The notes under the pieces: generated by a model | The model's database searches: none | What the model saw: the letters and a program-made list of their open reading frames with translations, nothing else | What the model was told of the DNA's origin: nothing | In this document: positions 1-64,000 of the stretch, piece by piece | Layout: each line of letters starts with the position of its first letter | Position numbering within the stretch: the stretch's first letter is position 1 | From: Acetobacteraceae bacterium | Lineage (GTDB): Bacteria; Pseudomonadota; Alphaproteobacteria; Acetobacterales; Acetobacteraceae | Assembly: GCA_947475245.1 (NCBI GenBank) | Contig: CANJLW010000002.1 | Coordinates: 1 to 64,000 of the forward strand | Direction of reading: 5' to 3' | Length of the DNA stretch: 64,000 nt | Made by a program: the position numbers and the translations under genes

Positions 1-2798
1 CCCGCGCCCGTGGTGACGTTGCCGGTCAGTTCGTATGTGCCGTTCTTGGCGAAGATCGTGCCGTTGTTCTCGACATCGCCCACCAGCATGCCCGTGCCGC
101 CGATCACGCCGAAGTTCTGGCTCACGACCGGCGGGTCGAGGACGCCGCCATTGGATGTCACCGTTCCGCCGGTGCCGACAAAGAAGCCGCCGGTCGCATG
201 CACCGCGGCACCGCTGCCGATGATCAACTCCGCCTTGCCCTGCCCGCCGATCGCGATGCTGCCGGTCAGCAGGATTTGTCCGCCCGCGCCGAGATCGACC
301 GTGCCCGCCCCGCTGCTTTGCGCGCCGATCGTCAGGCTGGCGGCGCTGACGGTGCCGCCGCCGGCCACGGTCAGTTCGCCCTTGCTTTGACCGCCCACGA
401 CCATCGCGCTCGCGCCCGTCCAGGAAGCGCCGGCCATGACGACGCGCGCGGCGGCGTCGGCGGAGCCGTCCACGGTCACGCTCTTGCTGACGGTCAGCAC
501 GGCGCCGGAACCGATCGTGCCTGTGCCTCTGTCGATAAAACTGTCGATATTGTTGGTGCCTTGCAGGGTCCAGTTCGCGGCGGCATCGACCTCGATCGCG
601 CCAAAGCCGATGAACTGCCCGCCCAGACCCGCGAAGGTTCCCGTTCCGCCTGCGCCCAGCTGCAACGTGCTGACAATGCTGCCGCCGGCCGGGTTCCCAC
701 CGTCGACCGTGCCGCTGAATCCGCCGCCGGGCTTCAGGATCAATCGGTTTTCGAAACCTCCGGCGAACGACAGCGCCGCCGCGCCGGCGCCGGCAATCTG
801 GCCCGCGTTGGAAACGGTTCCCGCGCCGTGAGCAAGCACGATGCCGTAATGACCGGAGATCGTCCCGAGGGATTGATTCTCCAGCGAACCGCCCGCCCGC
901 AGGTATGCTCCGGCACCGGCCGAGGTGCTGCCGGTCAGCAGCCCGTTATTGGTCACGACGCCGGCGGCGCTGTTGATCTGGATGCCGTTAAACCCGTCGA
1001 TCGTTCCCCCCGACAGGTTCGTGACCGTTCCGCCCGCCGCCAGGTAAGCCCCCAGGCCGGTCGCGGCGGTTCCCTGGACCGTGCCGCTGTTGGTGATCGT
1101 CCCCGCCGCCGAGGTCATCAACAGCGCGGTGTTGCCCGTCGCCAATGCCCCCGCGCCGTTTACGAACGCACCGCCGGAGCCGACGATCGCCGAACCCAGC
1201 AAGGTGCCCGCATTGGTCAGCGTGCCGCTGGTGATCAGCGTCTGCGCCGAGGCAATCGTATTCGTCCCCGTCATGACCCATGACGCGCCGGCGTCGATGG
1301 TTACGTTCGCCATCTCGATGAATTGGCTGCCGATGCCGCCGATCGTGCCCGTCGCGGCCGCCGACGCAAGTTCCAGCGTGCTGGATACGGTCGAGCCCAG
1401 GCTGTTGCCGCCGGACACGACGCCGGAGAACACAGCGCCCGGAAATGCCACGACCCGATTGGCGAAGCCCTTGTTTACGGGATCGAAGGCGAACTGGGTG
1501 CCGGCGACGGTTCCCTTGTTGACCAGGGTCGTCGCGTAATAGGCGACGATCGCGTATGGCCCGCCCAGGATTTGCCCGGTCGGCGCGTTGTAAATCGACG
1601 CCGGGCCGTGAATCCAAACCGCCGCGCCGTTGGTGCCGTCGCTGGCGAAGATGCGCCCGCTGTTGTTGACCGACCCCGCGTTGCTGGTGATGGTGGAGGC
1701 ACCGATCTGCACGCCGATCCATTGCGCGGAAATCGAGCCGCCGACGCTGTTGGTGACCACGCCGCCCGTCGCCAATTGCACGGCGGCACCTCCGCCAGTG
1801 CGCGCACTAGCGATGCTGCCCGCGTTCACAACCGTGGAAACCGCCCCGACGACATCGATGCCGAAGGTGAAGCCGGAAATCGTGCCGCCCGCCGCGTTGG
1901 TGACCGGCGCGCCTTTTGTGTAAACGCCCGCGAAACTGCCGGTAACGCGGCCGCCGGATTGGTTGGTCACCACACCCGCGCCCAGCAGCACCACGCCGGC
2001 AATCGATGTGGCGCCGATGCTGCCGGCATTGGCGATGGTCGTCGTCGAGACCGCATTGGCGAAGACGCCATATTTGCCGCCGGAAATCGTACCGCCCGCG
2101 GCGTTGCTGACTCCGCCGCCGCCGATCAGCGCCACGCCCAGATTGCCCGAGCCGCTGATGGTTCCGCTATTTGTAACCGTCGCCGGGGTGCCAAGCGCCA
2201 AAATGCCATACCATCCGCCGGTAATCCGACCCGTGGAGGCATTGCCGACGCCGCCGCCATTTGGCAGCACAACGCCGAAGCCGATGGCCGTGCTGGACGC
2301 GTTAATAGTCCCGGCGTTGGAAACACTGCCGCCCCCGCCAACCGCAACGCCTTCCAGATAGGCGGAGATCACCGCCGCCGTGGCGTTAGTGACGCTGCCC
2401 GCGCCCAGAATGATTCCAGCGTTGAACGGCGTCAGTTGTCCCGAAACAAACGCATATCCGGCACCCGCCGTCTGAGAGGAAACGATGCTGCCCTGATTGA
2501 CCACCGTGCCGGTGCCGGTAACCGAAATCCCCGCCACATATCCGGCGATCAATGCGCCGGCATTGTTCGTGATCGTCGGCGTCCCCGCCGTCAGCAGGAT
2601 GCCTTGGGACGATCCCGACGTCGCCGTCGATTGCACCGTGCCGGCATTGCCGATCGTCCAATTGACCGCCGCGCCGCTCTGCACCCCCGGTGCCGTCGCG
2701 CCGACGATCGCGCCGAGGGATGTGATCGAATAGGGATTGTCGCCGGCGTCCGTAAGAACAACACCATTGGCGGCAAGCGACGTATTGACGACGGTCAT
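1..2798 (-). CDS. Beta-helix repeat surface/secreted protein, 3' end outside window
   Basis: The minus strand stays open in one frame from an ATG at 2798 to the window edge (932 codons, no stop). I checked the frame near the start, in the middle and at the edge. The product is made of degenerate repeats rich in G, T, N, S, V and A with recurring turns such as VTNSGTISG and NAGSVNNSGRIF, the pattern of right-handed beta-helix passengers in autotransporters and large adhesins. GGAG lies about 8 nt upstream of the ATG. The N-terminus (MTVVNTSLAANGVVL) has no signal peptide, so type I secretion or a wrongly chosen start are both possible. The C-terminal domain that would settle the export route is not in the window. 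The fold is confident; adhesion as a function is inferred. Confidence 0.8.
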   Translation of the reverse strand, partial: MTVVNTSLAANGVVLTDAGDNPYSITSLGAIVGATAPGVQSGAAVNWTIGNAGTVQSTATSGSSQGILLTAGTPTITNNAGALIAGYVAGISVTGTGTVVNQGSIVSSQTAGAGYAFVSGQLTPFNAGIILGAGSVTNATAAVISAYLEGVAVGGGGSVSNAGTINASSTAIGFGVVLPNGGGVGNASTGRITGGWYGILALGTPATVTNSGTISGSGNLGVALIGGGGVSNAAGGTISGGKYGVFANAVSTTTIANAGSIGATSIAGVVLLGAGVVTNQSGGRVTGSFAGVYTKGAPVTNAAGGTISGFTFGIDVVGAVSTVVNAGSIASARTGGGAAVQLATGGVVTNSVGGSISAQWIGVQIGASTITSNAGSVNNSGRIFASDGTNGAAVWIHGPASIYNAPTGQILGGPYAIVAYYATTLVNKGTVAGTQFAFDPVNKGFANRVVAFPGAVFSGVVSGGNSLGSTVSSTLELASAAATGTIGGIGSQFIEMANVTIDAGASWVMTGTNTIASAQTLITSGTLTNAGTLLGSAIVGSGGAFVNGAGALATGNTALLMTSAAGTITNSGTVQGTAATGLGAYLAAGGTVTNLSGGTIDGFNGIQINSAAGVVTNNGLLTGSTSAGAGAYLRAGGSLENQSLGTISGHYGIVLAHGAGTVSNAGQIAGAGAAALSFAGGFENRLILKPGGGFSGTVDGGNPAGGSIVSTLQLGAGGTGTFAGLGGQFIGFGAIEVDAAANWTLQGTNNIDSFIDRGTGTIGSGAVLTVSKSVTVDGSADAAARVVMAGASWTGASAMVVGGQSKGELTVAGGGTVSAASLTIGAQSSGAGTVDLGAGGQILLTGSIAIGGQGKAELIIGSGAAVHATGGFFVGTGGTVTSNGGVLDPPVVSQNFGVIGGTGMLVGDVENNGTIFAKNGTYELTGNVTTGA

Positions 2799-2935
2799 CG
2801 ACGGACTCCACGCGGACCCGACAGTTGCCCTGCGCATACAAGGGCATCACTGTCCGAACGCTCAATTTTTACTCGATCCGCGGATATTCTGTCGAATATT
2901 GCCCGATGTAACGGAAATGAGCCTACGCCGCGATT

Positions 2936-4126
2936 TTACGCCATCGGCGCGGCGACCGACTTCTGCCGCAGCAGCACGATGCCGACCAGCAGCGCCGGTG
3001 TCGCGCAGGCGACGAACCCGATGCCGTAGCTGCCCGTCAGCGTCAGCAGCCCGGAATAAACCAGCGGCAGCAGCAACGCGCCCATTTGCCCGAACGACAG
3101 CACGCCTCCGGTGACGGACCCCGCCATGCCCGGCGGCGCCAAGCGAGCGGTCTCGGCCAGAAGGATACCGTGCCAGGACATGGCGGAGGCGCTGATGACC
3201 GCCGCGACCAGGCCGATCGCCAGGGTTGGCCAGCCCGTCGTGTAAAATCCCGACAAGGCCACGCTGCCCGCCATCCCCAGGGCAAGACCGGCCATGACCA
3301 GGCGAGGCTCCACATGAAAGCTGCCCAGCCAGCCCCACAGGATGCGTCCGGGCACCGCGACGGCGACGGACATCGAGAAGATGAACCCGGCGGCGGCCAG
3401 CGAGTATCCCAGATGGGTCAGGTAGATGACGAAATAGGCGGTAAACGTCGCCTGAATCCCGTTGAAGGCGAAGCAGGCGAACGACAAACCGCGCAAATCC
3501 TGCGCCGCGATCACCGACGTCAGCGTCGATTTCAGATCGGACAGATGAAAGCGCCGCGTCGGCACGCGATCCTTGTCGAACCCGGCGCGCAGCGGCTGCA
3601 ACATGAACACGAACGCCAGACACGCAACCGCGATCGCCAACATCGTACTGCGCCAGCCCAGCGTGTTTGAAAGCCAGGGGCCGAGCATGCCGCCGAACAG
3701 CAGTCCGGCGGGAACGGCGGTTTGCTTGATGGAGAAGACCAGCGGCGCCATGCGCGGCGGCGACACTTTACCCAACAATTGCGAACTGGTGGGGGTGGAT
3801 ACAGCCGCGCCGCCGCCGCCGATGATGCCCGACAGGGCGAATACCAGCAGAGAACCCTCCATCGAGATCGCCATGCCGAAGGCGAGCATGACCAGGGCCG
3901 CCTGGCTCATGCGCAAAGGCCCATAGCGGATGATGAAACTGCCGCATCCCACCTGCGCCAGCAGCGACGCGCAGGCGGTTACGCCGAAATACACGCCCAC
4001 CCAGGCCGGGTCGTATTTCATGTCCTCGATAATGACCGGTGCCAGCACGGCGGGCATAACGCGCCCGATGGAAACGAACGTTTGCTGGAGGAACATCGCC
4101 CCCAGCGCGATCAAAAGCGTTTTCAA
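2936..4126 (-). CDS. MFS transporter
   Basis: This is a 396-residue, strongly hydrophobic protein with about 12 membrane segments and the layout of the major facilitator superfamily, so a proton-coupled uptake or efflux permease of the inner membrane. I chose the TTG at 4126 because AAAGGA lies about 9 nt upstream and the protein then begins LKTLLIALGAMFLQQTF, directly before helix 1. Longer in-frame starts would add about 48 polar residues and reach the ATG of the divergent amidohydrolase gene. The 128-bp gap to that gene should hold both promoters. The substrate cannot be read from sequence; an organic acid or acyl-amino acid would fit the neighbours. Confidence 0.85.
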   Translation of the reverse strand: MKTLLIALGAMFLQQTFVSIGRVMPAVLAPVIIEDMKYDPAWVGVYFGVTACASLLAQVGCGSFIIRYGPLRMSQAALVMLAFGMAISMEGSLLVFALSGIIGGGGAAVSTPTSSQLLGKVSPPRMAPLVFSIKQTAVPAGLLFGGMLGPWLSNTLGWRSTMLAIAVACLAFVFMLQPLRAGFDKDRVPTRRFHLSDLKSTLTSVIAAQDLRGLSFACFAFNGIQATFTAYFVIYLTHLGYSLAAAGFIFSMSVAVAVPGRILWGWLGSFHVEPRLVMAGLALGMAGSVALSGFYTTGWPTLAIGLVAAVISASAMSWHGILLAETARLAPPGMAGSVTGGVLSFGQMGALLLPLVYSGLLTLTGSYGIGFVACATPALLVGIVLLRQKSVAAPMA

Positions 4127-4254
4127 GGTGTCGGCATCCTTTCGGCCCGCCCATGGAAGCCCGGATGACGATGCGATGGAAGCCCTTTTGCCCTGTCGCT
4201 TGCCGCATTCTTGCCTGGGGACTACGGTTTTCGGATTCTCAGGAGGACCGGCCC

Positions 4255-5964
<1,710 letters not shown>

Positions 5965-5990
5965 ACCCCGGCGTTCCCCTCGGTCGGATA

Positions 5991-6767
5991 TCAGGGCTTC
6001 GGCGCGCGGAAGTGGTTGGTCGCCTCTTCCTCTGTCCGTAGCCACAGATTGGCGGCCATCGGGTTGCGGCTTTCTTCCAGGATGTGGCCGACGATGCCGA
6101 CCGCGCGCGCCATGACGCCGAGACCGCGACAGATTTTCCAGTCGAAGCCCATTTCGCAGCACAGGGCGCCCAACATGCCGGTCGCGTTGGTCGGCAGGTC
6201 GCGCTTGCGCGCGCGCCCGGCTTCCGCCGCCACTTTTTGAATCAACGAAACGTAAGGACCGTCGAACCCGGTTTCCTTGGCGATCTGGATCAATCGCGGG
6301 GTGCGCGGATCGATAGGCTTGTGGAAGGGGTGGCCGATGCCGGGAATGATCGCCTTGGTTTCGGCGAATTTTTCCACGATCGACCGGGCGATCGCGTCCT
6401 GATCGACCGACGCGCCGGGCGTCGGCATGGCTTCCGACAGCATCTTCGCGCTGCCCTCCACACTGCCGACAAAGACGCTGCCCAGGCCGCTTAAACCCGC
6501 CGCCACGGCGGCTTGCATGGCTTCCGGCGCGCCGAGATAGGTCAGGCGGGCAACCATCGTGCTGGGTGTCAGCCCGTGTTCGACCAAAGTGACCAGCATG
6601 GCGTTGAACATGCGGGACTCGTTCTGCGTCGGGACGCGCGCGGTCAGTTCCAGAAACGCCATGTCGCCGAAGCTGAGATGGCCGAGGATTTCATCCGGCA
6701 GGCTGCGGCCGAAGACGGTGATCGAATCCGAAGAGCTCCAGGCGATATCGGTATGGTACGGTTTCAT
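5991..6767 (-). CDS. Citryl-CoA lyase / citrate synthase-like protein
   Basis: This 258-residue protein matches the catalytic part of the citrate synthase superfamily and lacks the usual N-terminal half (full citrate synthase is about 430 residues). The three catalytic positions can be seen: His64 in LVEHGLTP, His146 in IPGIGHPFHK and the Asp of KRDLPTNATG. Such short proteins are annotated citryl-CoA lyase, which cleaves citryl-CoA to acetyl-CoA and oxaloacetate, though many members probably act on other 3-hydroxyacyl-CoA esters. The start at 6767 has a CGAGG site; a longer start would add 24 residues without homology. No citryl-CoA synthetase is nearby, so the true substrate is open. Confidence 0.82.
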   Translation of the reverse strand: MKPYHTDIAWSSSDSITVFGRSLPDEILGHLSFGDMAFLELTARVPTQNESRMFNAMLVTLVEHGLTPSTMVARLTYLGAPEAMQAAVAAGLSGLGSVFVGSVEGSAKMLSEAMPTPGASVDQDAIARSIVEKFAETKAIIPGIGHPFHKPIDPRTPRLIQIAKETGFDGPYVSLIQKVAAEAGRARKRDLPTNATGMLGALCCEMGFDWKICRGLGVMARAVGIVGHILEESRNPMAANLWLRTEEEATNHFRAPKP

Positions 6768-6845
6768 GTTCAACCTCGGTGCGAGTATGCGGGCGGCGCG
6801 TTCCGTGCGAAACGCGGTGCAACGCAGTTTTAGGAGCATGACGAG

Positions 6846-7715
6846 ATGGGGGAAACAACACGGCGGATCCGTTCGTCCGGCGGCCAGTCGCGGGCGATCC
6901 CGGTGGATGGGCCGACACTGATCGCTTTATGCGACGGCTATATCGACATGGACCTGTCGCGCTTTCCCGACGTGGTGCGCGGCATCGGCGACGATCTGGC
7001 GATCGCCGACGGGCAGGACCTGGATGACATGACCCTGTCGGTCAACGCCTTCCTGATCGTCGCCGGCGATCGCTTGTGCCTGGTCGACGCCGGCGACGGC
7101 ACGCGACGCGGCGCGCATCTGGGCAATCTGCCGCGGGCGTTGAAACAGGCGGGCTACGCGCCGGAAGACATCACCGATCTGTTCATGACCCATCTGCACG
7201 GCGATCACGCAGCCGGTTTGGTGGTGGGCGAAACGCAGGTCTATCCGCGCGCGATGCTGCATGTCGCCCAGGATGAAATCGCGTTCTGGCAAAATCCTTC
7301 CGCCCTGGACGCCATTCAGGCGACTCAGGCGCCGGTCGCGGAGGCTGCTTTGCGGGTCTATCGGGAACGTCTGGTGCCGATCCGTCCCGGCGACCTGATT
7401 TTACCGGATGTGCGCGTGCGCGCCCTGCCGGGCCATACGCCGGGGCAGGTCGGGTATCAGCTTGGTCATGCGAACCCGATCCTGATTTCGGGCGATGTGC
7501 TGCATCTGCCTGCCTTGCAGGTGAAACATCCGCATTGGGGCTTCGTCTTCGACGCCGATCGCGCGAACGCGCTGACCACCCGCAAGGCGATCCTGGCGGA
7601 AACCGCGCAATCCGGATTGCGGCTGGCCGGCGCGCATATTCCGTTCCCCGGCGTTGTCGGCATCGTCGATCGCGACGACGGTCCGAATTATGTCGTTATG
7701 CAAACCGACGACTGA
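6846..7715 (+). CDS. Metallo-beta-lactamase-fold hydrolase (lactonase-like)
   Basis: This 289-residue protein carries the metallo-beta-lactamase signature MTHLHGDHAAGL (His116, His118, Asp120, His121) and a later metal ligand in ALPGHTPGQVGY, both typical of the AttM/QuiP-like branch that hydrolyses lactones and other esters with a dinuclear zinc site. No signal peptide is seen, so it is probably cytoplasmic. AGGAG ends 9 nt before the ATG. The gene is divergent from the citryl-CoA lyase-like gene, only 78 bp away, and lies about 100 bp upstream of an ABC binding protein on the same strand. Within this catabolic cluster it may open a ring or cleave an ester; quorum quenching is an alternative that cannot be excluded. 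Confidence 0.85.
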   Translation: MGETTRRIRSSGGQSRAIPVDGPTLIALCDGYIDMDLSRFPDVVRGIGDDLAIADGQDLDDMTLSVNAFLIVAGDRLCLVDAGDGTRRGAHLGNLPRALKQAGYAPEDITDLFMTHLHGDHAAGLVVGETQVYPRAMLHVAQDEIAFWQNPSALDAIQATQAPVAEAALRVYRERLVPIRPGDLILPDVRVRALPGHTPGQVGYQLGHANPILISGDVLHLPALQVKHPHWGFVFDADRANALTTRKAILAETAQSGLRLAGAHIPFPGVVGIVDRDDGPNYVVMQTDD

Positions 7716-7814
7716 CGATATCCGGCGCGGTTTTCGCCATATCGGTCGTTTTCGGGCTTCCCGAACGGTTCTCGGCGGTTAGACTGGTTGAATAATACGC
7801 AGGAGCTTCAAAAA

Positions 7815-9389
7815 ATGCGCCGTCGGGATCTGTTGAAAACCGCGCCTCTCCTCGCCATGCCCACGCTCGCGGCTCCCGCGTTGGCGCAACGGCAGAAGCC
7901 ATTGCGGTTTGTCCCGCAAGCGAATCTGTCGGCGCTCGATCCCGTCTGGACCACCGCGACCGTGGTCATCAATCACTCGTTCATGGTCTACGACACGCTG
8001 TACGGCATCGATCACGCCGGAGAGCAGCAACCGCAGATGTGCGCGGGGCACGAGGTATCCGACGACGAGCTGACCTGGACCTTTACGTTGCGCGAAGGTC
8101 TGCTGTTCCACGACAACGAAAAGGTCCGCGCGCAGGATTGCATTGCATCCATCGCCCGTTGGGCGGTACGCGATCCGTTCGGTCAGCAACTCTCCATCGC
8201 GATGCACGAAATGACCGCGCTGGACGACCGCCGTTTTCGCATCCGTCTGAAAAAGCCGTTTCGGCTGATGCTGTACGGCCTGGGCGCGCGTTATTGCTTC
8301 ATGATGCCGGAACGGGTTGCCCGTACCTCGGCGATGGAACAGTTGAAGGACCCGATCGGCTCCGGCCCGTTCCGTTTCCTTGCCAATGAATGGGTGTCCG
8401 GAGCGAGCGCGGCTTACGCGCGTTTCGACCGCTATGTGCCGCGGCAGGAAAAGCCCAGCCTGTTCGCCGGCGGCAAGCAGGTGAATTTCGAACGGGTGGA
8501 ATGGGTGGTGCAGCCCGATCCCTCCACATCCGCTGCGGCGCTGCAAAAGGGGGAGGTCGACTGGGTCGAACTGCCGCTGATCGATCTGTGCCCGATGCTG
8601 CGCAAATCGCCGGATGTGCAGGTCAAGGTGCATGACACCTATGGCTGGCTGCCGATCATCGCGCTGAACCATCTGCACCCGCCGTTCGATAACCCGAAGC
8701 TGCGCCAGGCGCTGTTGCCCGCGATCGATCAGTCGGCGTTTATCGAGGCGATTATCGGCGACCAAAAGGAACTGGGGCGCTTTCCCGCCGGTTACTTCAC
8801 CGAAGGCCACCCCATGGCCACGCAGGTCGGCCTGGGCGTCATGCGCGGCGACGCGGCGATGGCGCAGGCAAAGAAGATGGTAGCGGAGTCCGGCTATAAG
8901 GGAGAGACCGTGATCCTGATCGCGCCCAGCGACCAGCCGGCGATCATGCAGGTATCCCAGGTCACGCGCGACCTGTTCATCAACCTGGGCCTGAAGGTCG
9001 ATTATCAGGTGATGGACTGGGGTTCTCTGGTATCGCGCCGCACCAATCCGGGACCGCCGGACAAGGGCGGCTGGAACGCATTCAATACGCTTTGGGGTGG
9101 GCTGACCGTGTCCAATCCCGGCAGTTCGTTCCCGCTGCGCGGCAACGGACGCAAGGGCGCGCTGGGCTGGCCGACCGACGACCGCCTGGAAGCCCTGCGG
9201 GAAGAATGGTTCGACGCGCCCGATCTGGCCGGACGCAAGAAGATCGCCGAACAAATTCAGCTTCAGGCCCTGCAATCCGTGCCTTACGTGCCGCTGGGCC
9301 AATTGTATCAACCGACGGCGTTCCGCAACGACATTCAGGATATCGCCAAGGCCCATTTGCCGTTTTTCTGGAGCGTGCGGCGGGCCTGA
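7815..9389 (+). CDS. ABC transporter substrate-binding protein, peptide/opine family
   Basis: This is a 524-residue periplasmic solute-binding protein of family 5 (DppA/OppA type). The N-terminus MRRRDLLKTAPLLA followed by ALAQ is a Tat-like signal peptide with a predicted cleavage site near residue 27. The mature part shows the family landmarks, including an early LDPVWTTA segment, YDTLYG, and a RFRIRLKKPF stretch. The start at 7815 was chosen because AGGAG lies 9 nt before it and because the twin-arginine segment follows at once; the in-frame ATG at 7788 lacks a site. No permease or ATPase genes adjoin it, so it may share the DppBCDF transporter about 6 kb downstream. The ligand is unknown. 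Confidence 0.9.
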   Translation: MRRRDLLKTAPLLAMPTLAAPALAQRQKPLRFVPQANLSALDPVWTTATVVINHSFMVYDTLYGIDHAGEQQPQMCAGHEVSDDELTWTFTLREGLLFHDNEKVRAQDCIASIARWAVRDPFGQQLSIAMHEMTALDDRRFRIRLKKPFRLMLYGLGARYCFMMPERVARTSAMEQLKDPIGSGPFRFLANEWVSGASAAYARFDRYVPRQEKPSLFAGGKQVNFERVEWVVQPDPSTSAAALQKGEVDWVELPLIDLCPMLRKSPDVQVKVHDTYGWLPIIALNHLHPPFDNPKLRQALLPAIDQSAFIEAIIGDQKELGRFPAGYFTEGHPMATQVGLGVMRGDAAMAQAKKMVAESGYKGETVILIAPSDQPAIMQVSQVTRDLFINLGLKVDYQVMDWGSLVSRRTNPGPPDKGGWNAFNTLWGGLTVSNPGSSFPLRGNGRKGALGWPTDDRLEALREEWFDAPDLAGRKKIAEQIQLQALQSVPYVPLGQLYQPTAFRNDIQDIAKAHLPFFWSVRRA

Positions 9390-9395
9390 CGCCCG

Positions 9396-10787
9396 TCAGA
9401 ACGCCGGGGGGCGCTGTGCCGCGGCGACCCCGGCGGCTTCCAGAGAGCGCGCGATCCGCAGGGCAATATCCTCCCGCCAGGCCGGGGCGATGATCTGCAC
9501 GCCGATCGGCATCGGTCCCGGCACGGGAACCGCAACGACCGGCAGCCCGATGAAAGAGATCGGTTGCGTGAACAGGCCCAGATTGGGCCGCACCGGCAGT
9601 TCGACTCCGCCCAGCACGAAGGTTTTCTGGCCCAGAGACGGGGCGACGCAAGGCGTGGCCGGCGCGACGATCGCATCGACATCCTGGAACAGCCGCTGCA
9701 TCGCATCCCGATACCAACGGCGAAACTTCTGCGCCTGGATCATCATCGGCACCGGAGTCATGGCCCCCGCGATCAGCCGATCCCGCACTTCCGGATCGAA
9801 ATCCCCCGGTCGCGCGCGCAAGCGGCCCATATGCAAGGCGGCACCTTCCGCCGTGGTGATCACGTAAGCGGCGGCTCGGGCGCGGGCGGCCTCCGGCAAC
9901 GCGATCTCCCGATCGATCGGCAGCGCGGCGCACACCGCGTCCATCGCCGCCTCCGCTTCCGGCATCAGGTTCGCGCGGAAGTAGTCGCCCGCGCGGGCAA
10001 TGCGCAGTCCGGCGATACCGGCTTCGAAATCGCCGCCAATCGGGTGCGGCGCGCGATCGGTGCAGAACGGATCGTTGGGGTCATGACCCTGCATGGCGTC
10101 GTACGACAGCGCGAGATCGCCGACCGAGCGCGCCAGCGGCCCCAGATGATCCAAACTGGAAACGAACGGAAAACTGCCGGTGCGCGGCAAGCGGCCAAAG
10201 GTCGGTTTCAGACCGAACAAACCGCACAGCGACGCCGGCACGCGGATCGATCCGTTGGTGTCAGACCCCAGGGCCAGCGGCACCAACCCGCCGGCAACCG
10301 CGCCGCCCGATCCGCCGGACGATCCGCCGGTCATCCGGGTGATATCGTGCGGGTTGCGCGACGGGCCGTCGTGCTGATTCTCCCCGGTGAAGTCATAGGC
10401 GTACTCGCCCATGTTCAACGCGCCCACCAGGATCGCGCCGGCGGCTTCCAGCCGCACGACCAGTTCCGAATCCACCTCCGCCGCCGGTCGTTCGCGATTG
10501 ATCGCGCTGCCCGCACGGGTCGGCAAGCCTTTGACGTCGAACAGGTTCTTGACCGCGAAGGGCACGCCGGTCAGCGGCCCGCCGGTCTGACCGGCCCGAC
10601 GTCGGGCATCGATCAAATCCGCTCGCCGTAGCGCGCGTTCCGCGACAACGTCGGTGAAGGCGTTCAGGACACCGTTATGCAGGCCGATCCGCGCCAGCGT
10701 GGCCTCGATGACCGCGCGGGCCGTGACGGTTCCATCGGCAACCAGCGCGGCGATGGCGGAGGCGCTTTGCCAGGCGATATCGGTCAT
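9396..10787 (-). CDS. atzE: AtzE-type amidase (1-carboxybiuret hydrolase subunit)
   Basis: This 463-residue amidase-signature enzyme has a complete Ser-cisSer-Lys triad: Lys80 (FAVKNLFD), cis-Ser156 in TGGSSGGSGG and nucleophile Ser180 in GSDTNGSIRVPAS. The assignment to AtzE rests on both sequence type and context: an AtzG-like gene ends 3 bp upstream and an allophanate hydrolase gene precedes that. In the cyanuric acid pathway AtzE with AtzG hydrolyses 1-carboxybiuret to 1,3-dicarboxyurea and ammonia in the cytoplasm. No cyanuric acid hydrolase (AtzD) or AtzH gene is visible here. A related amide, such as a pyrimidine- or creatinine-derived ureide, could be the real substrate. The gene is convergent with the binding-protein gene at 7815. 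Confidence 0.8.
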   Translation of the reverse strand: MTDIAWQSASAIAALVADGTVTARAVIEATLARIGLHNGVLNAFTDVVAERALRRADLIDARRRAGQTGGPLTGVPFAVKNLFDVKGLPTRAGSAINRERPAAEVDSELVVRLEAAGAILVGALNMGEYAYDFTGENQHDGPSRNPHDITRMTGGSSGGSGGAVAGGLVPLALGSDTNGSIRVPASLCGLFGLKPTFGRLPRTGSFPFVSSLDHLGPLARSVGDLALSYDAMQGHDPNDPFCTDRAPHPIGGDFEAGIAGLRIARAGDYFRANLMPEAEAAMDAVCAALPIDREIALPEAARARAAAYVITTAEGAALHMGRLRARPGDFDPEVRDRLIAGAMTPVPMMIQAQKFRRWYRDAMQRLFQDVDAIVAPATPCVAPSLGQKTFVLGGVELPVRPNLGLFTQPISFIGLPVVAVPVPGPMPIGVQIIAPAWREDIALRIARSLEAAGVAAAQRPPAF

Positions 10788-10790
10788 CGG

Positions 10791-10973
10791 TCAGGCCGTG
10801 AACACGGGGGCGGGTTCGGCTTCATCCGGCAGCGGAAAATCCAGCACCATCCCGCCCAGGCGGAACGTCACCGCCATATTGGCGCGGATCGAGCCTAACC
10901 AATCCGGTTGCACATCGATGCCCAGAATTTCGGCGTAACCCAGAATGAAAGCATCCAGTGCTTCGTCGTTCAT
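10791..10973 (-). CDS. atzG: AtzG-like small subunit (DUF4089)
   Basis: This 60-residue acidic protein begins MNDEALDAFILGYAEILGI and ends in a proline/glutamate-rich tail, matching the DUF4089/AtzG family. AtzG is a small partner that binds and stabilises AtzE, a GatC-GatA-like arrangement. Its ATG overlaps the stop codon of the upstream atzF-type gene (TGATG), which implies translational coupling, and atzE follows after 3 bp. The size agrees with known AtzG (about 68 residues). Longer readings of this frame run into atzF and are not credible. Confidence 0.82.
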   Translation of the reverse strand: MNDEALDAFILGYAEILGIDVQPDWLGSIRANMAVTFRLGGMVLDFPLPDEAEPAPVFTA

Positions 10974-12682
10974 CAGCGTCTCCCCTCGGGCGGGCGGTCG
11001 CGTTCGACGAGCCAGGCGCGCCAGCCGCCGTAAGCCGAAATATCTTGTGTGCCGATCAGGGCATGCGCCTCCGCCAGGAAGCCCAGGCAAGGTCCGTCCT
11101 CCAGCGCAACGGTGCCGAACCCCAACGGCGGCGGGACCATCCCCAACAGGGTGCCGATGGCGGCGGTCGGCAATGCCCAGACCTCTCCGGCAACAGCGAT
11201 GCCGCCATCGCCAAGCGCCATGCCGGGCCGATTGCCCAGGGCGTGGAGGCGATAGGCGGCGGTGGTGCGGGCTGTCCGCAGGAAGCGGCCGCCCAGCGAC
11301 ACAATCTGGGTATTGAGCGGCAGGCCGGACATATGCGCGCCGATACAGAACAGCGCCGTTTCGTCCGCCGCCGGTCCGTCCGCCGGTTCGGCAGCCGGCA
11401 AATCAGGCGTGGTCGACCGGTGGATGCGATCGGCGATCGCGGCCAACCGCCCTTCCGACCAGGCCGGCCCCAGAACGGTGACGCCGACCGGCAGACCGTC
11501 GGCGCCAAAACCGGCCGGCACGGCAATGGCCGCGAGGTCGCACAAATTGACGAAATTGGTAAACGTCCCGAGGCGGGAGTTGGGGCCGATCGGATCGGTC
11601 GCCAGTTCCGCCAGGGTCGGACAGAACGGCGCGGTCGGAACCAGCAGTGCATCGTATCGCGCGAACAGATCGGATGCGAGGCGTCGTGCCCGCGCCAGGG
11701 CATGGAATGCATCGAATGCGTCCACCGTCTTGCGGGTCCATCCGCCCTCGACGATGGCGCGGGTGACGGGGTGCATGATCTCCGGCCGGTTCTCCACGAC
11801 CTCGCGCAGCGAGGCGGTGCGTTCGGCGACCCATGGGCCGTCATAGAGCAGGCGGGCGATTGCCAGGAACGGGGCCAGATCGACCGTTTCGTGATCGAAA
11901 TCCGCCGCGGCCCGACGATACAGGCGACTGACCTCCGGCTCGCAGAGTTGGTCAATATCCGCGACCGCGATGCGCGGACGGGCGGGCAGGGCGGATCGGC
12001 GCAGATAAGCGTTCGGCGGATGACGGGAATACGGGTCCCGCGCGTCATACCCCGCGATGACCCGCTGCACGCTCAGGGCGATATCGACCGTCCGGGCAAA
12101 GACCGAGATCGTGTCGATCGATCGGCACGCGGGTACCATGCCGGTTGCCGGCACCGCCCCGATCGTCGGCTTCAACCCGACGATGTTGCCGAACGCGGCG
12201 GGGATGCGGCCCGACCCCGCGGTATCGGTCCCCAGGGCGATATCGACGATCCCGGCGGCCACCGCCACGGCGGAACCGGACGACGAACCGCCCGGCACAC
12301 GATCGGCATCGAACACATTTCTAGGCACGCCATAGGGGCTGCGCACACCCACAAGTCCCGTGGCGAACTGATCGAGGTTGGTTTTGCCGATCACCAACGC
12401 GCCCGCGTCGATCAGCCGTTGCACCGCCGGGGCGGATACAGCCGGGGTATAGGCATAGTCGGGACAAGCCGCCGTCGTCGGCATCCCCGCGACGTCGATA
12501 TTGTCCTTGATCGCGACCGTCATTCCCCACAGCGGGCGACCGCGCGGGCCTTCATCCCGCAGGCGTCGAGCCTGGGACAGAATAGCGTCGTCCGACGCGC
12601 GGGCGATCCAGATTGCCGGATCGGCGTGAAGGCGATCCTTCTTGATCGCCGTCTCGGCCGCCGCGAGCGGGCCTCGGGTCAT
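10973..12682 (-). CDS. atzF: Allophanate hydrolase (AtzF type)
   Basis: This 569-residue protein has two domains. Residues 1 to about 440 form an amidase-signature domain with Lys59 (VAIKDNID), GGSSSGSAVAV and the nucleophile serine in GTDTAGSGRIPAA. The last 120 residues, from about ALFCIGAHMSGLPLN to the end, match the allophanate hydrolase C-terminal domain, which decarboxylates the intermediate. AtzF converts allophanate or 1,3-dicarboxyurea to CO2 and ammonia. The gene is first in the overlapping atzF-atzG-atzE set. No urea carboxylase domain or gene is present, so a urea amidolyase role is unlikely. A luciferase-like oxidoreductase gene ends 97 bp upstream on the same strand and may belong to the operon. 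Confidence 0.86.
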   Translation of the reverse strand: MTRGPLAAAETAIKKDRLHADPAIWIARASDDAILSQARRLRDEGPRGRPLWGMTVAIKDNIDVAGMPTTAACPDYAYTPAVSAPAVQRLIDAGALVIGKTNLDQFATGLVGVRSPYGVPRNVFDADRVPGGSSSGSAVAVAAGIVDIALGTDTAGSGRIPAAFGNIVGLKPTIGAVPATGMVPACRSIDTISVFARTVDIALSVQRVIAGYDARDPYSRHPPNAYLRRSALPARPRIAVADIDQLCEPEVSRLYRRAAADFDHETVDLAPFLAIARLLYDGPWVAERTASLREVVENRPEIMHPVTRAIVEGGWTRKTVDAFDAFHALARARRLASDLFARYDALLVPTAPFCPTLAELATDPIGPNSRLGTFTNFVNLCDLAAIAVPAGFGADGLPVGVTVLGPAWSEGRLAAIADRIHRSTTPDLPAAEPADGPAADETALFCIGAHMSGLPLNTQIVSLGGRFLRTARTTAAYRLHALGNRPGMALGDGGIAVAGEVWALPTAAIGTLLGMVPPPLGFGTVALEDGPCLGFLAEAHALIGTQDISAYGGWRAWLVERDRPPEGRR

Positions 12683-12779
12683 GCCCGAGGCCGTTGGGTG
12701 AGGGAAATCCGCCGGTTATCGCTCCACATGCCATCGCAGAATGCAAGCAAGATGCCAACGGGCCGAAGGCGACGCCGCG

Positions 12780-13649
12780 TCAGGCCGCCATCTTCACCAG
12801 CGATTCAATCTCCGTCAGGCGCGGCCCAACCCGTTCCGGCCGCTGGCTGCCCAGGTTCACGACCAGCCGGTGCACGCCGAGTTCGGCATAGGCCTGCATC
12901 GCGTCGATCGGCATGCCGATGGGCGGGGTGATGATGATCTCGAAATCCGCGCCGCGTGTCTTGCCGGCCTTGGCGAAGGCCGCGTCGAGCTTGACCAGCA
13001 TCGCCTTCGTCGCCTCGGGATCGCGATTGAACCCGTACCACCCCGCGCCGAAGCGCACCGCGCGCCGGAACGCCGCGTCGGCATAGCCGCCGACGATGAT
13101 CGGCACATGCGGCTTTTGGATCGGCTTCGGATCCATGCGCATCGTCTCGAACTTCACCCATTTGCCGTTGAAATCGACAACCGGTTCCGTCCACAGGCGC
13201 CGCATGACCTCCAGGAATTCATCGCAGCGCGCGCCGCGATCTTCCCAGCGATACCCGCAGGCTTCCACCTCTTCCTTGTTCCAGCCCACGCCGATCCCGA
13301 AATCGATGCGCCCGTCCGTCAGCCAGTCGAGCGTGCACATCTCCTTGGCGGTGTAGATCGGATTGCGCTGCGGCACCAAGGCAACGCCGGTGCCGAAGCG
13401 CACCTTGCTCGTGACCGCCGCCAGAAAGCCGAATGTCGCGGTTACGTCCAACATGCCGCCACCCGGCGGTACCGGAATGCGACCGTCTTTCGAGCTTGGG
13501 TAGCCGAAGGTGTTCTTGTCGAACAGCGCCACATGCTCCCCCATCCAAATCGACTCCAGGCCGATTTCTTCCGATCTGCGACCGAAATCGCGGATCATGG
13601 CCGGTGTCGCCAAGGGCGACATGAAGGTTGAGAAAACGCCGATTTTCAT
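12780..13649 (-). CDS. LLM-class (luciferase-like) oxidoreductase
   Basis: This 289-residue TIM-barrel protein belongs to the bacterial luciferase-like family, of the F420/FMN-dependent type. It begins MKIGVFSTFMSP and contains the family segments WMGEHVALF, RFGTGVALVPQRNP, LTDGRIDFGIGVGWNKEEVEACG and PIIVGGYADAAFRRAVR. An AAGGAAAG site lies about 8 nt before the ATG at 13649. Members are monooxygenases or dehydrogenases; the cofactor cannot be decided here. The gene lies upstream of atzF-atzG-atzE and divergent from the ABC operon, so it may carry out the first oxidation of a nitrogenous substrate; that is inference. Confidence 0.85.
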   Translation of the reverse strand: MKIGVFSTFMSPLATPAMIRDFGRRSEEIGLESIWMGEHVALFDKNTFGYPSSKDGRIPVPPGGGMLDVTATFGFLAAVTSKVRFGTGVALVPQRNPIYTAKEMCTLDWLTDGRIDFGIGVGWNKEEVEACGYRWEDRGARCDEFLEVMRRLWTEPVVDFNGKWVKFETMRMDPKPIQKPHVPIIVGGYADAAFRRAVRFGAGWYGFNRDPEATKAMLVKLDAAFAKAGKTRGADFEIIITPPIGMPIDAMQAYAELGVHRLVVNLGSQRPERVGPRLTEIESLVKMAA

Positions 13650-13852
13650 GGGGACTTTCCTTATCATCGTTATCGGACGGCGCGATCCGCGACCGGCGCG
13701 GACAGCTTGTGTCGGAATGGTTAGACCGGGAGGCCGCGGTCGGCAATGTGGGCGATTACCTGCTTGACGGGTGGCGAACCCACCGCCACCCTACACCCCA
13801 GCAGCGTCAAGTCTGCGCCGGGGCGGTTTGCACTTTGTTGGGGGCTATGAAC

Positions 13853-15427
13853 ATGCGACGACATTATTTAACGCCGTTCACCTTGCTCGCGGCCCTGGCC
13901 TTGGGTACGCAAACCGCCGCCGCCGAAACTTTCAAATGCCCCAGCACCGGCGGCAATTTCGTCTTTGGTCAGGAAGCGAACATCAACACGCTCGACCAGA
14001 TGACGTCTTCGACCATCTCCACCCGCAACATCGCGATGAACATCTACGAATCGTTGATGACGCGCGACGAGAACAATCGCCCGATCCTGGAACTCGCGGA
14101 GTCCATGACGGAAGCGCCGGATCGCCTGACCTATACCTTCAAGCTGCGCCAGGGCGTCGTCTTCCATAACGGCAAGCCGATGACCTCGGCCGACGTCGTC
14201 GCGTCCTTCGATCGCTATGCGAAAGTGGGCAACCAGCGCAGCACGCTCGACAACGTCGATCGCTGGACCGCGCCCGACCCCTTCACCTTCGTCATGCACA
14301 TGAAGAAGGTGCAGCCGACGTTTATCGAGGCACTCAGCTCCTTCAGCGTGCCGATCGTGATCATCCCCGCGGAAAACCGCGACGTGCCGTCGATGCAGTT
14401 GACCAATCCGATCGGCACCGGCCCGTTCCAATTGGTGGAGGCGATCCCCGGCAGTTCCGTCAAGCTCAAGCGCTATGACGGCTATAAGCCCAATACGACG
14501 TTTGAGCAGCGGACCGGCTTCGGCGGCTATAAGCAAGCCTGCCTGGATACCGTGACTTTCCGCATCGTCACCGAACCCGGCGCGCGGGTCGCCGGCCTGA
14601 AGACCGGCGAACTGCACGGCGTGGAAGACCTGCCGACCAAGTCGCTGCCCGATCTGAAGAAGGACAGCGCCATCACGGTGCTGCCGCTGAACAACTGGTG
14701 GATTCAAACCGCCAGCCCGAACGTGTCCAACGCCCCGACCGATAATCTGATGGTGCGCAAGGCGATCCAGGCCGCGCTCGACATGGATGAAATCATGGAC
14801 GCGGCGTCCGACGGCAATTACCGCCTGAACGTCGGCTTCCAATACCCGAACCAGCCCAGCTACACCGACGCCGGCAAGGAAACCTACAACCTGCGCGACG
14901 CGGCGCTGGCGAAGAAGTACCTCGGTCAGGCCGGCTACAAGGGCGAACCGGTGATCCTGCTGACCAACAAGGATTACCCGCCGATGTATAATTCGGCGTT
15001 GGTGATGCAACAGCAGCTTCAGGCCGTCGGCATCAATGCACAGATGAAGGTCGTGGATTGGCCGACCTCCGTTCAGATGATGCAGAACACCGTCGAAGGG
15101 TGGAATTTCCACTTCACCGGCTGGGGCACGCAGCCGGCTCTCGGCGCGCTCGCAACCATGCAGTTCCTGGTGCAGCCCGGCGCGACCTACAAGCCCAAGG
15201 ACGGCAAGGACGACCCCGATATGTTGGCCGCCTGGACCGACATGAACACGCTGCCCACCGCCGAAGGGCGTCAGGCCGCGTTCGCGGCGATGCAGAAGCT
15301 GGCGCTGGAACGGGTTTACGCGTTGCCGTTCGGCTCCTTCACCAAAGTGCAGGGCGTGCGTTCCAACATCAGCGGCTTCGTCCCGTTCCGGATCCCCCGC
15401 CTCGCGAACGTGGCGATGAAGAACTGA
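13853..15427 (+). CDS. ABC transporter substrate-binding protein, peptide family
   Basis: This 524-residue family 5 solute-binding protein begins MRRHYLTPFTLLAALALG and has a Sec signal peptide ending near TAAAETF. The mature chain has the family landmarks (EANINTLDQMTSS, YESLMTRDENN, FHNGKPMTSADVVASFDRYA). The start at 13853 is preferred over the ATG 6 bp upstream because of the spacing to the GGGGG run before it, but both are possible. It opens a five-gene plus-strand operon with DppBCDF-type genes, 33 bp before the first permease. Likely ligands are peptides or similar small polar compounds. It resembles the binding protein at 7815 in family and length. Confidence 0.92.
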   Translation: MRRHYLTPFTLLAALALGTQTAAAETFKCPSTGGNFVFGQEANINTLDQMTSSTISTRNIAMNIYESLMTRDENNRPILELAESMTEAPDRLTYTFKLRQGVVFHNGKPMTSADVVASFDRYAKVGNQRSTLDNVDRWTAPDPFTFVMHMKKVQPTFIEALSSFSVPIVIIPAENRDVPSMQLTNPIGTGPFQLVEAIPGSSVKLKRYDGYKPNTTFEQRTGFGGYKQACLDTVTFRIVTEPGARVAGLKTGELHGVEDLPTKSLPDLKKDSAITVLPLNNWWIQTASPNVSNAPTDNLMVRKAIQAALDMDEIMDAASDGNYRLNVGFQYPNQPSYTDAGKETYNLRDAALAKKYLGQAGYKGEPVILLTNKDYPPMYNSALVMQQQLQAVGINAQMKVVDWPTSVQMMQNTVEGWNFHFTGWGTQPALGALATMQFLVQPGATYKPKDGKDDPDMLAAWTDMNTLPTAEGRQAAFAAMQKLALERVYALPFGSFTKVQGVRSNISGFVPFRIPRLANVAMKN

Positions 15428-15460
15428 TTTGACGCCGGTCCACCGGGGCGGACCTGGATC

Positions 15461-16408
15461 ATGACGACGCTGATCGTCCGCCGCCTGCTGTCCGCCCTGC
15501 CGATCATGCTGATCGTCAGCCTGATCACCTTCGCGATGATCCACCTGATCCCCGGCGATCCCGCGGTCGCGATCGCCGGCCTGTCGGCAACGCGGGAGCA
15601 GGTGGAGAATATCCGTCGCGATCTGGGCCTGGATCAGCCCCTGATGTCGCAGCTTTGGCACTGGTATGCCAACCTGCTGCAAGGCGATCTCGGCCGTTCG
15701 CTGCTGCTCGGCCAACCCGTCGTCAAGGCGACGATGGACCGGCTGCCGGTCACGCTGGCCCTGTCGGCCTACGCGCTGATTCTGACTCTCGCGATCGGCC
15801 TGACCAGCGGTATTGTCGCGGCGCTGCGGCAGAATACCTGGATCGACCAGGCCGCCATGGTCTTCGCGATGATCGGCATCTCCCTGCCCAACTTCTATCT
15901 CGGCCTGCTGATGATCATCCTGTTCGCCGTGGAACTGCGCTGGCTGCCCACGGGCGGCTACATCCCGCTGATGCAGGACCCGATCGGCTGGCTCGCGACG
16001 TCCACCATGCCGGCCTTCTCGCTCGCCCTACTGCTCGCCGGCCTGCTCGCGCGCATCACCCGATCGACGATGTTGGAGGTGCTGCGTCAGGATTACATCC
16101 GCACCGCCCGCGCCAAGGGCCTGCCCAACCGCCAGGTGGTCATGAAGCACGCGCTGGCCAATGCGATGATCCCGATCGTGACCGTTGTCGGCATCATCGT
16201 CAGTCTGCTGATCTCCGGCTCCGTCGTGACGGAGACGTTGTTCTCCATCCCCGGCATCGGCCAGCTACTGACTCAGGCCGTGCTGAACCGAGACTATCCG
16301 ATGGTGCAGGGCGGACTGCTGATCACCACGGGCCTGCTGGTTCTGGTCAATATCGGCGTGGACGTCTGCTACGCGCTGCTCGATCCGCGCGTGCGCTACG
16401 ATGGTTGA
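15461..16408 (+). CDS. dppB: ABC transporter permease, DppB type
   Basis: This 315-residue inner-membrane permease has six predicted membrane segments. The conserved N-terminal segment is MTTLIVRRLLSALPIMLIV, with the DppB hallmark LGLDQPL further on. The cytoplasmic coupling (EAA) loop is visible as DYIRTARAKGLPNRQV. It forms the membrane channel with the DppC-type subunit, whose start overlaps its end by 8 bp. The transported compound is not known, so dppB describes family rather than proven dipeptide transport. Confidence 0.92.
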   Translation: MTTLIVRRLLSALPIMLIVSLITFAMIHLIPGDPAVAIAGLSATREQVENIRRDLGLDQPLMSQLWHWYANLLQGDLGRSLLLGQPVVKATMDRLPVTLALSAYALILTLAIGLTSGIVAALRQNTWIDQAAMVFAMIGISLPNFYLGLLMIILFAVELRWLPTGGYIPLMQDPIGWLATSTMPAFSLALLLAGLLARITRSTMLEVLRQDYIRTARAKGLPNRQVVMKHALANAMIPIVTVVGIIVSLLISGSVVTETLFSIPGIGQLLTQAVLNRDYPMVQGGLLITTGLLVLVNIGVDVCYALLDPRVRYDG

Positions 16409-17276
16409 TGTCGTCGACCTTTCGGCCCCGCGGCAACACCCGCTGCGGGCCACGCTGCGTCGGTTGATGCACCACCGGCTGTTTCTGCTGGGCCTGTTTC
16501 TGTTCGGCATCGTCGCCATCGTCGCCATGTTGGCGCCGATCATCGCGCCGCTCGATCCCAACAAGCTCGCCATGCGGAACAAATTCCGACCGCCGAGTGC
16601 GGACTTCGTCTTCGGAACGGATAATTTCGGGCGGTCGTTATGGTCTCGTGTCGTATGGGGCGCGCAACTGTCGATGTTCATCGGGTTTTCGGTCGTCGTC
16701 ATCAACGCCGTCTTCGGCACCGCCATCGGCGCGGCGGCGGGCTATTTCCGTAAGCTCGACAACGCCCTGATGCGGGTCAACGACGCCTTGATGGCCTTCC
16801 CCGCCGTCCTCCTCGCCATCGCCGTCACCGCCGTACTCGGCCCCTCCGTCAACGACGTGATCATCGCTTTAGGCATCGTCTATACGCCGCGCACCGCGCG
16901 CATCGTGCGATCCTCGGTCATCGTGCTGCGAGAAATGGAATACGTGCAGGCCGCGGTCGCCGCCGGCGCCGGGCATTGGCGCATTCTGCGCCATCACATC
17001 CTGCCCAACGCGATGGCGCCCCTGATCGTGCAACTGTCGTTCCTGTTCGCCTATGCGGTGCTGACGGAGGCCACCCTGTCCTTCCTGGGCGTCGGCGCGG
17101 TGCCGCCAACGCCCACCTGGGGCAATATCATGGCCGAAGGCCGCCAATACATGCTCGATGCCCCCTGGATCATCACGATCCCCGGCGCCGCGCTGATGAT
17201 CACCGTCCTCGGGCTTAACCTCCTCGGCGACGGGCTACGCGACGTGCTGGACCCGCGCCTGAGGATCCAGTCATGA
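16401..17276 (+). CDS. dppC: ABC transporter permease, DppC type
   Basis: This 291-residue partner permease begins with a polar stretch (MVDVVDLSAPRQHPLR) and a first membrane helix. It carries the DppC family segments DNFGRSLWSRVVWGAQLS and a coupling loop MEYVQAAVAAGAGHWRIL. The start overlaps the end of the upstream permease gene, and the stop overlaps the start of the ATPase gene by 4 bp, so the three genes are translationally coupled. Confidence 0.92.
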   Translation: MVDVVDLSAPRQHPLRATLRRLMHHRLFLLGLFLFGIVAIVAMLAPIIAPLDPNKLAMRNKFRPPSADFVFGTDNFGRSLWSRVVWGAQLSMFIGFSVVVINAVFGTAIGAAAGYFRKLDNALMRVNDALMAFPAVLLAIAVTAVLGPSVNDVIIALGIVYTPRTARIVRSSVIVLREMEYVQAAVAAGAGHWRILRHHILPNAMAPLIVQLSFLFAYAVLTEATLSFLGVGAVPPTPTWGNIMAEGRQYMLDAPWIITIPGAALMITVLGLNLLGDGLRDVLDPRLRIQS

Positions 17277-18250
17277 GCCTGCTTGAAGTCCGCAATCTGA
17301 CCACCGCGTTTCAGACCGCGCGCGGTGAGATCACGGCGATGGAAGATGTCAGCTTCGACCTGAATCCCGGCGAAATCCTGGGCATCGTCGGGGAATCCGG
17401 CAGCGGCAAAAGCGTCACGGCGCTGACCATCATGGGCCTGCTGCCGCGCCCGCCCGCGCGGATCGCCAGTGGATCAATCCGGTTCGGCGGCCAGGAACTC
17501 ACCACGCTGTCCGAGGGGCGGATGCAGAAATTGCGCGGCCCCGGCATCGCCATGGTGTTTCAGGAGCCGATGACCTCCCTGAACCCGGTCTTTACCATCG
17601 GCGACCAGATCGTCGAAACCATCCGCGCGCACGAAAACCTGTCGAACCGCGCCTTGACCGCCCGCGCGATCGAGATGTTGGAGAAAGTGGGAATCCCCTC
17701 GGCCGCCACGCGTATGTCCGATTTTCCGCACCAACTCTCGGGCGGCCAACGGCAACGCGTCATGCTGGCCATCGCGCTGGTCTGCCGACCGAAACTGCTG
17801 ATCGCCGACGAACCGACAACCGCGCTCGATGTCACGATCCAGGCCCAAATTCTCGATCTGATGATGGATCTGCGCGACGAGTTCGGCATGGCGATCATGA
17901 TCATCACTCACAACATGGGCGTCATCGCCGAAACCGCCGACCGAGTCATGGTCATGTATGCGGGACGCGTGGTGGAAGAAGCGCCGGTCATGCGGCTGTT
18001 CGACCATCCGATGCACCCGTATACGCGCGGCCTGCTGGAATGCGTTCCGGCGATCGGGCAGGACAAGGAACGCCTGGTGGCCATCCCCGGTACACTGCCG
18101 GAACCGGCCAACCGCCCCAGGGGATGCCGCTTCGCGCCCCGCTGCGCCCATGCGATCGCCGACTGTTCCGCCGGGTTGCCGCCGCTGGAAACGCTCGCGC
18201 CGCAGCACACCGCCGCCTGCTTCCGCGCCATAGAGCTGCAATCCGCATGA
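17273..18250 (+). CDS. dppD: ABC transporter ATP-binding protein, DppD type
   Basis: This 325-residue ATPase contains a Walker A motif (GESGSGKS), the ABC signature LSGGQRQRV and a Walker B motif (LLIADEPTTALDV). The oligopeptide transporter C-terminal extension is present and includes a cysteine-rich segment (RGCRFAPRCAHAIADC) typical of DppD and DppF, in which cysteines can bind an iron-sulfur cluster. It energises uptake at the inner membrane with the DppF-type subunit. The start overlaps the dppC stop, and the stop overlaps the next ATG. Confidence 0.93.
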   Translation: MSLLEVRNLTTAFQTARGEITAMEDVSFDLNPGEILGIVGESGSGKSVTALTIMGLLPRPPARIASGSIRFGGQELTTLSEGRMQKLRGPGIAMVFQEPMTSLNPVFTIGDQIVETIRAHENLSNRALTARAIEMLEKVGIPSAATRMSDFPHQLSGGQRQRVMLAIALVCRPKLLIADEPTTALDVTIQAQILDLMMDLRDEFGMAIMIITHNMGVIAETADRVMVMYAGRVVEEAPVMRLFDHPMHPYTRGLLECVPAIGQDKERLVAIPGTLPEPANRPRGCRFAPRCAHAIADCSAGLPPLETLAPQHTAACFRAIELQSA

Positions 18251-19227
18251 CGGTTCTGATCGACGCCAAGGGCGTCACCAAACACTTCCCGGTGGAGACC
18301 GGCGGGTTCCTCCGCCGCACGACGATCCCCCTGCGCGCGGTGGAAAACGTCGATCTCCAGATCATGGCCGGCGAAACGCTCGGCCTGGTCGGGGAATCCG
18401 GTTGCGGCAAGTCCACCCTGGGCCGCGTGCTGATCCGCCTGATCGCGGCCACTGACGGCAGCATCCTGTTCGATGGCGTCGATATCCTTAAACTCGACGC
18501 CCAACGCCTGCGCGAAACCCGGCGCGCCATGCAGATCATCTTTCAGGACCCCTACGGTGCCCTGAATCCGCGCATGACGGTCGAGGATATCATCCAGGAA
18601 CCCCTGGCCATTCACGGCATCGCGCCCGGCGACGCGGTCACCCGCATGCTGGACCTCGTCGGTCTGCCGGCCCGCGCGCGGGAACGCTTTCCGCACGAAT
18701 TCTCCGGCGGTCAGCGCCAGCGGATCGGCATCGCCCGCGCCTTGATCCTGCGCCCCAAATTCGTCGTCTGCGATGAACCGGTTTCAGCGCTCGACGTCTC
18801 GGTGCAGGCGCAGATCGTCAACCTGATGTCCGATTTGCAGCGTGAGCTTGCGCTGACCTATCTGTTCATCGCCCACGATCTCGGTGTCGTGAAGCACATC
18901 TCGACCCGCGTCGCGGTCATGTATCTCGGCAAGGTTGTGGAGCTTGCGGATAAAAAGACACTCTACGACCGTCCCCGCCATCCCTATACCCAGGCGCTGA
19001 TCGCGGCGGTGCCCGTCGCCCACCCGGCCCAGCGCCGGCGCGAAACGCGCGATCGCAACCGCCTGCCGGGCGATATACCCAGCGCGCTGCATCCCCCATC
19101 CGGCTGTCGCTTTCACACGCGCTGCCCGTACGTCATGCCGATCTGCAAAGTGCAGGAGCCGAAGGTCGAGGCAATCGAACCCGGCCATCTCGTTGCTTGC
19201 CATCTGATGACAACGACCGCCGCGTAG
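18247..19227 (+). CDS. dppF: ABC transporter ATP-binding protein, DppF type
   Basis: This 326-residue second ATPase begins MTVLIDAKGVTKHFPV at an ATGA overlap with the upstream gene; earlier in-frame starts lie inside that gene. It has Walker A GESGCGKST, signature FSGGQRQRIGIARAL and Walker B FVVCDEPVSALDV, plus the cysteine-bearing tail (SGCRFHTRCPYVMPIC). It completes a full peptide-type ABC transporter with the genes from 13853. About 150 bp without genes separates it from the next gene; no clear T-tract terminator was seen. Confidence 0.93.
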   Translation: MTVLIDAKGVTKHFPVETGGFLRRTTIPLRAVENVDLQIMAGETLGLVGESGCGKSTLGRVLIRLIAATDGSILFDGVDILKLDAQRLRETRRAMQIIFQDPYGALNPRMTVEDIIQEPLAIHGIAPGDAVTRMLDLVGLPARARERFPHEFSGGQRQRIGIARALILRPKFVVCDEPVSALDVSVQAQIVNLMSDLQRELALTYLFIAHDLGVVKHISTRVAVMYLGKVVELADKKTLYDRPRHPYTQALIAAVPVAHPAQRRRETRDRNRLPGDIPSALHPPSGCRFHTRCPYVMPICKVQEPKVEAIEPGHLVACHLMTTTAA

Positions 19228-19304
19228 CCTCGGTCCGCGAGAAAAATACGGCGATACGAAATTAGTTTGTAGCCGGCCCTTCAGCGACGTTTCGCTACGT
19301 CTAA

Positions 19305-19365
19305 CTGTTCCTGTATGCGCCCGTGAATGTTCCAAAGCGAACAAGGGGCGCGAACACGGGAACAG
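19305..19365. repeat. Imperfect inverted repeat before response regulator gene
   Basis: The arm CTGTTCCTGTATGCGCCC (19305-19322) is matched by the near reverse complement at 19345-19365, which starts GGGGCGCG and ends GGGAACAG. It lies directly before the GTG start at 19376 and its right arm runs into the probable ribosome site (CAGGGG). It could be an RNA hairpin controlling translation or a dimeric operator for autoregulation. No T-tract follows. Confidence 0.55.
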
Positions 19366-19375
19366 GGGCAACAAC

Positions 19376-20083
19376 GTGACATACGCATTCAGCGGCTCGT
19401 CGGTCGAACCTCTCAAGCTTTGCGGTTCGGCCAATCGGATCGGCGTGCTGATCGCCGATCGCCACGATCTGACCAGGTTGGGCATGCTCGCCGTCATCGG
19501 CGACGCGCGATCCGACTGGTCGGGCCATGGCGCGGCGGGGATGGAGGAATTGCGCGGCAAAGCGCCGCTTGCATCTCTGCTGGTCGTCGATCTCAACCTT
19601 CCGGGCCTTGACGGCATCGCCGGCATACGCCGCCTGCACGCCGAATACCCCGATCGCACGCTGATCGTGCTGTCGGAAGCCGATGACCGCGAAACCGTGC
19701 TGGCGTGCCTGACCGCCGGCGCGCAAGGCTACATCCTGAAATCCGCCAATGCGGCACAAATCCTGCGCGCGATCGATACGGTGCTGGAAGGCGGCATCCA
19801 CGCCCCCGCCTCCCTCACCATGATCAACCCGCACAGCCCCGCTCGGCGTTCAATGATCGAGGATGGCACGGAAGCCGCGCTGACGCAGTTGACCGACCGG
19901 CAGCGCGACGTGTTCCGCCTGCTGCAAGAAGGATGCGCGACCAAAACTATCGCCCGTCGGCTCGACCTGGCGGTGGGGACCGTGAAAGTTCACCTCGCCG
20001 CGATCTATCGCGCGCTTGGTGTTCGCGGACGGCTGGAGGCCCTGGCGATCGTGCACCGCGCGGGCCATCACGCCATGGCATAG
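19376..20083 (+). CDS. NarL/LuxR-type response regulator
   Basis: This 235-residue two-domain regulator starts at GTG (19376). Its receiver domain has acidic residues in LIADRHD, the phospho-acceptor Asp72 (VVDLNLPGLDG), Ser in IVLSEAD and Lys in GYILKSAN, so phosphorylation should be intact. The C-terminal LuxR helix-turn-helix (LTDRQRDVFRLLQEG followed by GTVKVHLAAIYRALG) binds DNA. No histidine kinase is nearby. The gene converges on the Tad pseudopilin genes, overlapping the last one by 16 bp, so it may regulate the pilus; that is inference. Confidence 0.9.
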   Translation: MTYAFSGSSVEPLKLCGSANRIGVLIADRHDLTRLGMLAVIGDARSDWSGHGAAGMEELRGKAPLASLLVVDLNLPGLDGIAGIRRLHAEYPDRTLIVLSEADDRETVLACLTAGAQGYILKSANAAQILRAIDTVLEGGIHAPASLTMINPHSPARRSMIEDGTEAALTQLTDRQRDVFRLLQEGCATKTIARRLDLAVGTVKVHLAAIYRALGVRGRLEALAIVHRAGHHAMA

Positions 20084-20502
20084 CACGCGGTGACGGTGAC
20101 GTTCTTCGACGAAAACGGCGCGGGCAAAAAGCCGCTGGCGAGATAGGTCGACGTGATCTGCACGATGAAGAACTTGCCGGCGACGGTGTTGCAGGTGGCC
20201 GCGGCGCTGGTCAGCGTGATGTTCGCGGCGGTAATGACGCCCGGCATGATCCAGGTATTGGCGGAACTGATCGCGTAGTTTTGCGTCGCGGTGGCGTTCG
20301 TGCAGGTGGTGGTGGCGGATACATAGCCAATGGCCGCGCAGCGCGCGGTCAGCGCGGCGACGGACTGCAATCCGCCCTTCACCCAGAACAGCAGACCCGC
20401 TTCGATGATGCCGAAGGTGAACAGCAGCAAAGTCGGACCGACCAGAGCAAACTCCACCGCGGTCACGCCGCGCCGGCAGCGCCAAAGCCGAGACAGCATC
20501 AT
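20068..20502 (-). CDS. TadE-like pseudopilin
   Basis: This 144-residue protein has a TadE-type N-terminus: a short basic leader ending RRG, then VTAVEFALVGPTLLLFTFG, which has the prepilin-peptidase site (Gly before Val-Thr-Ala-Val-Glu-Phe) and a hydrophobic helix. Minor pseudopilins of this kind are processed by the Tad prepilin peptidase and help start or anchor Flp pilus assembly. The ATG at 20502 overlaps the stop of the upstream pseudopilin gene (ATGATGA). It is the last gene of the minus-strand pilus operon. Confidence 0.85.
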   Translation of the reverse strand: MMLSRLWRCRRGVTAVEFALVGPTLLLFTFGIIEAGLLFWVKGGLQSVAALTARCAAIGYVSATTTCTNATATQNYAISSANTWIMPGVITAANITLTSAAATCNTVAGKFFIVQITSTYLASGFLPAPFSSKNVTVTACYAMA

Positions 20503-20957
20503 ATCAATCGCACCGTCGCCTTTTCGGTCAACGTCGTCGTACCGACATTGCTGAAATTCGGCAGGATCGGCGTGTACGTATAGACCGCGCTGATGATCAC
20601 ATACTGACCGGCGGTGCTGCCGTCGGAACAGGCCGTGCCGGAGGTGACGGAGGTCATCGTCGGCGTTGTGCCGACCATGCAATAGTACCCCGGCCCGGTA
20701 ACCGTCGCGACAACGGTCGTCAGAAACGACGTTGTCTGCACCAAGGTCTTGATGTTGGCCGCCGTCACCCCGGTCCCGGTCAGGTAGGCATACTCCGCCC
20801 CCGATGCCACCGCGTTGGCCAGGGCACTGCGCCCGGCGTTGAGCATGCCGAAATCGACCGTCCCGCCCAGGAACATCGTCAGGATCGGCGATACCAGCGC
20901 GAACTCCAACGCCGCGACGCCCCGCTTCCCCAACGGCATCCGACCGCGCGCCATCAT
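20499..20957 (-). CDS. TadE-like pseudopilin
   Basis: This 152-residue second TadE-like protein has leader GKRG followed by VAALEFALVSPILTMFLGG, giving the pseudopilin cleavage site and membrane helix. The exported part contains two cysteines (about YYCMVG and TACSDG) that could form a disulfide. The start overlaps the stop of the TadG-like gene, and the stop overlaps the next pseudopilin start, so all three are coupled. It is probably a minor subunit of the Flp pilus system encoded downstream. Confidence 0.85.
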   Translation of the reverse strand: MMARGRMPLGKRGVAALEFALVSPILTMFLGGTVDFGMLNAGRSALANAVASGAEYAYLTGTGVTAANIKTLVQTTSFLTTVVATVTGPGYYCMVGTTPTMTSVTSGTACSDGSTAGQYVIISAVYTYTPILPNFSNVGTTTLTEKATVRLI

Positions 20958-22306
20958 TGCACCAGCGTCGCGGTGGTGACCGCGGTGCCCGCGACGCTGG
21001 TAAAGGTGGCGGCATTCACCGAGGAGCAGGAACTGTTGAAATACGAACTGCCGGTCAGCTTGATGCTTGCGGCGATGATTTCCAGGCAGGACGTGGTGGA
21101 AATCCCCAGGCCGGAGGAACCGCTGGCATCGAACATCGCGCTGGGAAAATACACGACGCCGGTGATTTTGAACGTGTCGCTGCCCGACACCGCCACCGTC
21201 CCCGTTGTCTTTCCGGCCAACGCGATCCCCGCGATCCCGCCGGTGCTGGCCACCACCGCGGTACTTGGCGCGGTGATGGTAAAGTTGAACGTGTTGGAGC
21301 CGGTGAATGTGCCGGAGGTCAGGATCGTGACGCCGGTGCCGTTGGACGTTGTATTGCCGGAGAAACTCATGTTTCCCTTGAATTTATACAATCCGGGCTG
21401 AAAATTGAACGTATACGGACCGCCGGAAACGACCGCGAAACTGCCGTAGTTGCCCGGTTTCATTGTGCAGGTGACGCTGCTCGATCCCGTGCACGAACTG
21501 CCGTTGGTTAATCCCGTGCAGGCCTGATTTTGGCACGAGACGTTGGTGACCCCGGTCAGCGCCGCGACGGAGGTCAGGGCCGTCTGCAGGGTGGTGTCCG
21601 CCGCATAGGGATCGGCGATCTGTCCGCTGTTCGGATGCTGACCGGTCGCGGGGATCCAGGTGTCGATGTTGATCGCGCCGCGCGCCCAGATGCCGGCTGT
21701 CGTCAGGCTGCCGCCGCCGTGCACGTCGATCGTATTGTTACCCCTGATCGTGCAATTCGGCATGTTGACCGTCGTCGATCCGCTGCCGACGATTGATCCC
21801 GTCGTGGACAAGGCCACCAGGCATGGCTGACCGCCGGAACCGGCCCCGGTCGTCGTGACCAGTTCCACCATCGACGTGCCGGTAATCGTCGCGCCCGGCA
21901 CGGCGCTGAACATGGTTGAAACGCCCAACGGGATCGTTTCCTTGACCGTCACCTTGACCGCGGTGTTGGACGTATTTTTGACGCCGGCGGTGATCTGCGC
22001 GGTGATCTTATTGTCCGACAGGGTCTTCGTCGCGGCGGTCCAGGTCGTCGTCGTCGTGCCCTGTCCGCCGTTCAACTGCGCCATCAAGGCCGCCGCGGTC
22101 GCCGCCTTTTGCGCATCCAGCGTCGCCTTGTAATTCAGCGCGCCGGCAATGGCCGCGACGTCCGCCGCGCGCTGCAATCGGACCTGGGTGACCGCCCAGT
22201 TGGTGACTTCCTGACCCAGGGAAAGCGCCATCGTCAGCACCGGCGCCAACATCGCGACGTAGATCGCCACGGTTCCCTTGCGGTCACGCGTAAACCCGCG
22301 CCTCAT
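20954..22306 (-). CDS. TadG-like pilus-associated protein
   Basis: This 450-residue protein begins MRRGFTRDRKGTVAIYVAM: a basic leader, Gly, then a single hydrophobic helix (Flp pilus-assembly TadE/G-like, PF13400 type). The following segment VTQVRLQRAADVAAIAGAL is the standard TadG continuation. The remainder is Thr/Ser/Gly-rich, looks beta-helical, and contains several cysteines (NVSCQNQACTG, SSCTGSSS). There is no clear von Willebrand A domain, unlike longer TadG. The ATG at 22306 overlaps the stop of the upstream membrane-protein gene (ATGA). A much longer in-frame reading back to about 24055 lies antiparallel in register over that gene and is not real. Confidence 0.85.
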   Translation of the reverse strand: MRRGFTRDRKGTVAIYVAMLAPVLTMALSLGQEVTNWAVTQVRLQRAADVAAIAGALNYKATLDAQKAATAAALMAQLNGGQGTTTTTWTAATKTLSDNKITAQITAGVKNTSNTAVKVTVKETIPLGVSTMFSAVPGATITGTSMVELVTTTGAGSGGQPCLVALSTTGSIVGSGSTTVNMPNCTIRGNNTIDVHGGGSLTTAGIWARGAINIDTWIPATGQHPNSGQIADPYAADTTLQTALTSVAALTGVTNVSCQNQACTGLTNGSSCTGSSSVTCTMKPGNYGSFAVVSGGPYTFNFQPGLYKFKGNMSFSGNTTSNGTGVTILTSGTFTGSNTFNFTITAPSTAVVASTGGIAGIALAGKTTGTVAVSGSDTFKITGVVYFPSAMFDASGSSGLGISTTSCLEIIAASIKLTGSSYFNSSCSSVNAATFTSVAGTAVTTATLVQ

Positions 22307-24075
22307 CGCCGGACGATCCAGTAAAGGTTCGGCCCGTTCGCGTGGCCGGTCGCGATCGGCACCAACCAATGCGGCACCTCGCCCCGACCCAACCGATCGA
22401 GCAATGTGTCGGTCGGCAGATCCGCCACCAACGCGGATCGGATCGGCGGTTCGCAATACAGCAGCACCGAAGCGCCGGTCGCCGCCACGGCCGCGGGCAG
22501 TTCCTCCGACGGTCCGCTGCGCCACGCCGAACGCAGGCGGAGAAAAGCGTCGGGGTTGCGGTGATAGAGCGAACCGACGGTACGAACCGAGGTTCGGTAC
22601 AGCAATTCCGGCGTGTGGTTCACATTCGCCAACACCGTCTGCCCGCCCAGGGAGGCCAGTATCCCCTGGACCTGGGCAATCGAACAGCGCGGCGGTTCGG
22701 CGGTCGGCGCCGCCTGCGCGGATCGCGACGCGGCGGACAGACCCGCGATCATTGGCAGCAACAGGAAGGCGGCGATCACGCCGACGCGTGCCAGCGGCGC
22801 CGAAACCGCCCAGCTTGCCTCCCGCGCCCATCGTGCGTGCGCGTAACCAATGGCGATGGGCAACAACGCCGCCCCCACCGCTTCCGGGTAGGCCGCGAAA
22901 CGAAGATGCGCCTGTCCGACCGCGACCAGCATAACAGCGGCCAGGGCGGCATATCCCAGCACCGGGGATCGCGCGCGGATCGCCACCAACAAAAGCAGCA
23001 ATGCCGCCAGGCCGCCCGTCAGCAAATGCTGGATAATCTCGGGTGCCGAAACAATCGGCCGCATCTCGGCGATATCGTCGAAAAACGCGTGCCATGTGGG
23101 TGCGTCCATCAGCGGCGCCGATCCCGGCAGTAACTGAGGAAACCACGATGCCCAGACGCCGGCGGCAAAGCCGCCCGCGAGCACGGAGAACGTCAACCGA
23201 TACAAAGGACGGCTTGTCGACCGATCGATGACCAGGATCGCGCCGCCGCTTACGGCGATGGCAAGGCTCAGCGCCACCGACAGAATCGAAATGCGATCGA
23301 TCTCGGCGGAGGCATAACCGGCCATCGGCGGATCGAGCAGCCACGCCGTCAGCGCAACGGCGAAAAAGCTTGCGCCGGTGACCGTAATCGATCGGGCGAG
23401 CGTCGAGGGGGGCGGCGCGGTCGCCCAGGCAACCCATAAGGCACCAAAGGACAGTACCGACAACGGGACGGATTCCGGCGTCAACCACAGTCCCAGTCCC
23501 GCGCAAACGCCAAGCCAAACCGGCAAGTATGTGTCCGTGTGACCGCGGACGATTCGCGCGGCGATTCCGGCGGCGAGGACGGCAACAATGACCACCGGTA
23601 CATGATGGTGCACGACCCCGACCAATCCGTACAGCGCGATGGCCGGCGACAGTGCCGCCGCGACCGGTGCCGACCACCTCCATCCCGGCCGAGAGAATGG
23701 AGCGATGGCCCAGACGAGTGCCAGACCGAGGGCGGCGAGGCAGGCCGGTCCGAATGCCAGGCCGACCACATGCAGCGCCTGATGCCAATCCATCCATGGT
23801 CGCAACGGCAGCGCCAACAGGCAAAGCAGCCCGTCCAGCAGATGCGACCAATGCAAAACGGTTCCACTGCCGGATGAGTCGCGCGCCACGACATGCAGCG
23901 GCGCGCCCGCCGACAGGCTCGCTTCCAACCGCACCAGGCGCATGTAGCTGTCGGGATCGAGCAGTCCGCCGGCGAGCGACACGCGCAGATGTCGTCCGCT
24001 CAAGACCAATGCCAGCAGCACCGGTATCCCGGCGTGCGGCAGGTGTCTGAGCCAACTCGATGCGGTCTTGTTCAT
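22303..24075 (-). CDS. Polytopic membrane protein, GT-C glycosyltransferase-like
   Basis: This 590-residue protein has roughly 12 or more hydrophobic segments and a C-terminal extracytoplasmic region of about 150 residues. The first loop holds an acidic motif (LDPDSYMRLVRLE) and HWSHLLDGL, and a later loop holds GVVHHHVPVV. This layout resembles GT-C enzymes of the PMT/STT3 kind, which transfer sugars from lipid carriers on the periplasmic face. It is the first gene of the operon with the TadG-like and TadE-like genes and is coupled to them by a 4-bp overlap. Glycosylation of a pilus component is the natural guess; the family call is by pattern only. Confidence 0.65.
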   Translation of the reverse strand: MNKTASSWLRHLPHAGIPVLLALVLSGRHLRVSLAGGLLDPDSYMRLVRLEASLSAGAPLHVVARDSSGSGTVLHWSHLLDGLLCLLALPLRPWMDWHQALHVVGLAFGPACLAALGLALVWAIAPFSRPGWRWSAPVAAALSPAIALYGLVGVVHHHVPVVIVAVLAAGIAARIVRGHTDTYLPVWLGVCAGLGLWLTPESVPLSVLSFGALWVAWATAPPPSTLARSITVTGASFFAVALTAWLLDPPMAGYASAEIDRISILSVALSLAIAVSGGAILVIDRSTSRPLYRLTFSVLAGGFAAGVWASWFPQLLPGSAPLMDAPTWHAFFDDIAEMRPIVSAPEIIQHLLTGGLAALLLLLVAIRARSPVLGYAALAAVMLVAVGQAHLRFAAYPEAVGAALLPIAIGYAHARWAREASWAVSAPLARVGVIAAFLLLPMIAGLSAASRSAQAAPTAEPPRCSIAQVQGILASLGGQTVLANVNHTPELLYRTSVRTVGSLYHRNPDAFLRLRSAWRSGPSEELPAAVAATGASVLLYCEPPIRSALVADLPTDTLLDRLGRGEVPHWLVPIATGHANGPNLYWIVRR

Positions 24076-24113
24076 CCCTGTCGTTCCGCCTGCGCCCCGG
24101 ACGCCCTTGCCCG

Positions 24114-24153
24114 GTTCGCGACGCCTAGTCCTTCAGAACTAGGCGTCGCGAAC
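24114..24153. repeat. Perfect 16-bp inverted repeat between divergent genes
   Basis: Two perfect 16-bp arms (GTTCGCGACGCCTAGT at 24114-24129 and its complement at 24138-24153) flank an 8-nt loop. It lies between the divergent starts of the GT-C-like gene (24075) and the CtrA-like regulator (24243), so it is not a terminator of either, and no T-run follows. It may be an operator, an attenuating hairpin, or a mobile palindromic element. Confidence 0.7.
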
Positions 24154-24242
24154 GGTCCCTTGGCCATCTGGCGGAATTTACCCCGACACTGGTTTTCTCC
24201 AGGTTTCAACCCGAACGATTATTCAACAGGGAGCCAAATCCT

Positions 24243-24977
24243 ATGCTGATCCTTCGGGTTGGAACCACATCCTTCTTTCGTGACGGAAATGAGTCGGCGG
24301 AGTTGCGCAAGCGTTGCATCAATGTCGAAATCGCCCGCTCCGCCCGCGACGCGTTGGAGCTTTTGCGTCTCTACGATTACGATATCGTTTTGCTCGACCT
24401 GAACCTGACGGACATGCCGGCGCATGAAGCCGTTCGGATGGCCCGCGCCGCGGGGATCATGACTCCCGCCATCATTCTCGCGGCCGCCGCGACGTCGCAG
24501 ACGAAGACCAAGGCGTTGGATCAGGGCGCGGACGACTTCATCGTGACCCCCTGCGATCCCGAGGAAGTGATGGCCCGCATCCGTGCCGTCGTGCGGCGCA
24601 GCCAGGGGCACAGCCGTTCCACCCTGCGACTGGGTTCGGTCGAGCTTAGCCTGGAGCGGCGGGAGTTGCGCATCGCCGGCAAGAAATTGCCGATCTCCCG
24701 CCGTGAATTCGCGGTGCTGGAACTGCTGTTCCTGAAACAGGGCACGATCCTGAACAAGACCGCGTTCCTGAACCATCTGTACAGCACGTCGGACGAGCCG
24801 GAGATGAAGACCATCGACGTCATCGTCTGCCGCTTGCGCAAGAAGCTGGTTACCGCCGGCGCGCCGAACCTGATCGATACCGTTTGGGGCTGCGGCTATA
24901 TCCTGCGCGATCCGGCCGAGGACGTTGACGCGATCGGCACGCCGGAGCTGACCCAGATGCGTCCGGCGATGGTCTGA
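24243..24977 (+). CDS. CtrA-like orphan response regulator with degenerate receiver
   Basis: This 244-residue OmpR-family protein resembles CtrA: LYDYDIVLLDLNL surrounds Asp52, and the winged-helix domain has REFAVLELLFLKQGT, NHLYSTSDEPEMKTIDV and TVWGCGYILRDP. The receiver is abnormal. The usual acidic pair near residues 8-9 is missing (LILRVGTTSFF) and the conserved Lys before Pro is Thr (DDFIVTPCD). Conventional aspartyl phosphorylation is therefore doubtful and the protein may bind DNA constitutively. An AGGGAG site lies about 10 nt before the ATG. Its place between the two halves of the Tad locus suggests it controls pilus genes; the cell-cycle CtrA should be encoded elsewhere. Confidence 0.86.
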   Translation: MLILRVGTTSFFRDGNESAELRKRCINVEIARSARDALELLRLYDYDIVLLDLNLTDMPAHEAVRMARAAGIMTPAIILAAAATSQTKTKALDQGADDFIVTPCDPEEVMARIRAVVRRSQGHSRSTLRLGSVELSLERRELRIAGKKLPISRREFAVLELLFLKQGTILNKTAFLNHLYSTSDEPEMKTIDVIVCRLRKKLVTAGAPNLIDTVWGCGYILRDPAEDVDAIGTPELTQMRPAMV

Positions 24978-24985
24978 ACCCCGGC

Positions 24986-25648
24986 ATGATCCGCCGAACG
25001 ATCGCAAGCGGACTTTGGCTGCTGGCGGCGATGGCCGAGGGTAGGGCTTCTCCCTGCGAGCATGCCGCCAGGCAGGCCGAACAGGCCAACGTCCTGCCGC
25101 CGGGGCTGTTGCTGGCGATCGGCCGGGTCGAATCCGGCCGTTGGGATGCCGAACGCCAACAGCGCGTGCCGTGGCCCTGGTCCATCGACGCGGGCGGGCA
25201 GGGGCGGCATTTCGAGAGCAAATTGGAAGCGGAGCGCGACGTGCGCGCTTTGCTCGACGCCGGCCAGCGCAACATCGATGTCGGCTGCTTTCAGGTGAAC
25301 CTGAAACATCATCCGACCGCGTTTCCGTCGCTGGACCTGGCGCTCGATCCGCTGGCCAACGCGCTGTATGCGGGAAAGTTCCTGGCCGATCTGCGGGAAC
25401 GCACGGGTTCGTGGGAAAAGGCCGTCGCGCACTATCATTCCGCCGATCCCGTCCGGGGGGAGGCCTACCGGCAGAATGTCTTCGCGAAGTGGGCAATTCC
25501 CCTGGCCGGTGTGCCGGCGGCATCAACCGCGGCTCCCCCAGTGGCGGCTTCCCCAATGTGGCCCCAACCCGCCACCGGCATCCGCGTCTGGACACCAAGC
25601 GCCGAGGGCAGCGCGCCGCACATGATCAAGCTGGGACCGCCGCGGTAG
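24986..25648 (+). CDS. Lytic transglycosylase-like (SLT) protein
   Basis: This 220-residue exported protein has an N-terminal hydrophobic signal (MIRRTIASGLWLLAAMAEG) and a lysozyme-like SLT fold. Glu49 in AIGRVESGR is the likely catalytic acid, and DVGCFQVNLKHHP and AVAHYHSAD fit the rest of the active-site groove. Such enzymes cut peptidoglycan to make room for envelope complexes. It follows the CtrA-like gene by 8 bp and presumably shares its transcript. Its last 23 bp overlap the 3' end of the convergent GT87-like gene. A role in inserting the pilus machine is inferred from position. Confidence 0.85.
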   Translation: MIRRTIASGLWLLAAMAEGRASPCEHAARQAEQANVLPPGLLLAIGRVESGRWDAERQQRVPWPWSIDAGGQGRHFESKLEAERDVRALLDAGQRNIDVGCFQVNLKHHPTAFPSLDLALDPLANALYAGKFLADLRERTGSWEKAVAHYHSADPVRGEAYRQNVFAKWAIPLAGVPAASTAAPPVAASPMWPQPATGIRVWTPSAEGSAPHMIKLGPPR

Positions 25649-26822
25649 TCCGAACCTCCGCAACCACCGTCGAGCGCCACGCGGCGATTGCCAGCGCGAA
25701 TCCTCCGGTCGCGACAAGCGGCGCGATCAGCAGCTTGGAGTCCCCGTCCAGGTTGCCCGCCAGCAAAGACAGCACGAACAGCACGGCGATACCGGTCTTG
25801 CGCCAAGGGGCTGGTCCGCCGGTCCGGCTCAGCCAGGCCAGGCCGACACCGACCAACAGCAAATCGTAAAACATGACCACCGGCACGGCGAGCGGCGTCG
25901 CCGTCAGGAGGATCGCCGAGCGGAGCGGCAAGTCCCTGGAATGTCGCCATACGATCCAGACAATGCCCAGCAGGGCCAGCGTCGCGCATCCCTGGCCGAT
26001 GTAAGCAACGGTCGGACTCGCGCCCAGCACCAGCAGTGCTCCGAACGGGCTGGCCAGCCCGGCCAGATCGATCGCGCGGGTAGTATAGACGGCCTGGGAC
26101 CCCATCGACGCCGTCAGAAACGCCTGCCAGGTCTCGACCCCGAACAAGGCCAGCGACGCACCGACCAGCGCGCCGACTGAAAGCGCCGCCGCGATAAAAC
26201 TGCGCCAGTGGCCGCCCGCGATCAAAGCCACGGGGATCAGCAGGCCGAAATGCGGCTTGTAGCAGAGCGCGCCCAGCAGCAGCCCTGCCAGGATCGGGCG
26301 TCGGTCGATCAGCAACGTGCCTCCGGCAAACAAAGAAGCGGTCAGAAAGGCATTCTGCCCGGTCCCCACCGTCCAGAACACCGGCGGAAAGGCCAGCAGC
26401 AGGATCGTGGGCACGCGGTGGGCGATCCGTCGGACCAGAAGGAAGACGGGGATCAGAGTCGCCAGTTGAAATGTCAAATACGCGACCAGATACGGCAAAC
26501 GCGCCAAAGCCGCGCAAATCAGCAGAAACACCGGCGGATAATAAAAATAGTTGTATCCGATGCCCGGTGCCGTCGCCTGCTGTTCCGCGAGGTGATGGGC
26601 GGCCCTGTCATAAGCCAGCCACGGCGTGCCGGCGTCCGCCAAACTTCCCGCCGCATAAAAGCTGACGAAATCGGTACTGATCGGATTGGCCAGTGGAACG
26701 ATCAAACCATGCGCGCCGGCCGCGAAGAAGCCGAACATCGCAATTTCGAACAGCAGCAGCGCCCGCGCGTACAGCAGGATCGATTGCGTCGTCAGCCAGG
26801 TTCCATCGCGGAGCAGATTCAT
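25626..26822 (-). CDS. GT87-family (DUF2029) membrane glycosyltransferase
   Basis: This 398-residue protein has about ten membrane segments. The segment ISTDFVSFYAAGSLADAG with a following AYD is the recognisable DUF2029/GT87 motif, in which the Asp is the probable catalytic base of a GT-C mannosyltransferase using a polyprenyl-phosphate sugar. YNYFYYPPVFLLICAALA is also typical. It is transcribed away from the pilin gene, with a 227-bp intergenic region between them. It is the second GT-C-type protein within the pilus locus, so envelope or pilin glycosylation is a reasonable guess without proof. Confidence 0.83.
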   Translation of the reverse strand: MNLLRDGTWLTTQSILLYARALLLFEIAMFGFFAAGAHGLIVPLANPISTDFVSFYAAGSLADAGTPWLAYDRAAHHLAEQQATAPGIGYNYFYYPPVFLLICAALARLPYLVAYLTFQLATLIPVFLLVRRIAHRVPTILLLAFPPVFWTVGTGQNAFLTASLFAGGTLLIDRRPILAGLLLGALCYKPHFGLLIPVALIAGGHWRSFIAAALSVGALVGASLALFGVETWQAFLTASMGSQAVYTTRAIDLAGLASPFGALLVLGASPTVAYIGQGCATLALLGIVWIVWRHSRDLPLRSAILLTATPLAVPVVMFYDLLLVGVGLAWLSRTGGPAPWRKTGIAVLFVLSLLAGNLDGDSKLLIAPLVATGGFALAIAAWRSTVVAEVRTTAAVPA

Positions 26823-26903
26823 GCGACCGATTCTGTCCGATGCCGCTTTTCCCGGCGGTTTCGTTTGGCGGCGTCACACAAGATTTCGTACGTAATCGAT
26901 TTT

Positions 26904-26943
26904 TTGACATTGCCCGATGTCGCAATCGGCAAATCTTAAGATT
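26904..26943 (+). promoter_or_regulatory. AT-rich regulatory patch upstream of the pilin gene
   Basis: The 227-bp gap between the GT87 and pilin genes has an AT-rich core unlike its surroundings. It holds TTGACA (26904-26909) and the perfect 12-bp palindrome AATCTTAAGATT (26932-26943), about 107 bp before the flp start; a second TTAA lies near 26957. No convincing -10 box at 16-18 bp was found. It is probably the operator or promoter zone for the Tad operon, possibly for the nearby CtrA-like protein whose relatives bind TTAA half-sites. Confidence 0.4.
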
Positions 26944-27049
26944 CTGAAACCTTCGTTTAACCAACCCGGTGCTTATCTCCGTCTGCACACGAACGGCGCC
27001 GAACCTGCCGCTCGGAGGCATCGAGCAACCGGAAATGTGGGAGCATACC

Positions 27050-27220
27050 ATGATCGAAATCTTCAAGACCCTGATGGCACTGAAGTCCGACCGCCGCGCC
27101 GTGACCGCCCTTGAATACGGCCTGATCGCCGGCGTCATCGTCGCCACCGTCGCCGTTGGCTTCGGCGTCCTCGCCGGCGACCTGTCCACGAAGTTCAACA
27201 ACATCGGCGGCAGCCTGTAA
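27050..27220 (+). CDS. flp: Flp-type major pilin
   Basis: This 56-residue protein begins MIEIFKTLMALKSDRRA, followed by VTALEYGLIAGVIVATVAVGFG. The Glu-Tyr pair and hydrophobic stretch are the Flp prepilin signature, so it should be the main subunit of the Tad pilus. The residue expected just before the cleavage site is usually Gly but here is Ala. A TGGGAG site precedes the ATG by 6 nt; a longer in-frame start at 26969 lacks one. It heads the plus-strand pilus genes, 102 bp before cpaA. Confidence 0.92.
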   Translation: MIEIFKTLMALKSDRRAVTALEYGLIAGVIVATVAVGFGVLAGDLSTKFNNIGGSL

Positions 27221-27322
27221 AGTCTGGCCCGACGACTTGGCTGAGGTGAACAGCGCGGCGATCCCAGCGGTCGCCGCGTTGCTTGCTTTTCTCTTACTGC
27301 CTCAATCGATGAGAGGTCTGCC

Positions 27323-27829
27323 ATGCCGCACGCCTGGTCATCGTCCGTCGAACAAGTCCTGATCCTGCTCGGCACCGCGATCCTGATCGCGGCCGCGCTG
27401 CGCGACTTCACTGTCAGATCGATCCCGAACTGGATGGCCGCGAGCCTGTGCGTCCTGGGCCTCGTGCTTCGCCTGTTGGACGGCGCGATCGTTGCCGGCC
27501 TGATCGCCGGAGCCGTCGTCTTCCTGATCACCCTGGTTTGCTGGCTGCGCGGCTGGCTCGGCGGGGGCGACGTCAAGCTGATGACCGCCGTGGCGATCGT
27601 GCTGCCGCCGGCGAGTGTCCCGACCTTCTTCGTCTGCATGTCGGTTGCCGGCGCGATCCATGCGCTGATTTACCTGGCCGCCAGACGCATCCTGCCCGCG
27701 CCGTCCCTCCGACGTCCCCATACAATTGTAGGCAGAGCACTGCGGGTGGAGAGCCGGCGGATTCAGCGCGGGGGGCCGCTGCCTTATGTCTGCGCGATCA
27801 CGGTCGGATTCCTGTTCGTGACCTTATAG
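27323..27829 (+). CDS. cpaA: Tad prepilin peptidase CpaA/TadV
   Basis: This 168-residue inner-membrane aspartic peptidase of family A24 has several membrane helices. The two catalytic aspartates can be placed in ALRDFTVRSIPNW and in GGGDVKLMTA, the GxGD motif. It cleaves the leaders of the Flp pilin and of the TadE-like pseudopilins. It is a short form without the N-terminal methylase domain, as is usual for Tad systems. The start is ATG; cpaB follows 13 bp later. Confidence 0.92.
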   Translation: MPHAWSSSVEQVLILLGTAILIAAALRDFTVRSIPNWMAASLCVLGLVLRLLDGAIVAGLIAGAVVFLITLVCWLRGWLGGGDVKLMTAVAIVLPPASVPTFFVCMSVAGAIHALIYLAARRILPAPSLRRPHTIVGRALRVESRRIQRGGPLPYVCAITVGFLFVTL

Positions 27830-27842
27830 AGGGAGCCTCGCC

Positions 27843-28685
27843 ATGATCCTTCGCATCGCCTTCTTCCTGCTGATGGCCCTTGGGTTGATCGGCTTCGGGA
27901 CCGTTGCCTGGATCACCATGCGCCCGCCGGTCACCAACGTTGCCGCCGCCGTGGCGGCACCCACCAGCAAAAAGGTGCTGACCGCCGCCAAGGCGATGCG
28001 TGCCGGCAGTCTGTTGAAACCCGAAGATCTCGTCGGCAAGGCAATCCCGATCGCCGAAATCACGCCCGAAATGACTCTCGACGTCGACGACGCCCATCGC
28101 CGCCTGACCGGCTCGATGATCCGCCGAGCGGTTGGGGCTGGGGAGGCGATACAGGTGGAGGATTTGATGAAGCCGGGCGATCACGGCTTCCTGGCGGCGG
28201 TGCTGGAACCCGGCGCGCGCGCGGTGACGATCCCGCTTGATGCCAACAGCGGCGTCGCGGGGCTGATCTGGCCGGGCGATCGCGTCGATCTGATCCTGAC
28301 CCAATCGAGCCCCGATCCCACATTGCCGATGGGGCGTCGGGTCGGGGCGGAAACCGTGCTGAGCAATGCCCGCGTCATCGCCATCGATCAGCAACTGGTG
28401 CAAGGCGCGGCGCCCAATTCGAACGACAACCACGCGCGAACCGTGACGCTGGAAGTCGATCCGGAACATGCCCAGCGGCTGTCGGTCGCGCAACGCCTGG
28501 GACAGATTTCGGTTTCGGTTCGTTCCGCCAATGCCGAGGCCGGCGGAAAGAAACCTGAAACCCGCGGTCTGCCAACCTGGGCGCGCGATGTTCTGCCGTC
28601 GCTGTTGATCGACGCGGTTCCTTCATCCGACGCCAAAATCCGTGTCTTCCGCGGCGCGGGTGAGGTCAGGGAGTTCAAACTATGA
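27843..28685 (+). CDS. cpaB: Flp pilus assembly protein CpaB/RcpC
   Basis: This 280-residue periplasmic protein is anchored by an N-terminal helix (MILRIAFFLLMALGLIGFG). It has an SAF-like region (AKAMRAGSLLKPEDLVGK) followed by the RcpC/CpaB core (GDRVDLILTQSS, ARTVTLEVDPEHAQRL). CpaB is thought to sit near the secretin and modulate the channel. The stop overlaps the cpaC start by 4 bp. Length and gene order match the family. Confidence 0.92.
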   Translation: MILRIAFFLLMALGLIGFGTVAWITMRPPVTNVAAAVAAPTSKKVLTAAKAMRAGSLLKPEDLVGKAIPIAEITPEMTLDVDDAHRRLTGSMIRRAVGAGEAIQVEDLMKPGDHGFLAAVLEPGARAVTIPLDANSGVAGLIWPGDRVDLILTQSSPDPTLPMGRRVGAETVLSNARVIAIDQQLVQGAAPNSNDNHARTVTLEVDPEHAQRLSVAQRLGQISVSVRSANAEAGGKKPETRGLPTWARDVLPSLLIDAVPSSDAKIRVFRGAGEVREFKL

Positions 28686-30073
28686 TCGGTAACGTCGTTT
28701 CCCGCTGCGTGGCGCTGTGCGCCGGCCTGCTGGCTGCCGCGGCCGCGTTGGCCGCGCCGGCGCCGCGCGCGTTGCCGCCGTTGAGTCACTACACCGCCGA
28801 ACAGGGTGCGATCTCGCTCGAATCCGGCACGGGGAAGGTCGTTACGCTGACCAGCGCGGCGGCGAATGTGTTTGTCGCCGATCCCAAGGTCGCGGAGGTC
28901 CGCCCCGCCAGCGCCACCAGCCTGTTCCTGTTCGGCATCGGTGTCGGGCGTACCACCGTCGCGGTGATGGATGCTGCGGGTGGCCTGGTGGCGCAGTACG
29001 ATGTCACGATCCAGCCGTCGTCCTATGGCGCGCGCGAAGCGCAGGCCGCCATCAACCGTCTGGTGCCCAACAGTAAAGTGCAGGTTCTGGCGCAGTCGCG
29101 CGGCATGCTGCTGACCGGTTCCGTCAAGAACCCGGCCGACGCGGCGCAGGCCATCGCCATCGCCAAATCCTTCGCGCCGAACGCGCCCAATATCGAAAAC
29201 GAAATGTCCGTCGAGTCGCCCATCCAGGTGACGCTCAGCGTGCGCATCGCGGAAATGTCGCGCCAGGTCGTGCGCAACATGGGCGTGAACTGGAGCGCGC
29301 TGGCAACCATCGGCTCGATTGCCGGCACGCCCGCGCTGATCGCCAAGGTGAACGGCACGTCACTGGTCTGCGGGGCGGCGAACGGCATTTGCCCCGGCGC
29401 CAATTTCCATGGGCTGATCGACGCGCTCGCGCGGGACAATCTGGCCCACATCCTGGCCGAACCGAATCTGACCGTCCTCAGCGGTCACGCGGCCAGCTTC
29501 CAGGTCGGCGGGGAGTTTCCGATCCCCGTCAGCGGCCAGAACAACACGATCAGCGTCGATTACAAAAAATACGGCGTGCTGCTCAGCTTCGTGCCGACCG
29601 TCTTCGCCGATGGCCGCATCAACCTGCACGTCTCGCCCGAGGTCAGCGAACTCAGCAACCAGAACAGCGTCAATGTCGGCGGCGCCAGCGCCGTATTGAA
29701 CATTCCCTCGGTCACCACGCGGCGCGCTGAAACCACTGTGGAACTCGGCAGCGGTCAGAGTTTCGCCATCGCGGGTCTGTTGCAACAAAACACGAGCGAC
29801 ACCGGCGCGGGCCTGCCGGGACTCGGGGATATTCCAGTGTTGGGCGCCTTGTTTCGCAATTCCGGCTTCGATCGCACCGAAAAGGAACTGGTCATCATCG
29901 TCACGCCCTACATTGTGAAACCGGTGAACACCCTGTCGGCGCTGCGGATGCCGACCGACGGCTATACGCCCGCGCCGGATATCGAGCGCCTGTTGCTGAT
30001 GCGTCAGGTCGCGACCGGCAAAACGCCGGTGCCGATCCGTATCCCCGGCGATGCCGGGTTCATGGTGCAGTGA
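28682..30073 (+). CDS. cpaC: Outer-membrane secretin CpaC/RcpA
   Basis: This 463-residue protein has a signal peptide (ending near ALAAPAPRA), an N-terminal BON/secretin N-domain region (KVVTLTSAAANVFVADPKVAEV) and a C-terminal secretin domain. The domain contains HILAEPNLTVLSGHAASF, GGEFPIPV, and PGLGDIPVLGALFRN with ELVIIVTPYIV, all secretin landmarks. It forms the outer-membrane pore through which the Flp pilus passes. Its start overlaps cpaB and the next gene begins 7 bp after its stop. Confidence 0.95.
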   Translation: MIGNVVSRCVALCAGLLAAAAALAAPAPRALPPLSHYTAEQGAISLESGTGKVVTLTSAAANVFVADPKVAEVRPASATSLFLFGIGVGRTTVAVMDAAGGLVAQYDVTIQPSSYGAREAQAAINRLVPNSKVQVLAQSRGMLLTGSVKNPADAAQAIAIAKSFAPNAPNIENEMSVESPIQVTLSVRIAEMSRQVVRNMGVNWSALATIGSIAGTPALIAKVNGTSLVCGAANGICPGANFHGLIDALARDNLAHILAEPNLTVLSGHAASFQVGGEFPIPVSGQNNTISVDYKKYGVLLSFVPTVFADGRINLHVSPEVSELSNQNSVNVGGASAVLNIPSVTTRRAETTVELGSGQSFAIAGLLQQNTSDTGAGLPGLGDIPVLGALFRNSGFDRTEKELVIIVTPYIVKPVNTLSALRMPTDGYTPAPDIERLLLMRQVATGKTPVPIRIPGDAGFMVQ

Positions 30074-30080
30074 GACCGCG

Positions 30081-30446
30081 ATGACACCACGCCCGAGAAC
30101 GCTGCTCACGCTCCTTTCGCTGATTGTGCTGACCGGCTGTCTGGGCCGCGACCCCTATGCGCGCACCGATGTCTGGCATCCCACCGGTGCCAATGCCGCC
30201 AACCTCGCGGCCATGGTTGCCAATCCCCACGACCTGACGCGCGGTCGCGGCGTCTCCTCCATCGACACCAAATCCATCGCCCTGGGCATAGACCGGCTGC
30301 AAACCGACCGACCGCGTCCGCTGAGTCCCAGCGCATCGGCCGGTGGTGGCGGCGGCGGTGGCGGTGCTCCGGCCGGTGGCGGCTCCGGCGGCGCCGGCGG
30401 GGCAGCCGACGCGCCGCTGGCGATCCCGGCGATGTCGGGCCTCTGA
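30081..30446 (+). CDS. cpaD: CpaD-like pilus lipoprotein, short form
   Basis: This 121-residue protein has a lipoprotein signal (LLTLLSLIVLTGC, Cys about 18). The segment WHPTGANAANLAAMVANP with DLTRGRG is the conserved C-terminal motif of CpaD. Caulobacter CpaD is roughly twice as long, so most of the N-terminal part is missing. The C-terminus is a glycine-rich run (SAGGGGGGGGAPAGGGSGG). Position between cpaC and cpaE supports the call. The GTG/ATG frame upstream overlaps cpaC, and the ATG at 30081 gives the lipoprotein signal directly. Confidence 0.83.
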   Translation: MTPRPRTLLTLLSLIVLTGCLGRDPYARTDVWHPTGANAANLAAMVANPHDLTRGRGVSSIDTKSIALGIDRLQTDRPRPLSPSASAGGGGGGGGAPAGGGSGGAGGAADAPLAIPAMSGL

Positions 30447-30450
30447 ACCC

Positions 30451-31719
30451 ATGCCCGACGACGGCCCGCACAGAGGCGCGATCACGCCGGAACTGCCGGA
30501 CGGTCGCCACGACCGCCCCTCTCTGGTCGCCTTTGTCACCGACGCGAAAACCGAAGAAGCCCTGCACGACGGCCTGATCGATGCCCTGCCGGAGGAATTG
30601 GACATTCGTCGCGGCGGCATCCGGGTCGCGATCGCCGCGCTGCAAAAGCAGGCCACCCCGAAGGTTCTGGTGGTCGATATCAGCGGCGAGGAACAACCGC
30701 TCAGCGCACTCGCCGAACTGTCGAACGTCGTCGAACCCGATGTCTGCGTGCTGGTGATCGGCGAGATCGAAAGCCTCGACTTCTATCGGGAGGTCACACG
30801 CGGCCTTGGTGCCGCCGATTATCTGCCGAAGCCCCTGGCGCGCGATAAGGTCGCCCGCCATTTCGGTGCCTTCGTCCGTGGGCAAACCCCCATTGTCGAA
30901 GCCGTCCAGGGCGGGCGCACGATCTCTGTCACCGGTGTGCGCGGCGGAGTCGGCGCGACCACGCTGTCGGTCAATCTCGGCTGGAACTTTGGCGTCTGGC
31001 TGCGCCGCCACACGGTGCTGCTCGACCCGGACATCCACCTGGGCGCTGCTGCCTTCCTGTTGAACCTTCAGCCCGGCCCCGGTCTGCGCATGGCGCTTGA
31101 AGCGCCGGAGCGTATCGACGCCCTGCTGGCCGAACGCGCCGCCCAGCCCGCCGCCGATCGCCTCCACGTCCTGGCCGGAGAGGAAAAACTCGGTGTGGAG
31201 GCCGCCCACGCGCCCGGCGCAGCCGCCCATCTGATGGATGCCCTGCGGCGACGCTATAACTTCATCATCGCCGACGTGCCCTTCGCGCCCGTGCCGCTGT
31301 ATCGCGATCTGCTCGACCTCGTCGATCACCGCGTCCTGGTCATGGAACCGACGCTTGCCGCCGTGCGCGATACCGTCCGCCTGCTCGCGCTGCCCAAGGG
31401 CCCGGGGCAGGAGCAGCGCGCGACCGTCGTTCTGAACCGGCTTGGCCTGCCCGGCGGCCTGACCCGGCGGCAGGTGGAAGACGCGCTGAAGATGAAGGTC
31501 GACGTGGTCATTCCCGACCTGCCGCGTCAGGTCGGCAACGCCGCGACGCTGGGGGAACCGGCAATGACCACCAGCAGCGGATTTCGCGGCGGCGTGCTGG
31601 AAGTGGCGCGTCAGGTCGCCTCTGTCCGGATGCTGGATTCCGCGCCCGGGGCGCTCGACCGGGCGACGGGCACCGGCAAGCGACGCTGGGGCCTGGGTTG
31701 GTTTCGCAGGAAAGGCTGA
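30451..31719 (+). CDS. cpaE: Pilus assembly ATPase CpaE/TadZ
   Basis: This 422-residue protein has an N-terminal receiver-like domain (about residues 20-140, with VLVVDISGEE) and a ParA/MinD-type P-loop domain. The deviant Walker A is GVRGGVGATTLSVNLG, in which the usual second lysine is Ala as in other CpaE proteins. LLDPDIHLGAAAF follows as Walker A'/B. CpaE places the Tad machine at its site in the cell. The ATG at 30451 follows the cpaD stop by 4 bp; longer frames run into cpaD. Confidence 0.92.
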   Translation: MPDDGPHRGAITPELPDGRHDRPSLVAFVTDAKTEEALHDGLIDALPEELDIRRGGIRVAIAALQKQATPKVLVVDISGEEQPLSALAELSNVVEPDVCVLVIGEIESLDFYREVTRGLGAADYLPKPLARDKVARHFGAFVRGQTPIVEAVQGGRTISVTGVRGGVGATTLSVNLGWNFGVWLRRHTVLLDPDIHLGAAAFLLNLQPGPGLRMALEAPERIDALLAERAAQPAADRLHVLAGEEKLGVEAAHAPGAAAHLMDALRRRYNFIIADVPFAPVPLYRDLLDLVDHRVLVMEPTLAAVRDTVRLLALPKGPGQEQRATVVLNRLGLPGGLTRRQVEDALKMKVDVVIPDLPRQVGNAATLGEPAMTTSSGFRGGVLEVARQVASVRMLDSAPGALDRATGTGKRRWGLGWFRRKG

Positions 31720-31724
31720 AGTTC

Positions 31725-33101
31725 ATGCATCCGCCATCATTCGGTAAACGCAATGTCCAGCCGGCCCAACGCAGCGATTCGGTTCGCCCCGATCCGGCGT
31801 CCGTCATCGACCTGTTCCCGGCGCCGCCGCCGCTGCCGGACAGCACGATCACCGACCTGCGCACATCCTGCCTGGCTCGGCTCGATCCCAACGCCGTCGC
31901 GGCGATGGCCCCGGAACGCCTGACCACCGATGTCGAACGGATCGTGTCGGAAATCGCGACGGAACGGAAAGTCCAGCTCAACGCCCGCGAACAGCGCATG
32001 CTCGCCGCGGAACTGGTGCACGATATCCTCGGCCTTGGCCCGCTGGAGTTGCTGCTGGAAGACGACACCATCAACGACATCATGGTCAACGGGCCGGACA
32101 AGACGTTCGTCGAACGCGGCGGCAAGGTTACGCTGTCAAACATTCGCTTTCGCGACACCGCCCATCTGCAAAACATCTGCCAACGCATCGCCGCCGCGGT
32201 CGGGCGCCGCATCGATGAATCCAGCCCCATGGTCGATGCGCGGCTCAAGGACGGGTCCCGCGTCAACATCGTGTTTCCGCCGCTGGCGCTCGACGGCCCG
32301 TATATCTCCATCCGCAAGTTCGGCAAGAAGGCCGTCGACTTCGCCCAACTCGTCAGTTGGAAAGCCCTCACCCTTCCCGTCGCCCGCATCCTTGAAATCG
32401 CCTCTCAGGCTCGGCTTAACGTCGTGGTGTCCGGCGGCACGGGATCCGGCAAGACGACCATGATCAATGCGATGTCCCGCCTGATCGACCATGGGGAACG
32501 CGTGGTGACCGTGGAAGACGCCGCCGAACTGCAATTCCAGCAGCCGCACGTCGTGCGCCTGGAAACCAGACCGTCAAGCCTGGAAGGGCGCGGCGAAATC
32601 AACCAGCGCGACCTCGTGCGCAACGCCCTGCGGATGCGCCCCGACCGCATCATCATCGGTGAGGTCCGCGGCGGCGAGGCCTTCGACATGCTGCAAGCCA
32701 TGAACACCGGCCATGACGGCAGCATGTCGACGATCCATGCCAACACCACGCGCGACGCGCTGACGCGTATCGAAAACATGGTCCAGATGGGCAACATGGG
32801 CCTGCCGTCGAAAGCCATCCGCACCCAGATCGTCGGCGCGATCGATCTGATCGTGCAGGTCGAACGTCATCGCGACGGCGGCCGCCGGGTGACCCAGGTC
32901 ACCGAGGTCTGCGGCATGGAAGGCGAGATCGTCACCCTGAACGACGTCTTCCAGTTCGAGGTCCTGGGCGAAGGCCCGGATGGACGCCTGTTCGGCCGCT
33001 ACAAGGTCAGCCGTGTCCCGCCGACATTCCAACGGCGACTGCAATATTTCGGTCTGGATCGGGCCTGGAAGGCCGCGCTGGAGGAGGCGGATCAGCCGTG
33101 A
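31725..33101 (+). CDS. cpaF: Pilus secretion ATPase CpaF/TadA
   Basis: This 458-residue type II/IV secretion ATPase has Walker [16 protein letters not shown], an Asp box ([11 protein letters not shown]), Walker B ([19 protein letters not shown]) and a His box ([13 protein letters not shown]). It powers Flp pilus extension and retraction. The ATG at 31725 is preferred because AGGAAAGG lies about 10 nt upstream; an upstream in-frame start overlaps cpaE. The stop overlaps tadB by 4 bp. The length matches the family. Confidence 0.95.
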
Positions 33102-34066
33102 ACAATGGCCTGCTGCCCTGGCTCCTGCTGGCGGGTGCCTGCCTGTCGCTGCTGGGCCTTGGCTTCAGCGGCCTGCTGCTGTCGCGCGCGCAGGCGCAAC
33201 GCGAACGCCACACGCAACGATTGGCGTCGATCATCGCGCCGCATTTGCGCAGCGCCCGCGTCGAAATCACCGCCTTTACCCCGTCGACCGAAACCCTCCA
33301 TCGCCCGGCCGCGTACACGGTTTCGAAGATCTTCGGCTTCGACCTGCAAAAGACCGCGCTCTATCCCACCCGCTGGTGGATCATCCTGATCGTCACGCTG
33401 GCGATCTCCATCGCCCTGCGATCGGTGACGGAAGAAGTGCTGGGCAACCTGTCCTATCCCGCCGTGCCGGTAACCTGGGTGGCGATGAGCCGCAATTTCT
33501 TCGGCTGGATTGAAAAGCGTCGGCAGGGACAATTGCTGGATCAGTTCCCCGACGCACTGTCGATGATCGTGCGCACCATCCGAGTCGGCGTCCCGGTCAT
33601 GGAAGCCATCCGATCCGTCGCCCGCGAATGCCCCAGCCCGACCGCCGGCGAATTCGCGCGCCTGTGCGATCAGGTCGCGGTCGGCTCGACGCTGGAGGAC
33701 GCGGTCACCGACCTCGGCCGCCGAGCCGGCCTGTCGGAGTATCGCTTCTTCGCCACCGCGCTGGCGCTGCAAACCGCGACCGGCGGCACGCTCAGCGACA
33801 CGCTGGAAAACCTGGCCGACGTCATCCGCAAACGCGCCGCGCTGAAAAACCGCGGCCACGCGATGACGTCGGAGGCACGCACCAGCGCCATGGTCCTCGC
33901 CGCCTTACCTTTCGTCACCGGCGGGATGCTGTATCTGATCAACCCGCCCTACATCATGATCCTGTTCACCACGGAAACCGGCCAGTCCCTGTTCGGCACG
34001 GCCGTCGTGTCGTTGATCCTGGGCATGCTGACCATCCGCGCGATCATCCGGAGCGCGCTGCCATGA
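33098..34066 (+). CDS. tadB: Pilus platform protein TadB
   Basis: This 322-residue inner-membrane protein has an N-terminal helix (LLPWLLLAGACLSLLGLG), a cytoplasmic T2SF (GspF) domain (QFPDALSMIVRTIRVGVPV) and a C-terminal hydrophobic region. TadB and TadC form the membrane platform on which the CpaF ATPase acts. The start overlaps cpaF and the stop overlaps tadC, each by 4 bp. Confidence 0.93.
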   Translation: MNNGLLPWLLLAGACLSLLGLGFSGLLLSRAQAQRERHTQRLASIIAPHLRSARVEITAFTPSTETLHRPAAYTVSKIFGFDLQKTALYPTRWWIILIVTLAISIALRSVTEEVLGNLSYPAVPVTWVAMSRNFFGWIEKRRQGQLLDQFPDALSMIVRTIRVGVPVMEAIRSVARECPSPTAGEFARLCDQVAVGSTLEDAVTDLGRRAGLSEYRFFATALALQTATGGTLSDTLENLADVIRKRAALKNRGHAMTSEARTSAMVLAALPFVTGGMLYLINPPYIMILFTTETGQSLFGTAVVSLILGMLTIRAIIRSALP

Positions 34067-35001
34067 CGCATATGCTGCTGTTGGGCATCGGCTTCATTCT
34101 GTTGCTGATGATGTTTTATGCCGGGATTCTGCTGCGCCGCGACATTCGGCTGGAAGAACGCTTCGGCGAACGGGTCCGCGCCATCCACGGCCAGGGCCCG
34201 ACGCCGTCGGAAGCCTCGGAACCGATCGCGCTGCGCGAGATGGTCACGCAGCTTCTCGGCCAGTTGGGCCAGTTCATGCTGAACAGCGGCCTGATACCGG
34301 CGCGCACGCGGTCGGAACTGGAAAACATGCTGACCACGGCCGGTCTGCGCGGCCCGCAAGGCGTCGGCGTCTTCATCGCCTGCAAGATCCTGCTGTTGGC
34401 GTTCCTGCCCCTGATTGCCTGGCTTGTAACGCGCGACCGCGCCATGCCGGATATGGTGCACACCATCATCCCGCCCATCGCCGGCGTGCTGGGACTGCTG
34501 GCGCCGGACTGGCTGATGGGGAAACTGCGCGAACGCTATCTCGATCGGCTCGAAAAAGGCCTGCCCGACGCGCTGGACATGATGGTCATCTGTGCCCAGG
34601 CCGGGTTGGGACTCGGCCCGATCGTCGTGCGTGTCGCGGAGGAATTGGAGGAATCCTATCGCGAACTCGCCATGGAAATGGCGCTGACCGCCAACGAGTT
34701 GCAGGTGATGGCCGACAGCCGCATCGCCCTGAGCAATCTCGGCACCCGCACCGGCCTGGAAGGCTTCAAGCGGCTTTCGACCACGCTGATTCAGACGATC
34801 CAGTACGGAACCCCGATGACCGAGGCGCTGCGCACACTGTCCGCCGAACTCCGCCTCGAAATGCTCACCAAATTCGAAGCCAAGGCCGCTCGGCTTCCCG
34901 TTATGCTGACCTTGCCGACCATCGTGTTTATTCTGCCCTGCGTCTTCCTCATCGCGGGCGGGCCTGCCATGATCCAGGTCATGAAGGTTTTCAGCAACTG
35001 A
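34063..35001 (+). CDS. tadC: Pilus platform protein TadC
   Basis: This 312-residue protein starts at the ATGA overlap with tadB (MTHMLLLGIGFILLLMM). It has membrane helices at both ends and in the middle and one T2SF domain with LPDALDMMVICAQAGLGLG and FKRLSTTLIQTIQYGTPM. It is the partner of TadB in the pilus base. Longer in-frame readings run back into tadB and are not genuine. Confidence 0.93.
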   Translation: MTHMLLLGIGFILLLMMFYAGILLRRDIRLEERFGERVRAIHGQGPTPSEASEPIALREMVTQLLGQLGQFMLNSGLIPARTRSELENMLTTAGLRGPQGVGVFIACKILLLAFLPLIAWLVTRDRAMPDMVHTIIPPIAGVLGLLAPDWLMGKLRERYLDRLEKGLPDALDMMVICAQAGLGLGPIVVRVAEELEESYRELAMEMALTANELQVMADSRIALSNLGTRTGLEGFKRLSTTLIQTIQYGTPMTEALRTLSAELRLEMLTKFEAKAARLPVMLTLPTIVFILPCVFLIAGGPAMIQVMKVFSN

Positions 35002-35038
35002 TGTCCCTGTCTCCGAAGCGTTCCCGCGGCGCGTTTGC

Positions 35039-36046
35039 ATGAAGCGGGTCAATATCGGCCTGGCCGCGCTTGCGCTGGCCTTGACGCTGGGCGGATGCGC
35101 GGATCGCTTCGGCGGGGAACAACGCCCGGGCATCAACGTCGCCGAAGCCGCGCTCAGCGGCGGTTCTCCCCAGGTTGCCCTGCAGGTCGCCAACGGCATC
35201 CTGGAACGCAGCCCTGACGATGCGGAGGCGCTGACGGTGCGCGGCGACGCGCAAACCAGCATGGGTCAGTTGGACGAGGCCGCTGCCAGCTACGAACGCG
35301 CCTTGCGCCGCGACGCTTCTTCGCGGCGCGCGCTGACCGGGTTGGGGCGCGTGAAGCTCGCCTCCGACCCCGCCGCCGCCGAACCTTTGTTCCTGCGGGT
35401 TCTGCAATCCGCCCCCCGCGATACGACGGCGCTCAACAATCTCGGCATCGCGCGGGATTTGCAGGGCAATCGTCTCGGCGCGCAGGATGCCTATCGCAAG
35501 GCACTTGGCATCAACCCCGAACTGACCGCCGCGCAGGTCAATCTGGCGCTATCGCTGGCGCTGAGCGGGCAAAGCGACACCGCCCTGCGGATCATCGAGC
35601 CACGCGCGACGGAGCCCGGCGCGTCGCGCAAAATGCGCCACGACTATGCCGCCATCCTCGCCATGTCCGGCAACCGCAAGGAAGCCGAACGCATCCTTTC
35701 GGTCGATCTTACTCCGGCGGAGGTGCGTCAGGTGCTGGACGCCTTCACCGGTGCCACCGCCCCAGGCGGCGGCGAGTCCGTTTCGTCCGCCACCAACGGC
35801 CTGGGTGTGCAGGTGCAAATCTCCGCCTCGGCGTCCGAGGACACCGCGCACGCGGATTGGCGGAGATTGCAGGAACGCCTGCCGTCCCTGATGGGCGGAC
35901 GACGCCCGCTGGTTTCGAAGCTGGAACGCGGCGGTCAAACCATCTGGCGGCTGCGCACCGGCGGCTTCAGCTCCATCGCCGATGCCCGCGCCTTTTGCGC
36001 GAAGCTACGCGCCGCGGAAACCGGCTGCGCGGTTGATCCGCCGTAA
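35039..36046 (+). CDS. TadD-like TPR lipoprotein with SPOR domain
   Basis: This 335-residue protein has a lipoprotein signal (LALALTLGGC, Cys about 20) and several TPR repeats between about residues 40 and 210 (ALTVRGDAQTSMGQLDEAA, ALNNLGIARDLQGN). The last 80 residues resemble a SPOR peptidoglycan-binding domain (GVQVQISASASEDTAHADW, RLRTGGFSSIADARAFC). TadD family lipoproteins help secretin assembly; the SPOR domain could direct it to septal or denuded peptidoglycan. It closes the plus-strand pilus operon, 37 bp after tadC, and converges on pdxA2 with only 12 bp between stops. Confidence 0.87.
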   Translation: MKRVNIGLAALALALTLGGCADRFGGEQRPGINVAEAALSGGSPQVALQVANGILERSPDDAEALTVRGDAQTSMGQLDEAAASYERALRRDASSRRALTGLGRVKLASDPAAAEPLFLRVLQSAPRDTTALNNLGIARDLQGNRLGAQDAYRKALGINPELTAAQVNLALSLALSGQSDTALRIIEPRATEPGASRKMRHDYAAILAMSGNRKEAERILSVDLTPAEVRQVLDAFTGATAPGGGESVSSATNGLGVQVQISASASEDTAHADWRRLQERLPSLMGGRRPLVSKLERGGQTIWRLRTGGFSSIADARAFCAKLRAAETGCAVDPP

Positions 36047-36058
36047 GGTCGGGTGGGA

Positions 36059-37081
36059 TCAGGCGGCGGGCCGGGTTTTCCGGTTGGCGGCAAGAAGCAG
36101 GGCATAGTCGATCGCCTCGATCAGGCTGTCTTCATTGGCGATGCCCTTGCCGGCGATGTCGAACGCGGTGCCGTGGTCGACGCTGGTGCGGATGACCGGC
36201 AGGCCCAGGGTAATATTCACCCCCGACAGCGCGTGCCACCGCCCAGTCGCCGGATCGATATTAAAGCCCAACAATTTGACCGGAATATGCCCCTGATCGT
36301 GATACATCGCGACCACGGCGTCGTACTGACGAGCGCGCAGCTTCACGAAGACGGTATCGCCCGGTACGGGGCCGTGAATATCCATGCCGTCGCGCACGCA
36401 TTCGGCGATCACGGGCGCGCTGACCTCCGCATCCTGCCGCCCGAACAACCCACCTTCCCCCGCGTGCGGGTTCAGCGCGGCGATGGCGATCCTCGGCCGA
36501 GGGATGCCCAGGTCGAGCATGGCCTGATGGGTAATGTCGATGGTGCGGCGCAGCCGTTCCGGCGTCAGCAGTTTCGGCACATCCTCCAACGCCACATGCG
36601 TGGTCACGTGGCTGACCCGCATGTCGCCGTGCGCCAGCAGCATGATCGAACTTTTGGTCTGCGTCAGCGCCGCCAGCATGTCGGTATGCCCGGCGAATTT
36701 GTAGCCGGCGAGGTTCAGGGCTTCCTTGTTCAACGGCGCGGTCACGATGCCGTCGATGTCCCCGGCCTGCGTCAGCGCCACGGCCTTCTCGACGGCGAGG
36801 TAGGCGAAACGCCCGCCCTCCGGCGCGATCTCTCCGAATGTCAGCTTTTCCCGTTCCTCGCCGGCTTCCAGCATCGCCAGCGGTCCCGTTTCGGGGAAAG
36901 CCAGTGTCTCGTTCAGCACCGCGCGGGCGGCCATCAGGGCGGAGCGATGGCCGATCACCAGTAGGCTGAGTTCCCCGGCGTCGATGCGGGGTTTCAACCG
37001 GCGACAGGCCTTGACGATGATTTCCGGCCCGACGCCCGTCGGATCGCCCATGGTGATGCCAAGGCGCGGCGCCCTGGTCAC
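36059..37081 (-). CDS. pdxA2: PdxA2-type 4-phospho-erythronate/threonate dehydrogenase
   Basis: This 340-residue NAD-dependent dehydrogenase of the PdxA family has GDPTGVGPEIIVKA at the start, the metal-binding His in GHTDMLAA and the later MYHDQGHIPVKLLGF motif. The neighbouring DUF1537 kinase makes PdxA2 more likely than the vitamin B6 enzyme: PdxA2 oxidises and decarboxylates D-threonate or D-erythronate 4-phosphate to dihydroxyacetone phosphate. The ATG overlaps the stop of the LLM oxidoreductase gene. A biosynthetic PdxA role cannot be excluded from sequence alone. Confidence 0.88.
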   Translation of the reverse strand: MTRAPRLGITMGDPTGVGPEIIVKACRRLKPRIDAGELSLLVIGHRSALMAARAVLNETLAFPETGPLAMLEAGEEREKLTFGEIAPEGGRFAYLAVEKAVALTQAGDIDGIVTAPLNKEALNLAGYKFAGHTDMLAALTQTKSSIMLLAHGDMRVSHVTTHVALEDVPKLLTPERLRRTIDITHQAMLDLGIPRPRIAIAALNPHAGEGGLFGRQDAEVSAPVIAECVRDGMDIHGPVPGDTVFVKLRARQYDAVVAMYHDQGHIPVKLLGFNIDPATGRWHALSGVNITLGLPVIRTSVDHGTAFDIAGKGIANEDSLIEAIDYALLLAANRKTRPAA

Positions 37082-37977
37082 AGCACGTCCGCCACGGCGT
37101 CGCGATAGCGCCGCTGGATGTCCAGATGATCCTGCACGGTCTTGCCGGCGATGCGGCGATGATGGCGGCGATTGAACGTGTTGGTCAGCGTCAGATGCGT
37201 GGCACCGGCGGCTTTCCAGAATTGAGCCTCCGCCCGCCAGTCGTCCGGGGTGCCCGCGCCGCCGGACGTCCAGACCTCGATCCCGACAGCCTTGGGATCG
37301 CGCCCGGCCGCCGCGGTCAGGTCACGCAGTTTGGCGAATTCGGCCAGCGCGGTATCGCCGGGCGGATAGGCGTTCATGATCCAGCCGTCGCCCATGCGCG
37401 CGATGCGGTCCAGGGTTTGCGGGACATGACCGCCGAACCAGACGGGGACCTTGCGATTGACCGGCAGCGGGTTGATGCCCGCGTCCTCGATCTTGTGCCA
37501 GCGCCCGTCGAAGGTGACATGCGGTTCGGCCCAGAGCTTCTGCATGACCTCCACCTGTTCGGCCGACCGGCGACCGCGGTTGGAGAAGTTTTCGTTCAGC
37601 CCGGTGAATTCGACGGGGTTCCAGCCCACGCCGACGCCCAGGCGGAAGCGCCCGCCGCACAGCACATCCAGGCTGGCGGCCTGCTTGGCCACCAGCACGG
37701 CCTGGCGCTGGGCGAGGATCAGGACCTGCGTGGAAAACTCCGTCGTCGGGCGGCAGACGCCGGCCAGGTAGGCGAAGCACACGAACGGGTCGTGGAACAG
37801 ATCGGCGGAGGTGTTGCGGTCACCCCAATCCGGGCGGGTCGCGACATTTACCCCCAGCACGTGATCGGCCAACCCAAGGTTGGTGTAGCCCTGCGCTTCC
37901 GTCGCCTGGGCGAAGTCGCGCAGCAGCGAAGGATCGCCGCCGATATCGTGCAGCGGCAGCATGACACCCAGGCGCAT
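37078..37977 (-). CDS. LLM-class (luciferase-like) oxidoreductase
   Basis: This 299-residue luciferase-like TIM-barrel protein begins MRLGVMLPLHDIGGDPS. It contains LGLADHVLGVN, LCGGRFRLGVGVGWNPVEF and PVWFGGHVPQTLDRIARMGD, as in F420- or FMN-dependent LLM proteins. GGAGAAG precedes the ATG. It sits between the DUF1537 kinase (30 bp gap) and pdxA2 (4-bp overlap). It may oxidise the sugar acid before phosphorylation, in place of the usual dehydrogenase; this is inferred from position. Confidence 0.85.
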   Translation of the reverse strand: MRLGVMLPLHDIGGDPSLLRDFAQATEAQGYTNLGLADHVLGVNVATRPDWGDRNTSADLFHDPFVCFAYLAGVCRPTTEFSTQVLILAQRQAVLVAKQAASLDVLCGGRFRLGVGVGWNPVEFTGLNENFSNRGRRSAEQVEVMQKLWAEPHVTFDGRWHKIEDAGINPLPVNRKVPVWFGGHVPQTLDRIARMGDGWIMNAYPPGDTALAEFAKLRDLTAAAGRDPKAVGIEVWTSGGAGTPDDWRAEAQFWKAAGATHLTLTNTFNRRHHRRIAGKTVQDHLDIQRRYRDAVADVL

Positions 37978-38007
37978 CGGTCTTCTCCGTTCGTTGGTTG
38001 GCGCAGC

Positions 38008-38922
38008 CTATACACCCAGCAGTCGGGCCAGGAACAGATCGTCGCCGAACGCGCCGGATTTGGACACGACCCGTTGCCCGTCCCAGTCGCCGCCGAGGAG
38101 GATTGCGGTGGGGATGCCCGGTTCGACCTCGCCATCAACCATCAGCGCGCGTGCCCCAAGCGCGAGACACAGCGCGCGCAGCGTTTCCCCGCCGCTGATC
38201 ACCCAGGTCCCGGCACGCGCGCCGTTCGACAGGCGCGCGACGAACGTCTCGACGATCAACCGCTGTGCGTCGCGGGGCGCGGTGCCGTCCGGGATCGTCG
38301 CGGTCACCGCGTCGGGCGCGCGCGCCAGTTGTCGCAGGCTGACCGGATGGTTCGATCCGATCAGGGCCAGAACCGGCTTCGGCAGATCCGGTCGCGGAAT
38401 CGGACGCCCACCCGCCAACGCGCCGGCAAGCCCGCCCGTGCCGCACCACAGGATGCGTCCCGCCGCCGCCCTTTCCCGCGCGACGATGGCGAGCAGATCG
38501 GCGTCGGTTTCGGCGTCCAGCATGGGATGGGCCGGTGTGACGCCTGTGTCGTTCCATCCATCCGGGCCGCGTGCCCATTGCCGACCGGCGCGCGTGATCC
38601 GGCCCTGATGCGGGAAGGCCGGGGCCAGAACGCAGCGGTCGAACAGCGGCAGGCACGCCGACAACTCCGCGTCGACATGACCGCGCAGCAGAGAGTCGAT
38701 CTTTTTGAAGGCGATATCCGCGCCCAACAGCAATCGCGCCCAGTCCTGCGCCGTTTGGCGCGCGACGTCCGGCGTCGCCTCCCGCGTGCCCATGTCGAAC
38801 GCGGCGGAGCCGCCAACATCTGTCGGCATCCATTGCACCGGGATCGGCCCGACCAGCGGCACGAAGCGCGCGGCGCTGTCCAGCGCCCCCGTCAGATCGT
38901 CCGCCAGCAGACGCAGGATCAC
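38008..38922 (-). CDS. DUF1537 four-carbon acid sugar kinase family protein
   Basis: This 304-residue protein begins at GTG (38922), giving MILRLLADDLTGALDSAARF. The ADDLTG motif and FKKIDSLLRGHV are the N-terminal signature of the DUF1537 kinases; the C-terminal nucleotide-binding part has WVISGGETLRALCLALG. Family members phosphorylate D-threonate, D-erythronate or related 3-oxo acids. It is about 100 residues shorter than the usual 400-430. The start overlaps the stop of the upstream PLD-like gene (GTGA). The pairing with pdxA2 supports four-carbon sugar-acid catabolism. Confidence 0.86.
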   Translation of the reverse strand: MILRLLADDLTGALDSAARFVPLVGPIPVQWMPTDVGGSAAFDMGTREATPDVARQTAQDWARLLLGADIAFKKIDSLLRGHVDAELSACLPLFDRCVLAPAFPHQGRITRAGRQWARGPDGWNDTGVTPAHPMLDAETDADLLAIVARERAAAGRILWCGTGGLAGALAGGRPIPRPDLPKPVLALIGSNHPVSLRQLARAPDAVTATIPDGTAPRDAQRLIVETFVARLSNGARAGTWVISGGETLRALCLALGARALMVDGEVEPGIPTAILLGGDWDGQRVVSKSGAFGDDLFLARLLGV

Positions 38923-39539
38923 CGCGTGACGAGGCCGACAGTCAGGCGAGAGGGGCGGGAGACGGCTTTCCGCGCTTCCCAGTTTTCCAGATAGAGGCGC
39001 GCAAGATCGGCGGACCAGGTGAACGTCACGTTCTCGGCGTTCTTCTGTTCGGCCGACCGCGTGTAGTTGTACGAACCGCCGATCACCAAAGCTTCGTCCA
39101 CCACGATGATCTTGTTGTGGGCGATGGCGACGGTCTCGTCGATCCAGGTCGGGATATTGGCCGCGGCGGTGAAGGCCGCCCCGCCGTCGCGCGGTCGCTC
39201 GTTCCCAAGGTCGAACCGGTCGGTGCGATCAATCGGATCGTTGGTCTTGTCCAGAATGGCCTGCACATCGACTCCGCGCGCCCGGGCCGCCGCCAGGGCG
39301 TTCAGGATCGGCGGCGCCGTAAAGCCGAAGGCCTGCACGCGGATACTGCGTTTGGCCTCCCCGATGGCGGTGACGATGGCGGCGGCGCATTCCTGCGCGG
39401 GGACGAAGCAAACCGAAATCTGCGCCGCGACCGGCGGCGGCAGTGCGGTTTCGGTGGATCGGCGCGATCGCGCCTCCGCCGATCCGCCGATGGCGGCGAG
39501 CACAAGCAACGGGACGACGATCCGGCGGACGATTCGCAT
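38919..39539 (-). CDS. Exported phospholipase D-like (single HKD) protein
   Basis: This 206-residue protein has a signal peptide (MRIVRRIVVPLLVLAAIGG, cleavage near AEARS) and one HKD motif, IAHNKIIVVDEALVIGGS followed by YNYT. This is the layout of Nuc-like endonucleases and small bacterial phospholipases D, which work as homodimers. The ATG at 39539 was chosen to place the signal peptide at the N-terminus; a GTG at 39578 would add 13 residues. It is coupled to the DUF1537 gene by overlap, an odd partner for sugar-acid catabolism. The substrate (nucleic acid or phospholipid) is not known. Confidence 0.84.
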   Translation of the reverse strand: MRIVRRIVVPLLVLAAIGGSAEARSRRSTETALPPPVAAQISVCFVPAQECAAAIVTAIGEAKRSIRVQAFGFTAPPILNALAAARARGVDVQAILDKTNDPIDRTDRFDLGNERPRDGGAAFTAAANIPTWIDETVAIAHNKIIVVDEALVIGGSYNYTRSAEQKNAENVTFTWSADLARLYLENWEARKAVSRPSRLTVGLVTR

Positions 39540-39602
39540 GCAACAGCATTCGCGTGGGACGGTTGAGTCGTCCACCAACCTGCGATTGCATGCGGGTTCG
39601 GG

Positions 39603-40565
39603 TTAATCGGCGACGATCGACGCGGCCTTGATGACCTTGCCCCAGCGGATTGTCTCGGACTTCTGGAATGCCTCCAGCTCCGCCGGGGTGCTGGCGATGT
39701 TGTTCAGGCCCTGTGCCGTCAGGGTCTCCTGCACGTCCGGCATCGCCGCGATCCGCAGCAGCGCGGCGTTCAGGGTCGCGACGACCGGGGCGGGCGTGCC
39801 GGCGGGTGCCCAGATGCCGTACCAGGTGCCGACGTCGAAGCCCGGGTAGCCCAACTCGATGACCGTCGGCAGTTCCGGCGCCTGCGGCATGCGGCGCGCG
39901 CCGGTCGTGGCCAAAGCGCGCAGCTTGCCCGTCCGGATATAGGGCAGGGACTGCGTGGGATTGTTGAACATCATCTGCACGTGCCCCCCCAGCAGATCGT
40001 TCACCGCCGGCGCGCCGCCCTGATACGGCACATGGATCAGGTCGATACCGGCGACCTGCTTGAACATTTCGACCGACAGATGCGTCGGCGCGCCGGCGCC
40101 GCCGGCGGAGGCATAGCTGATCGTGCCCGGCTTCGCTTTCGCCGCCGCGACCAGTTCCTGCAGGCTGTTCACCGCGAAGCTGGGATGCACGACGACCATC
40201 AGCTTGTAGTCGAACACCAGCCCGACCGGCGTCAGTTCAGTCGTCGGATCGTAGCCGGGTGATTTGTACAACAGCGTATTGATGAACAGCGACGACGAAT
40301 GCATCAGGATCGTATAGCCGTCGGGCGCCGATTTCGTGACGAGCTGCGAGGCGATGTTGCCGTTCGCGCCGGATCGGTTTTCCACCACCACCGGCTTGCC
40401 GAAAATCTCACCCAGCTTGTTGGCATAAAGTCGCCCAACCAGGTCGGTCGGTCCGCCGGGCGGGTAGGGAACCACGAAGCGGATCGGCTTGGTCGGATAG
40501 TCCTGCGCGCGCGCCGCGAGCGGTGCCGCCACGCACAGCATGGCCAATATGACGATACGCCACAT
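39603..40565 (-). CDS. Bug/TctC family periplasmic binding protein
   Basis: This 320-residue binding protein of the tripartite tricarboxylate transporter (TTT) type has a signal peptide MWRIVILAMLCVAAPLAARA. The family segments are IRFVVPYPPGGPTDLVGRL, VVENRSGANGNIAS and VPYQGGAPAVNDLLGGHV. GGGGAG lies 7 nt before the ATG at 40565. Bug proteins bind small carboxylates. No TctA/TctB membrane genes are nearby, which is common for these orphan Bug proteins. It lies 63 bp upstream of the PLD-like gene and may be the first gene of that operon. Confidence 0.92.
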   Translation of the reverse strand: MWRIVILAMLCVAAPLAARAQDYPTKPIRFVVPYPPGGPTDLVGRLYANKLGEIFGKPVVVENRSGANGNIASQLVTKSAPDGYTILMHSSSLFINTLLYKSPGYDPTTELTPVGLVFDYKLMVVVHPSFAVNSLQELVAAAKAKPGTISYASAGGAGAPTHLSVEMFKQVAGIDLIHVPYQGGAPAVNDLLGGHVQMMFNNPTQSLPYIRTGKLRALATTGARRMPQAPELPTVIELGYPGFDVGTWYGIWAPAGTPAPVVATLNAALLRIAAMPDVQETLTAQGLNNIASTPAELEAFQKSETIRWGKVIKAASIVAD

Positions 40566-40755
40566 GGTACGCTCCCCCTTATGATTTTCCGCCGTTATCC
40601 GTAGTCGGTTCGGGCGCGACGAACAACCTGCGGCCCGTGGAGTCGCCCCCGCGCTATCGACCCCTGGCGCATATCGCGGAGCGATGGCATGAGCCGGTCG
40701 TCCAACGGCGTCCGAGTCGTCGCCTCGACGACGGCGTGCCATCAAAGGGTGAATC

Positions 40756-40956
40756 ATGAGAGCGTTCGAGGGTCAGCGTTCGGACAACCAACCGGTCAAC
40801 CGGTCACGCGCGGAAAAGGAAAAGCTGCTGCGGGAGCTAAAGGAAACGCTTGCGGCCATGAAGGCGCATACGAGCGCGTCGCTGAAGCAGAGCGTGCAAA
40901 AGCGTATCGCGACGTTGGAAGCCGAATTGCGGGTCGCCGCCCCGGCGCGCCGATAG
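40756..40956 (+). CDS. Small hypothetical protein, probable coiled coil
   Basis: This 66-residue charged protein has a central helical stretch (EKEKLLRELKETLAAMKAH) with heptad-like Leu spacing, consistent with a short coiled coil. I do not recognise a family. It is followed after 6 bp by another small gene on the same strand. The start is ATG, with weak upstream ribosome-site evidence. Confidence 0.5.
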   Translation: MRAFEGQRSDNQPVNRSRAEKEKLLRELKETLAAMKAHTSASLKQSVQKRIATLEAELRVAAPARR

Positions 40957-40962
40957 CAGCGC

Positions 40963-41166
40963 ATGCCCGCGGACGAGCATAGCCCGGAGTTTCTGCGCGG
41001 GTGGGAAGCCGCCCTGCGCGCCGCCGGCGATTGGCATGACTCCAAGGCCAAGCGCGCGCTGGTTTTGGCCAAGCGATCCCGCTTTCCCAAAAACCTCGAA
41101 CGCGAAGCCGAACTGCACAAGGACGCCGCGGAAGCGGTGCTGACCCTGAGTCCGGACGACGTTTAA
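40963..41166 (+). CDS. Small hypothetical protein
   Basis: This 67-residue protein (MPADEHSPEFLRGWEAALRA, ending in an acidic LSPDDV) is mostly helical and charged, with no cysteine and no membrane helix. I do not recognise a family. It follows the other small gene at 6 bp, and its end overlaps the end of the convergent MFS gene by 4 bp. The tight packing with both neighbours supports it as real. Confidence 0.5.
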   Translation: MPADEHSPEFLRGWEAALRAAGDWHDSKAKRALVLAKRSRFPKNLEREAELHKDAAEAVLTLSPDDV

Positions 41167-42329
41167 CGGGGCGCCGGTCGCCCAAGCAGCAGCGCCAGCG
41201 TCAGCAATCCGAATCCCGCCAGCACCAGGGTCGGCGCGTCGCCCAACACCGTCAGCGCCAGCCCGTACAGCACCGGCCCCACCGTCTGACCGATGAAAAA
41301 GTGGAACGCGTGCAGGGCCACGGCCGATCCCCGGGCCTGCGGCGCAAGTTCCGTCACCCGCGTCTGGATCGAGTTGTGCACCATATACATGCCGACCCCC
41401 AGCAGCAGGCCGGAGGCGACGAACAGCGGCGCGGTCGGGGCGAAGCCGAAGCCCGTCAGCGCCATCAGGCACAGCACGCCGCCCAGTCGGACCATCGCCG
41501 CCTGTCCGATGCGGTTCAGCACCATGCGCGCGATGGCCGCGTAGATCAGCCCGCCGCAGCCGAACGCGGCGACCACGAAGCCCGCCACCGCCGTCGATCC
41601 CAATCCGCGCGCCTGCAATATCGGCGCGAAATAGGGGAAGCTGCCGAACACCAGCGCGCCCTCCACCGCGACGGAGGCATACAGCACCAGCGCGGCGCGC
41701 ATGCCGAACAACTGCCGATAACGTTGCAGCGCCAATGCCGGATTGAACCGATTGGCGACCTCCGCCGGCAGATGCCGGCCACCCGCCAGGACCGCAAGCG
41801 CGGCGCTGCCGGTCACCAGGCCGGCGGCGATCATCACGCCCCGCCATCCCAGATAGGGTTCCAACAGCCCCGCCACGGTGCCGCCGGCGATTTGGCCGGC
41901 GATGGCGAAGGCCAGCAGGCGCGACAGCGCCACCTGCCGATCCTGGGTGCCCACGGAATCGCCGACCAGCGCGATCGACAACGGCATCACGCCGCCCGCG
42001 GCCAGGCCGGCCAAAGCGCGCAGCACCAGCAGGGAGTCCAGGGTTGGTGCCAGCGAGGATATGGCCAACAAAACCGACAGCACAGTCAGGCCGAAGGCAA
42101 TGACGCGGCGTTTACCCAGCGCGTCACCCACCGGTCCCAAAATGGGTTGGATCAAGGCGAAAGGCAGCGCGAAGGCACTGGCCAACAGGGCGACGCGCGC
42201 GGCCGGCGCGCCCAAATCCTGCGCCAGCACGATCACCAGAGGGTCCGTGATGCGTGTTACCAACGTGCCAGCGAAGACGCCGAGCGCCAGAATGGCGATC
42301 AGTCGTGCGGTACCCGGATTGCCTGTCAT
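41163..42329 (-). CDS. MFS transporter
   Basis: This 388-residue protein has about 12 membrane segments typical of the major facilitator superfamily. PVGDALGKRRVIAFGLTVLS between helices 2 and 3 is the MFS motif A region (G-D-x-x-G-x-R). SRLLAFAIAGQIAGGTVAG lies in helix 5, the motif found in drug/proton antiporters. It may therefore export a toxic compound. No regulator is adjacent. The start is the ATG at 42329. Confidence 0.85.
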   Translation of the reverse strand: MTGNPGTARLIAILALGVFAGTLVTRITDPLVIVLAQDLGAPAARVALLASAFALPFALIQPILGPVGDALGKRRVIAFGLTVLSVLLAISSLAPTLDSLLVLRALAGLAAGGVMPLSIALVGDSVGTQDRQVALSRLLAFAIAGQIAGGTVAGLLEPYLGWRGVMIAAGLVTGSAALAVLAGGRHLPAEVANRFNPALALQRYRQLFGMRAALVLYASVAVEGALVFGSFPYFAPILQARGLGSTAVAGFVVAAFGCGGLIYAAIARMVLNRIGQAAMVRLGGVLCLMALTGFGFAPTAPLFVASGLLLGVGMYMVHNSIQTRVTELAPQARGSAVALHAFHFFIGQTVGPVLYGLALTVLGDAPTLVLAGFGLLTLALLLGRPAPR

Positions 42330-42623
42330 GGCCCGGAAAGTCGCCGCAATGCCCGATCAGGGCAACCCGTGTTTTCGGAAATTTGCTGTCCGATACAGAA
42401 AATTCTCGATCGCGCGTGTGTCGTTGCCGCCGGCGATGCATGTCGTCGTATCTTGCGAGGGGGCTGATCCCAGGCTTTGACCGATCGATCCGAGTGCCGC
42501 GACCGTCCAGGGGGCATCATGTCGCGATTGGCGCGAAGATGGGGATTGGATAGTACGGCGGGATGGATAGCCCCATGAGACCGTCTGCTTCGTCCGCATC
42601 GCGTAATCCGTGAACAAGACCTT

Positions 42624-43800
42624 ATGCACCGTGAGAAACGGACCACTGCCCGCGCCCGCGCTCTCGATCAAAGCCCCCCGATCGTTCCCGCCGCCCCTGC
42701 TCGGCGTATGTCACTTTCTCGGAGGAAGGACCCCTTGCACCGTGACAACGCCCAAGCATTCGTCCAACTTCCCATGCGGAACGAAAACCCGACGGGAATA
42801 CCTCATGCGCCGTGAGCGGACCTGTCGCTGTCCGGGAGGCTCCAAGAAACTCCCACGCACCGAATATCGTCCAACCCGCCCCCGCTGGAGCCGCATGGAA
42901 CGAAAATCCGGCGAAGGAACCCTATGCGCCGTGACAACGCCCCAGCGTCCGGTGTCGAGCGCAGGCACTTTGGAATGCTGGGAGTTTCACGGTGTTGGCG
43001 CGGAGTTTCACGGAGGCGGTGGATCAACGCCTGGGCGATTGTCCGGCCGCCCGCGTGGAATGAAAACCCGACGGAAATACCTCATGCGCCGTGAGCGCAC
43101 CTGTCGTTGTCCGGCAGGCTCCGCGGAACTCCCACGCACCGAATATCGCCCAACCCGCCCCCGCTGGAACCGCATGGAACGAAAATTCGGCGAAGGAACC
43201 CTATGCGCCGTGACAACGCCCCAGCGTCCGGTGCCGAGCGCGGGCACTTTGGAATGCTGGGAGTTGCACGAAGTTGGCGCGGAGTTTCACGGAGGCGGTG
43301 GATCATCGTTCAGGGGATCGTCCGACCGTCCGTGCGGAACAGAAATTGGGCGGGAATACCTCATGCGCCGTGAGCGCACCTGCCGCTGTCCGGGAGGCTC
43401 CGAGAAACTTCCAGGCACCCAATATCGCCCGACCCGCCCCAGCCGGAGCCGCATGGAACGAAAATTCGGCGAAGGAACCCTATGCGCCGTGACAACGCCC
43501 CAACGTCCGATGCCGAGCGCAGGCACTTTGGAATGCTGGGAGTTGCACGAAGTTGGCACGGAGTTTCACGGAGGCGGTGGATCATCGTCCGGGGGATCCG
43601 CCAGCCGCCCGTGTGGAACAGAAATTGGGCGGGAATACCTCATGCGCCGTGAGCGCACCTGTCGTTATGCGGCAGGTTCCACGGAACTCCCACGCACCCA
43701 ATATCGCCCGACCCGCCCCCGCCGGAGCCGCTGGGAGCAGAAATTCGACGAAGGAACCCTATGCAACCTGAGAAGGGGGCCGCAACCCGCGCGCCGCGAT
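42624..43800. repeat. 279-bp tandem repeat array with alternating ATGCGCCGTGA boxes
   Basis: A 279-bp unit repeats head to tail at 42805, 43084, 43363 and, partly, 43642. By eye, units 2 and 3 differ at 24 of 279 positions. Each unit holds two related 38-nt cores, both of the form GGAAC..AAATT.GGCG and ending in ATGCGCCGTGA. The box ATGs lie at 42805, 42924, 43084, 43203, 43363, 43482 and 43642 (alternating 119 and 160 bp). Degenerate copies lie at 42624, 42735 and 43761. As the unit length divides by 3, several frames stay open, which gives long spurious frames. Differences between units 2 and 3 split 10/5/9 over codon positions in the best open frame, so no frame looks clearly protein-coding. 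Nothing else was found between 42330 and 43871. Confidence 0.9.
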
Positions 43801-43871
43801 CGAATCCCGCCGTTCGCTCCCGCCGCCCCTGCTCGGCCCCATCACGTTCGGGACTCCCCGCGAGCCCCAGC

Positions 43872-45575
43872 CTATCCCGCCGCCACCATCCCATCCGCGA
43901 TCTTCTCGGCGAGCATCAACGTCGGCACGTTGGTATTCGCGCACGGCACCACCGGAAACAGCGACGCATCCACCACCCGCAATCCCGGAACGCCGCGCAC
44001 CAGCCCCGTCGGGTCGGTCACGGCCATCGGATCGTCGGCGTGCCCCATGCGCGCCGAACACGATGCGTGCCAGACCCCGATCGCGGCCTGGCGGATGAAG
44101 GCCTCTAACTTGTCGTCGTCGCGCATCACTTCTTCGAAACGATATCCTTCGACAACGAAACGATCGATCAGCCAGCTTCGCAGTGCGCCCGGCCCATCCA
44201 GAAGTCCGGCGATGACCTTGGTCGCCAACCGGTTCTTGGTGTTCACCTGACCGATCTTGCGCACCCGGTCACTGTAGCTCGCCGGGAAGGGATCGGTGGT
44301 GACCGCGCGCAGCGCGTCGGTCCGCTGGATCGCCCCCAGCCTGCGGAAGCCGTCCATCAGTCGTTCCACGTCGCGACTGTCCGACAGCAGATTGAACGCC
44401 ACCAGCGGTTCGGCATCCGGATCGGTCGACGCCAGTTGCACCCGCCCCGCCTCGGAATACGTTTTGTTAACGAACAGGATCAGCGACGCGATCTGCTCCC
44501 CCACCGCATGCCAGGCCGACTTGCTGGCGCAGGCGACGAACATGTCGCCGGCCGGCGCGCCGGGGATGCCGGACGAGTAGCGCATGGCCAGATGGATATG
44601 GCGCCGTGTCTGCCCATCCATCCGCGCGGGCCGCTTGATGAACGAGGCCAGCCCGATCGAGGGGTGGTCCATCAGCCGAGCGCCGACACCGGGCAGATTG
44701 GCGCGGATGTCGATGCCGAGGGCGCGCAGTTCGCCGGCCGGGCCGATGCCGGCCCGCAACAGATGGGCGGGGGTGTGAATGGCGCCGGTGCACAGGATGA
44801 CCTCTCGCCCACGAAAGTCGACATCGCGTCCGGCCACGCGCGCCCGCACGCCGACGCAGACCGGCCCGTCGAACAGCAGGGCGCGCATGGTGGTGTCGGT
44901 GCTGACCGTCAGGTTGGCCCGCGCGCGGGTGGCGCGGTCCAGGTAGCCGATGGCGGCGGAGGCCCGTTGTTCGTTCTGGTTAGAGATCGTAACCGGGAAA
45001 TGCCCATCCTCGAACACGCCGTTCTGGTCCGGCAGGAACCGGCTGCCGGCGGCGGCGAAAGCCGTTTCGACGGCATTGGCGTGCGGGCACCATTGCGCGC
45101 GCGGAATGCGACGGATCGGGATGCGACCGTCCTTGCCGTGCAGCGGGCCGTCGAAGTCCAGGTCGCGCTCTACCTTGCGGAAGTAAGGCAGCACCGACTC
45201 CCAGTTCCAGCCGGTCGCGCCGCGGGACTCCCACTCGTCGTAATCGGTCGGCGCGCCGCGATTGGCCATCTGGCCGTTGATGGACGAACCGCCGCCCAGC
45301 ACGCGCGCCTGTTCGTACTTGCGCAGCGGCGGCAGGTCGGACGGGTTGTTGTGCGAAACCGGCTGGGTCCGGACCTGCAGGCCGGTCCAGTGAAAGCGCG
45401 GGTCGAAATAGGCGACGCCGGGGTAGCTGTCGGCGATCTCCGGCGGGACAGAGTCCTCCGTCAGGTCCTGTCCGGCTTCCAACAACAGCACGCGGTGATG
45501 GCTGCGCGCCGACAGGCGGTTGGCCATCACGGAACCGGCGGAGCCGCCGCCGACGATGATTGTGTCGTAGTCCAT
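43872..45575 (-). CDS. GMC-family FAD-dependent oxidoreductase (choline dehydrogenase-like)
   Basis: This 567-residue flavoprotein has the Rossmann FAD motif TIIVGGGSAGSVMANRLS at the start and the GMC signatures GGGSSINGQMANRG (about residue 90) and GAIHTPAHLLRAGIGPAGE. GVWHASCSARMG with DASLFPVVPCANTNVPT near the C-terminus supplies the active-site His and Asn positions. Family members oxidise alcohols such as choline, polyethylene glycol or long-chain alcohols. The ATG at 45575 places the FAD motif at residue 5; longer frames cover the upstream gene. The alcohol substrate is unknown. Confidence 0.92.
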   Translation of the reverse strand: MDYDTIIVGGGSAGSVMANRLSARSHHRVLLLEAGQDLTEDSVPPEIADSYPGVAYFDPRFHWTGLQVRTQPVSHNNPSDLPPLRKYEQARVLGGGSSINGQMANRGAPTDYDEWESRGATGWNWESVLPYFRKVERDLDFDGPLHGKDGRIPIRRIPRAQWCPHANAVETAFAAAGSRFLPDQNGVFEDGHFPVTISNQNEQRASAAIGYLDRATRARANLTVSTDTTMRALLFDGPVCVGVRARVAGRDVDFRGREVILCTGAIHTPAHLLRAGIGPAGELRALGIDIRANLPGVGARLMDHPSIGLASFIKRPARMDGQTRRHIHLAMRYSSGIPGAPAGDMFVACASKSAWHAVGEQIASLILFVNKTYSEAGRVQLASTDPDAEPLVAFNLLSDSRDVERLMDGFRRLGAIQRTDALRAVTTDPFPASYSDRVRKIGQVNTKNRLATKVIAGLLDGPGALRSWLIDRFVVEGYRFEEVMRDDDKLEAFIRQAAIGVWHASCSARMGHADDPMAVTDPTGLVRGVPGLRVVDASLFPVVPCANTNVPTLMLAEKIADGMVAAG

Positions 45576-45618
45576 GTCCCGTGATCCCATCTGGATTGTG
45601 CGGCGAACGGCGTTGGGA

Positions 45619-46587
45619 TCAGTTCGGCACCCAGACCGCGGCGCGGATTTCACCGAACTCCCGCGCGATCTTGCGCCAGGAGGAACCGGCGTCTTCCGTA
45701 ACGAAGACCTCTCCGAACAGCGTATAGGCCAGGATGCGGTCGGGATCGGCGGGATGTGCGGCCAGGCCCCACACGGTCGCGTTGGCCGGTGTCGGAAGCG
45801 GCAGGGTCTCCCAGCGCTGGCCGAAATCCCGGGTGCGGACCACGAACCCGCGCTCCCCGGTCGTGGACTCGCCGCAGCCGACATACAGCGTGCCGGACGC
45901 ATCCGGCCGGACCGCCATGCCGCGGGCATAGGGCAGGGGCCATTTGTCCTTGGTCCCCAAGGCATGGAAGCTGTCGCCGAGATCGTCGCTCATGAACACT
46001 TCGTTCTGGGTGCTGACGAACAGGCGCTTGGGGCGGGTCGGCGCGATCGCCATGTCGTGGATGTCGAGGTCGTTCAGACCCGCGCGCAGCGGCGTCCAGG
46101 TGTCGCCGCCGTCCATGCTGCGGAAGACGCCGTCGATTTCGACGCCCGCCCATACGATCCGATGGTCGTCCGGGTCGACGGCGAGGGCGGTTACGAAGGG
46201 GACGCCGATCGCGCATTCCCGCACGATATCGATGGCGAGCTTCTCCCAATGCCGTCCGCCGTCCTTGGAGCGATAGACCGCGGCCGGGCGCGTGCCGGCG
46301 AAGATGATGTCGGGGTCGACCGGATCGACGGCCAGCGACCAGATGGTGGGCAAATCGCCCTGCGTGCCGATGCGTTCCCACCGCGCGCCGCTGTTGTGGC
46401 TGACGAACAGGCCGGTATCGCCGCCGGCGAAGATCGTCTTCGGTTGCGTGGGATGGACGACCAACGCCTGAATGCGGCTGTTGAGGGGGAACGGGGTTCG
46501 CTGCCGAGTCCAGGAGGTTCCGCTGTCGGCACTGTGCCAAAGGCCCCAGCCAACCGTGCCGAGACAGATACCGTAATCCGCCGCCAT
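45619..46587 (-). CDS. BNR/sialidase-like beta-propeller protein
   Basis: This 322-residue protein is built of repeated units with the Asp-box pattern (SADSGTSW, SHNSGARW, SKDGGRHW, SMDGGDTW, TEDAGSSW), about 50 residues apart. This gives a six- or seven-bladed propeller like those in sialidases and VPS10-type proteins. There is no signal peptide and no catalytic sialidase set, so it is more likely a binding or assembly protein than an enzyme. It lies 43 bp upstream of the GMC oxidoreductase gene on the same strand. Confidence 0.85.
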   Translation of the reverse strand: MAADYGICLGTVGWGLWHSADSGTSWTRQRTPFPLNSRIQALVVHPTQPKTIFAGGDTGLFVSHNSGARWERIGTQGDLPTIWSLAVDPVDPDIIFAGTRPAAVYRSKDGGRHWEKLAIDIVRECAIGVPFVTALAVDPDDHRIVWAGVEIDGVFRSMDGGDTWTPLRAGLNDLDIHDMAIAPTRPKRLFVSTQNEVFMSDDLGDSFHALGTKDKWPLPYARGMAVRPDASGTLYVGCGESTTGERGFVVRTRDFGQRWETLPLPTPANATVWGLAAHPADPDRILAYTLFGEVFVTEDAGSSWRKIAREFGEIRAAVWVPN

Positions 46588-46680
46588 GCGCCGTTCCTTC
46601 CCCGTACGCCGTGTCGCGTAACCTCGCGATCCCCGCAGTTTGTACGTTCGGCGGTGCCGTCACACAACAGAAGGGGCGCG

Positions 46681-47649
46681 CTAGGTTCCGACCGCCGCCA
46701 TCGCGCCTTGACGCCAGGCCGGTACGGGTGCCTCGGCCGGTGCCTTCGGCGGGGTGTTCGCGGTCGGTTCGGCGTAACCTTCCTTGATCAGCGCGGCCAT
46801 CATCTTGCGCTTCGCGCTGGTCTCGATCTGATGAACCCGTTCCCGCGAGACGCCCAGTCGTTCGGCCAGATCCTCCAGCCGCGGGATATCGTCGAGCAGC
46901 GGGAGGCATCTTGCGGAGAACACGATCCTTTCCCGATCGCCCAGGATTTCCTCCACCAGGCTCTGCATGCGACGGCGCAGCTTGGCCTGGTCCAGGCGCA
47001 GGATCACGTCGTCTTCCGGTTCGGCATGCGTATCCAACAGGGTGTTGCCCATGTCGGGTGCGCCGTCGTCGTCGAGGCTGATGCCGGCTCCGTCGATCAG
47101 TCGCAATCCCTTGGCGACCTCGCTGGCCGAAAGGCCGATCCGACGGCCGATGCGTTCGTGCAATTCGTTGTCCGACGGCTCCACCATCTCCCGATGACAG
47201 GACTTGCGGGCTTCGGCGATCAGGCGGGCGCTCATTTGCCCAAGCTGCCGATGCGCGCGAGAGCCGGGCATGCGGACGGGGCCCGCGTTACGGTTGATAT
47301 AGTCCTGCACGTACCAGCGGATCCAGCCGATGGCATAGGATGAAAGGCGTGTCTCGTGGGCGTCGACGTCGAACCGATCGATCGCGGTGCGCAGTCCCAG
47401 ATGTCCGGCACCGATCAGGTCCATCAGTTCGATGCCGGGGCGGCGATGGCGGGTCGCGATCGCGATCACAAGCTTGGCATGGCTTTCCCACAGTTCCGTC
47501 GTGGCGGCATCGCATTCGCGGGAGCCGTCGTTCCGGCGCGAGGCGCGCAGTAAGTGCCGCTCCCGCTCCGGCGTCAGGTTCGATCGGTTCTGCTGGCGTC
47601 GGACAGCGAGACCGACCCAGCGGTCGCCTTCCACCATGTTAAGTCCCAT
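46681..47649 (-). CDS. RpoH-like sigma-70 family RNA polymerase sigma factor
   Basis: This 322-residue sigma factor has region 2 (LVIAIATRHRRPGIELMDLI, then AIDRFDVDAHETRLSSYAIG, then WIRWYVQDYINRN) and a complete region 4 (RLEDLAERLGVSRERVHQIE). The overall layout is that of RpoH (sigma-32), with an unusual Pro/Ala-rich tail of about 30 residues. It could be a second RpoH for heat or oxidative stress. ATG codons at 47649 and 47637 are both possible starts. A hairpin lies just upstream. Confidence 0.87.
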   Translation of the reverse strand: MGLNMVEGDRWVGLAVRRQQNRSNLTPERERHLLRASRRNDGSRECDAATTELWESHAKLVIAIATRHRRPGIELMDLIGAGHLGLRTAIDRFDVDAHETRLSSYAIGWIRWYVQDYINRNAGPVRMPGSRAHRQLGQMSARLIAEARKSCHREMVEPSDNELHERIGRRIGLSASEVAKGLRLIDGAGISLDDDGAPDMGNTLLDTHAEPEDDVILRLDQAKLRRRMQSLVEEILGDRERIVFSARCLPLLDDIPRLEDLAERLGVSRERVHQIETSAKRKMMAALIKEGYAEPTANTPPKAPAEAPVPAWRQGAMAAVGT

Positions 47650-47658
47650 TCTTGCCGC

Positions 47659-47679
47659 CGCCTGGATTTATTCCAGGCG
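47659..47679 (-). promoter_or_regulatory. Hairpin in the sigma-factor leader, possible RNA thermosensor
   Basis: On the minus strand CGCCTGGA and TCCAGGCG form a perfect 8-bp stem with a 5-nt AT loop, ending 9 nt before the ATG at 47649. Its 3' arm runs into a purine-rich AGGCGGCGG that could be the ribosome site. RpoH translation is often controlled by such leader structures. No match to a known thermometer class is claimed. Confidence 0.45.
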
Positions 47680-48379
47680 ACATAGAATTTAGCCAAAGCC
47701 ACTCGTCTCGATCGCAAGACCCCGTCACGCCGGCCGAAGCGCGGCATGACCTGGGAGCCTACCAAGGATTTCAACCCCAGATCGCGCGACCGCTGTCCTG
47801 CAACCCGCTGCAAATATACTGATGCGCAAATCGGTGCCGCAACGCACAAATGAGTGAAATTCTCGTATTTGGAGTGACGCCGACGACCAAGCGTAATAAT
47901 GCGTAGTATACCGGACCGTGAAAATCCGATTTTTTGGAAACAGAAGCCGCAACCCTTGCGCGAAAAATCTATGTTCGAGTAAGCCTTCTGTCGGTAATCT
48001 ACTGTTCGTAGTCTCAATTGGTGAGTCGACGCTCACCGTCGCGCATCCTGACACGGACAAAATCAACAAACGGGACCACGCTTATGCGCACCCGCGCCTT
48101 GGGCCCAACAACCGGTTCGGCTTGTCTAATCCCTGAAGGCTTAAACCGGGATAACGGAAAATTAACGCGGTTTGATCGGGAACGCCAAATTGTCATGGCC
48201 GATCGTCGCCGACGGTCATCCTGTTTCACGATACCGCGCCACACGCGGAGACCCCCCAAGGGATAACAGCCAAAAGGATGACAGCCCCACCACGCGGTAT
48301 TACGCTCGTCGACAGGCAGGCAAAGGCAATCAATCGAACGCCGCGGCCTTCGCGCCCAATCCACCAAGAGGAAACAGCC
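47680..48379. other. 700-bp intergenic region, partly AT-rich, no convincing gene
   Basis: The part from about 47800 to 48060 is clearly richer in A and T than the rest of the window, and it then returns to normal composition before the LLM gene. Short frames exist on both strands, but none has a ribosome site together with a plausible protein. It probably holds the divergent promoters of the sigma factor and the LLM gene; an untranslated RNA is possible. Confidence 0.5.
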
Positions 48380-49522
48380 ATGAAAGTCGGCACCGCACTC
48401 AGCATTCTCGCGCAACCCGGTCGTCCGGACGTCGCACTCTATAACGAGCACATGGCACTCGGAGACCTCGCCGAACCGCTCGGCTTTGACTCCCTGTTCG
48501 CGCTGGAACACCACTTCACCGGCTACTCCATGTCGCCCGCGCCGCTGCAAATCCTGAGCTACTACGCCGGACGTACAAGTCGGATCACCCTGGGCACCTG
48601 CGTCATCGTGCTGCCCTGGCACGATCCGATCCGCGTCGCCGAACAGATCGCGCTGCTCGATGTCATGAGCGGTGGTCGAACCCTGATGGGCTTCGGACGC
48701 GGTGCCGCCAGCGTGGAATACGAAGGCTTTCGCATCCCGATGGAGGAAGCCCGCCCCCGGTTCGTCGAGTCCGCGCAGCTGATCATCAAGGCGCTGACGA
48801 ACGAAACCTTCGACTGGGACGGCGAGTTTTACAAAATCCCGAAAATGTCGATCCGGCCGCGCCCGATCTCTCATCCGGAGCGGCGCTTCTACGCGTCCTC
48901 CGTTTCGCCGGAATCCGCCGAGGTCATGGCGAAACTGGGCTTCGGTCTTTTGGTCGTCATGCAGAACGAGTGGCCAAAGGCCGCCGAAGACGTCATCCGC
49001 TACCGCGAAATCACCCGCGCCGTCGGCCACACTGCTCGGCCGCCGATCGTGCTGACCAATGTCTCCTGCTTCCCGACCCGTGAGGAAGCCCGCGACGTCG
49101 CCAGTCGCTATCTCGGCGAAAAATGGGATTCAATCGATAACCACTACCATTTTTCCGATGGCCATCTCAGCGGCGTGAAGGGCTACGAGTCCTACGGCAA
49201 GCTCGCAAAAACCTATACCAAGATGAAGGACGAAACATTCCGGTCAAAGGCGACCGACTTCTACGTCAGCATCCAGATTGCCGGCACGCCGGACGATTGC
49301 ATCCAGCAGGTCGCCGAACTGCGCCGCCTGACCGGCATGGACCATCTTGTGACCGAATTCTCCTTCGGCAGCATGCCGCATCACCTCAGCGAACTGAACA
49401 TGCGTCTGTTCGCCGAACAGGTGATGCCGACCCTGCAACGCGACGCCGCGTTCCAGGGTATCGTCGAACCCGCCGGAGAAATCTCCACGGGGAATGAGGA
49501 GCGTCTGTTCGCGCCGGCATAG
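48380..49522 (+). CDS. LLM-class flavin-dependent oxidoreductase
   Basis: This 380-residue luciferase-like protein begins MKVGTALSILAQPGRPD. It shows ALEHHFTGYSMSPAPLQIL, GTCVIVLPWHDPIRVAEQIA and GRTLMGFGRGAASVEYEGF, as in LuxA-type FMN-dependent monooxygenases. AAGAGGAAA lies 8 nt before the ATG at 48380. The neighbouring CoA-transferase genes suggest carboxylic-acid catabolism, but no partner flavin reductase is present. It converges on the CaiB gene with 25 bp between them. Confidence 0.88.
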   Translation: MKVGTALSILAQPGRPDVALYNEHMALGDLAEPLGFDSLFALEHHFTGYSMSPAPLQILSYYAGRTSRITLGTCVIVLPWHDPIRVAEQIALLDVMSGGRTLMGFGRGAASVEYEGFRIPMEEARPRFVESAQLIIKALTNETFDWDGEFYKIPKMSIRPRPISHPERRFYASSVSPESAEVMAKLGFGLLVVMQNEWPKAAEDVIRYREITRAVGHTARPPIVLTNVSCFPTREEARDVASRYLGEKWDSIDNHYHFSDGHLSGVKGYESYGKLAKTYTKMKDETFRSKATDFYVSIQIAGTPDDCIQQVAELRRLTGMDHLVTEFSFGSMPHHLSELNMRLFAEQVMPTLQRDAAFQGIVEPAGEISTGNEERLFAPA

Positions 49523-49547
49523 CCCCGTTCGCGACAACGCGTGGATG

Positions 49548-50687
49548 TTACGCGATGACCTTGGCCGCCCGCAGCGCGGTCAAGGTTTCGGCGTCATACC
49601 CCAGCAAGCGGCCGAGTACCTCGTCCGTGTGCTGCCCCGGGGATGGGACCGAACCGACCTGACCGGGCGTGGCCGATAGCTTCATCGCCACGCCCGGCAC
49701 GTACATCTCTCCAGCGATCGGGTCGGGGACCTTCACCATCATCTCCCGCGCCCAAAGATGCGGGTCTTTCGCGACCTCGGGGATCGTCTTGACGGGGGCA
49801 ACGGGCACGCCGAGTTCCAGCAGCGCGTCGCAGATATCCTTGACCGTCCGATCCGCGCACCAGGCGTCCAACAATCGACGCCGTTCATCCGCGCCGAGAC
49901 TCAGCGGTTCGGCCGGTCCGCTCGCGGCACCGATCAGGTGCATCAGCCGCCCCGCCATGTCGCGTCCGATTGCCGCGATGACGACCCAGCCATCCTTGGC
50001 GCGGTAAGGCGGACGCCCGCCTTCACCGCCTTCCTCTCCGGTGCCCAGGTAGTAGGAGGTCGGGATTTCGACCAGCGTCAGCGCGGAGTCCAACAGGCAG
50101 ACATCGACCAACTGCCCCTCTCCGGTGCGGTCGCGATGGCGCAGCGCGGCCAAGGCGCCGATGGTGGCGTGCAGGGCTGTCGTGCGATCGATGATCGACG
50201 ATGCTGTGCCGAGAGGCTGACCGACGGGACGGCCGGTGAGGTCCATCAGGCCTGACATGGCCTGACCCAACGGGTCGAAAGCCGGGCGTTCGGTATAGGG
50301 TCCGTACTGGCCGAAGCCGGATACCGAGACAAGGATGACGCGCGGGTTGATCGCTTTCAGCGATTCATAGCCGAAGCCCATGGCATCCATGGTGCCCGGC
50401 CGAAAATTCTCCAACACGATGTCGGCGGTCTTCACCAGTTCGGCGAAGATGTCCTTGCCGCGCTGGTTGCGCATGTCGATGCACACGCTCTTCTTGCCGC
50501 GATTGTAGACGGTGAAGTAGACGCTCTGGCCGCGCACGATCGGCGGGTTGGCGCGGGTTTCTTCCCCGCCGGGGCGCTCGATCTTGATGACCTCCGCCCC
50601 CAGGTCGGACATGATCATGCCGCCGCGCGGCCCAGCCTGGTAGCGTGCCAGTTCCAGCACGCGCACGCCTTCGAGACTCAGGTTCAT
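49548..50687 (-). CDS. CaiB/BaiF family CoA-transferase
   Basis: This 379-residue family III CoA-transferase begins MNLSLEGVRVLELARYQAGP. It has DLGAEVIKIERPGGEE, LVKTADIVLENFRPGTMDAMG and VSVSGFGQYGPYTERPAFD. The aspartate in RPAFDPLGQAMSG matches the acyl-accepting Asp (169 in formyl-CoA transferase), so it is probably active. The enzyme moves CoA between carboxylic acids; the pair is unknown. The start at 50687 was chosen because the family N-terminus begins there; longer frames add unrelated sequence. Confidence 0.92.
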   Translation of the reverse strand: MNLSLEGVRVLELARYQAGPRGGMIMSDLGAEVIKIERPGGEETRANPPIVRGQSVYFTVYNRGKKSVCIDMRNQRGKDIFAELVKTADIVLENFRPGTMDAMGFGYESLKAINPRVILVSVSGFGQYGPYTERPAFDPLGQAMSGLMDLTGRPVGQPLGTASSIIDRTTALHATIGALAALRHRDRTGEGQLVDVCLLDSALTLVEIPTSYYLGTGEEGGEGGRPPYRAKDGWVVIAAIGRDMAGRLMHLIGAASGPAEPLSLGADERRRLLDAWCADRTVKDICDALLELGVPVAPVKTIPEVAKDPHLWAREMMVKVPDPIAGEMYVPGVAMKLSATPGQVGSVPSPGQHTDEVLGRLLGYDAETLTALRAAKVIA

Positions 50688-50817
50688 GGCAGTCCGTTTC
50701 CCCACGCGGTCGGTGATTGTTCGATGCATCCAGCGTGGCGGCGAAGGTCCCGTGGGGTCAATCCCCTGGACGTCGATGCCGCCGTCGCCTGACCGCGCGG
50801 GTGTTAACGGTTGGGGG

Positions 50818-51150
50818 TTATTCGACGCCGAGCAGTTCCACGTCGAAGACGAGTGTTGCGTTCGGCGGGATAACGCCGCCGGCGCCGCGCGCGCCGTATC
50901 CGAGTTCCGGCGGAATGACGAGCGTGCGGTGTCCACCGACCTTCATGCCGGCAACGCCCTGGTCCCAGCCCTTGATCACCTGGCCGGCACCCAGGGAGAA
51001 CACGAACGGGTCATCCCGATCGCGGGAGCTGTCGAATTTCTGGCCCTTGTTGTCAGGCGCGGCGGCGTCGAACAGCCAGCCGGTGTAGTGCACGGTCACG
51101 TCCATGCCGGCCTGCGCTTCGGCGCCCGTGCCGATTTTGATATCGCTCAT
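50818..51150 (-). CDS. FKBP-type peptidyl-prolyl cis-trans isomerase
   Basis: This 110-residue single FKBP domain contains [49 protein letters not shown] and [17 protein letters not shown], with the active-site residues of active FKBPs. There is no signal peptide, so it is cytoplasmic. It assists folding by turning prolyl bonds. It stands alone between a CoA-transferase gene and a small secreted-protein gene. Confidence 0.95.
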
Positions 51151-51258
51151 GTGTCTGGTTCCAACCTTGATTTTGGCGCGTGGTTGTAGCGGGCGGCGCG
51201 ATGGCTGTTAAGCCGCCGTCAGTCGTCACGCGGGCGATCGGGTCGAACCTCGTTGGAC

Positions 51259-51504
51259 TCAGAGCCGGTTCAGACCACGCCCGACGCCGGAGGACGGTGC
51301 CCGGTTTGCTTCGTTGAGCGACGCGCCGCCGCCGGAGGGTGTACCCCAGTAGGTGCTGGGCTTCTGGCTGCTGAACCCGAACGGACGCTGCTCCAGCTTG
51401 AAATCCTTCGGCACGGTGGTGTCGGCCGGGGGCGTGCTTTTCGCGTGGGCGGCGACGGCGAAGGTGGCGAGCAGGGCGGTAGCAAGGGTCAGAGTGCGGA
51501 TCAT
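51259..51504 (-). CDS. Small secreted hypothetical protein
   Basis: This 81-residue protein has a clear signal peptide (MIRTLTLATALLATFAVAA, cleavage after AHA). The mature part, about 60 residues, is Pro/Ser/Gly-rich (PFGFSSQKPSTYWGTPSGGG) without cysteines. I do not recognise a family. A small hairpin (GGAGT..ACTCC, 51565-51578) lies about 60 bp upstream. Confidence 0.6.
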   Translation of the reverse strand: MIRTLTLATALLATFAVAAHAKSTPPADTTVPKDFKLEQRPFGFSSQKPSTYWGTPSGGGASLNEANRAPSSGVGRGLNRL

Positions 51505-51618
51505 GTGGAGCGGTTCCGTGGAATAAATGTTCTGTTGCCCCTAAATAGAGACAAAATCCACGGGGGAGTATAAACTCCGGGTTGTATTAATCGCTCGATA
51601 CAGTTTGTAGCAACGCCC

Positions 51619-51646
51619 GCGACGGCACTCCATCGAGTGCCGTCGC
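51619..51646 (-). terminator. Hairpin after the CitE-like gene, terminator-like
   Basis: GCGACGGCACTC and its exact complement form a 12-bp stem with a 4-nt loop, starting 13 bp beyond the stop of the CitE-like gene on the minus strand. The T-tract of a classical Rho-independent terminator is missing, so it may act as a transcript 3' end stabiliser or part of another terminator type. Confidence 0.5.
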
Positions 51647-51658
51647 TCAGGCGCGATT

Positions 51659-52546
51659 TTATGCCTTGCGTGCCCGCAGGGCGTTTGCGCGACTCACGAC
51701 GGAACGCGCTCGGTTGACCACCGGCACGTCGATCATGGCGCCTTCGAACTGTACTGCGCCCAACCCCTTGGCATAGGCCTCGTCATAGGCGGCGATCATC
51801 TTCTCGGCACGATCGACTTCCGCTTCGCTGGGCGCGAATTCCTCATTCAGCACCTGTACCTGCAACGGATGCACCGCGCTGGCGCACAGAAAGCCCAACC
51901 GGCGGGAGCGCCGCACGATGGCGCGGAAGGCTTCCTGATCGCGGAAATCCGCGATCGAGCCGACAAAGCCCATCGGCAGAATACCCGCCGCGCGCGCGGC
52001 AAAGATCGTGTGCTGCTTCGGATAGAACAGGCCTTCCGGGTCGGATTGCATGCCCACATCGGCCGCGAAATCCTCCGACCCCAGGCTTAATCCGACGATG
52101 CGACGGTGGCACCTGGCGATCTGTTCGATGCGGAAGAACCCCGCGGCGGTTTCCACCAGCACGATGAACTTGATCTTCCCCGCCGGCAGCCCGCGTTCCG
52201 CTTCCAGTTCGTCGACGATCTCCGCCACCGCCGCGATATGCTCCGGGCTATCGACCTTGGTCAGCATCAGCGCGGCGACGCCGGGGATGACCGCGGCCTC
52301 GATATCGCGCACCAGCATGCGCCAGGGCCGGTTTACGCGCACGACCACGTCGGCGCCGTTGCGGTTCACCTGGGGGATCGCGTCGGCGATCAAGGTGCGC
52401 GCGAGGTCCTTTTGCGATGGCGCAACCGCGTCCTCCAGGTCGAGGATGATTGCGTCGGCCCCCTTGTCGGCACCGGTTCGAACGAATTTCTCCGCCGTCA
52501 CCGGCACGAACATCAAGGAACGCCAAACCGGCAGATCGTCACGCAT
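51659..52546 (-). CDS. HpcH/HpaI aldolase, CitE-like acyl-CoA lyase
   Basis: This 295-residue protein of the CitE/malyl-CoA lyase family has RSLMFVPVTAEKFV, ADAIILDLEDAV (metal-binding acidic pair), VVVRVNRPW and GLSLGSEDFAADVG. It lacks the acyl-carrier genes of citrate lyase, so cleavage of a malyl- or citramalyl-type CoA ester is likely. Its start overlaps the stop of the CoA-transferase gene by 8 bp, so the two are coupled. A transferase plus lyase pair would activate and cleave a hydroxydicarboxylic acid. Confidence 0.88.
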   Translation of the reverse strand: MRDDLPVWRSLMFVPVTAEKFVRTGADKGADAIILDLEDAVAPSQKDLARTLIADAIPQVNRNGADVVVRVNRPWRMLVRDIEAAVIPGVAALMLTKVDSPEHIAAVAEIVDELEAERGLPAGKIKFIVLVETAAGFFRIEQIARCHRRIVGLSLGSEDFAADVGMQSDPEGLFYPKQHTIFAARAAGILPMGFVGSIADFRDQEAFRAIVRRSRRLGFLCASAVHPLQVQVLNEEFAPSEAEVDRAEKMIAAYDEAYAKGLGAVQFEGAMIDVPVVNRARSVVSRANALRARKA

Positions 52547-53771
52547 TGCTTGTTTCCTCCTTGATTACGCCCGCCGCGACCAACTCCGCCACGCGCGCGT
52601 CGTCGCAGCCGATATCGCGCAAGATGTCGCGCGTATGCTGCCCCAGAGACGGAGCGGCCGTCCTTAGTTTACCCGGTGTTTCCGACAGGCGCGGGATGAC
52701 ATTATGCATCAGCACCGAACCGGATTCCTCGTCCGGCGCTTCCACCAGCACGCCGCGTTCCTGCACGTGCGGGTCATCCAGCAACTGATCGATCTCGTAG
52801 ACCGCGATGGCGGTGACCTCGGCGGCCTCGAAGATCGCCATGTTTTCGGCCAGTGAGCGCGCCGCGATGAAGTCGGCGACGATCCCGTCGCACTCGTCGA
52901 TGTTGCGCACGCGATCGGTGTTGGTGCGGAAACGCGGATCGTCGATCATATCGGCGCGGCCGATGGCGCGGAACAGCCGTTCCGCCATTGCTTGGATGGA
53001 CGCCGAAATCGCGATGAACCGCCCGTCATTCGTCCCGTAGACATTGCGCGGAGACGTCGTAAGCGACCGGCTGCCGGTCCGCACGGGCTTTTCGCCGGAG
53101 ACCCTATAGATCGCGGCGTCGGGACCAAGCACGGAGATCATGGGTTCCAGCAACGGCAGATCGATGATCTGTCCCTTGCCGCCGCGTTCCACGACCCGCA
53201 GCGCCACCATGATGGCATAGGCACCGTACAGGCCCGAAATCATGTCGGCCATCGCCAGGGGCGGCAACACCGGCGGGCGGTCGCCGTAGCCGTTCTTGGA
53301 CGCGAAGCCCGACATTGCCTCCACCAAGGTCCCGAAGCCCGGACGATCGCGATAAGGCCCGTCCTGCCCAAAGCCCGTTATACGAACGATGATCAGCTTC
53401 GGATTGCGCACATGCAGCACGTCCGGCCCGAGGCCCATCTCCTCCAGCGTGCCGGGGCGATAATTCTCGATCAGGATGTCGGCGGTGGCGATCAGATCGG
53501 CCAGCACATCGCGGCCCGCCTGCGGGCGCAGGTTGATCGCGAGGCTCTTCTTATTGCGCGAATAGACCTTCCAGTGCAGCGACTGGCCCTTGACGCGCCA
53601 GGCGCGCAGCGGATCGCCCACTTTCGGATCTTCGATCTTGATCACCTCCGCGCCCTGATCGGCAAGCTGCAAGCTCACCATATTGCCGGCGACGAGGCGT
53701 GACAGGTCTACCACCCGAATGCCGGACAGCGGTACGGGGGCGTCGGGTTCGAATTCTATGCGTCGGATCAT
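52539..53771 (-). CDS. CaiB/BaiF family CoA-transferase
   Basis: This 410-residue family III CoA-transferase begins MIRRIEFEPDAPVPLSGIRV. It has DQGAEVIKIEDPKVGDPLRA, ILIENYRPGTLEEMGLGPD and RITGFGQDGPYRDRPGF. At the position of the usual acyl-accepting Asp it has GFGTLVEAMSG, without Asp. GAGAG lies about 9 nt before the ATG at 53771. It is coupled to the CitE-like lyase. Its 5' end faces the cobalamin riboswitch on the other strand, about 30 bp away, so the two units are divergent. Confidence 0.9.
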   Translation of the reverse strand: MIRRIEFEPDAPVPLSGIRVVDLSRLVAGNMVSLQLADQGAEVIKIEDPKVGDPLRAWRVKGQSLHWKVYSRNKKSLAINLRPQAGRDVLADLIATADILIENYRPGTLEEMGLGPDVLHVRNPKLIIVRITGFGQDGPYRDRPGFGTLVEAMSGFASKNGYGDRPPVLPPLAMADMISGLYGAYAIMVALRVVERGGKGQIIDLPLLEPMISVLGPDAAIYRVSGEKPVRTGSRSLTTSPRNVYGTNDGRFIAISASIQAMAERLFRAIGRADMIDDPRFRTNTDRVRNIDECDGIVADFIAARSLAENMAIFEAAEVTAIAVYEIDQLLDDPHVQERGVLVEAPDEESGSVLMHNVIPRLSETPGKLRTAAPSLGQHTRDILRDIGCDDARVAELVAAGVIKEETSNA

Positions 53772-53799
53772 TGCAAACTCTCTCGGACGGCCTACTGTT

Positions 53800-53966
53800 G
53801 CGACAGACTTCGGTGGCCCGCAAGGGCTGAAACGGGAACGCGAAAGCGGCTGCCCCCGCAACTGTAGGCATCGAGCCTTGGTTCACAATGCCATTGCCCC
53901 GACGGCGTAAGCCAATGGGCGAGAAGGCGAACCAAGGCGATGACGTGCCAGCCAGGAGACCGGCCA
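53800..53966 (+). promoter_or_regulatory. Cobalamin riboswitch
   Basis: The leader before the BtuB-like gene has the conserved cobalamin-riboswitch elements in order: GGTGGCCCGCAAGGGC, AACGGGAACGCGAAAGCGG, CCCCGCAACTGTAG, a GGGCGAGAAGGCG segment and the B12 box GCCAGCCAGGAGACCGGCC near its 3' end. Binding of adenosylcobalamin should shut down expression of the receptor. GCGGG..CCCGC (54011-54027) downstream may be part of the expression platform, before the GGAGG ribosome site at 54051. Confidence 0.94.
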
Positions 53967-54063
53967 AAGTCGAGACTACGCGCGCGCGACGGGCGGGGTG
54001 CACCGGTGCAGCGGGGAGAAACCCGCATGCGAGTTGTCGACACCATGTCGATGGAGGACCCGC

Positions 54064-56013
54064 ATGCGCATATTCATCGCGCTGCTGGCAATCAGTGTTT
54101 GCGCGCCGGCGATGGCGCAAGACTCAACGTTGCAACTACCCGATCTCGTCGTCACCGCTACGCGAAACCCGACATCCGCGCGGGTCATTCCCGCCGGCAT
54201 AACGGTCATCGATCGCGCGACGATCGAGGCGCGCGGCTACAACACGCTCGCCGACGCGCTGACCGCGGTGCCGGGCTTACGGCTCAGCCCCGCCGGCGGA
54301 CCGGGCGGGCAAACCAGCGTGTTCGTGCGCGGCACAAACTCCAACCACGTCCTGGTGTTGCGCGACGGCATGCCGATTACCGACGCGGCGGAGGCAACCG
54401 GCGCGTTTAACTTCGGCGTCGACACGCTGGCGGATGTCGAGCGGATCGAGATCGTGCGCGGTCCGATGGCAGCGCTGTACGGCTCCGGCGCCATCGGCGG
54501 TGTGATCAACCTGATCTCCCGTCAGGGGCGGAAGGAGGGTCCGCATTGGACGGCCGATCTGGCCGGCGGATATCCGCTGCAAGTGCGCGCCAGTGCCGGG
54601 GCAAGCGGGGTGGTCGGGCCGATCGACTACGCGCTGACGGCCGAAACGCAATCGCAACGCGGCTATGACAGCACGCCGCAGCGCCAATCCGTCCATAGCG
54701 GCCGACCGCAGGGCTATCGTGATCGAATCGCCACGATCAACCTCGGCTACACGCCCGTCGACGGCACTCGGCTGTCGCTGTTCTTCCGCGGGCGGGAGGC
54801 GCTGTTCGGCTTTAACGCCCTCGGCTCCCCCACCTACGACACCGCCAACTCCTCCGGAACAGCGGCCTCGATGCTCGGCAGGATCGGCATCACGTCGAAG
54901 CTCTTCGACGGCGCCTACGAGACCAGCCTGTTCCTGGGTCGCTTGCAGGAAGACCGGCGCTACAAACAGCCGCTGGATGTGCTGGACCCCAATCTGGCAA
55001 GCAGCGACGCGCGATACCATTCGTACCGCACCGATCTGCAATGGAACAATACCTTGCGGCTGGATAACTATTTGCCGGCGGGGGCACTGACCTTTGGGCT
55101 TCAGCACACCGTCGACTCGGTGAAGCTGCGAACGCAATCCGATACCGCCGGGTTTGGCTTCAGCCAGGGGGTAAGCGCGTCCACGGTCGGCGACGCGGCG
55201 CATGCCGGCCTGCAAACGACGTTGTGGGATCGCCTGACCCTGACCGCGCAGGTGCGACACGACTGGGTCGCCGATAAGTCGCCGACCACCTGGCGGCTGG
55301 GCGGTGTCTACGATGTGCGGGAGATCGGGACTCACCTCAAGCTCGCCTATGGCACGGCGTTCCGCGCGCCATCGTTGTTCGATCGGTTTGGCGTCGACTC
55401 CTTCGGCTATCGCGGCAACCGCAATCTGAAGCCGGAAACCGCGGAGGGTTGGGAGGCCGGCTTCACCACCGACCTGTCCGACACGGCGACGATCGGTGCG
55501 ACGTATTTCAACCAACAGGTCACCAACCTGATCACCACCGTGTTCACACCGGTCTATACGTCGGTCAACATCGGGTCGGCCCATGTGCAGGGGGTGGAGT
55601 TTGAAACAACGCTGCGCCCGGCCCCATGGCTGACTTTGCACGCGGCCTATTCCTTCACCGACACCCTGGCCTTGGGTCGGGCGGCGGCGATCGGCTCCCG
55701 TCTGCTCCGTCGTCCGCAACACGCGTTTTCGGCGGATGCCACGCTGACGCCGCTGCCGAAGCTGCGCATCGTGCCGGAGATCACCTATGCCGGGGCCGCG
55801 CGCGATTTTCTGTATGACAACACCAGCAACGGTGCCGGTTACGGCACCGGCCAGCAGGGGCTGATCGCTAACCTGACCGTGACATATGACGTGGAACCAA
55901 GCGTTCGCTTGTACGCGGTCGGTCGTAACGTGTTCTATTCACGCTACGAGCAAGTGAACGGCTATCAAATCCCGGGACCGGTCGTCATCGCCGGGGTGAA
56001 ACTCGCCCTTTAG
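54064..56013 (+). CDS. btuB: BtuB-like TonB-dependent vitamin B12 receptor
   Basis: This 649-residue outer-membrane receptor has a signal peptide (MRIFIALLAISVCAPAMAQ) and a plug domain starting LPDLVVTATRNPTSARV, then FVRGTNSNHVLVLRDGMPI and EIVRGPMAALYGSGAIGG. The beta-barrel ends in a typical aromatic/hydrophobic strand (VVIAGVKLAL). GGAGG precedes the ATG at 54064. The upstream cobalamin riboswitch marks the ligand as cobalamin or a corrinoid. No BtuF/C/D genes are nearby. Its stop lies 3 bp from the stop of the convergent CaiB gene. Confidence 0.93.
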   Translation: MRIFIALLAISVCAPAMAQDSTLQLPDLVVTATRNPTSARVIPAGITVIDRATIEARGYNTLADALTAVPGLRLSPAGGPGGQTSVFVRGTNSNHVLVLRDGMPITDAAEATGAFNFGVDTLADVERIEIVRGPMAALYGSGAIGGVINLISRQGRKEGPHWTADLAGGYPLQVRASAGASGVVGPIDYALTAETQSQRGYDSTPQRQSVHSGRPQGYRDRIATINLGYTPVDGTRLSLFFRGREALFGFNALGSPTYDTANSSGTAASMLGRIGITSKLFDGAYETSLFLGRLQEDRRYKQPLDVLDPNLASSDARYHSYRTDLQWNNTLRLDNYLPAGALTFGLQHTVDSVKLRTQSDTAGFGFSQGVSASTVGDAAHAGLQTTLWDRLTLTAQVRHDWVADKSPTTWRLGGVYDVREIGTHLKLAYGTAFRAPSLFDRFGVDSFGYRGNRNLKPETAEGWEAGFTTDLSDTATIGATYFNQQVTNLITTVFTPVYTSVNIGSAHVQGVEFETTLRPAPWLTLHAAYSFTDTLALGRAAAIGSRLLRRPQHAFSADATLTPLPKLRIVPEITYAGAARDFLYDNTSNGAGYGTGQQGLIANLTVTYDVEPSVRLYAVGRNVFYSRYEQVNGYQIPGPVVIAGVKLAL

Positions 56014-56016
56014 CGA

Positions 56017-57186
56017 TCAGGCGGAGGCGATGCCCTTGGCCAGCATCGCCTCGATCGCCGCCGTGTCGTATCCGGCGGAGGCCAGTACGGAGCGGGTGTG
56101 TTCCCCCAGGGCGGCGGAGAACCCACCCACCGCGACCTCGGCATTCGAAAAGCGGAACGGCGGGTTCAACACCTTGAACGTGCCGCCGACATCGCGCACT
56201 TCGGCCAACGCGCCGCGATGGGCCAATTGCGGATCGGCCATGACCTCCCGCACGGTGCGATAGGGCGAACTCGGGACACCGGCCTTATCGAAAGAGGCCT
56301 GGCACTGAGCCGTGGTCAGTTGGCTCGACCAGAGTTCGAGTTCGTCGACCAGGTCGCCCCAGTTGGCGCGTCGATTGGCGTACAGCGCAAAGCGTGGGTC
56401 GGTGATCCAGTCTTCATGTTCGGCGGCCTTGCAAAGACCTTGAAAGCTGCGCTCGCTCGCGATGGCGGGCATGATGAACCCGTCCTTGGTGCGCACCGGC
56501 CCGAACATCGGACGGCCCGGCGGCGCGACCGGAAACTGCGCGGCCTGGATTTCACCGGCGGTCAGGGTCAGCATGGTCTCCAGCATGGAAACGTCGATCA
56601 TCTGCCCGCGCCCGGTGGCGTTGCGCACGACCAGGGCGGTCATCGCAGCGCCGAACGCATAGGTGCCGGTCATGTAGTCGGCGACGTAGATCCCGCAGTT
56701 ATCGGGCCGCTCGCGGCCGGGCTGATAGGCCAGATGCGCAAGGTCGAAGCCGGACGCGGCATGGATCGCCGGTGCATAAGCCGCCAGTTCCGACGACGGC
56801 CCGGTCTGCCCATAGCCGGAGATCGCGCAATAGATCAGCGACGGCTTGAGCTCGGCCAGCGTATCGTAGTCGAGCCCAAAGCGTTTCATCACGCCCGGAC
56901 GATAGTTTTCGACCAGGATATCAGCGGATTCCAACAGTTTCAGAACGACCTGCCGAGCATCCGGCTGCTTCAGGTCGAGGACGATGCTTTGCTTCCCGGC
57001 ATTCAGCATACCGAATGAGGTGCTCGCCCCGTCGCGCAGCGGTGGGCGGGACCGCATCATGTCGCCGTCCGACGCCTCGATCTTGATCACCTCGGCACCG
57101 AGGTCGGACATCATGCGGGTGCACCACGGGCCGGCGATGGTCGTGGTGAAGTCGATCACCTTCAGCCCTTGCAGCGGTCGGCTCAT
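56017..57186 (-). CDS. CaiB/BaiF family CoA-transferase
   Basis: This 389-residue family III CoA-transferase begins MSRPLQGLKVIDFTTTIAGP. It has SDLGAEVIKIEASDGD, ILVENYRPGVMKRFGLDYD and AISGYGQTGPSSELAAYAPA. The usual Asp is replaced in AYAPAIHAASGFD. It is coupled by a 4-bp overlap to the small gene upstream (57183-57470). The acyl partner is unknown. Confidence 0.9.
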   Translation of the reverse strand: MSRPLQGLKVIDFTTTIAGPWCTRMMSDLGAEVIKIEASDGDMMRSRPPLRDGASTSFGMLNAGKQSIVLDLKQPDARQVVLKLLESADILVENYRPGVMKRFGLDYDTLAELKPSLIYCAISGYGQTGPSSELAAYAPAIHAASGFDLAHLAYQPGRERPDNCGIYVADYMTGTYAFGAAMTALVVRNATGRGQMIDVSMLETMLTLTAGEIQAAQFPVAPPGRPMFGPVRTKDGFIMPAIASERSFQGLCKAAEHEDWITDPRFALYANRRANWGDLVDELELWSSQLTTAQCQASFDKAGVPSSPYRTVREVMADPQLAHRGALAEVRDVGGTFKVLNPPFRFSNAEVAVGGFSAALGEHTRSVLASAGYDTAAIEAMLAKGIASA

Positions 57187-57470
57187 GCTGTTTGTCCGTC
57201 CAGGAATTGCTTCGCGGCGTTCGGGTCGATCAGTGGATAGACGTCGAACCGAGCGGGGATAATATCCGCCCACTCGTTCATACGGCGATGCAGTTGTTCG
57301 TTGGAGGCGACGTCGAACAGCACCACCGCGCCGCGCCCGACGCGGGCGTGTACGGACCGGACCTCACCGCTCGCTTGCAGCGGCGCGATCCATGTCCAGT
57401 AGCGTTGTCGCGAGGCGGTGACGCTGCTTGGCGGCTCCGGCCGAGGCTCGCTGATCACCAGAAACAACAT
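57183..57470 (-). CDS. Small muconolactone-isomerase-like / DUF3303-type protein
   Basis: This 95-residue protein begins MLFLVISEPRPEPPSS. It has a ferredoxin-like alpha+beta pattern (WIAPLQASGEVRSVHARVG, GAVVLFDVASNEQLHRRMN) resembling muconolactone delta-isomerase-like and DUF3303 proteins. The CoA-transferase gene begins inside its stop region. A catalytic role is not certain. The start ATG is the only good one. Confidence 0.65.
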   Translation of the reverse strand: MLFLVISEPRPEPPSSVTASRQRYWTWIAPLQASGEVRSVHARVGRGAVVLFDVASNEQLHRRMNEWADIIPARFDVYPLIDPNAAKQFLDGQTA

Positions 57471-57492
57471 CGATCCGCCCCCTTTTCGCGAT

Positions 57493-59040
57493 CTACAGCA
57501 CGCCGAGACCGCGCAGCACCGGCAAGCGGTTTTGCAGGGTGTTTTGCAGGATGTTGGAGACGATCACGCGGGCTTCCTTGGGATCGACAACCGCCTGACC
57601 GTCGCGCTGCACGGATCGACCGCCGCGCGTCAATTGGCTCAGCACCGTGGTCACCAAGGATTCGAGGTCTTCTGGGTGACCGTCGAGCAGGGCACCGACG
57701 ACCAGGCTTTCCAGCAGATCGATGTTCAGCGCCGAACCGATCCGCGGCGCGACGACCCGGGGAACGTCGCCACCCAGGGCGTTGGTCAGCGCGATGGCTT
57801 TGTTCAGCCGAGCGGCGGATTCGCGGGCGGCGGGGGAATCGCCGCCGGCCAGGACCGGGTGGACGTAACCGCCGGCGATCAGCAGCGCGACGGCTTGCAG
57901 CAGTTCCAACAGCGGCCTTGTCGCGAAGGTCGGCGACTGGCGGATTTGCGCGATCGAGATCGGACCGGATTCAACCATCGCCAGCAGCGGACGGTAAATC
58001 TCCGGCCGGCCGGTCAGCGATCCCAGCGAGGTCGCGATGGTGACCTGTTCCCCGACCGGTAGCCCGGTGGATGCGATCGACAATTGATCCAGCAATGCGT
58101 GGTGCTCCGCCATCGACATCGGCGGCACGCCGCGCCGATAGAGATCGCGGCGGAAGCCTTGCCCGGCGCCGAAGTCGCGCAGCGTTTCCCGCAGAACCTG
58201 GCTGCGTGCTTCCGCCATCAGCGGCGCAACGCCGGCCGGCACCGCGACCGCGTCGATATTTTCCGACAAGGTCGCGCTGCCGATGAACCCGCACTTGGCG
58301 TCGGTCATGGCGTTCGCCACGTCGGCGAACATCACCGGATGCCAGTCGGCATTCAGGAATTCGTGCGCGATATAGCGTGCGTCCTGCTTGCGGATTTCGG
58401 TCAGCCGCGCTTCCAGCGCCGGGTGGGCCTGGAAGAACAGCGATCCGGCGGCTTTCATGCGATCGATGAAATCCAGAATGCCCGGCACGGCGAGGTCGGA
58501 GCGTTCCGAGCTGGCGGCGGCAAGCTGGCGCATCAGGGCGCGCAGCGGGACCATGCCGGTCCAGCCGGTGGTCACATTGTAGCTGATATAGGCCATGCCG
58601 CCGGGACGCAGGCGTTGGCCGATGATTTTGATCAGATTCGCGCGGTTGGCGGGCGAAATCCAGCTCAGGACGCCATGGGTGACGATGAAATCGAAGTCCG
58701 GCAGAGCGGACTGTTGCATTTCGGTGATCTGTTCGAACGACGCTTCCACGAAGTGGACGTTCGTCAGCCCGGCCTTGGCGGCCAGATCGCGGGCGCTTTC
58801 GATGTGTGCTGGGTTGAAGTCGAAGCCCCATACTTCAGCGTGCGGGCAGTTCGCGGCGACGCTAAGCGCGGTGAAGCCGTGCGCGCAGCCCAGATCGGCG
58901 TAGCGGAAGGGTTTGCTCAGATCGGGGGGACGATGGCCAAGCAGCAGGCTGGCGGTAGCGAGCCAGGTAGGGGAGCATTCCCGGTAGAAATTGCTCGTGT
59001 AGACGATATCGGTGACGTAGCCGTCATCCCAACTGGCCAT
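57493..59040 (-). CDS. SAM-dependent methyltransferase with methyltransferase regulatory domain
   Basis: This 515-residue protein has a class I methyltransferase domain (about residues 40-170) with motif I YADLGCAHGFTALSVAANCP and VTHGVLSWISP. It is followed by a methyltransferase regulatory domain of the PF10119 type (about 220-300), with ARYIAHEFLNADWHPVMFAD. The C-terminal 200 residues look helical, similar to PKMT-type C-terminal domains. The methylated substrate is not known; related proteins act on cell-surface or lysine targets. A DUF3303-type gene begins 22 bp downstream. Confidence 0.87.
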   Translation of the reverse strand: MASWDDGYVTDIVYTSNFYRECSPTWLATASLLLGHRPPDLSKPFRYADLGCAHGFTALSVAANCPHAEVWGFDFNPAHIESARDLAAKAGLTNVHFVEASFEQITEMQQSALPDFDFIVTHGVLSWISPANRANLIKIIGQRLRPGGMAYISYNVTTGWTGMVPLRALMRQLAAASSERSDLAVPGILDFIDRMKAAGSLFFQAHPALEARLTEIRKQDARYIAHEFLNADWHPVMFADVANAMTDAKCGFIGSATLSENIDAVAVPAGVAPLMAEARSQVLRETLRDFGAGQGFRRDLYRRGVPPMSMAEHHALLDQLSIASTGLPVGEQVTIATSLGSLTGRPEIYRPLLAMVESGPISIAQIRQSPTFATRPLLELLQAVALLIAGGYVHPVLAGGDSPAARESAARLNKAIALTNALGGDVPRVVAPRIGSALNIDLLESLVVGALLDGHPEDLESLVTTVLSQLTRGGRSVQRDGQAVVDPKEARVIVSNILQNTLQNRLPVLRGLGVL

Positions 59041-59135
59041 GGAGCGTCGATCCCAGGTTATCTGTTACAAGACCGGTCACTATCAGGCCGCGCCGTTAAA
59101 TGCCAGCCCCGGGCAATCTGTCTGGGCGTCGGCGG

Positions 59136-59990
59136 TTACGACGGCGGCGCCGGGACAGTGTCGTCGAGACGGGCGTTGAGTTCCGCGCCGAGAATGACGG
59201 CATATGCCGAGAGGTAGAACCACAGCATGATCCCGACGACGGCGCCGAGGGAACCGTAGGTCGCTCCAAAGCTGGCGATCGAGGCGACATAGAGGGAGAG
59301 CAGTTCGGATGCTACCAGCCACAGGATGGTGGCAAGGGCGGTGCCGGGCAGGATCGACGGTGTTGCGTCGGGCGCGCGGGATGGGCCGATGCGGTAGAGC
59401 AGGGCAACCGACGCAGCGAAGAACGCCACCAGCATCAGGCGGCTGACGTTTTGGATCAGGAAGGCCGCGTGGCGGGACAAGCCGATCAGATCCAGGGCGA
59501 CGGGCATCGCAACCAGTACCGCGATTGCGAGGACGGCACAGAGCATGCCTGCCAGCGTCATCCCGAGACCCAGGGCCTGAAATTGGATGAACGATCGCTG
59601 CTCGGTCACATCATAGGCGACGTTCAAGGCGGACAGGATGGATTTCGCGCCCGAGGCGCTGCTCCAGAGTGTCAGCGCGAATCCGATCAACAGGCCCAGG
59701 CTCAGGCTGGCCTTGGGTTGTTTGATCAACTGGTGGATTCGATCCTCGATCAGCGCGAAGGCGGGCGGCGGCAGCAGCTCGCCGAGTGCCTCGATCTGCG
59801 GTTCCGCGCCGGCCGGATCGAAGACCAACCCATAGAGCGAAACCAGCGCGGAGATGGCTGGAAACAGTGCCAGCGTCACGTAAAAAGCGCAGCCGGCGGC
59901 TGCCAGAGACACACGATCCGTGGTGCTGGATATCAGTGTCAGCACCGCAATTCGTCGCCAGCCGCGGCTGTCTGTCGGGCGCGGGCGCAT
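59136..59990 (-). CDS. YihY/BrkB family membrane protein
   Basis: This 284-residue inner-membrane protein has about six helices and the family landmarks SLAAAGCAFYVTLALFPAIS, LGLLIGFALTLWSSASGAKS and YGSLGAVVGIMLWFYLSAYA. The molecular function of YihY/BrkB proteins is uncertain (transport or membrane integrity has been suggested). It precedes the methyltransferase gene by 95 bp on the same strand. Confidence 0.9.
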   Translation of the reverse strand: MRPRPTDSRGWRRIAVLTLISSTTDRVSLAAAGCAFYVTLALFPAISALVSLYGLVFDPAGAEPQIEALGELLPPPAFALIEDRIHQLIKQPKASLSLGLLIGFALTLWSSASGAKSILSALNVAYDVTEQRSFIQFQALGLGMTLAGMLCAVLAIAVLVAMPVALDLIGLSRHAAFLIQNVSRLMLVAFFAASVALLYRIGPSRAPDATPSILPGTALATILWLVASELLSLYVASIASFGATYGSLGAVVGIMLWFYLSAYAVILGAELNARLDDTVPAPPS

Positions 59991-60017
59991 ATCTCTGTCC
60001 CCATTGGAAAGGGCATC

Positions 60018-60226
60018 ATGGGATATGCGACAGAATTTTGCACTCGATCGCGAATTTTCTGTTGCATGGGGGGGGGAGGGGTCCTATTTGGCCCTCACGC
60101 AGCAACGCACGTGCCTCTGGCCCTCCGTGGTTACGCAACGACGTCAAGCGTTCTGGCAATCGTTTGGTCGCTGGTTCGTTCGACCGTTTCGTCAACTCCG
60201 CTCATCGCCTTGAAAAGGTGAGCGTT
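60018..60226 (+). promoter_or_regulatory. Structured leader of the ornithine decarboxylase gene (speF-leader candidate)
   Basis: The leader folds in several places: ATGCGACAGAA (60025-60035) pairs with TTCTGTTGCAT (60057-60067) with one G-U pair; GAGGG and CCCTC near 60078-60100 can pair; and CGCTCA..TGAGCG (60199-60224) encloses CCTT..AAGG just before the ribosome site. Alphaproteobacterial ornithine decarboxylases often carry the speF leader RNA, and the position fits. A small frame (60018-60221, with GGAAAGGG upstream) also runs through it and could be a leader peptide. Confidence 0.5.
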
Positions 60227-60249
60227 TAACAGAGGGAAGGCCCGGTGCG

Positions 60250-61380
60250 ATGACACCCAAAATCGCTCGTTTCCTTGCTGACCACCAACCGGCCACGCCG
60301 TGTCTGGTGCTCGACGTGGACCGTGTGGAAGAGAACTTCCGCACCCTTCAGCATGCGCTGCCGCTCGCGCGCATTTACTACGCCGTCAAAGCGAATCCGG
60401 CGCCTCAGGTGCTGGAACGGCTTGTTGGTCTCAGCAGCTTTTTCGATGCTGCGAGCATCGAGGAAGTGTCGTCCTGCCTGGAAGCCGGCGCGCGTCCGGA
60501 AGCCATCAGCTTCGGCAACACGATCAAGAAGGCGACGGCGATCCGTCGCGCCTTCGAAGCCGGCGTTTCGCTCTTTGCCTTCGATTCCGAGGAAGAGCTG
60601 CAAAAGCTGGCGAAGCACGCCCCCGGCGCGCGGGTTTACTGCCGTATCCTGGTAGAGAACGAGGGTGCTGACTGGCCGTTGTCGCGCAAGTTCGGCACGA
60701 CTATCGAAAGCGCGCGCGAGCTGATGCTGATGGCGGCCGATCTTGGTCTCGACCCGTACGGCCTGTCGTTTCATGTCGGCAGCCAGCAGACGACTACGCG
60801 GGCCTATGAAATCGCGATCGGTAAGGTCGCCATGCTGTTCACCGACCTGACGGAGGCCGGTGTGAACATGCGCATGATGAATCTGGGCGGTGGCTTCCCC
60901 ACCCGATACCGCGACGACGTTCCGGAAATCGATCAGTTCGGCAACGCGATCATGGATGCGATGACCGCGCATTTCGGCAACAACCTGCCGGAAATGGTCA
61001 TCGAACCCGGACGCTTCGTCGTCGGCGACGCGGGCTTGGTGTCGGCCGAAGTGGTGCTGGTGAGCCATCGCGACAAAAGCTCCCCGGTGCGCTGGGTCTA
61101 CCTCGACATCGGACGCTTTGGCGGCCTGGCGGAAACCGAAGGCGAGTCGATCAAGTATCGCATCGCAACGCCGCATGACGGTTCCACCATGGGGCCGGTC
61201 GCGATCGCGGGTCCGACCTGCGACGGTGCCGACATCATGTATGAGAAGGCGAATTATCGCCTGCCGTTGGCATTGACCTCCGGCGATCGCGTGGCGCTGC
61301 TCTCGACCGGGGCCTATGTGACGACCTATGCGAGTACAAAGTTCAACGGCTTCGCACCGTTGGGCGAACACTACATCTGA
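60250..61380 (+). CDS. Type III PLP-dependent decarboxylase (ornithine decarboxylase-like)
   Basis: This 376-residue alanine-racemase-fold decarboxylase has the PLP lysine in IYYAVKANPAP (Lys47), FHVGSQQ, GGGFP, EPGRFVVGDAG and the catalytic Cys in GPTCDGAD. These match eukaryotic-type ornithine/lysine decarboxylases of bacteria, which make putrescine or cadaverine. AGAGGGAAGG lies about 8 nt before the ATG. A long structured leader precedes it, and a strong stem-loop follows its stop. The preferred amino acid (ornithine or lysine) cannot be told from sequence. Confidence 0.93.
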   Translation: MTPKIARFLADHQPATPCLVLDVDRVEENFRTLQHALPLARIYYAVKANPAPQVLERLVGLSSFFDAASIEEVSSCLEAGARPEAISFGNTIKKATAIRRAFEAGVSLFAFDSEEELQKLAKHAPGARVYCRILVENEGADWPLSRKFGTTIESARELMLMAADLGLDPYGLSFHVGSQQTTTRAYEIAIGKVAMLFTDLTEAGVNMRMMNLGGGFPTRYRDDVPEIDQFGNAIMDAMTAHFGNNLPEMVIEPGRFVVGDAGLVSAEVVLVSHRDKSSPVRWVYLDIGRFGGLAETEGESIKYRIATPHDGSTMGPVAIAGPTCDGADIMYEKANYRLPLALTSGDRVALLSTGAYVTTYASTKFNGFAPLGEHYI

Positions 61381-61386
61381 TCGCGA

Positions 61387-61418
61387 CGCGTTACCCGCTG
61401 ACAGCGGCGGGTAACGCG
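61387..61418 (+). terminator. Hairpin after the decarboxylase gene, terminator-like
   Basis: CGCGTTACCCGC (61387-61398) and its exact complement (61407-61418) form a 12-bp stem with an 8-nt loop just after the stop of the decarboxylase gene. No clear T-tract follows, so intrinsic termination is likely but not certain. Confidence 0.6.
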
Positions 61419-61486
61419 CTTACCCCTGGTATCGGTGGCGGCCTTTCCTTAAAACGGACGGCAACGGACCAGGAGTGTTTTGTCGG

Positions 61487-62725
61487 ATGGACGGATCGAA
61501 AATGCCCGAGCGTGTCGGCAAGGGCCTCGCGAAAACACCGGGAGCACTCGCGGGGATCAAGGTCATTGACCTGACACGCGTGCTGGGCGGCCCCTATTGC
61601 ACGATGATCCTGTCCGATCACGGTGCCGACGTCATCAAGATCGAACCGCCCCAGGGCGACGAAGTGCGCGACTGGGGCCCGCCGTTTCACGAGGGCGATG
61701 CCAGCTATTTCATCGGCGTCAATCGCAACAAGCGCGCCATCGCGCTCGACCTCGGCAAGGAAGAAGGCAAGGCGGTTCTGCTGCGCCTGCTCGAGGGCGC
61801 GGACGTTCTGATCGAAAACTTCAAGCCCGGCTCCATGGAAAAATGGGGCATCGGGTACGAGGAAGTTCTGTCGAAGCGTTTCCCGGGTCTGATCCATTGT
61901 CGCATCTCCGGCTTCGGCGGTGACGGTCCGCTGGGCGGTTTGCCGGGTTACGACGCCATCCTGCAGGCGATGACCGGCCTGATGAGCATCAACGGCGACC
62001 CGACGACCGGACCGATGCGTCTCGGCACCGCGATCGTAGACATGGGGACGGGGCTGTACTCCGCCGTCGGGATTCTGATGGCGCTGCACGAGCGGGGGCG
62101 TTCCGGTCAGGGCCAGTATCTCGACATGACTCTGTATGACTGCGGCATGTCGCTGCTGCATCCGCAGGCCGCCAATTTCTTCCTGAACGGCGCTCGCCCC
62201 AAGGGCACGGGCAATCCGCACCCCAATCTCGTACCCTACGACAAATATCCGACCAAAACCTGCGAGATCTTCATCGCCAGTGGGAATAACGGGCAGTTCC
62301 GCAAGCTGTGCGAACTGATCGGTCGCATGGACATGGCCGACGATCCGCGCTTCGCGAACAACGGCGAACGCAACATCAACCGTGTCGTATTGGGACAGGA
62401 ACTCGCCGCGGCTTTTGCCGATCAGGACGGCAAGGAACTCTCACTGCGGCTGATCCGCGCCGGCGTGCCGGCGGGACCCGTGCTGCCGGTCGATGAATCC
62501 ACCGCCGCGCCGCATACCGAACATCGGGAGATGGTGACGGAACTGGATGGCTACCGCGGGATCGGCACGCCCATCAAGTTCAGCCGAACCAAGGGGGGCA
62601 CACGCCGCCCGCCGCCGAAGTTCGCCGAACACGGGACGGAAGTGCTGTTGCAGCACGGCTATACCGAGGAGCAGATCGCCAAACTGCAGGAAACCGGCGT
62701 GATGCATGTGAAGCGGCGTATCTGA
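61487..62725 (+). CDS. CaiB/BaiF family CoA-transferase
   Basis: This 412-residue family III CoA-transferase has GIKVIDLTRVLGGPYCTMI, SDHGADVIKIEPPQGDEVRD, VLIENFKPGSMEKWGIGY and ISGFGGDGPLGGLPGYDAI. The Asp of PGYDAILQAMTG is at the usual catalytic position. The ATG at 61487 follows AGGAG by 11 nt; a GTG at 61475 and an ATG at 61502 are alternatives. It is separated from the decarboxylase gene by a hairpin and followed after 20 bp by the glycosyltransferase gene. Confidence 0.92.
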   Translation: MDGSKMPERVGKGLAKTPGALAGIKVIDLTRVLGGPYCTMILSDHGADVIKIEPPQGDEVRDWGPPFHEGDASYFIGVNRNKRAIALDLGKEEGKAVLLRLLEGADVLIENFKPGSMEKWGIGYEEVLSKRFPGLIHCRISGFGGDGPLGGLPGYDAILQAMTGLMSINGDPTTGPMRLGTAIVDMGTGLYSAVGILMALHERGRSGQGQYLDMTLYDCGMSLLHPQAANFFLNGARPKGTGNPHPNLVPYDKYPTKTCEIFIASGNNGQFRKLCELIGRMDMADDPRFANNGERNINRVVLGQELAAAFADQDGKELSLRLIRAGVPAGPVLPVDESTAAPHTEHREMVTELDGYRGIGTPIKFSRTKGGTRRPPPKFAEHGTEVLLQHGYTEEQIAKLQETGVMHVKRRI

Positions 62726-62745
62726 CCGAGTCGAGCATCGTCGTC

Positions 62746-64000
62746 ATGTGGCCGCTCGATAAGCCGGCGAGGGATGTGCTGAAACTGTCAGGGCAGACAG
62801 CCGTCCCCTGGGCGGTGTTCGACGCCGCGTGGTACCGACTGCAATATCCAGAACTGGTTGCCTTCATCGAGGAAGGCAACGACCGAGCCGTGCTGGAACT
62901 GTATCTGGAAGACGGTCAGGCGCTGGGTCACGCGCCGAATGTGTTCTTCGACGAGACCTGGCACCGGTTGGCCTATCCCGGTGTCTCCGCCGCCGTTCAG
63001 GGGGGCGTGTTCGCGTCCGCGTTCGATGCCTATTGCCGTGGCGGCAACAAAGACCGTTCCGCGCACTGGTTGTTCGACGAGCGTTATTATCGCACCCGCT
63101 ATCCCGATCTGACCGATGAGGCATTGCAAGCCGGCGGTCTCGCGAACGGTTACGATCACTTCCTGCGCCACGGCTGCAAGGAAGGTCGGGTCGGGCATCC
63201 CATGTTCATGGGTTCGGTCTACCTCGATCAGTTCGATCAAGCGGACGCCGAAGGCATCGGCAAGGGCAATCCGTTCGCACATTATCTGGGCCGCCTGGAA
63301 CGGCGCGCGAAGGAAGTGCGCACGACCATCTATTTCGATCCGGATTGGTACAGAGGGCGCTATCCGCTCGTCCAGGCCGCAATCGACGACGGCGGCTGGC
63401 GCTCGGCCTTGGAGCATTACCTTTGCAATGAAACGCCGGTGGCCTTCGATCCTCTGCCGGCGTTCTCCGAGGCGCACTACCTTGAACGCTACCCGGAACT
63501 CGCCGGTGCCATCGGGCGAAGCGGGTTTCGAAACGGCTACAACCATTTTTTGCGCTTCGGGGCCCGCGAACTCCGCTCGCCGCACGAAACGTTCGATCTG
63601 ACCTGGTATGGCGAGCAAGAGCGTGTCCGCAACGATATCGAGCAGCGCAAGGCACCGGACGCGTTCACGCATTGGTTGACGATCGGCCGGCCAGAAGGAT
63701 TGTTACGCTCGGCGCCGATCGAACAAACGATTACGGTGGTTCAGGCGCGCGCATTGTCGCGCACGCGCGCCGCGGCGTTGATTCCGATGTTTGGACGTTC
63801 GCCGCTGGATTTTTCGTGCAACGGGGAACCCAGCGTCAGCGTCGTGGTCGTTCCGTCTGCCGATCTTACGGCGACGTTGAACTCGTTGGCGTCTCTGCGC
63901 GGGAATTTCCCCGGAGCGATTGAACTGATTTTGATCGATGCCGGCGGCCAGGAGGCTCTGCGGCATTTGGGGCGCTATCTCGTCGGTGCCACGATCGTGC
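62746..64000 (+). CDS. Repeat-bearing glycosyltransferase, 3' end outside window
   Basis: The frame is open from the ATG at 62746 to the window end (418 codons). It starts with about 330 residues made of degenerate repeats such as FDERYYRTRYPDLTD, FDPDWYRGRYPLVQ, FSEAHYLERYPEL and DHFLRHGCKEGR. A glycosyltransferase 2-like domain then begins (PSVSVVVVPSADLTATLNS, IELILIDAGGQEA). Proteins with such WYR-RYPDL repeats before glycosyltransferase domains occur in Acetobacteraceae and related groups and probably build surface polysaccharide. The catalytic aspartates lie outside the window. The ribosome site is weak. Confidence 0.82.
   Translation, partial: MWPLDKPARDVLKLSGQTAVPWAVFDAAWYRLQYPELVAFIEEGNDRAVLELYLEDGQALGHAPNVFFDETWHRLAYPGVSAAVQGGVFASAFDAYCRGGNKDRSAHWLFDERYYRTRYPDLTDEALQAGGLANGYDHFLRHGCKEGRVGHPMFMGSVYLDQFDQADAEGIGKGNPFAHYLGRLERRAKEVRTTIYFDPDWYRGRYPLVQAAIDDGGWRSALEHYLCNETPVAFDPLPAFSEAHYLERYPELAGAIGRSGFRNGYNHFLRFGARELRSPHETFDLTWYGEQERVRNDIEQRKAPDAFTHWLTIGRPEGLLRSAPIEQTITVVQARALSRTRAAALIPMFGRSPLDFSCNGEPSVSVVVVPSADLTATLNSLASLRGNFPGAIELILIDAGGQEALRHLGRYLVGATIV

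Follow-up and report, generated by a model that had tools for sequence, protein, structure and literature searches.

Between an MFS transporter gene and a GMC oxidoreductase gene of an Acetobacteraceae bacterium lies a 279-bp unit repeated in tandem. An earlier note, made from the letters alone, left three options for it: a peptide array, a repeated RNA or a recombination element. Which of these, if any, does the repeat represent? We examined the array within the window, a 64,000-nt stretch of a 369-kb contig, and followed its repeated parts through its own genome and through relatives. Genomes compared carry G-codes, G000 being the own genome, and loci carry L-codes.

Layout of the array in the window

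TRF returned a single tandem array at 42771-43764 (period 279, 3.6 copies, 88% matches), so the repeat described before is real. The entity that repeats is smaller than the 279-bp unit. It is a directional core of about 26 nt, GRMAANACCYCATRCRCCSTGAGAAC, or about 36 nt when a weaker A/T-rich part upstream is included, with a bipartite make-up of A/T tract and GC block. Ten cores lie in the array, all on the plus strand, the inner ones separated by two kinds of module:

42613..43775, plus strand: whole core array, ten cores (weight-matrix hits)
42613..42638, plus: core 1, ATGCACCGTGA (PWM hit)
42724..42749, plus: core 2, TTGCACCGTGA (PWM hit)
42794..42819, plus: core 3, ATGCGCCGTGA, first core of the repeat unit
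42913..42938, plus: core 4
43073..43098, plus: core 5
43192..43217, plus: core 6
43352..43377, plus: core 7
43471..43496, plus: core 8
43631..43656, plus: core 9
43750..43775, plus: core 10, ATGCAACCTGA
42820..42912, plus: module A, 93 nt, again at 43099-43191, 43378-43470 and 43657-43749; type found in 14 own-genome arrays
42939..43072, plus: module B, 134 nt, again at 43218-43351 and 43497-43630; type found in 9 arrays
42979..43015, plus: second dispersed repeat TGGGAGTTTCACGGTGTTGGCGCGGAGTTTCACGGAG within module B; by the 279-bp period also 43258-43294 and 43537-43573
42619..42705, plus: left terminal unit, resembling 43756-43837
43756..43837, plus: right terminal unit, resembling 42619-42705
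42610..44250, plus: stop-free frame across the entire array, GTG start, 546 aa, with no sign of being a gene
41163..42329, minus: MFS transporter gene, left neighbour (MFS_1 E 1.5e-48)
43872..45965, minus: right-hand neighbour, an ORF for a GMC oxidoreductase whose GMC match begins at residue 133

Start-codon positions of the cores fall at 42624, 42735, 42805, 42924, 43084, 43203, 43363, 43482, 43642 and 43761. The alternation of 119 and 160 proposed earlier is reproduced after two first spacings of 111 and 70. Units 2 and 3 differ by 24 substitutions (91.4% identity) when the unit start is placed near 42800-42830, in agreement with the figure of about 91% given before; other unit phases and the first unit pair gave 24–37 substitutions. 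Over codon positions the 24 substitutions split 9/10/5 in the frame of the 42924 ATG; the earlier note had given 10/5/9 for its main frame. The suspected likeness of the outer flanks was borne out, 42619-42705 aligning with 43756-43837 at 76% over 87 columns (E 2e-15). Pfam confirmed the named neighbours as well, the right one by GMC_oxred_N/C at E 2.5e-30/1.5e-31, and both are on the minus strand. The array sits between the 5′ end of the MFS gene and the 3′ end of the GMC gene, and with both genes on that strand its cores are antisense to both. The predicted frame of about 56 residues, MRRDNAPASG..., is present at 42924-43094; its stop is the TGA of the next core, 8 nt past that core's ATG.

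A dispersed core and its module mosaics

The array has company throughout its genome (5.23 Mb, 89 contigs). The 558 bp of array that we used as a query found 76 matches there, many covering the second short repeat within the unit only; with matches at about 20 places, purely local duplication was ruled out. Allowing up to 3 mismatches, we counted 84 hits of the 26-nt core pattern versus 0 for a reversed control pattern. A weight matrix (PWM score at least 10) found 223 cores in 40 own-genome stretches plus the window, and none in base-shuffled stretches totaling 153 kb. These cores group into 36 arrays of 2–10, and no array mixes strands; near the L117 array a solitary weak core (score 10) is oriented the other way. 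Several arrays are located at contig ends, a usual place for repeats on which an assembly breaks.

We sorted the 185 modules between cores into 66 types, of which 25 have several members and 11 are present at more than one locus. Type A occurs at 14 loci and can be followed by any of eight types, itself included. Two modules alternate in many arrays (119/160 in the window, 107/112, 94/107, 114/129 and others). Such reshuffled and duplicated modules fit a process of duplication and exchange in which cores would serve as module boundaries; to this extent the recombination-element option was upheld. Core spacings run from 42 to over 400, and modules recur within and between arrays, unlike the uniform, short, unique spacers of CRISPR. 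Helical phasing and frame preference of the spacings were rejected: 124 per-array values gave 48/39/37 modulo 3, and raw Rayleigh values, for which no null was computed, were highest among the periods tried at 11, not at 10.5. A dense arrangement was noted at L112 1780-2302 (its minus strand), with eight cores at spacings 162, 42, 43, 82, 42, 43 and 82. Modules also carry a second dispersed repeat, GTGAAACTCCGCGCCAACACCGTGAAACTCC, composed of two GTGAAACTCC 21 nt apart. In G029 it occurs as inverted pairs about 116 bp apart (L031 ~1501-1665, L036 ~1501-1660), and neither of those loci has a core.

Neither a covarying stem nor a palindrome was found within the core, and folding energies were near those of shuffled sequence (mean z 0.06 in the own genome, −0.66 in G031). 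A comparison with integron attC sites likewise found no fold in the core. One covarying pair, −12/+11, was seen in G031; it counts as about one event, since it separates two core subtypes. Rfam covariance models over 42000-44500 produced nothing beyond an IRES hit at chance level (E 0.18), which lies outside the array. With no Rfam hit and no covarying stem in the core, a structured RNA was ruled out.

Do the arrays encode protein? Of 33 arrays with at least three cores, 19 are open end to end in one core-strand frame versus 8.8±1.8 after phase randomisation, a level reached in 0 of 1000 randomisations; the arrays are not independent in this test because they share modules. The antisense strand had no excess (6 versus 5.7). 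An expressed repeat protein, or a chain of coupled small peptides, would explain this openness and the 546-aa frame in the window. Against it, differences between sister modules in the 8 countable arrays showed neither codon-position bias (126/132/115) nor purifying selection (103 synonymous versus 110 expected), G+C is nearly flat over codon positions, sister modules show one-base length differences, and the frame in the window continues, on the antisense strand, into the GMC gene. We consider such a product very unlikely. These results, together with the uncoupled last-core ATG of the own genome (see below), speak against the peptide array of the earlier note. We read the excess of open frames without a kept peptide as probable descent from leader or linker sequence, or as weak selection against stops, and not as a gene. 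For residues 154-210 of the window frame, Pfam gave TYW2_N below threshold (24.8 bits where 27.8 is the cut-off), close to the EFHGVGAEFHGG stretch that the second repeat encodes; this match looks like a coincidence of periodic sequence.

We searched for the core in other genomes. We scanned 33 members of the genus for the skeleton ACCCCATGNNCNGTGAGAA, allowing one mismatch, and found it 113 times in G031, 54 in G014, 27 in G000, 21 in G026, 12 in G011 and 3 in G001, once in each of six others and never in the remaining 21. Another pattern, applied to 397 genomes of the family, had hits in 7: five of the window's genus, own genome included, then G070 of another genus (6 hits) and G111 (one). 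A scan of the GTDB collection, which may leave out the own genome, gave 14 stretches. A MAG titled Asaia bogorensis accounts for nine of them, other Acetobacteraceae MAGs for four, and a MAG titled Opitutaceae for one. The last, L134, is a 4.4-kb contig with six cores and is perhaps mis-binned Acetobacteraceae DNA. Absence of the array from all relatives, which the earlier note had entertained, thus does not hold for the core, which relatives share. The complete 279-bp unit was not found in 58 other genomes, six of which matched over stretches of 28–56 nt only, and arrays of relatives had only 3 short matching stretches (40–67 nt) to G000 modules. These comparisons establish a core common to a limited set of relatives, with spacers that are species-specific. 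No exact core match was found in viral contigs, and the array matched none of 72,556 plasmid and 50,697 phage records, by which an origin of the unit in a mobile plasmid or phage was ruled out.

Cores inside genes and their frozen codons

Cores also occur within ORFs of the clade's HGGxSTG genes (NCBIfam NF041373), a family for which our searches found no function. The family had 72 matches, and 30 loci were examined for cores. With the own-genome matrix, cores were found at 2/2 own loci, 3/3 in G001, 5/5 in G011, 4/5 in G026, 2/5 in G014, 1/5 in G031 and 0/5 in G070, so that the family is wider than the cores by this matrix. A TCCGG/CCCGG core variant, present in several G031 and G014 HGG genes, was missed by it, and in some HGG genes of these two genomes the core is apparently at the start codon. 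G070 has 43 HGGxSTG matches; the five examined, coreless by the own-genome matrix, were L162, L169, L176, L182 and L187.

Reading frame depends on position. All 34 in-ORF cores 5′ of the HGG domain are read in one frame, giving NPMHRE and similar peptides, and 14 of the 22 located 3′ of it are read in another, giving TPYAVS, with 7 in the first frame and one in the third; the core's third frame is the one that contains the TGA. A second gene family, in G028 and G009, again uses the first frame for two or three cores in a linker (L258 956-1690, L254 953-1807, L257 1300-1971). Its members have a helical-looking N-terminal part, the NPMHRE-motif linker and a conserved C-terminal part ending near DERVIAKVKA; the one member scanned had no Pfam match. 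Because the few variant cores of G009 and G028 are mostly inside genes, the ancestral site of the core may be coding.

In both frames synonymous choice is nearly fixed. Among 40 frame-0 cores in HGG ORFs, the third base of CGT/CCT is T in 36 (CGT makes up 8% of Arg codons in the background), that of CAA/AAA is A in 38, and that of Pro is C in 37. Another 15 cores were pooled from the other frames (14 from frame 2, one from frame 1). Of these, 12 have A as the last base of the Pro codon, against a background of 12% CCA among Pro codons, and in 15/15 the next two conserved codons end in C and in G. Codons for the same residue were identical across species in 794 of 877 comparisons within cores versus 405 of 787 in the HGG domain, and for Arg in 168/168 versus 47/124; nine genes entered this comparison, five of the 14 listed misfitting the domain pattern, and the pairs are not independent. 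A core read in two frames with synonymous codons frozen is conserved in its nucleotides, not its peptides, and gene conversion between cores could contribute to the codon identity. The window array is one of 36 built on a directional core whose conservation is that of nucleic acid, in noncoding DNA and in HGGxSTG genes alike.

Could the arrays be a silent reservoir that recombines into the linkers of HGG-type genes? Borrelia vls cassettes have short direct repeats between them and open frames. As the source describes them, they form a contiguous silent array beside an expressed gene (PMC11499132). The present arrays also have head-to-tail modules between short direct repeats, often open and without purifying selection, and one own HGG gene (C18) continues straight into an array. 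Unlike vls, modules are mostly under 300 bp, the 36 arrays are scattered, and any expression site would be hypothetical. There are, moreover, only 2 own HGG genes for 36 arrays, and among the matches listed the other one (C50) matches arrays over just 15–46 nt, mostly core length. We regard such a reservoir as highly improbable. That arrays are copies of HGG genes was likewise rejected, as among the matches listed the C50 gene shares little with them beyond the core.

Position before genes and a possible leader role

Position relative to genes, with gene starts taken from a simple gene caller, was examined in G031 on 40 stretches from the places listed for it (78 cores in 38 clusters). There 26 of 31 intergenic clusters with a right-hand gene were sense and 5′ of that gene (p 0.0002), 18 of the 26 at 20–140 nt before it. 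In G014 (27 stretches, leaving out two HGG-gene places and a few others) the corresponding counts were 18/23 (p 0.01) and 12/18. The own genome had 22/32 sense and 5′ (p 0.05), or 21/31 without the lone weak core, and a small set from G026, G011, G001 and G070 had 7/10. No right-gene bias appeared in a mixed set of relatives that includes some G031 and G014 loci (14 sense versus 13 antisense), where the left gene was sense in 21 and antisense in 5. Four arrays with a called gene on either side, that of the window among them, run antisense to both of these genes.

The core contains an ATG, and the earlier note had suggested that several cores look like a ribosome site plus start. In G031, the ATG of the last core (n=31) shared the frame of the next gene in 10 cases; in 5 it opened an ORF with an ATGA overlap, and in 8 an ORF whose end is no more than 20 nt from the gene start. 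The control frame gave 1, 3 and 5. The control was the +1 frame, the third being unusable because of stops inside the core. The sum, 23/31 versus 9/31, is significant (p 0.0008); the ATGA overlaps alone (5 versus 3) are not, and the signal comes from the in-frame class. G014 gave 15/22 versus 6/22 (p 0.015), a test not independent of that in G031, since many G014 sites look orthologous by their same leader peptides. The hint thus held by this frame test in G031 and G014. It failed in the own genome, where the last-core ATG was uncoupled (7/23 versus 13/23, with 0 versus 5 ATGA overlaps), in the mixed set (8/21 versus 8/21) and in the small set from G026, G011 and G001 (2/9 versus 6/9). Nine of the ten in-frame G031 proteins have Pfam hits, mostly to unrelated families (DUF427, lytic transglycolase, FGE-sulfatase, M20 peptidase, GNAT-NUDIX, zinc alcohol dehydrogenase, two methyltransferases, glycosyltransferase); all ten start M[SP]GE if read from the core, and some may start at a later Met.

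We infer from position and frame, with main support from the two related species G031 and G014, that the core has a leader role. Our preferred reading, to which we give a probability of about 0.45, is that it is a clade-specific 5′-leader or start-region element, amplified into tandem mosaics in the window's genome. Such an element would mark or control the start region of the next gene's translation, or a site overlapping it, and could act as RNA or as overlapping DNA. In G031 and G014 it lies sense, mostly 20–140 nt before the start codon, and its ATG often begins either the reading frame of the gene itself or a short leader ORF closing at or close to that start codon. Against this reading speak the missing coupling in the own genome, the mixed set and the small set, the absent right-gene bias of the mixed set, the arrays antisense to both neighbours, the mostly genic variant cores of G009 and G028, and the core ATG itself: A stands at its third base in 10% of own cores and in 25% of those of relatives, a variation incompatible with a pure start codon. 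ATA, TTG and GTG variants also ruled out that the core ATG is an ordinary start codon in every copy. Tandem mosaics would have arisen in the window's species when leaders were multiplied by unequal recombination among directly repeated cores and modules. The window array is then probably an amplified by-product; for the array itself, the analyses supported no function and gave no sign of peptide function.

A more specific version takes the core as a cassette for translation start that is able to spread (A/T tract, ACCCC, start codon, first four codons) and has been placed before or fused to many unrelated genes. The shared leader peptide (MSGEK, MHREN, MRREN) would define one regulon, with the HGGxSTG protein as self-controlled regulator, species-specific core variants would have co-evolved with that protein, and amplification of the signal for dosage would account for the arrays in the window's species. 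We find this version quite unlikely.

Alternatively the core may be a DNA operator, bound near promoters and in its own gene by a transcription factor, perhaps the HGGxSTG protein, whose Cys/His pattern led us to guess at zinc binding. The leader position and the bipartite A/T tract plus GC block are consistent with this. Cores occur in HGG genes of 8/8 genus genomes with the RNGNPRG-type subfamily, when variants in G009, G028, G014 and G031 are counted. That subfamily is present in 6/6 genomes with at least 3 skeleton hits versus 2/27 others (p 2.5e-5, with a post hoc cut-off, no correction for phylogeny, and G005 and G010, which have weaker matches of another type, counted negative). However, the core has no palindrome, and HGG-locus cores are all on the HGG strand even though the consensus is open in all three antisense frames; nothing would keep a site that acts as DNA off the other strand. 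On balance we judge an operator unlikely.

It is also conceivable that the core is a short dispersed repeat similar to REP or RPE, selfish or neutral, that spreads by being copied and is tolerated in leaders and protein linkers without any cis function. Its patchy distribution in the genus, high copy number in few species, tandem growth, and presence with usable frames in coding linkers of two gene families all agree with this. Two observations weigh against it: synonymous sites are frozen across species in non-orthologous copies, a pattern that recent homogenisation by gene conversion could mimic, and the sense 5′ bias in G031 and G014 is strong. We think it somewhat unlikely. Rickettsia palindromic elements (RPE) put one DNA sequence in coding and noncoding places, with frames staying open, and are palindromic and about 100 nt or more in length. 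The core resembles them in occupying coding and noncoding DNA with open frames, but it is much shorter, is not palindromic, is tandem, and is tied to gene starts in G031 and G014. REP and BIME sequences are described as extragenic elements of 20–40 nt in more than 100 copies, forming composite arrays and sometimes lying within genes (PMC3733652; PMC2817692). At 26–36 nt and 223 copies the core is similar, but it is not palindromic, has no covarying stem, and lacks a GTAG/CGTC tag in its consensus, and all 36 arrays keep to one strand each where BIMEs alternate in orientation. REPs are reported mainly downstream of genes (PMC3733652), unlike the upstream cores of G031 and G014. The repeat departs from REP/BIME, RPE and CRISPR in features that were tested; to class it as a new variety of short dispersed bacterial repeat would be the cautious choice. 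Searches of the open-licence literature turned up no paper about a repeat of this kind in Acetobacteraceae, nor any about HGGxSTG.

Few bacterial repeats would be like this one: a short directional element conserved as nucleic acid in leaders and, in two frames, within genes, which recurs where unrelated genes begin. Its history in the window's species illustrates how such a signal may grow into tandem mosaics that resemble peptide or RNA arrays. If the core controls translation, it would define a new leader-based regulon and offer a first handle on the HGGxSTG proteins.
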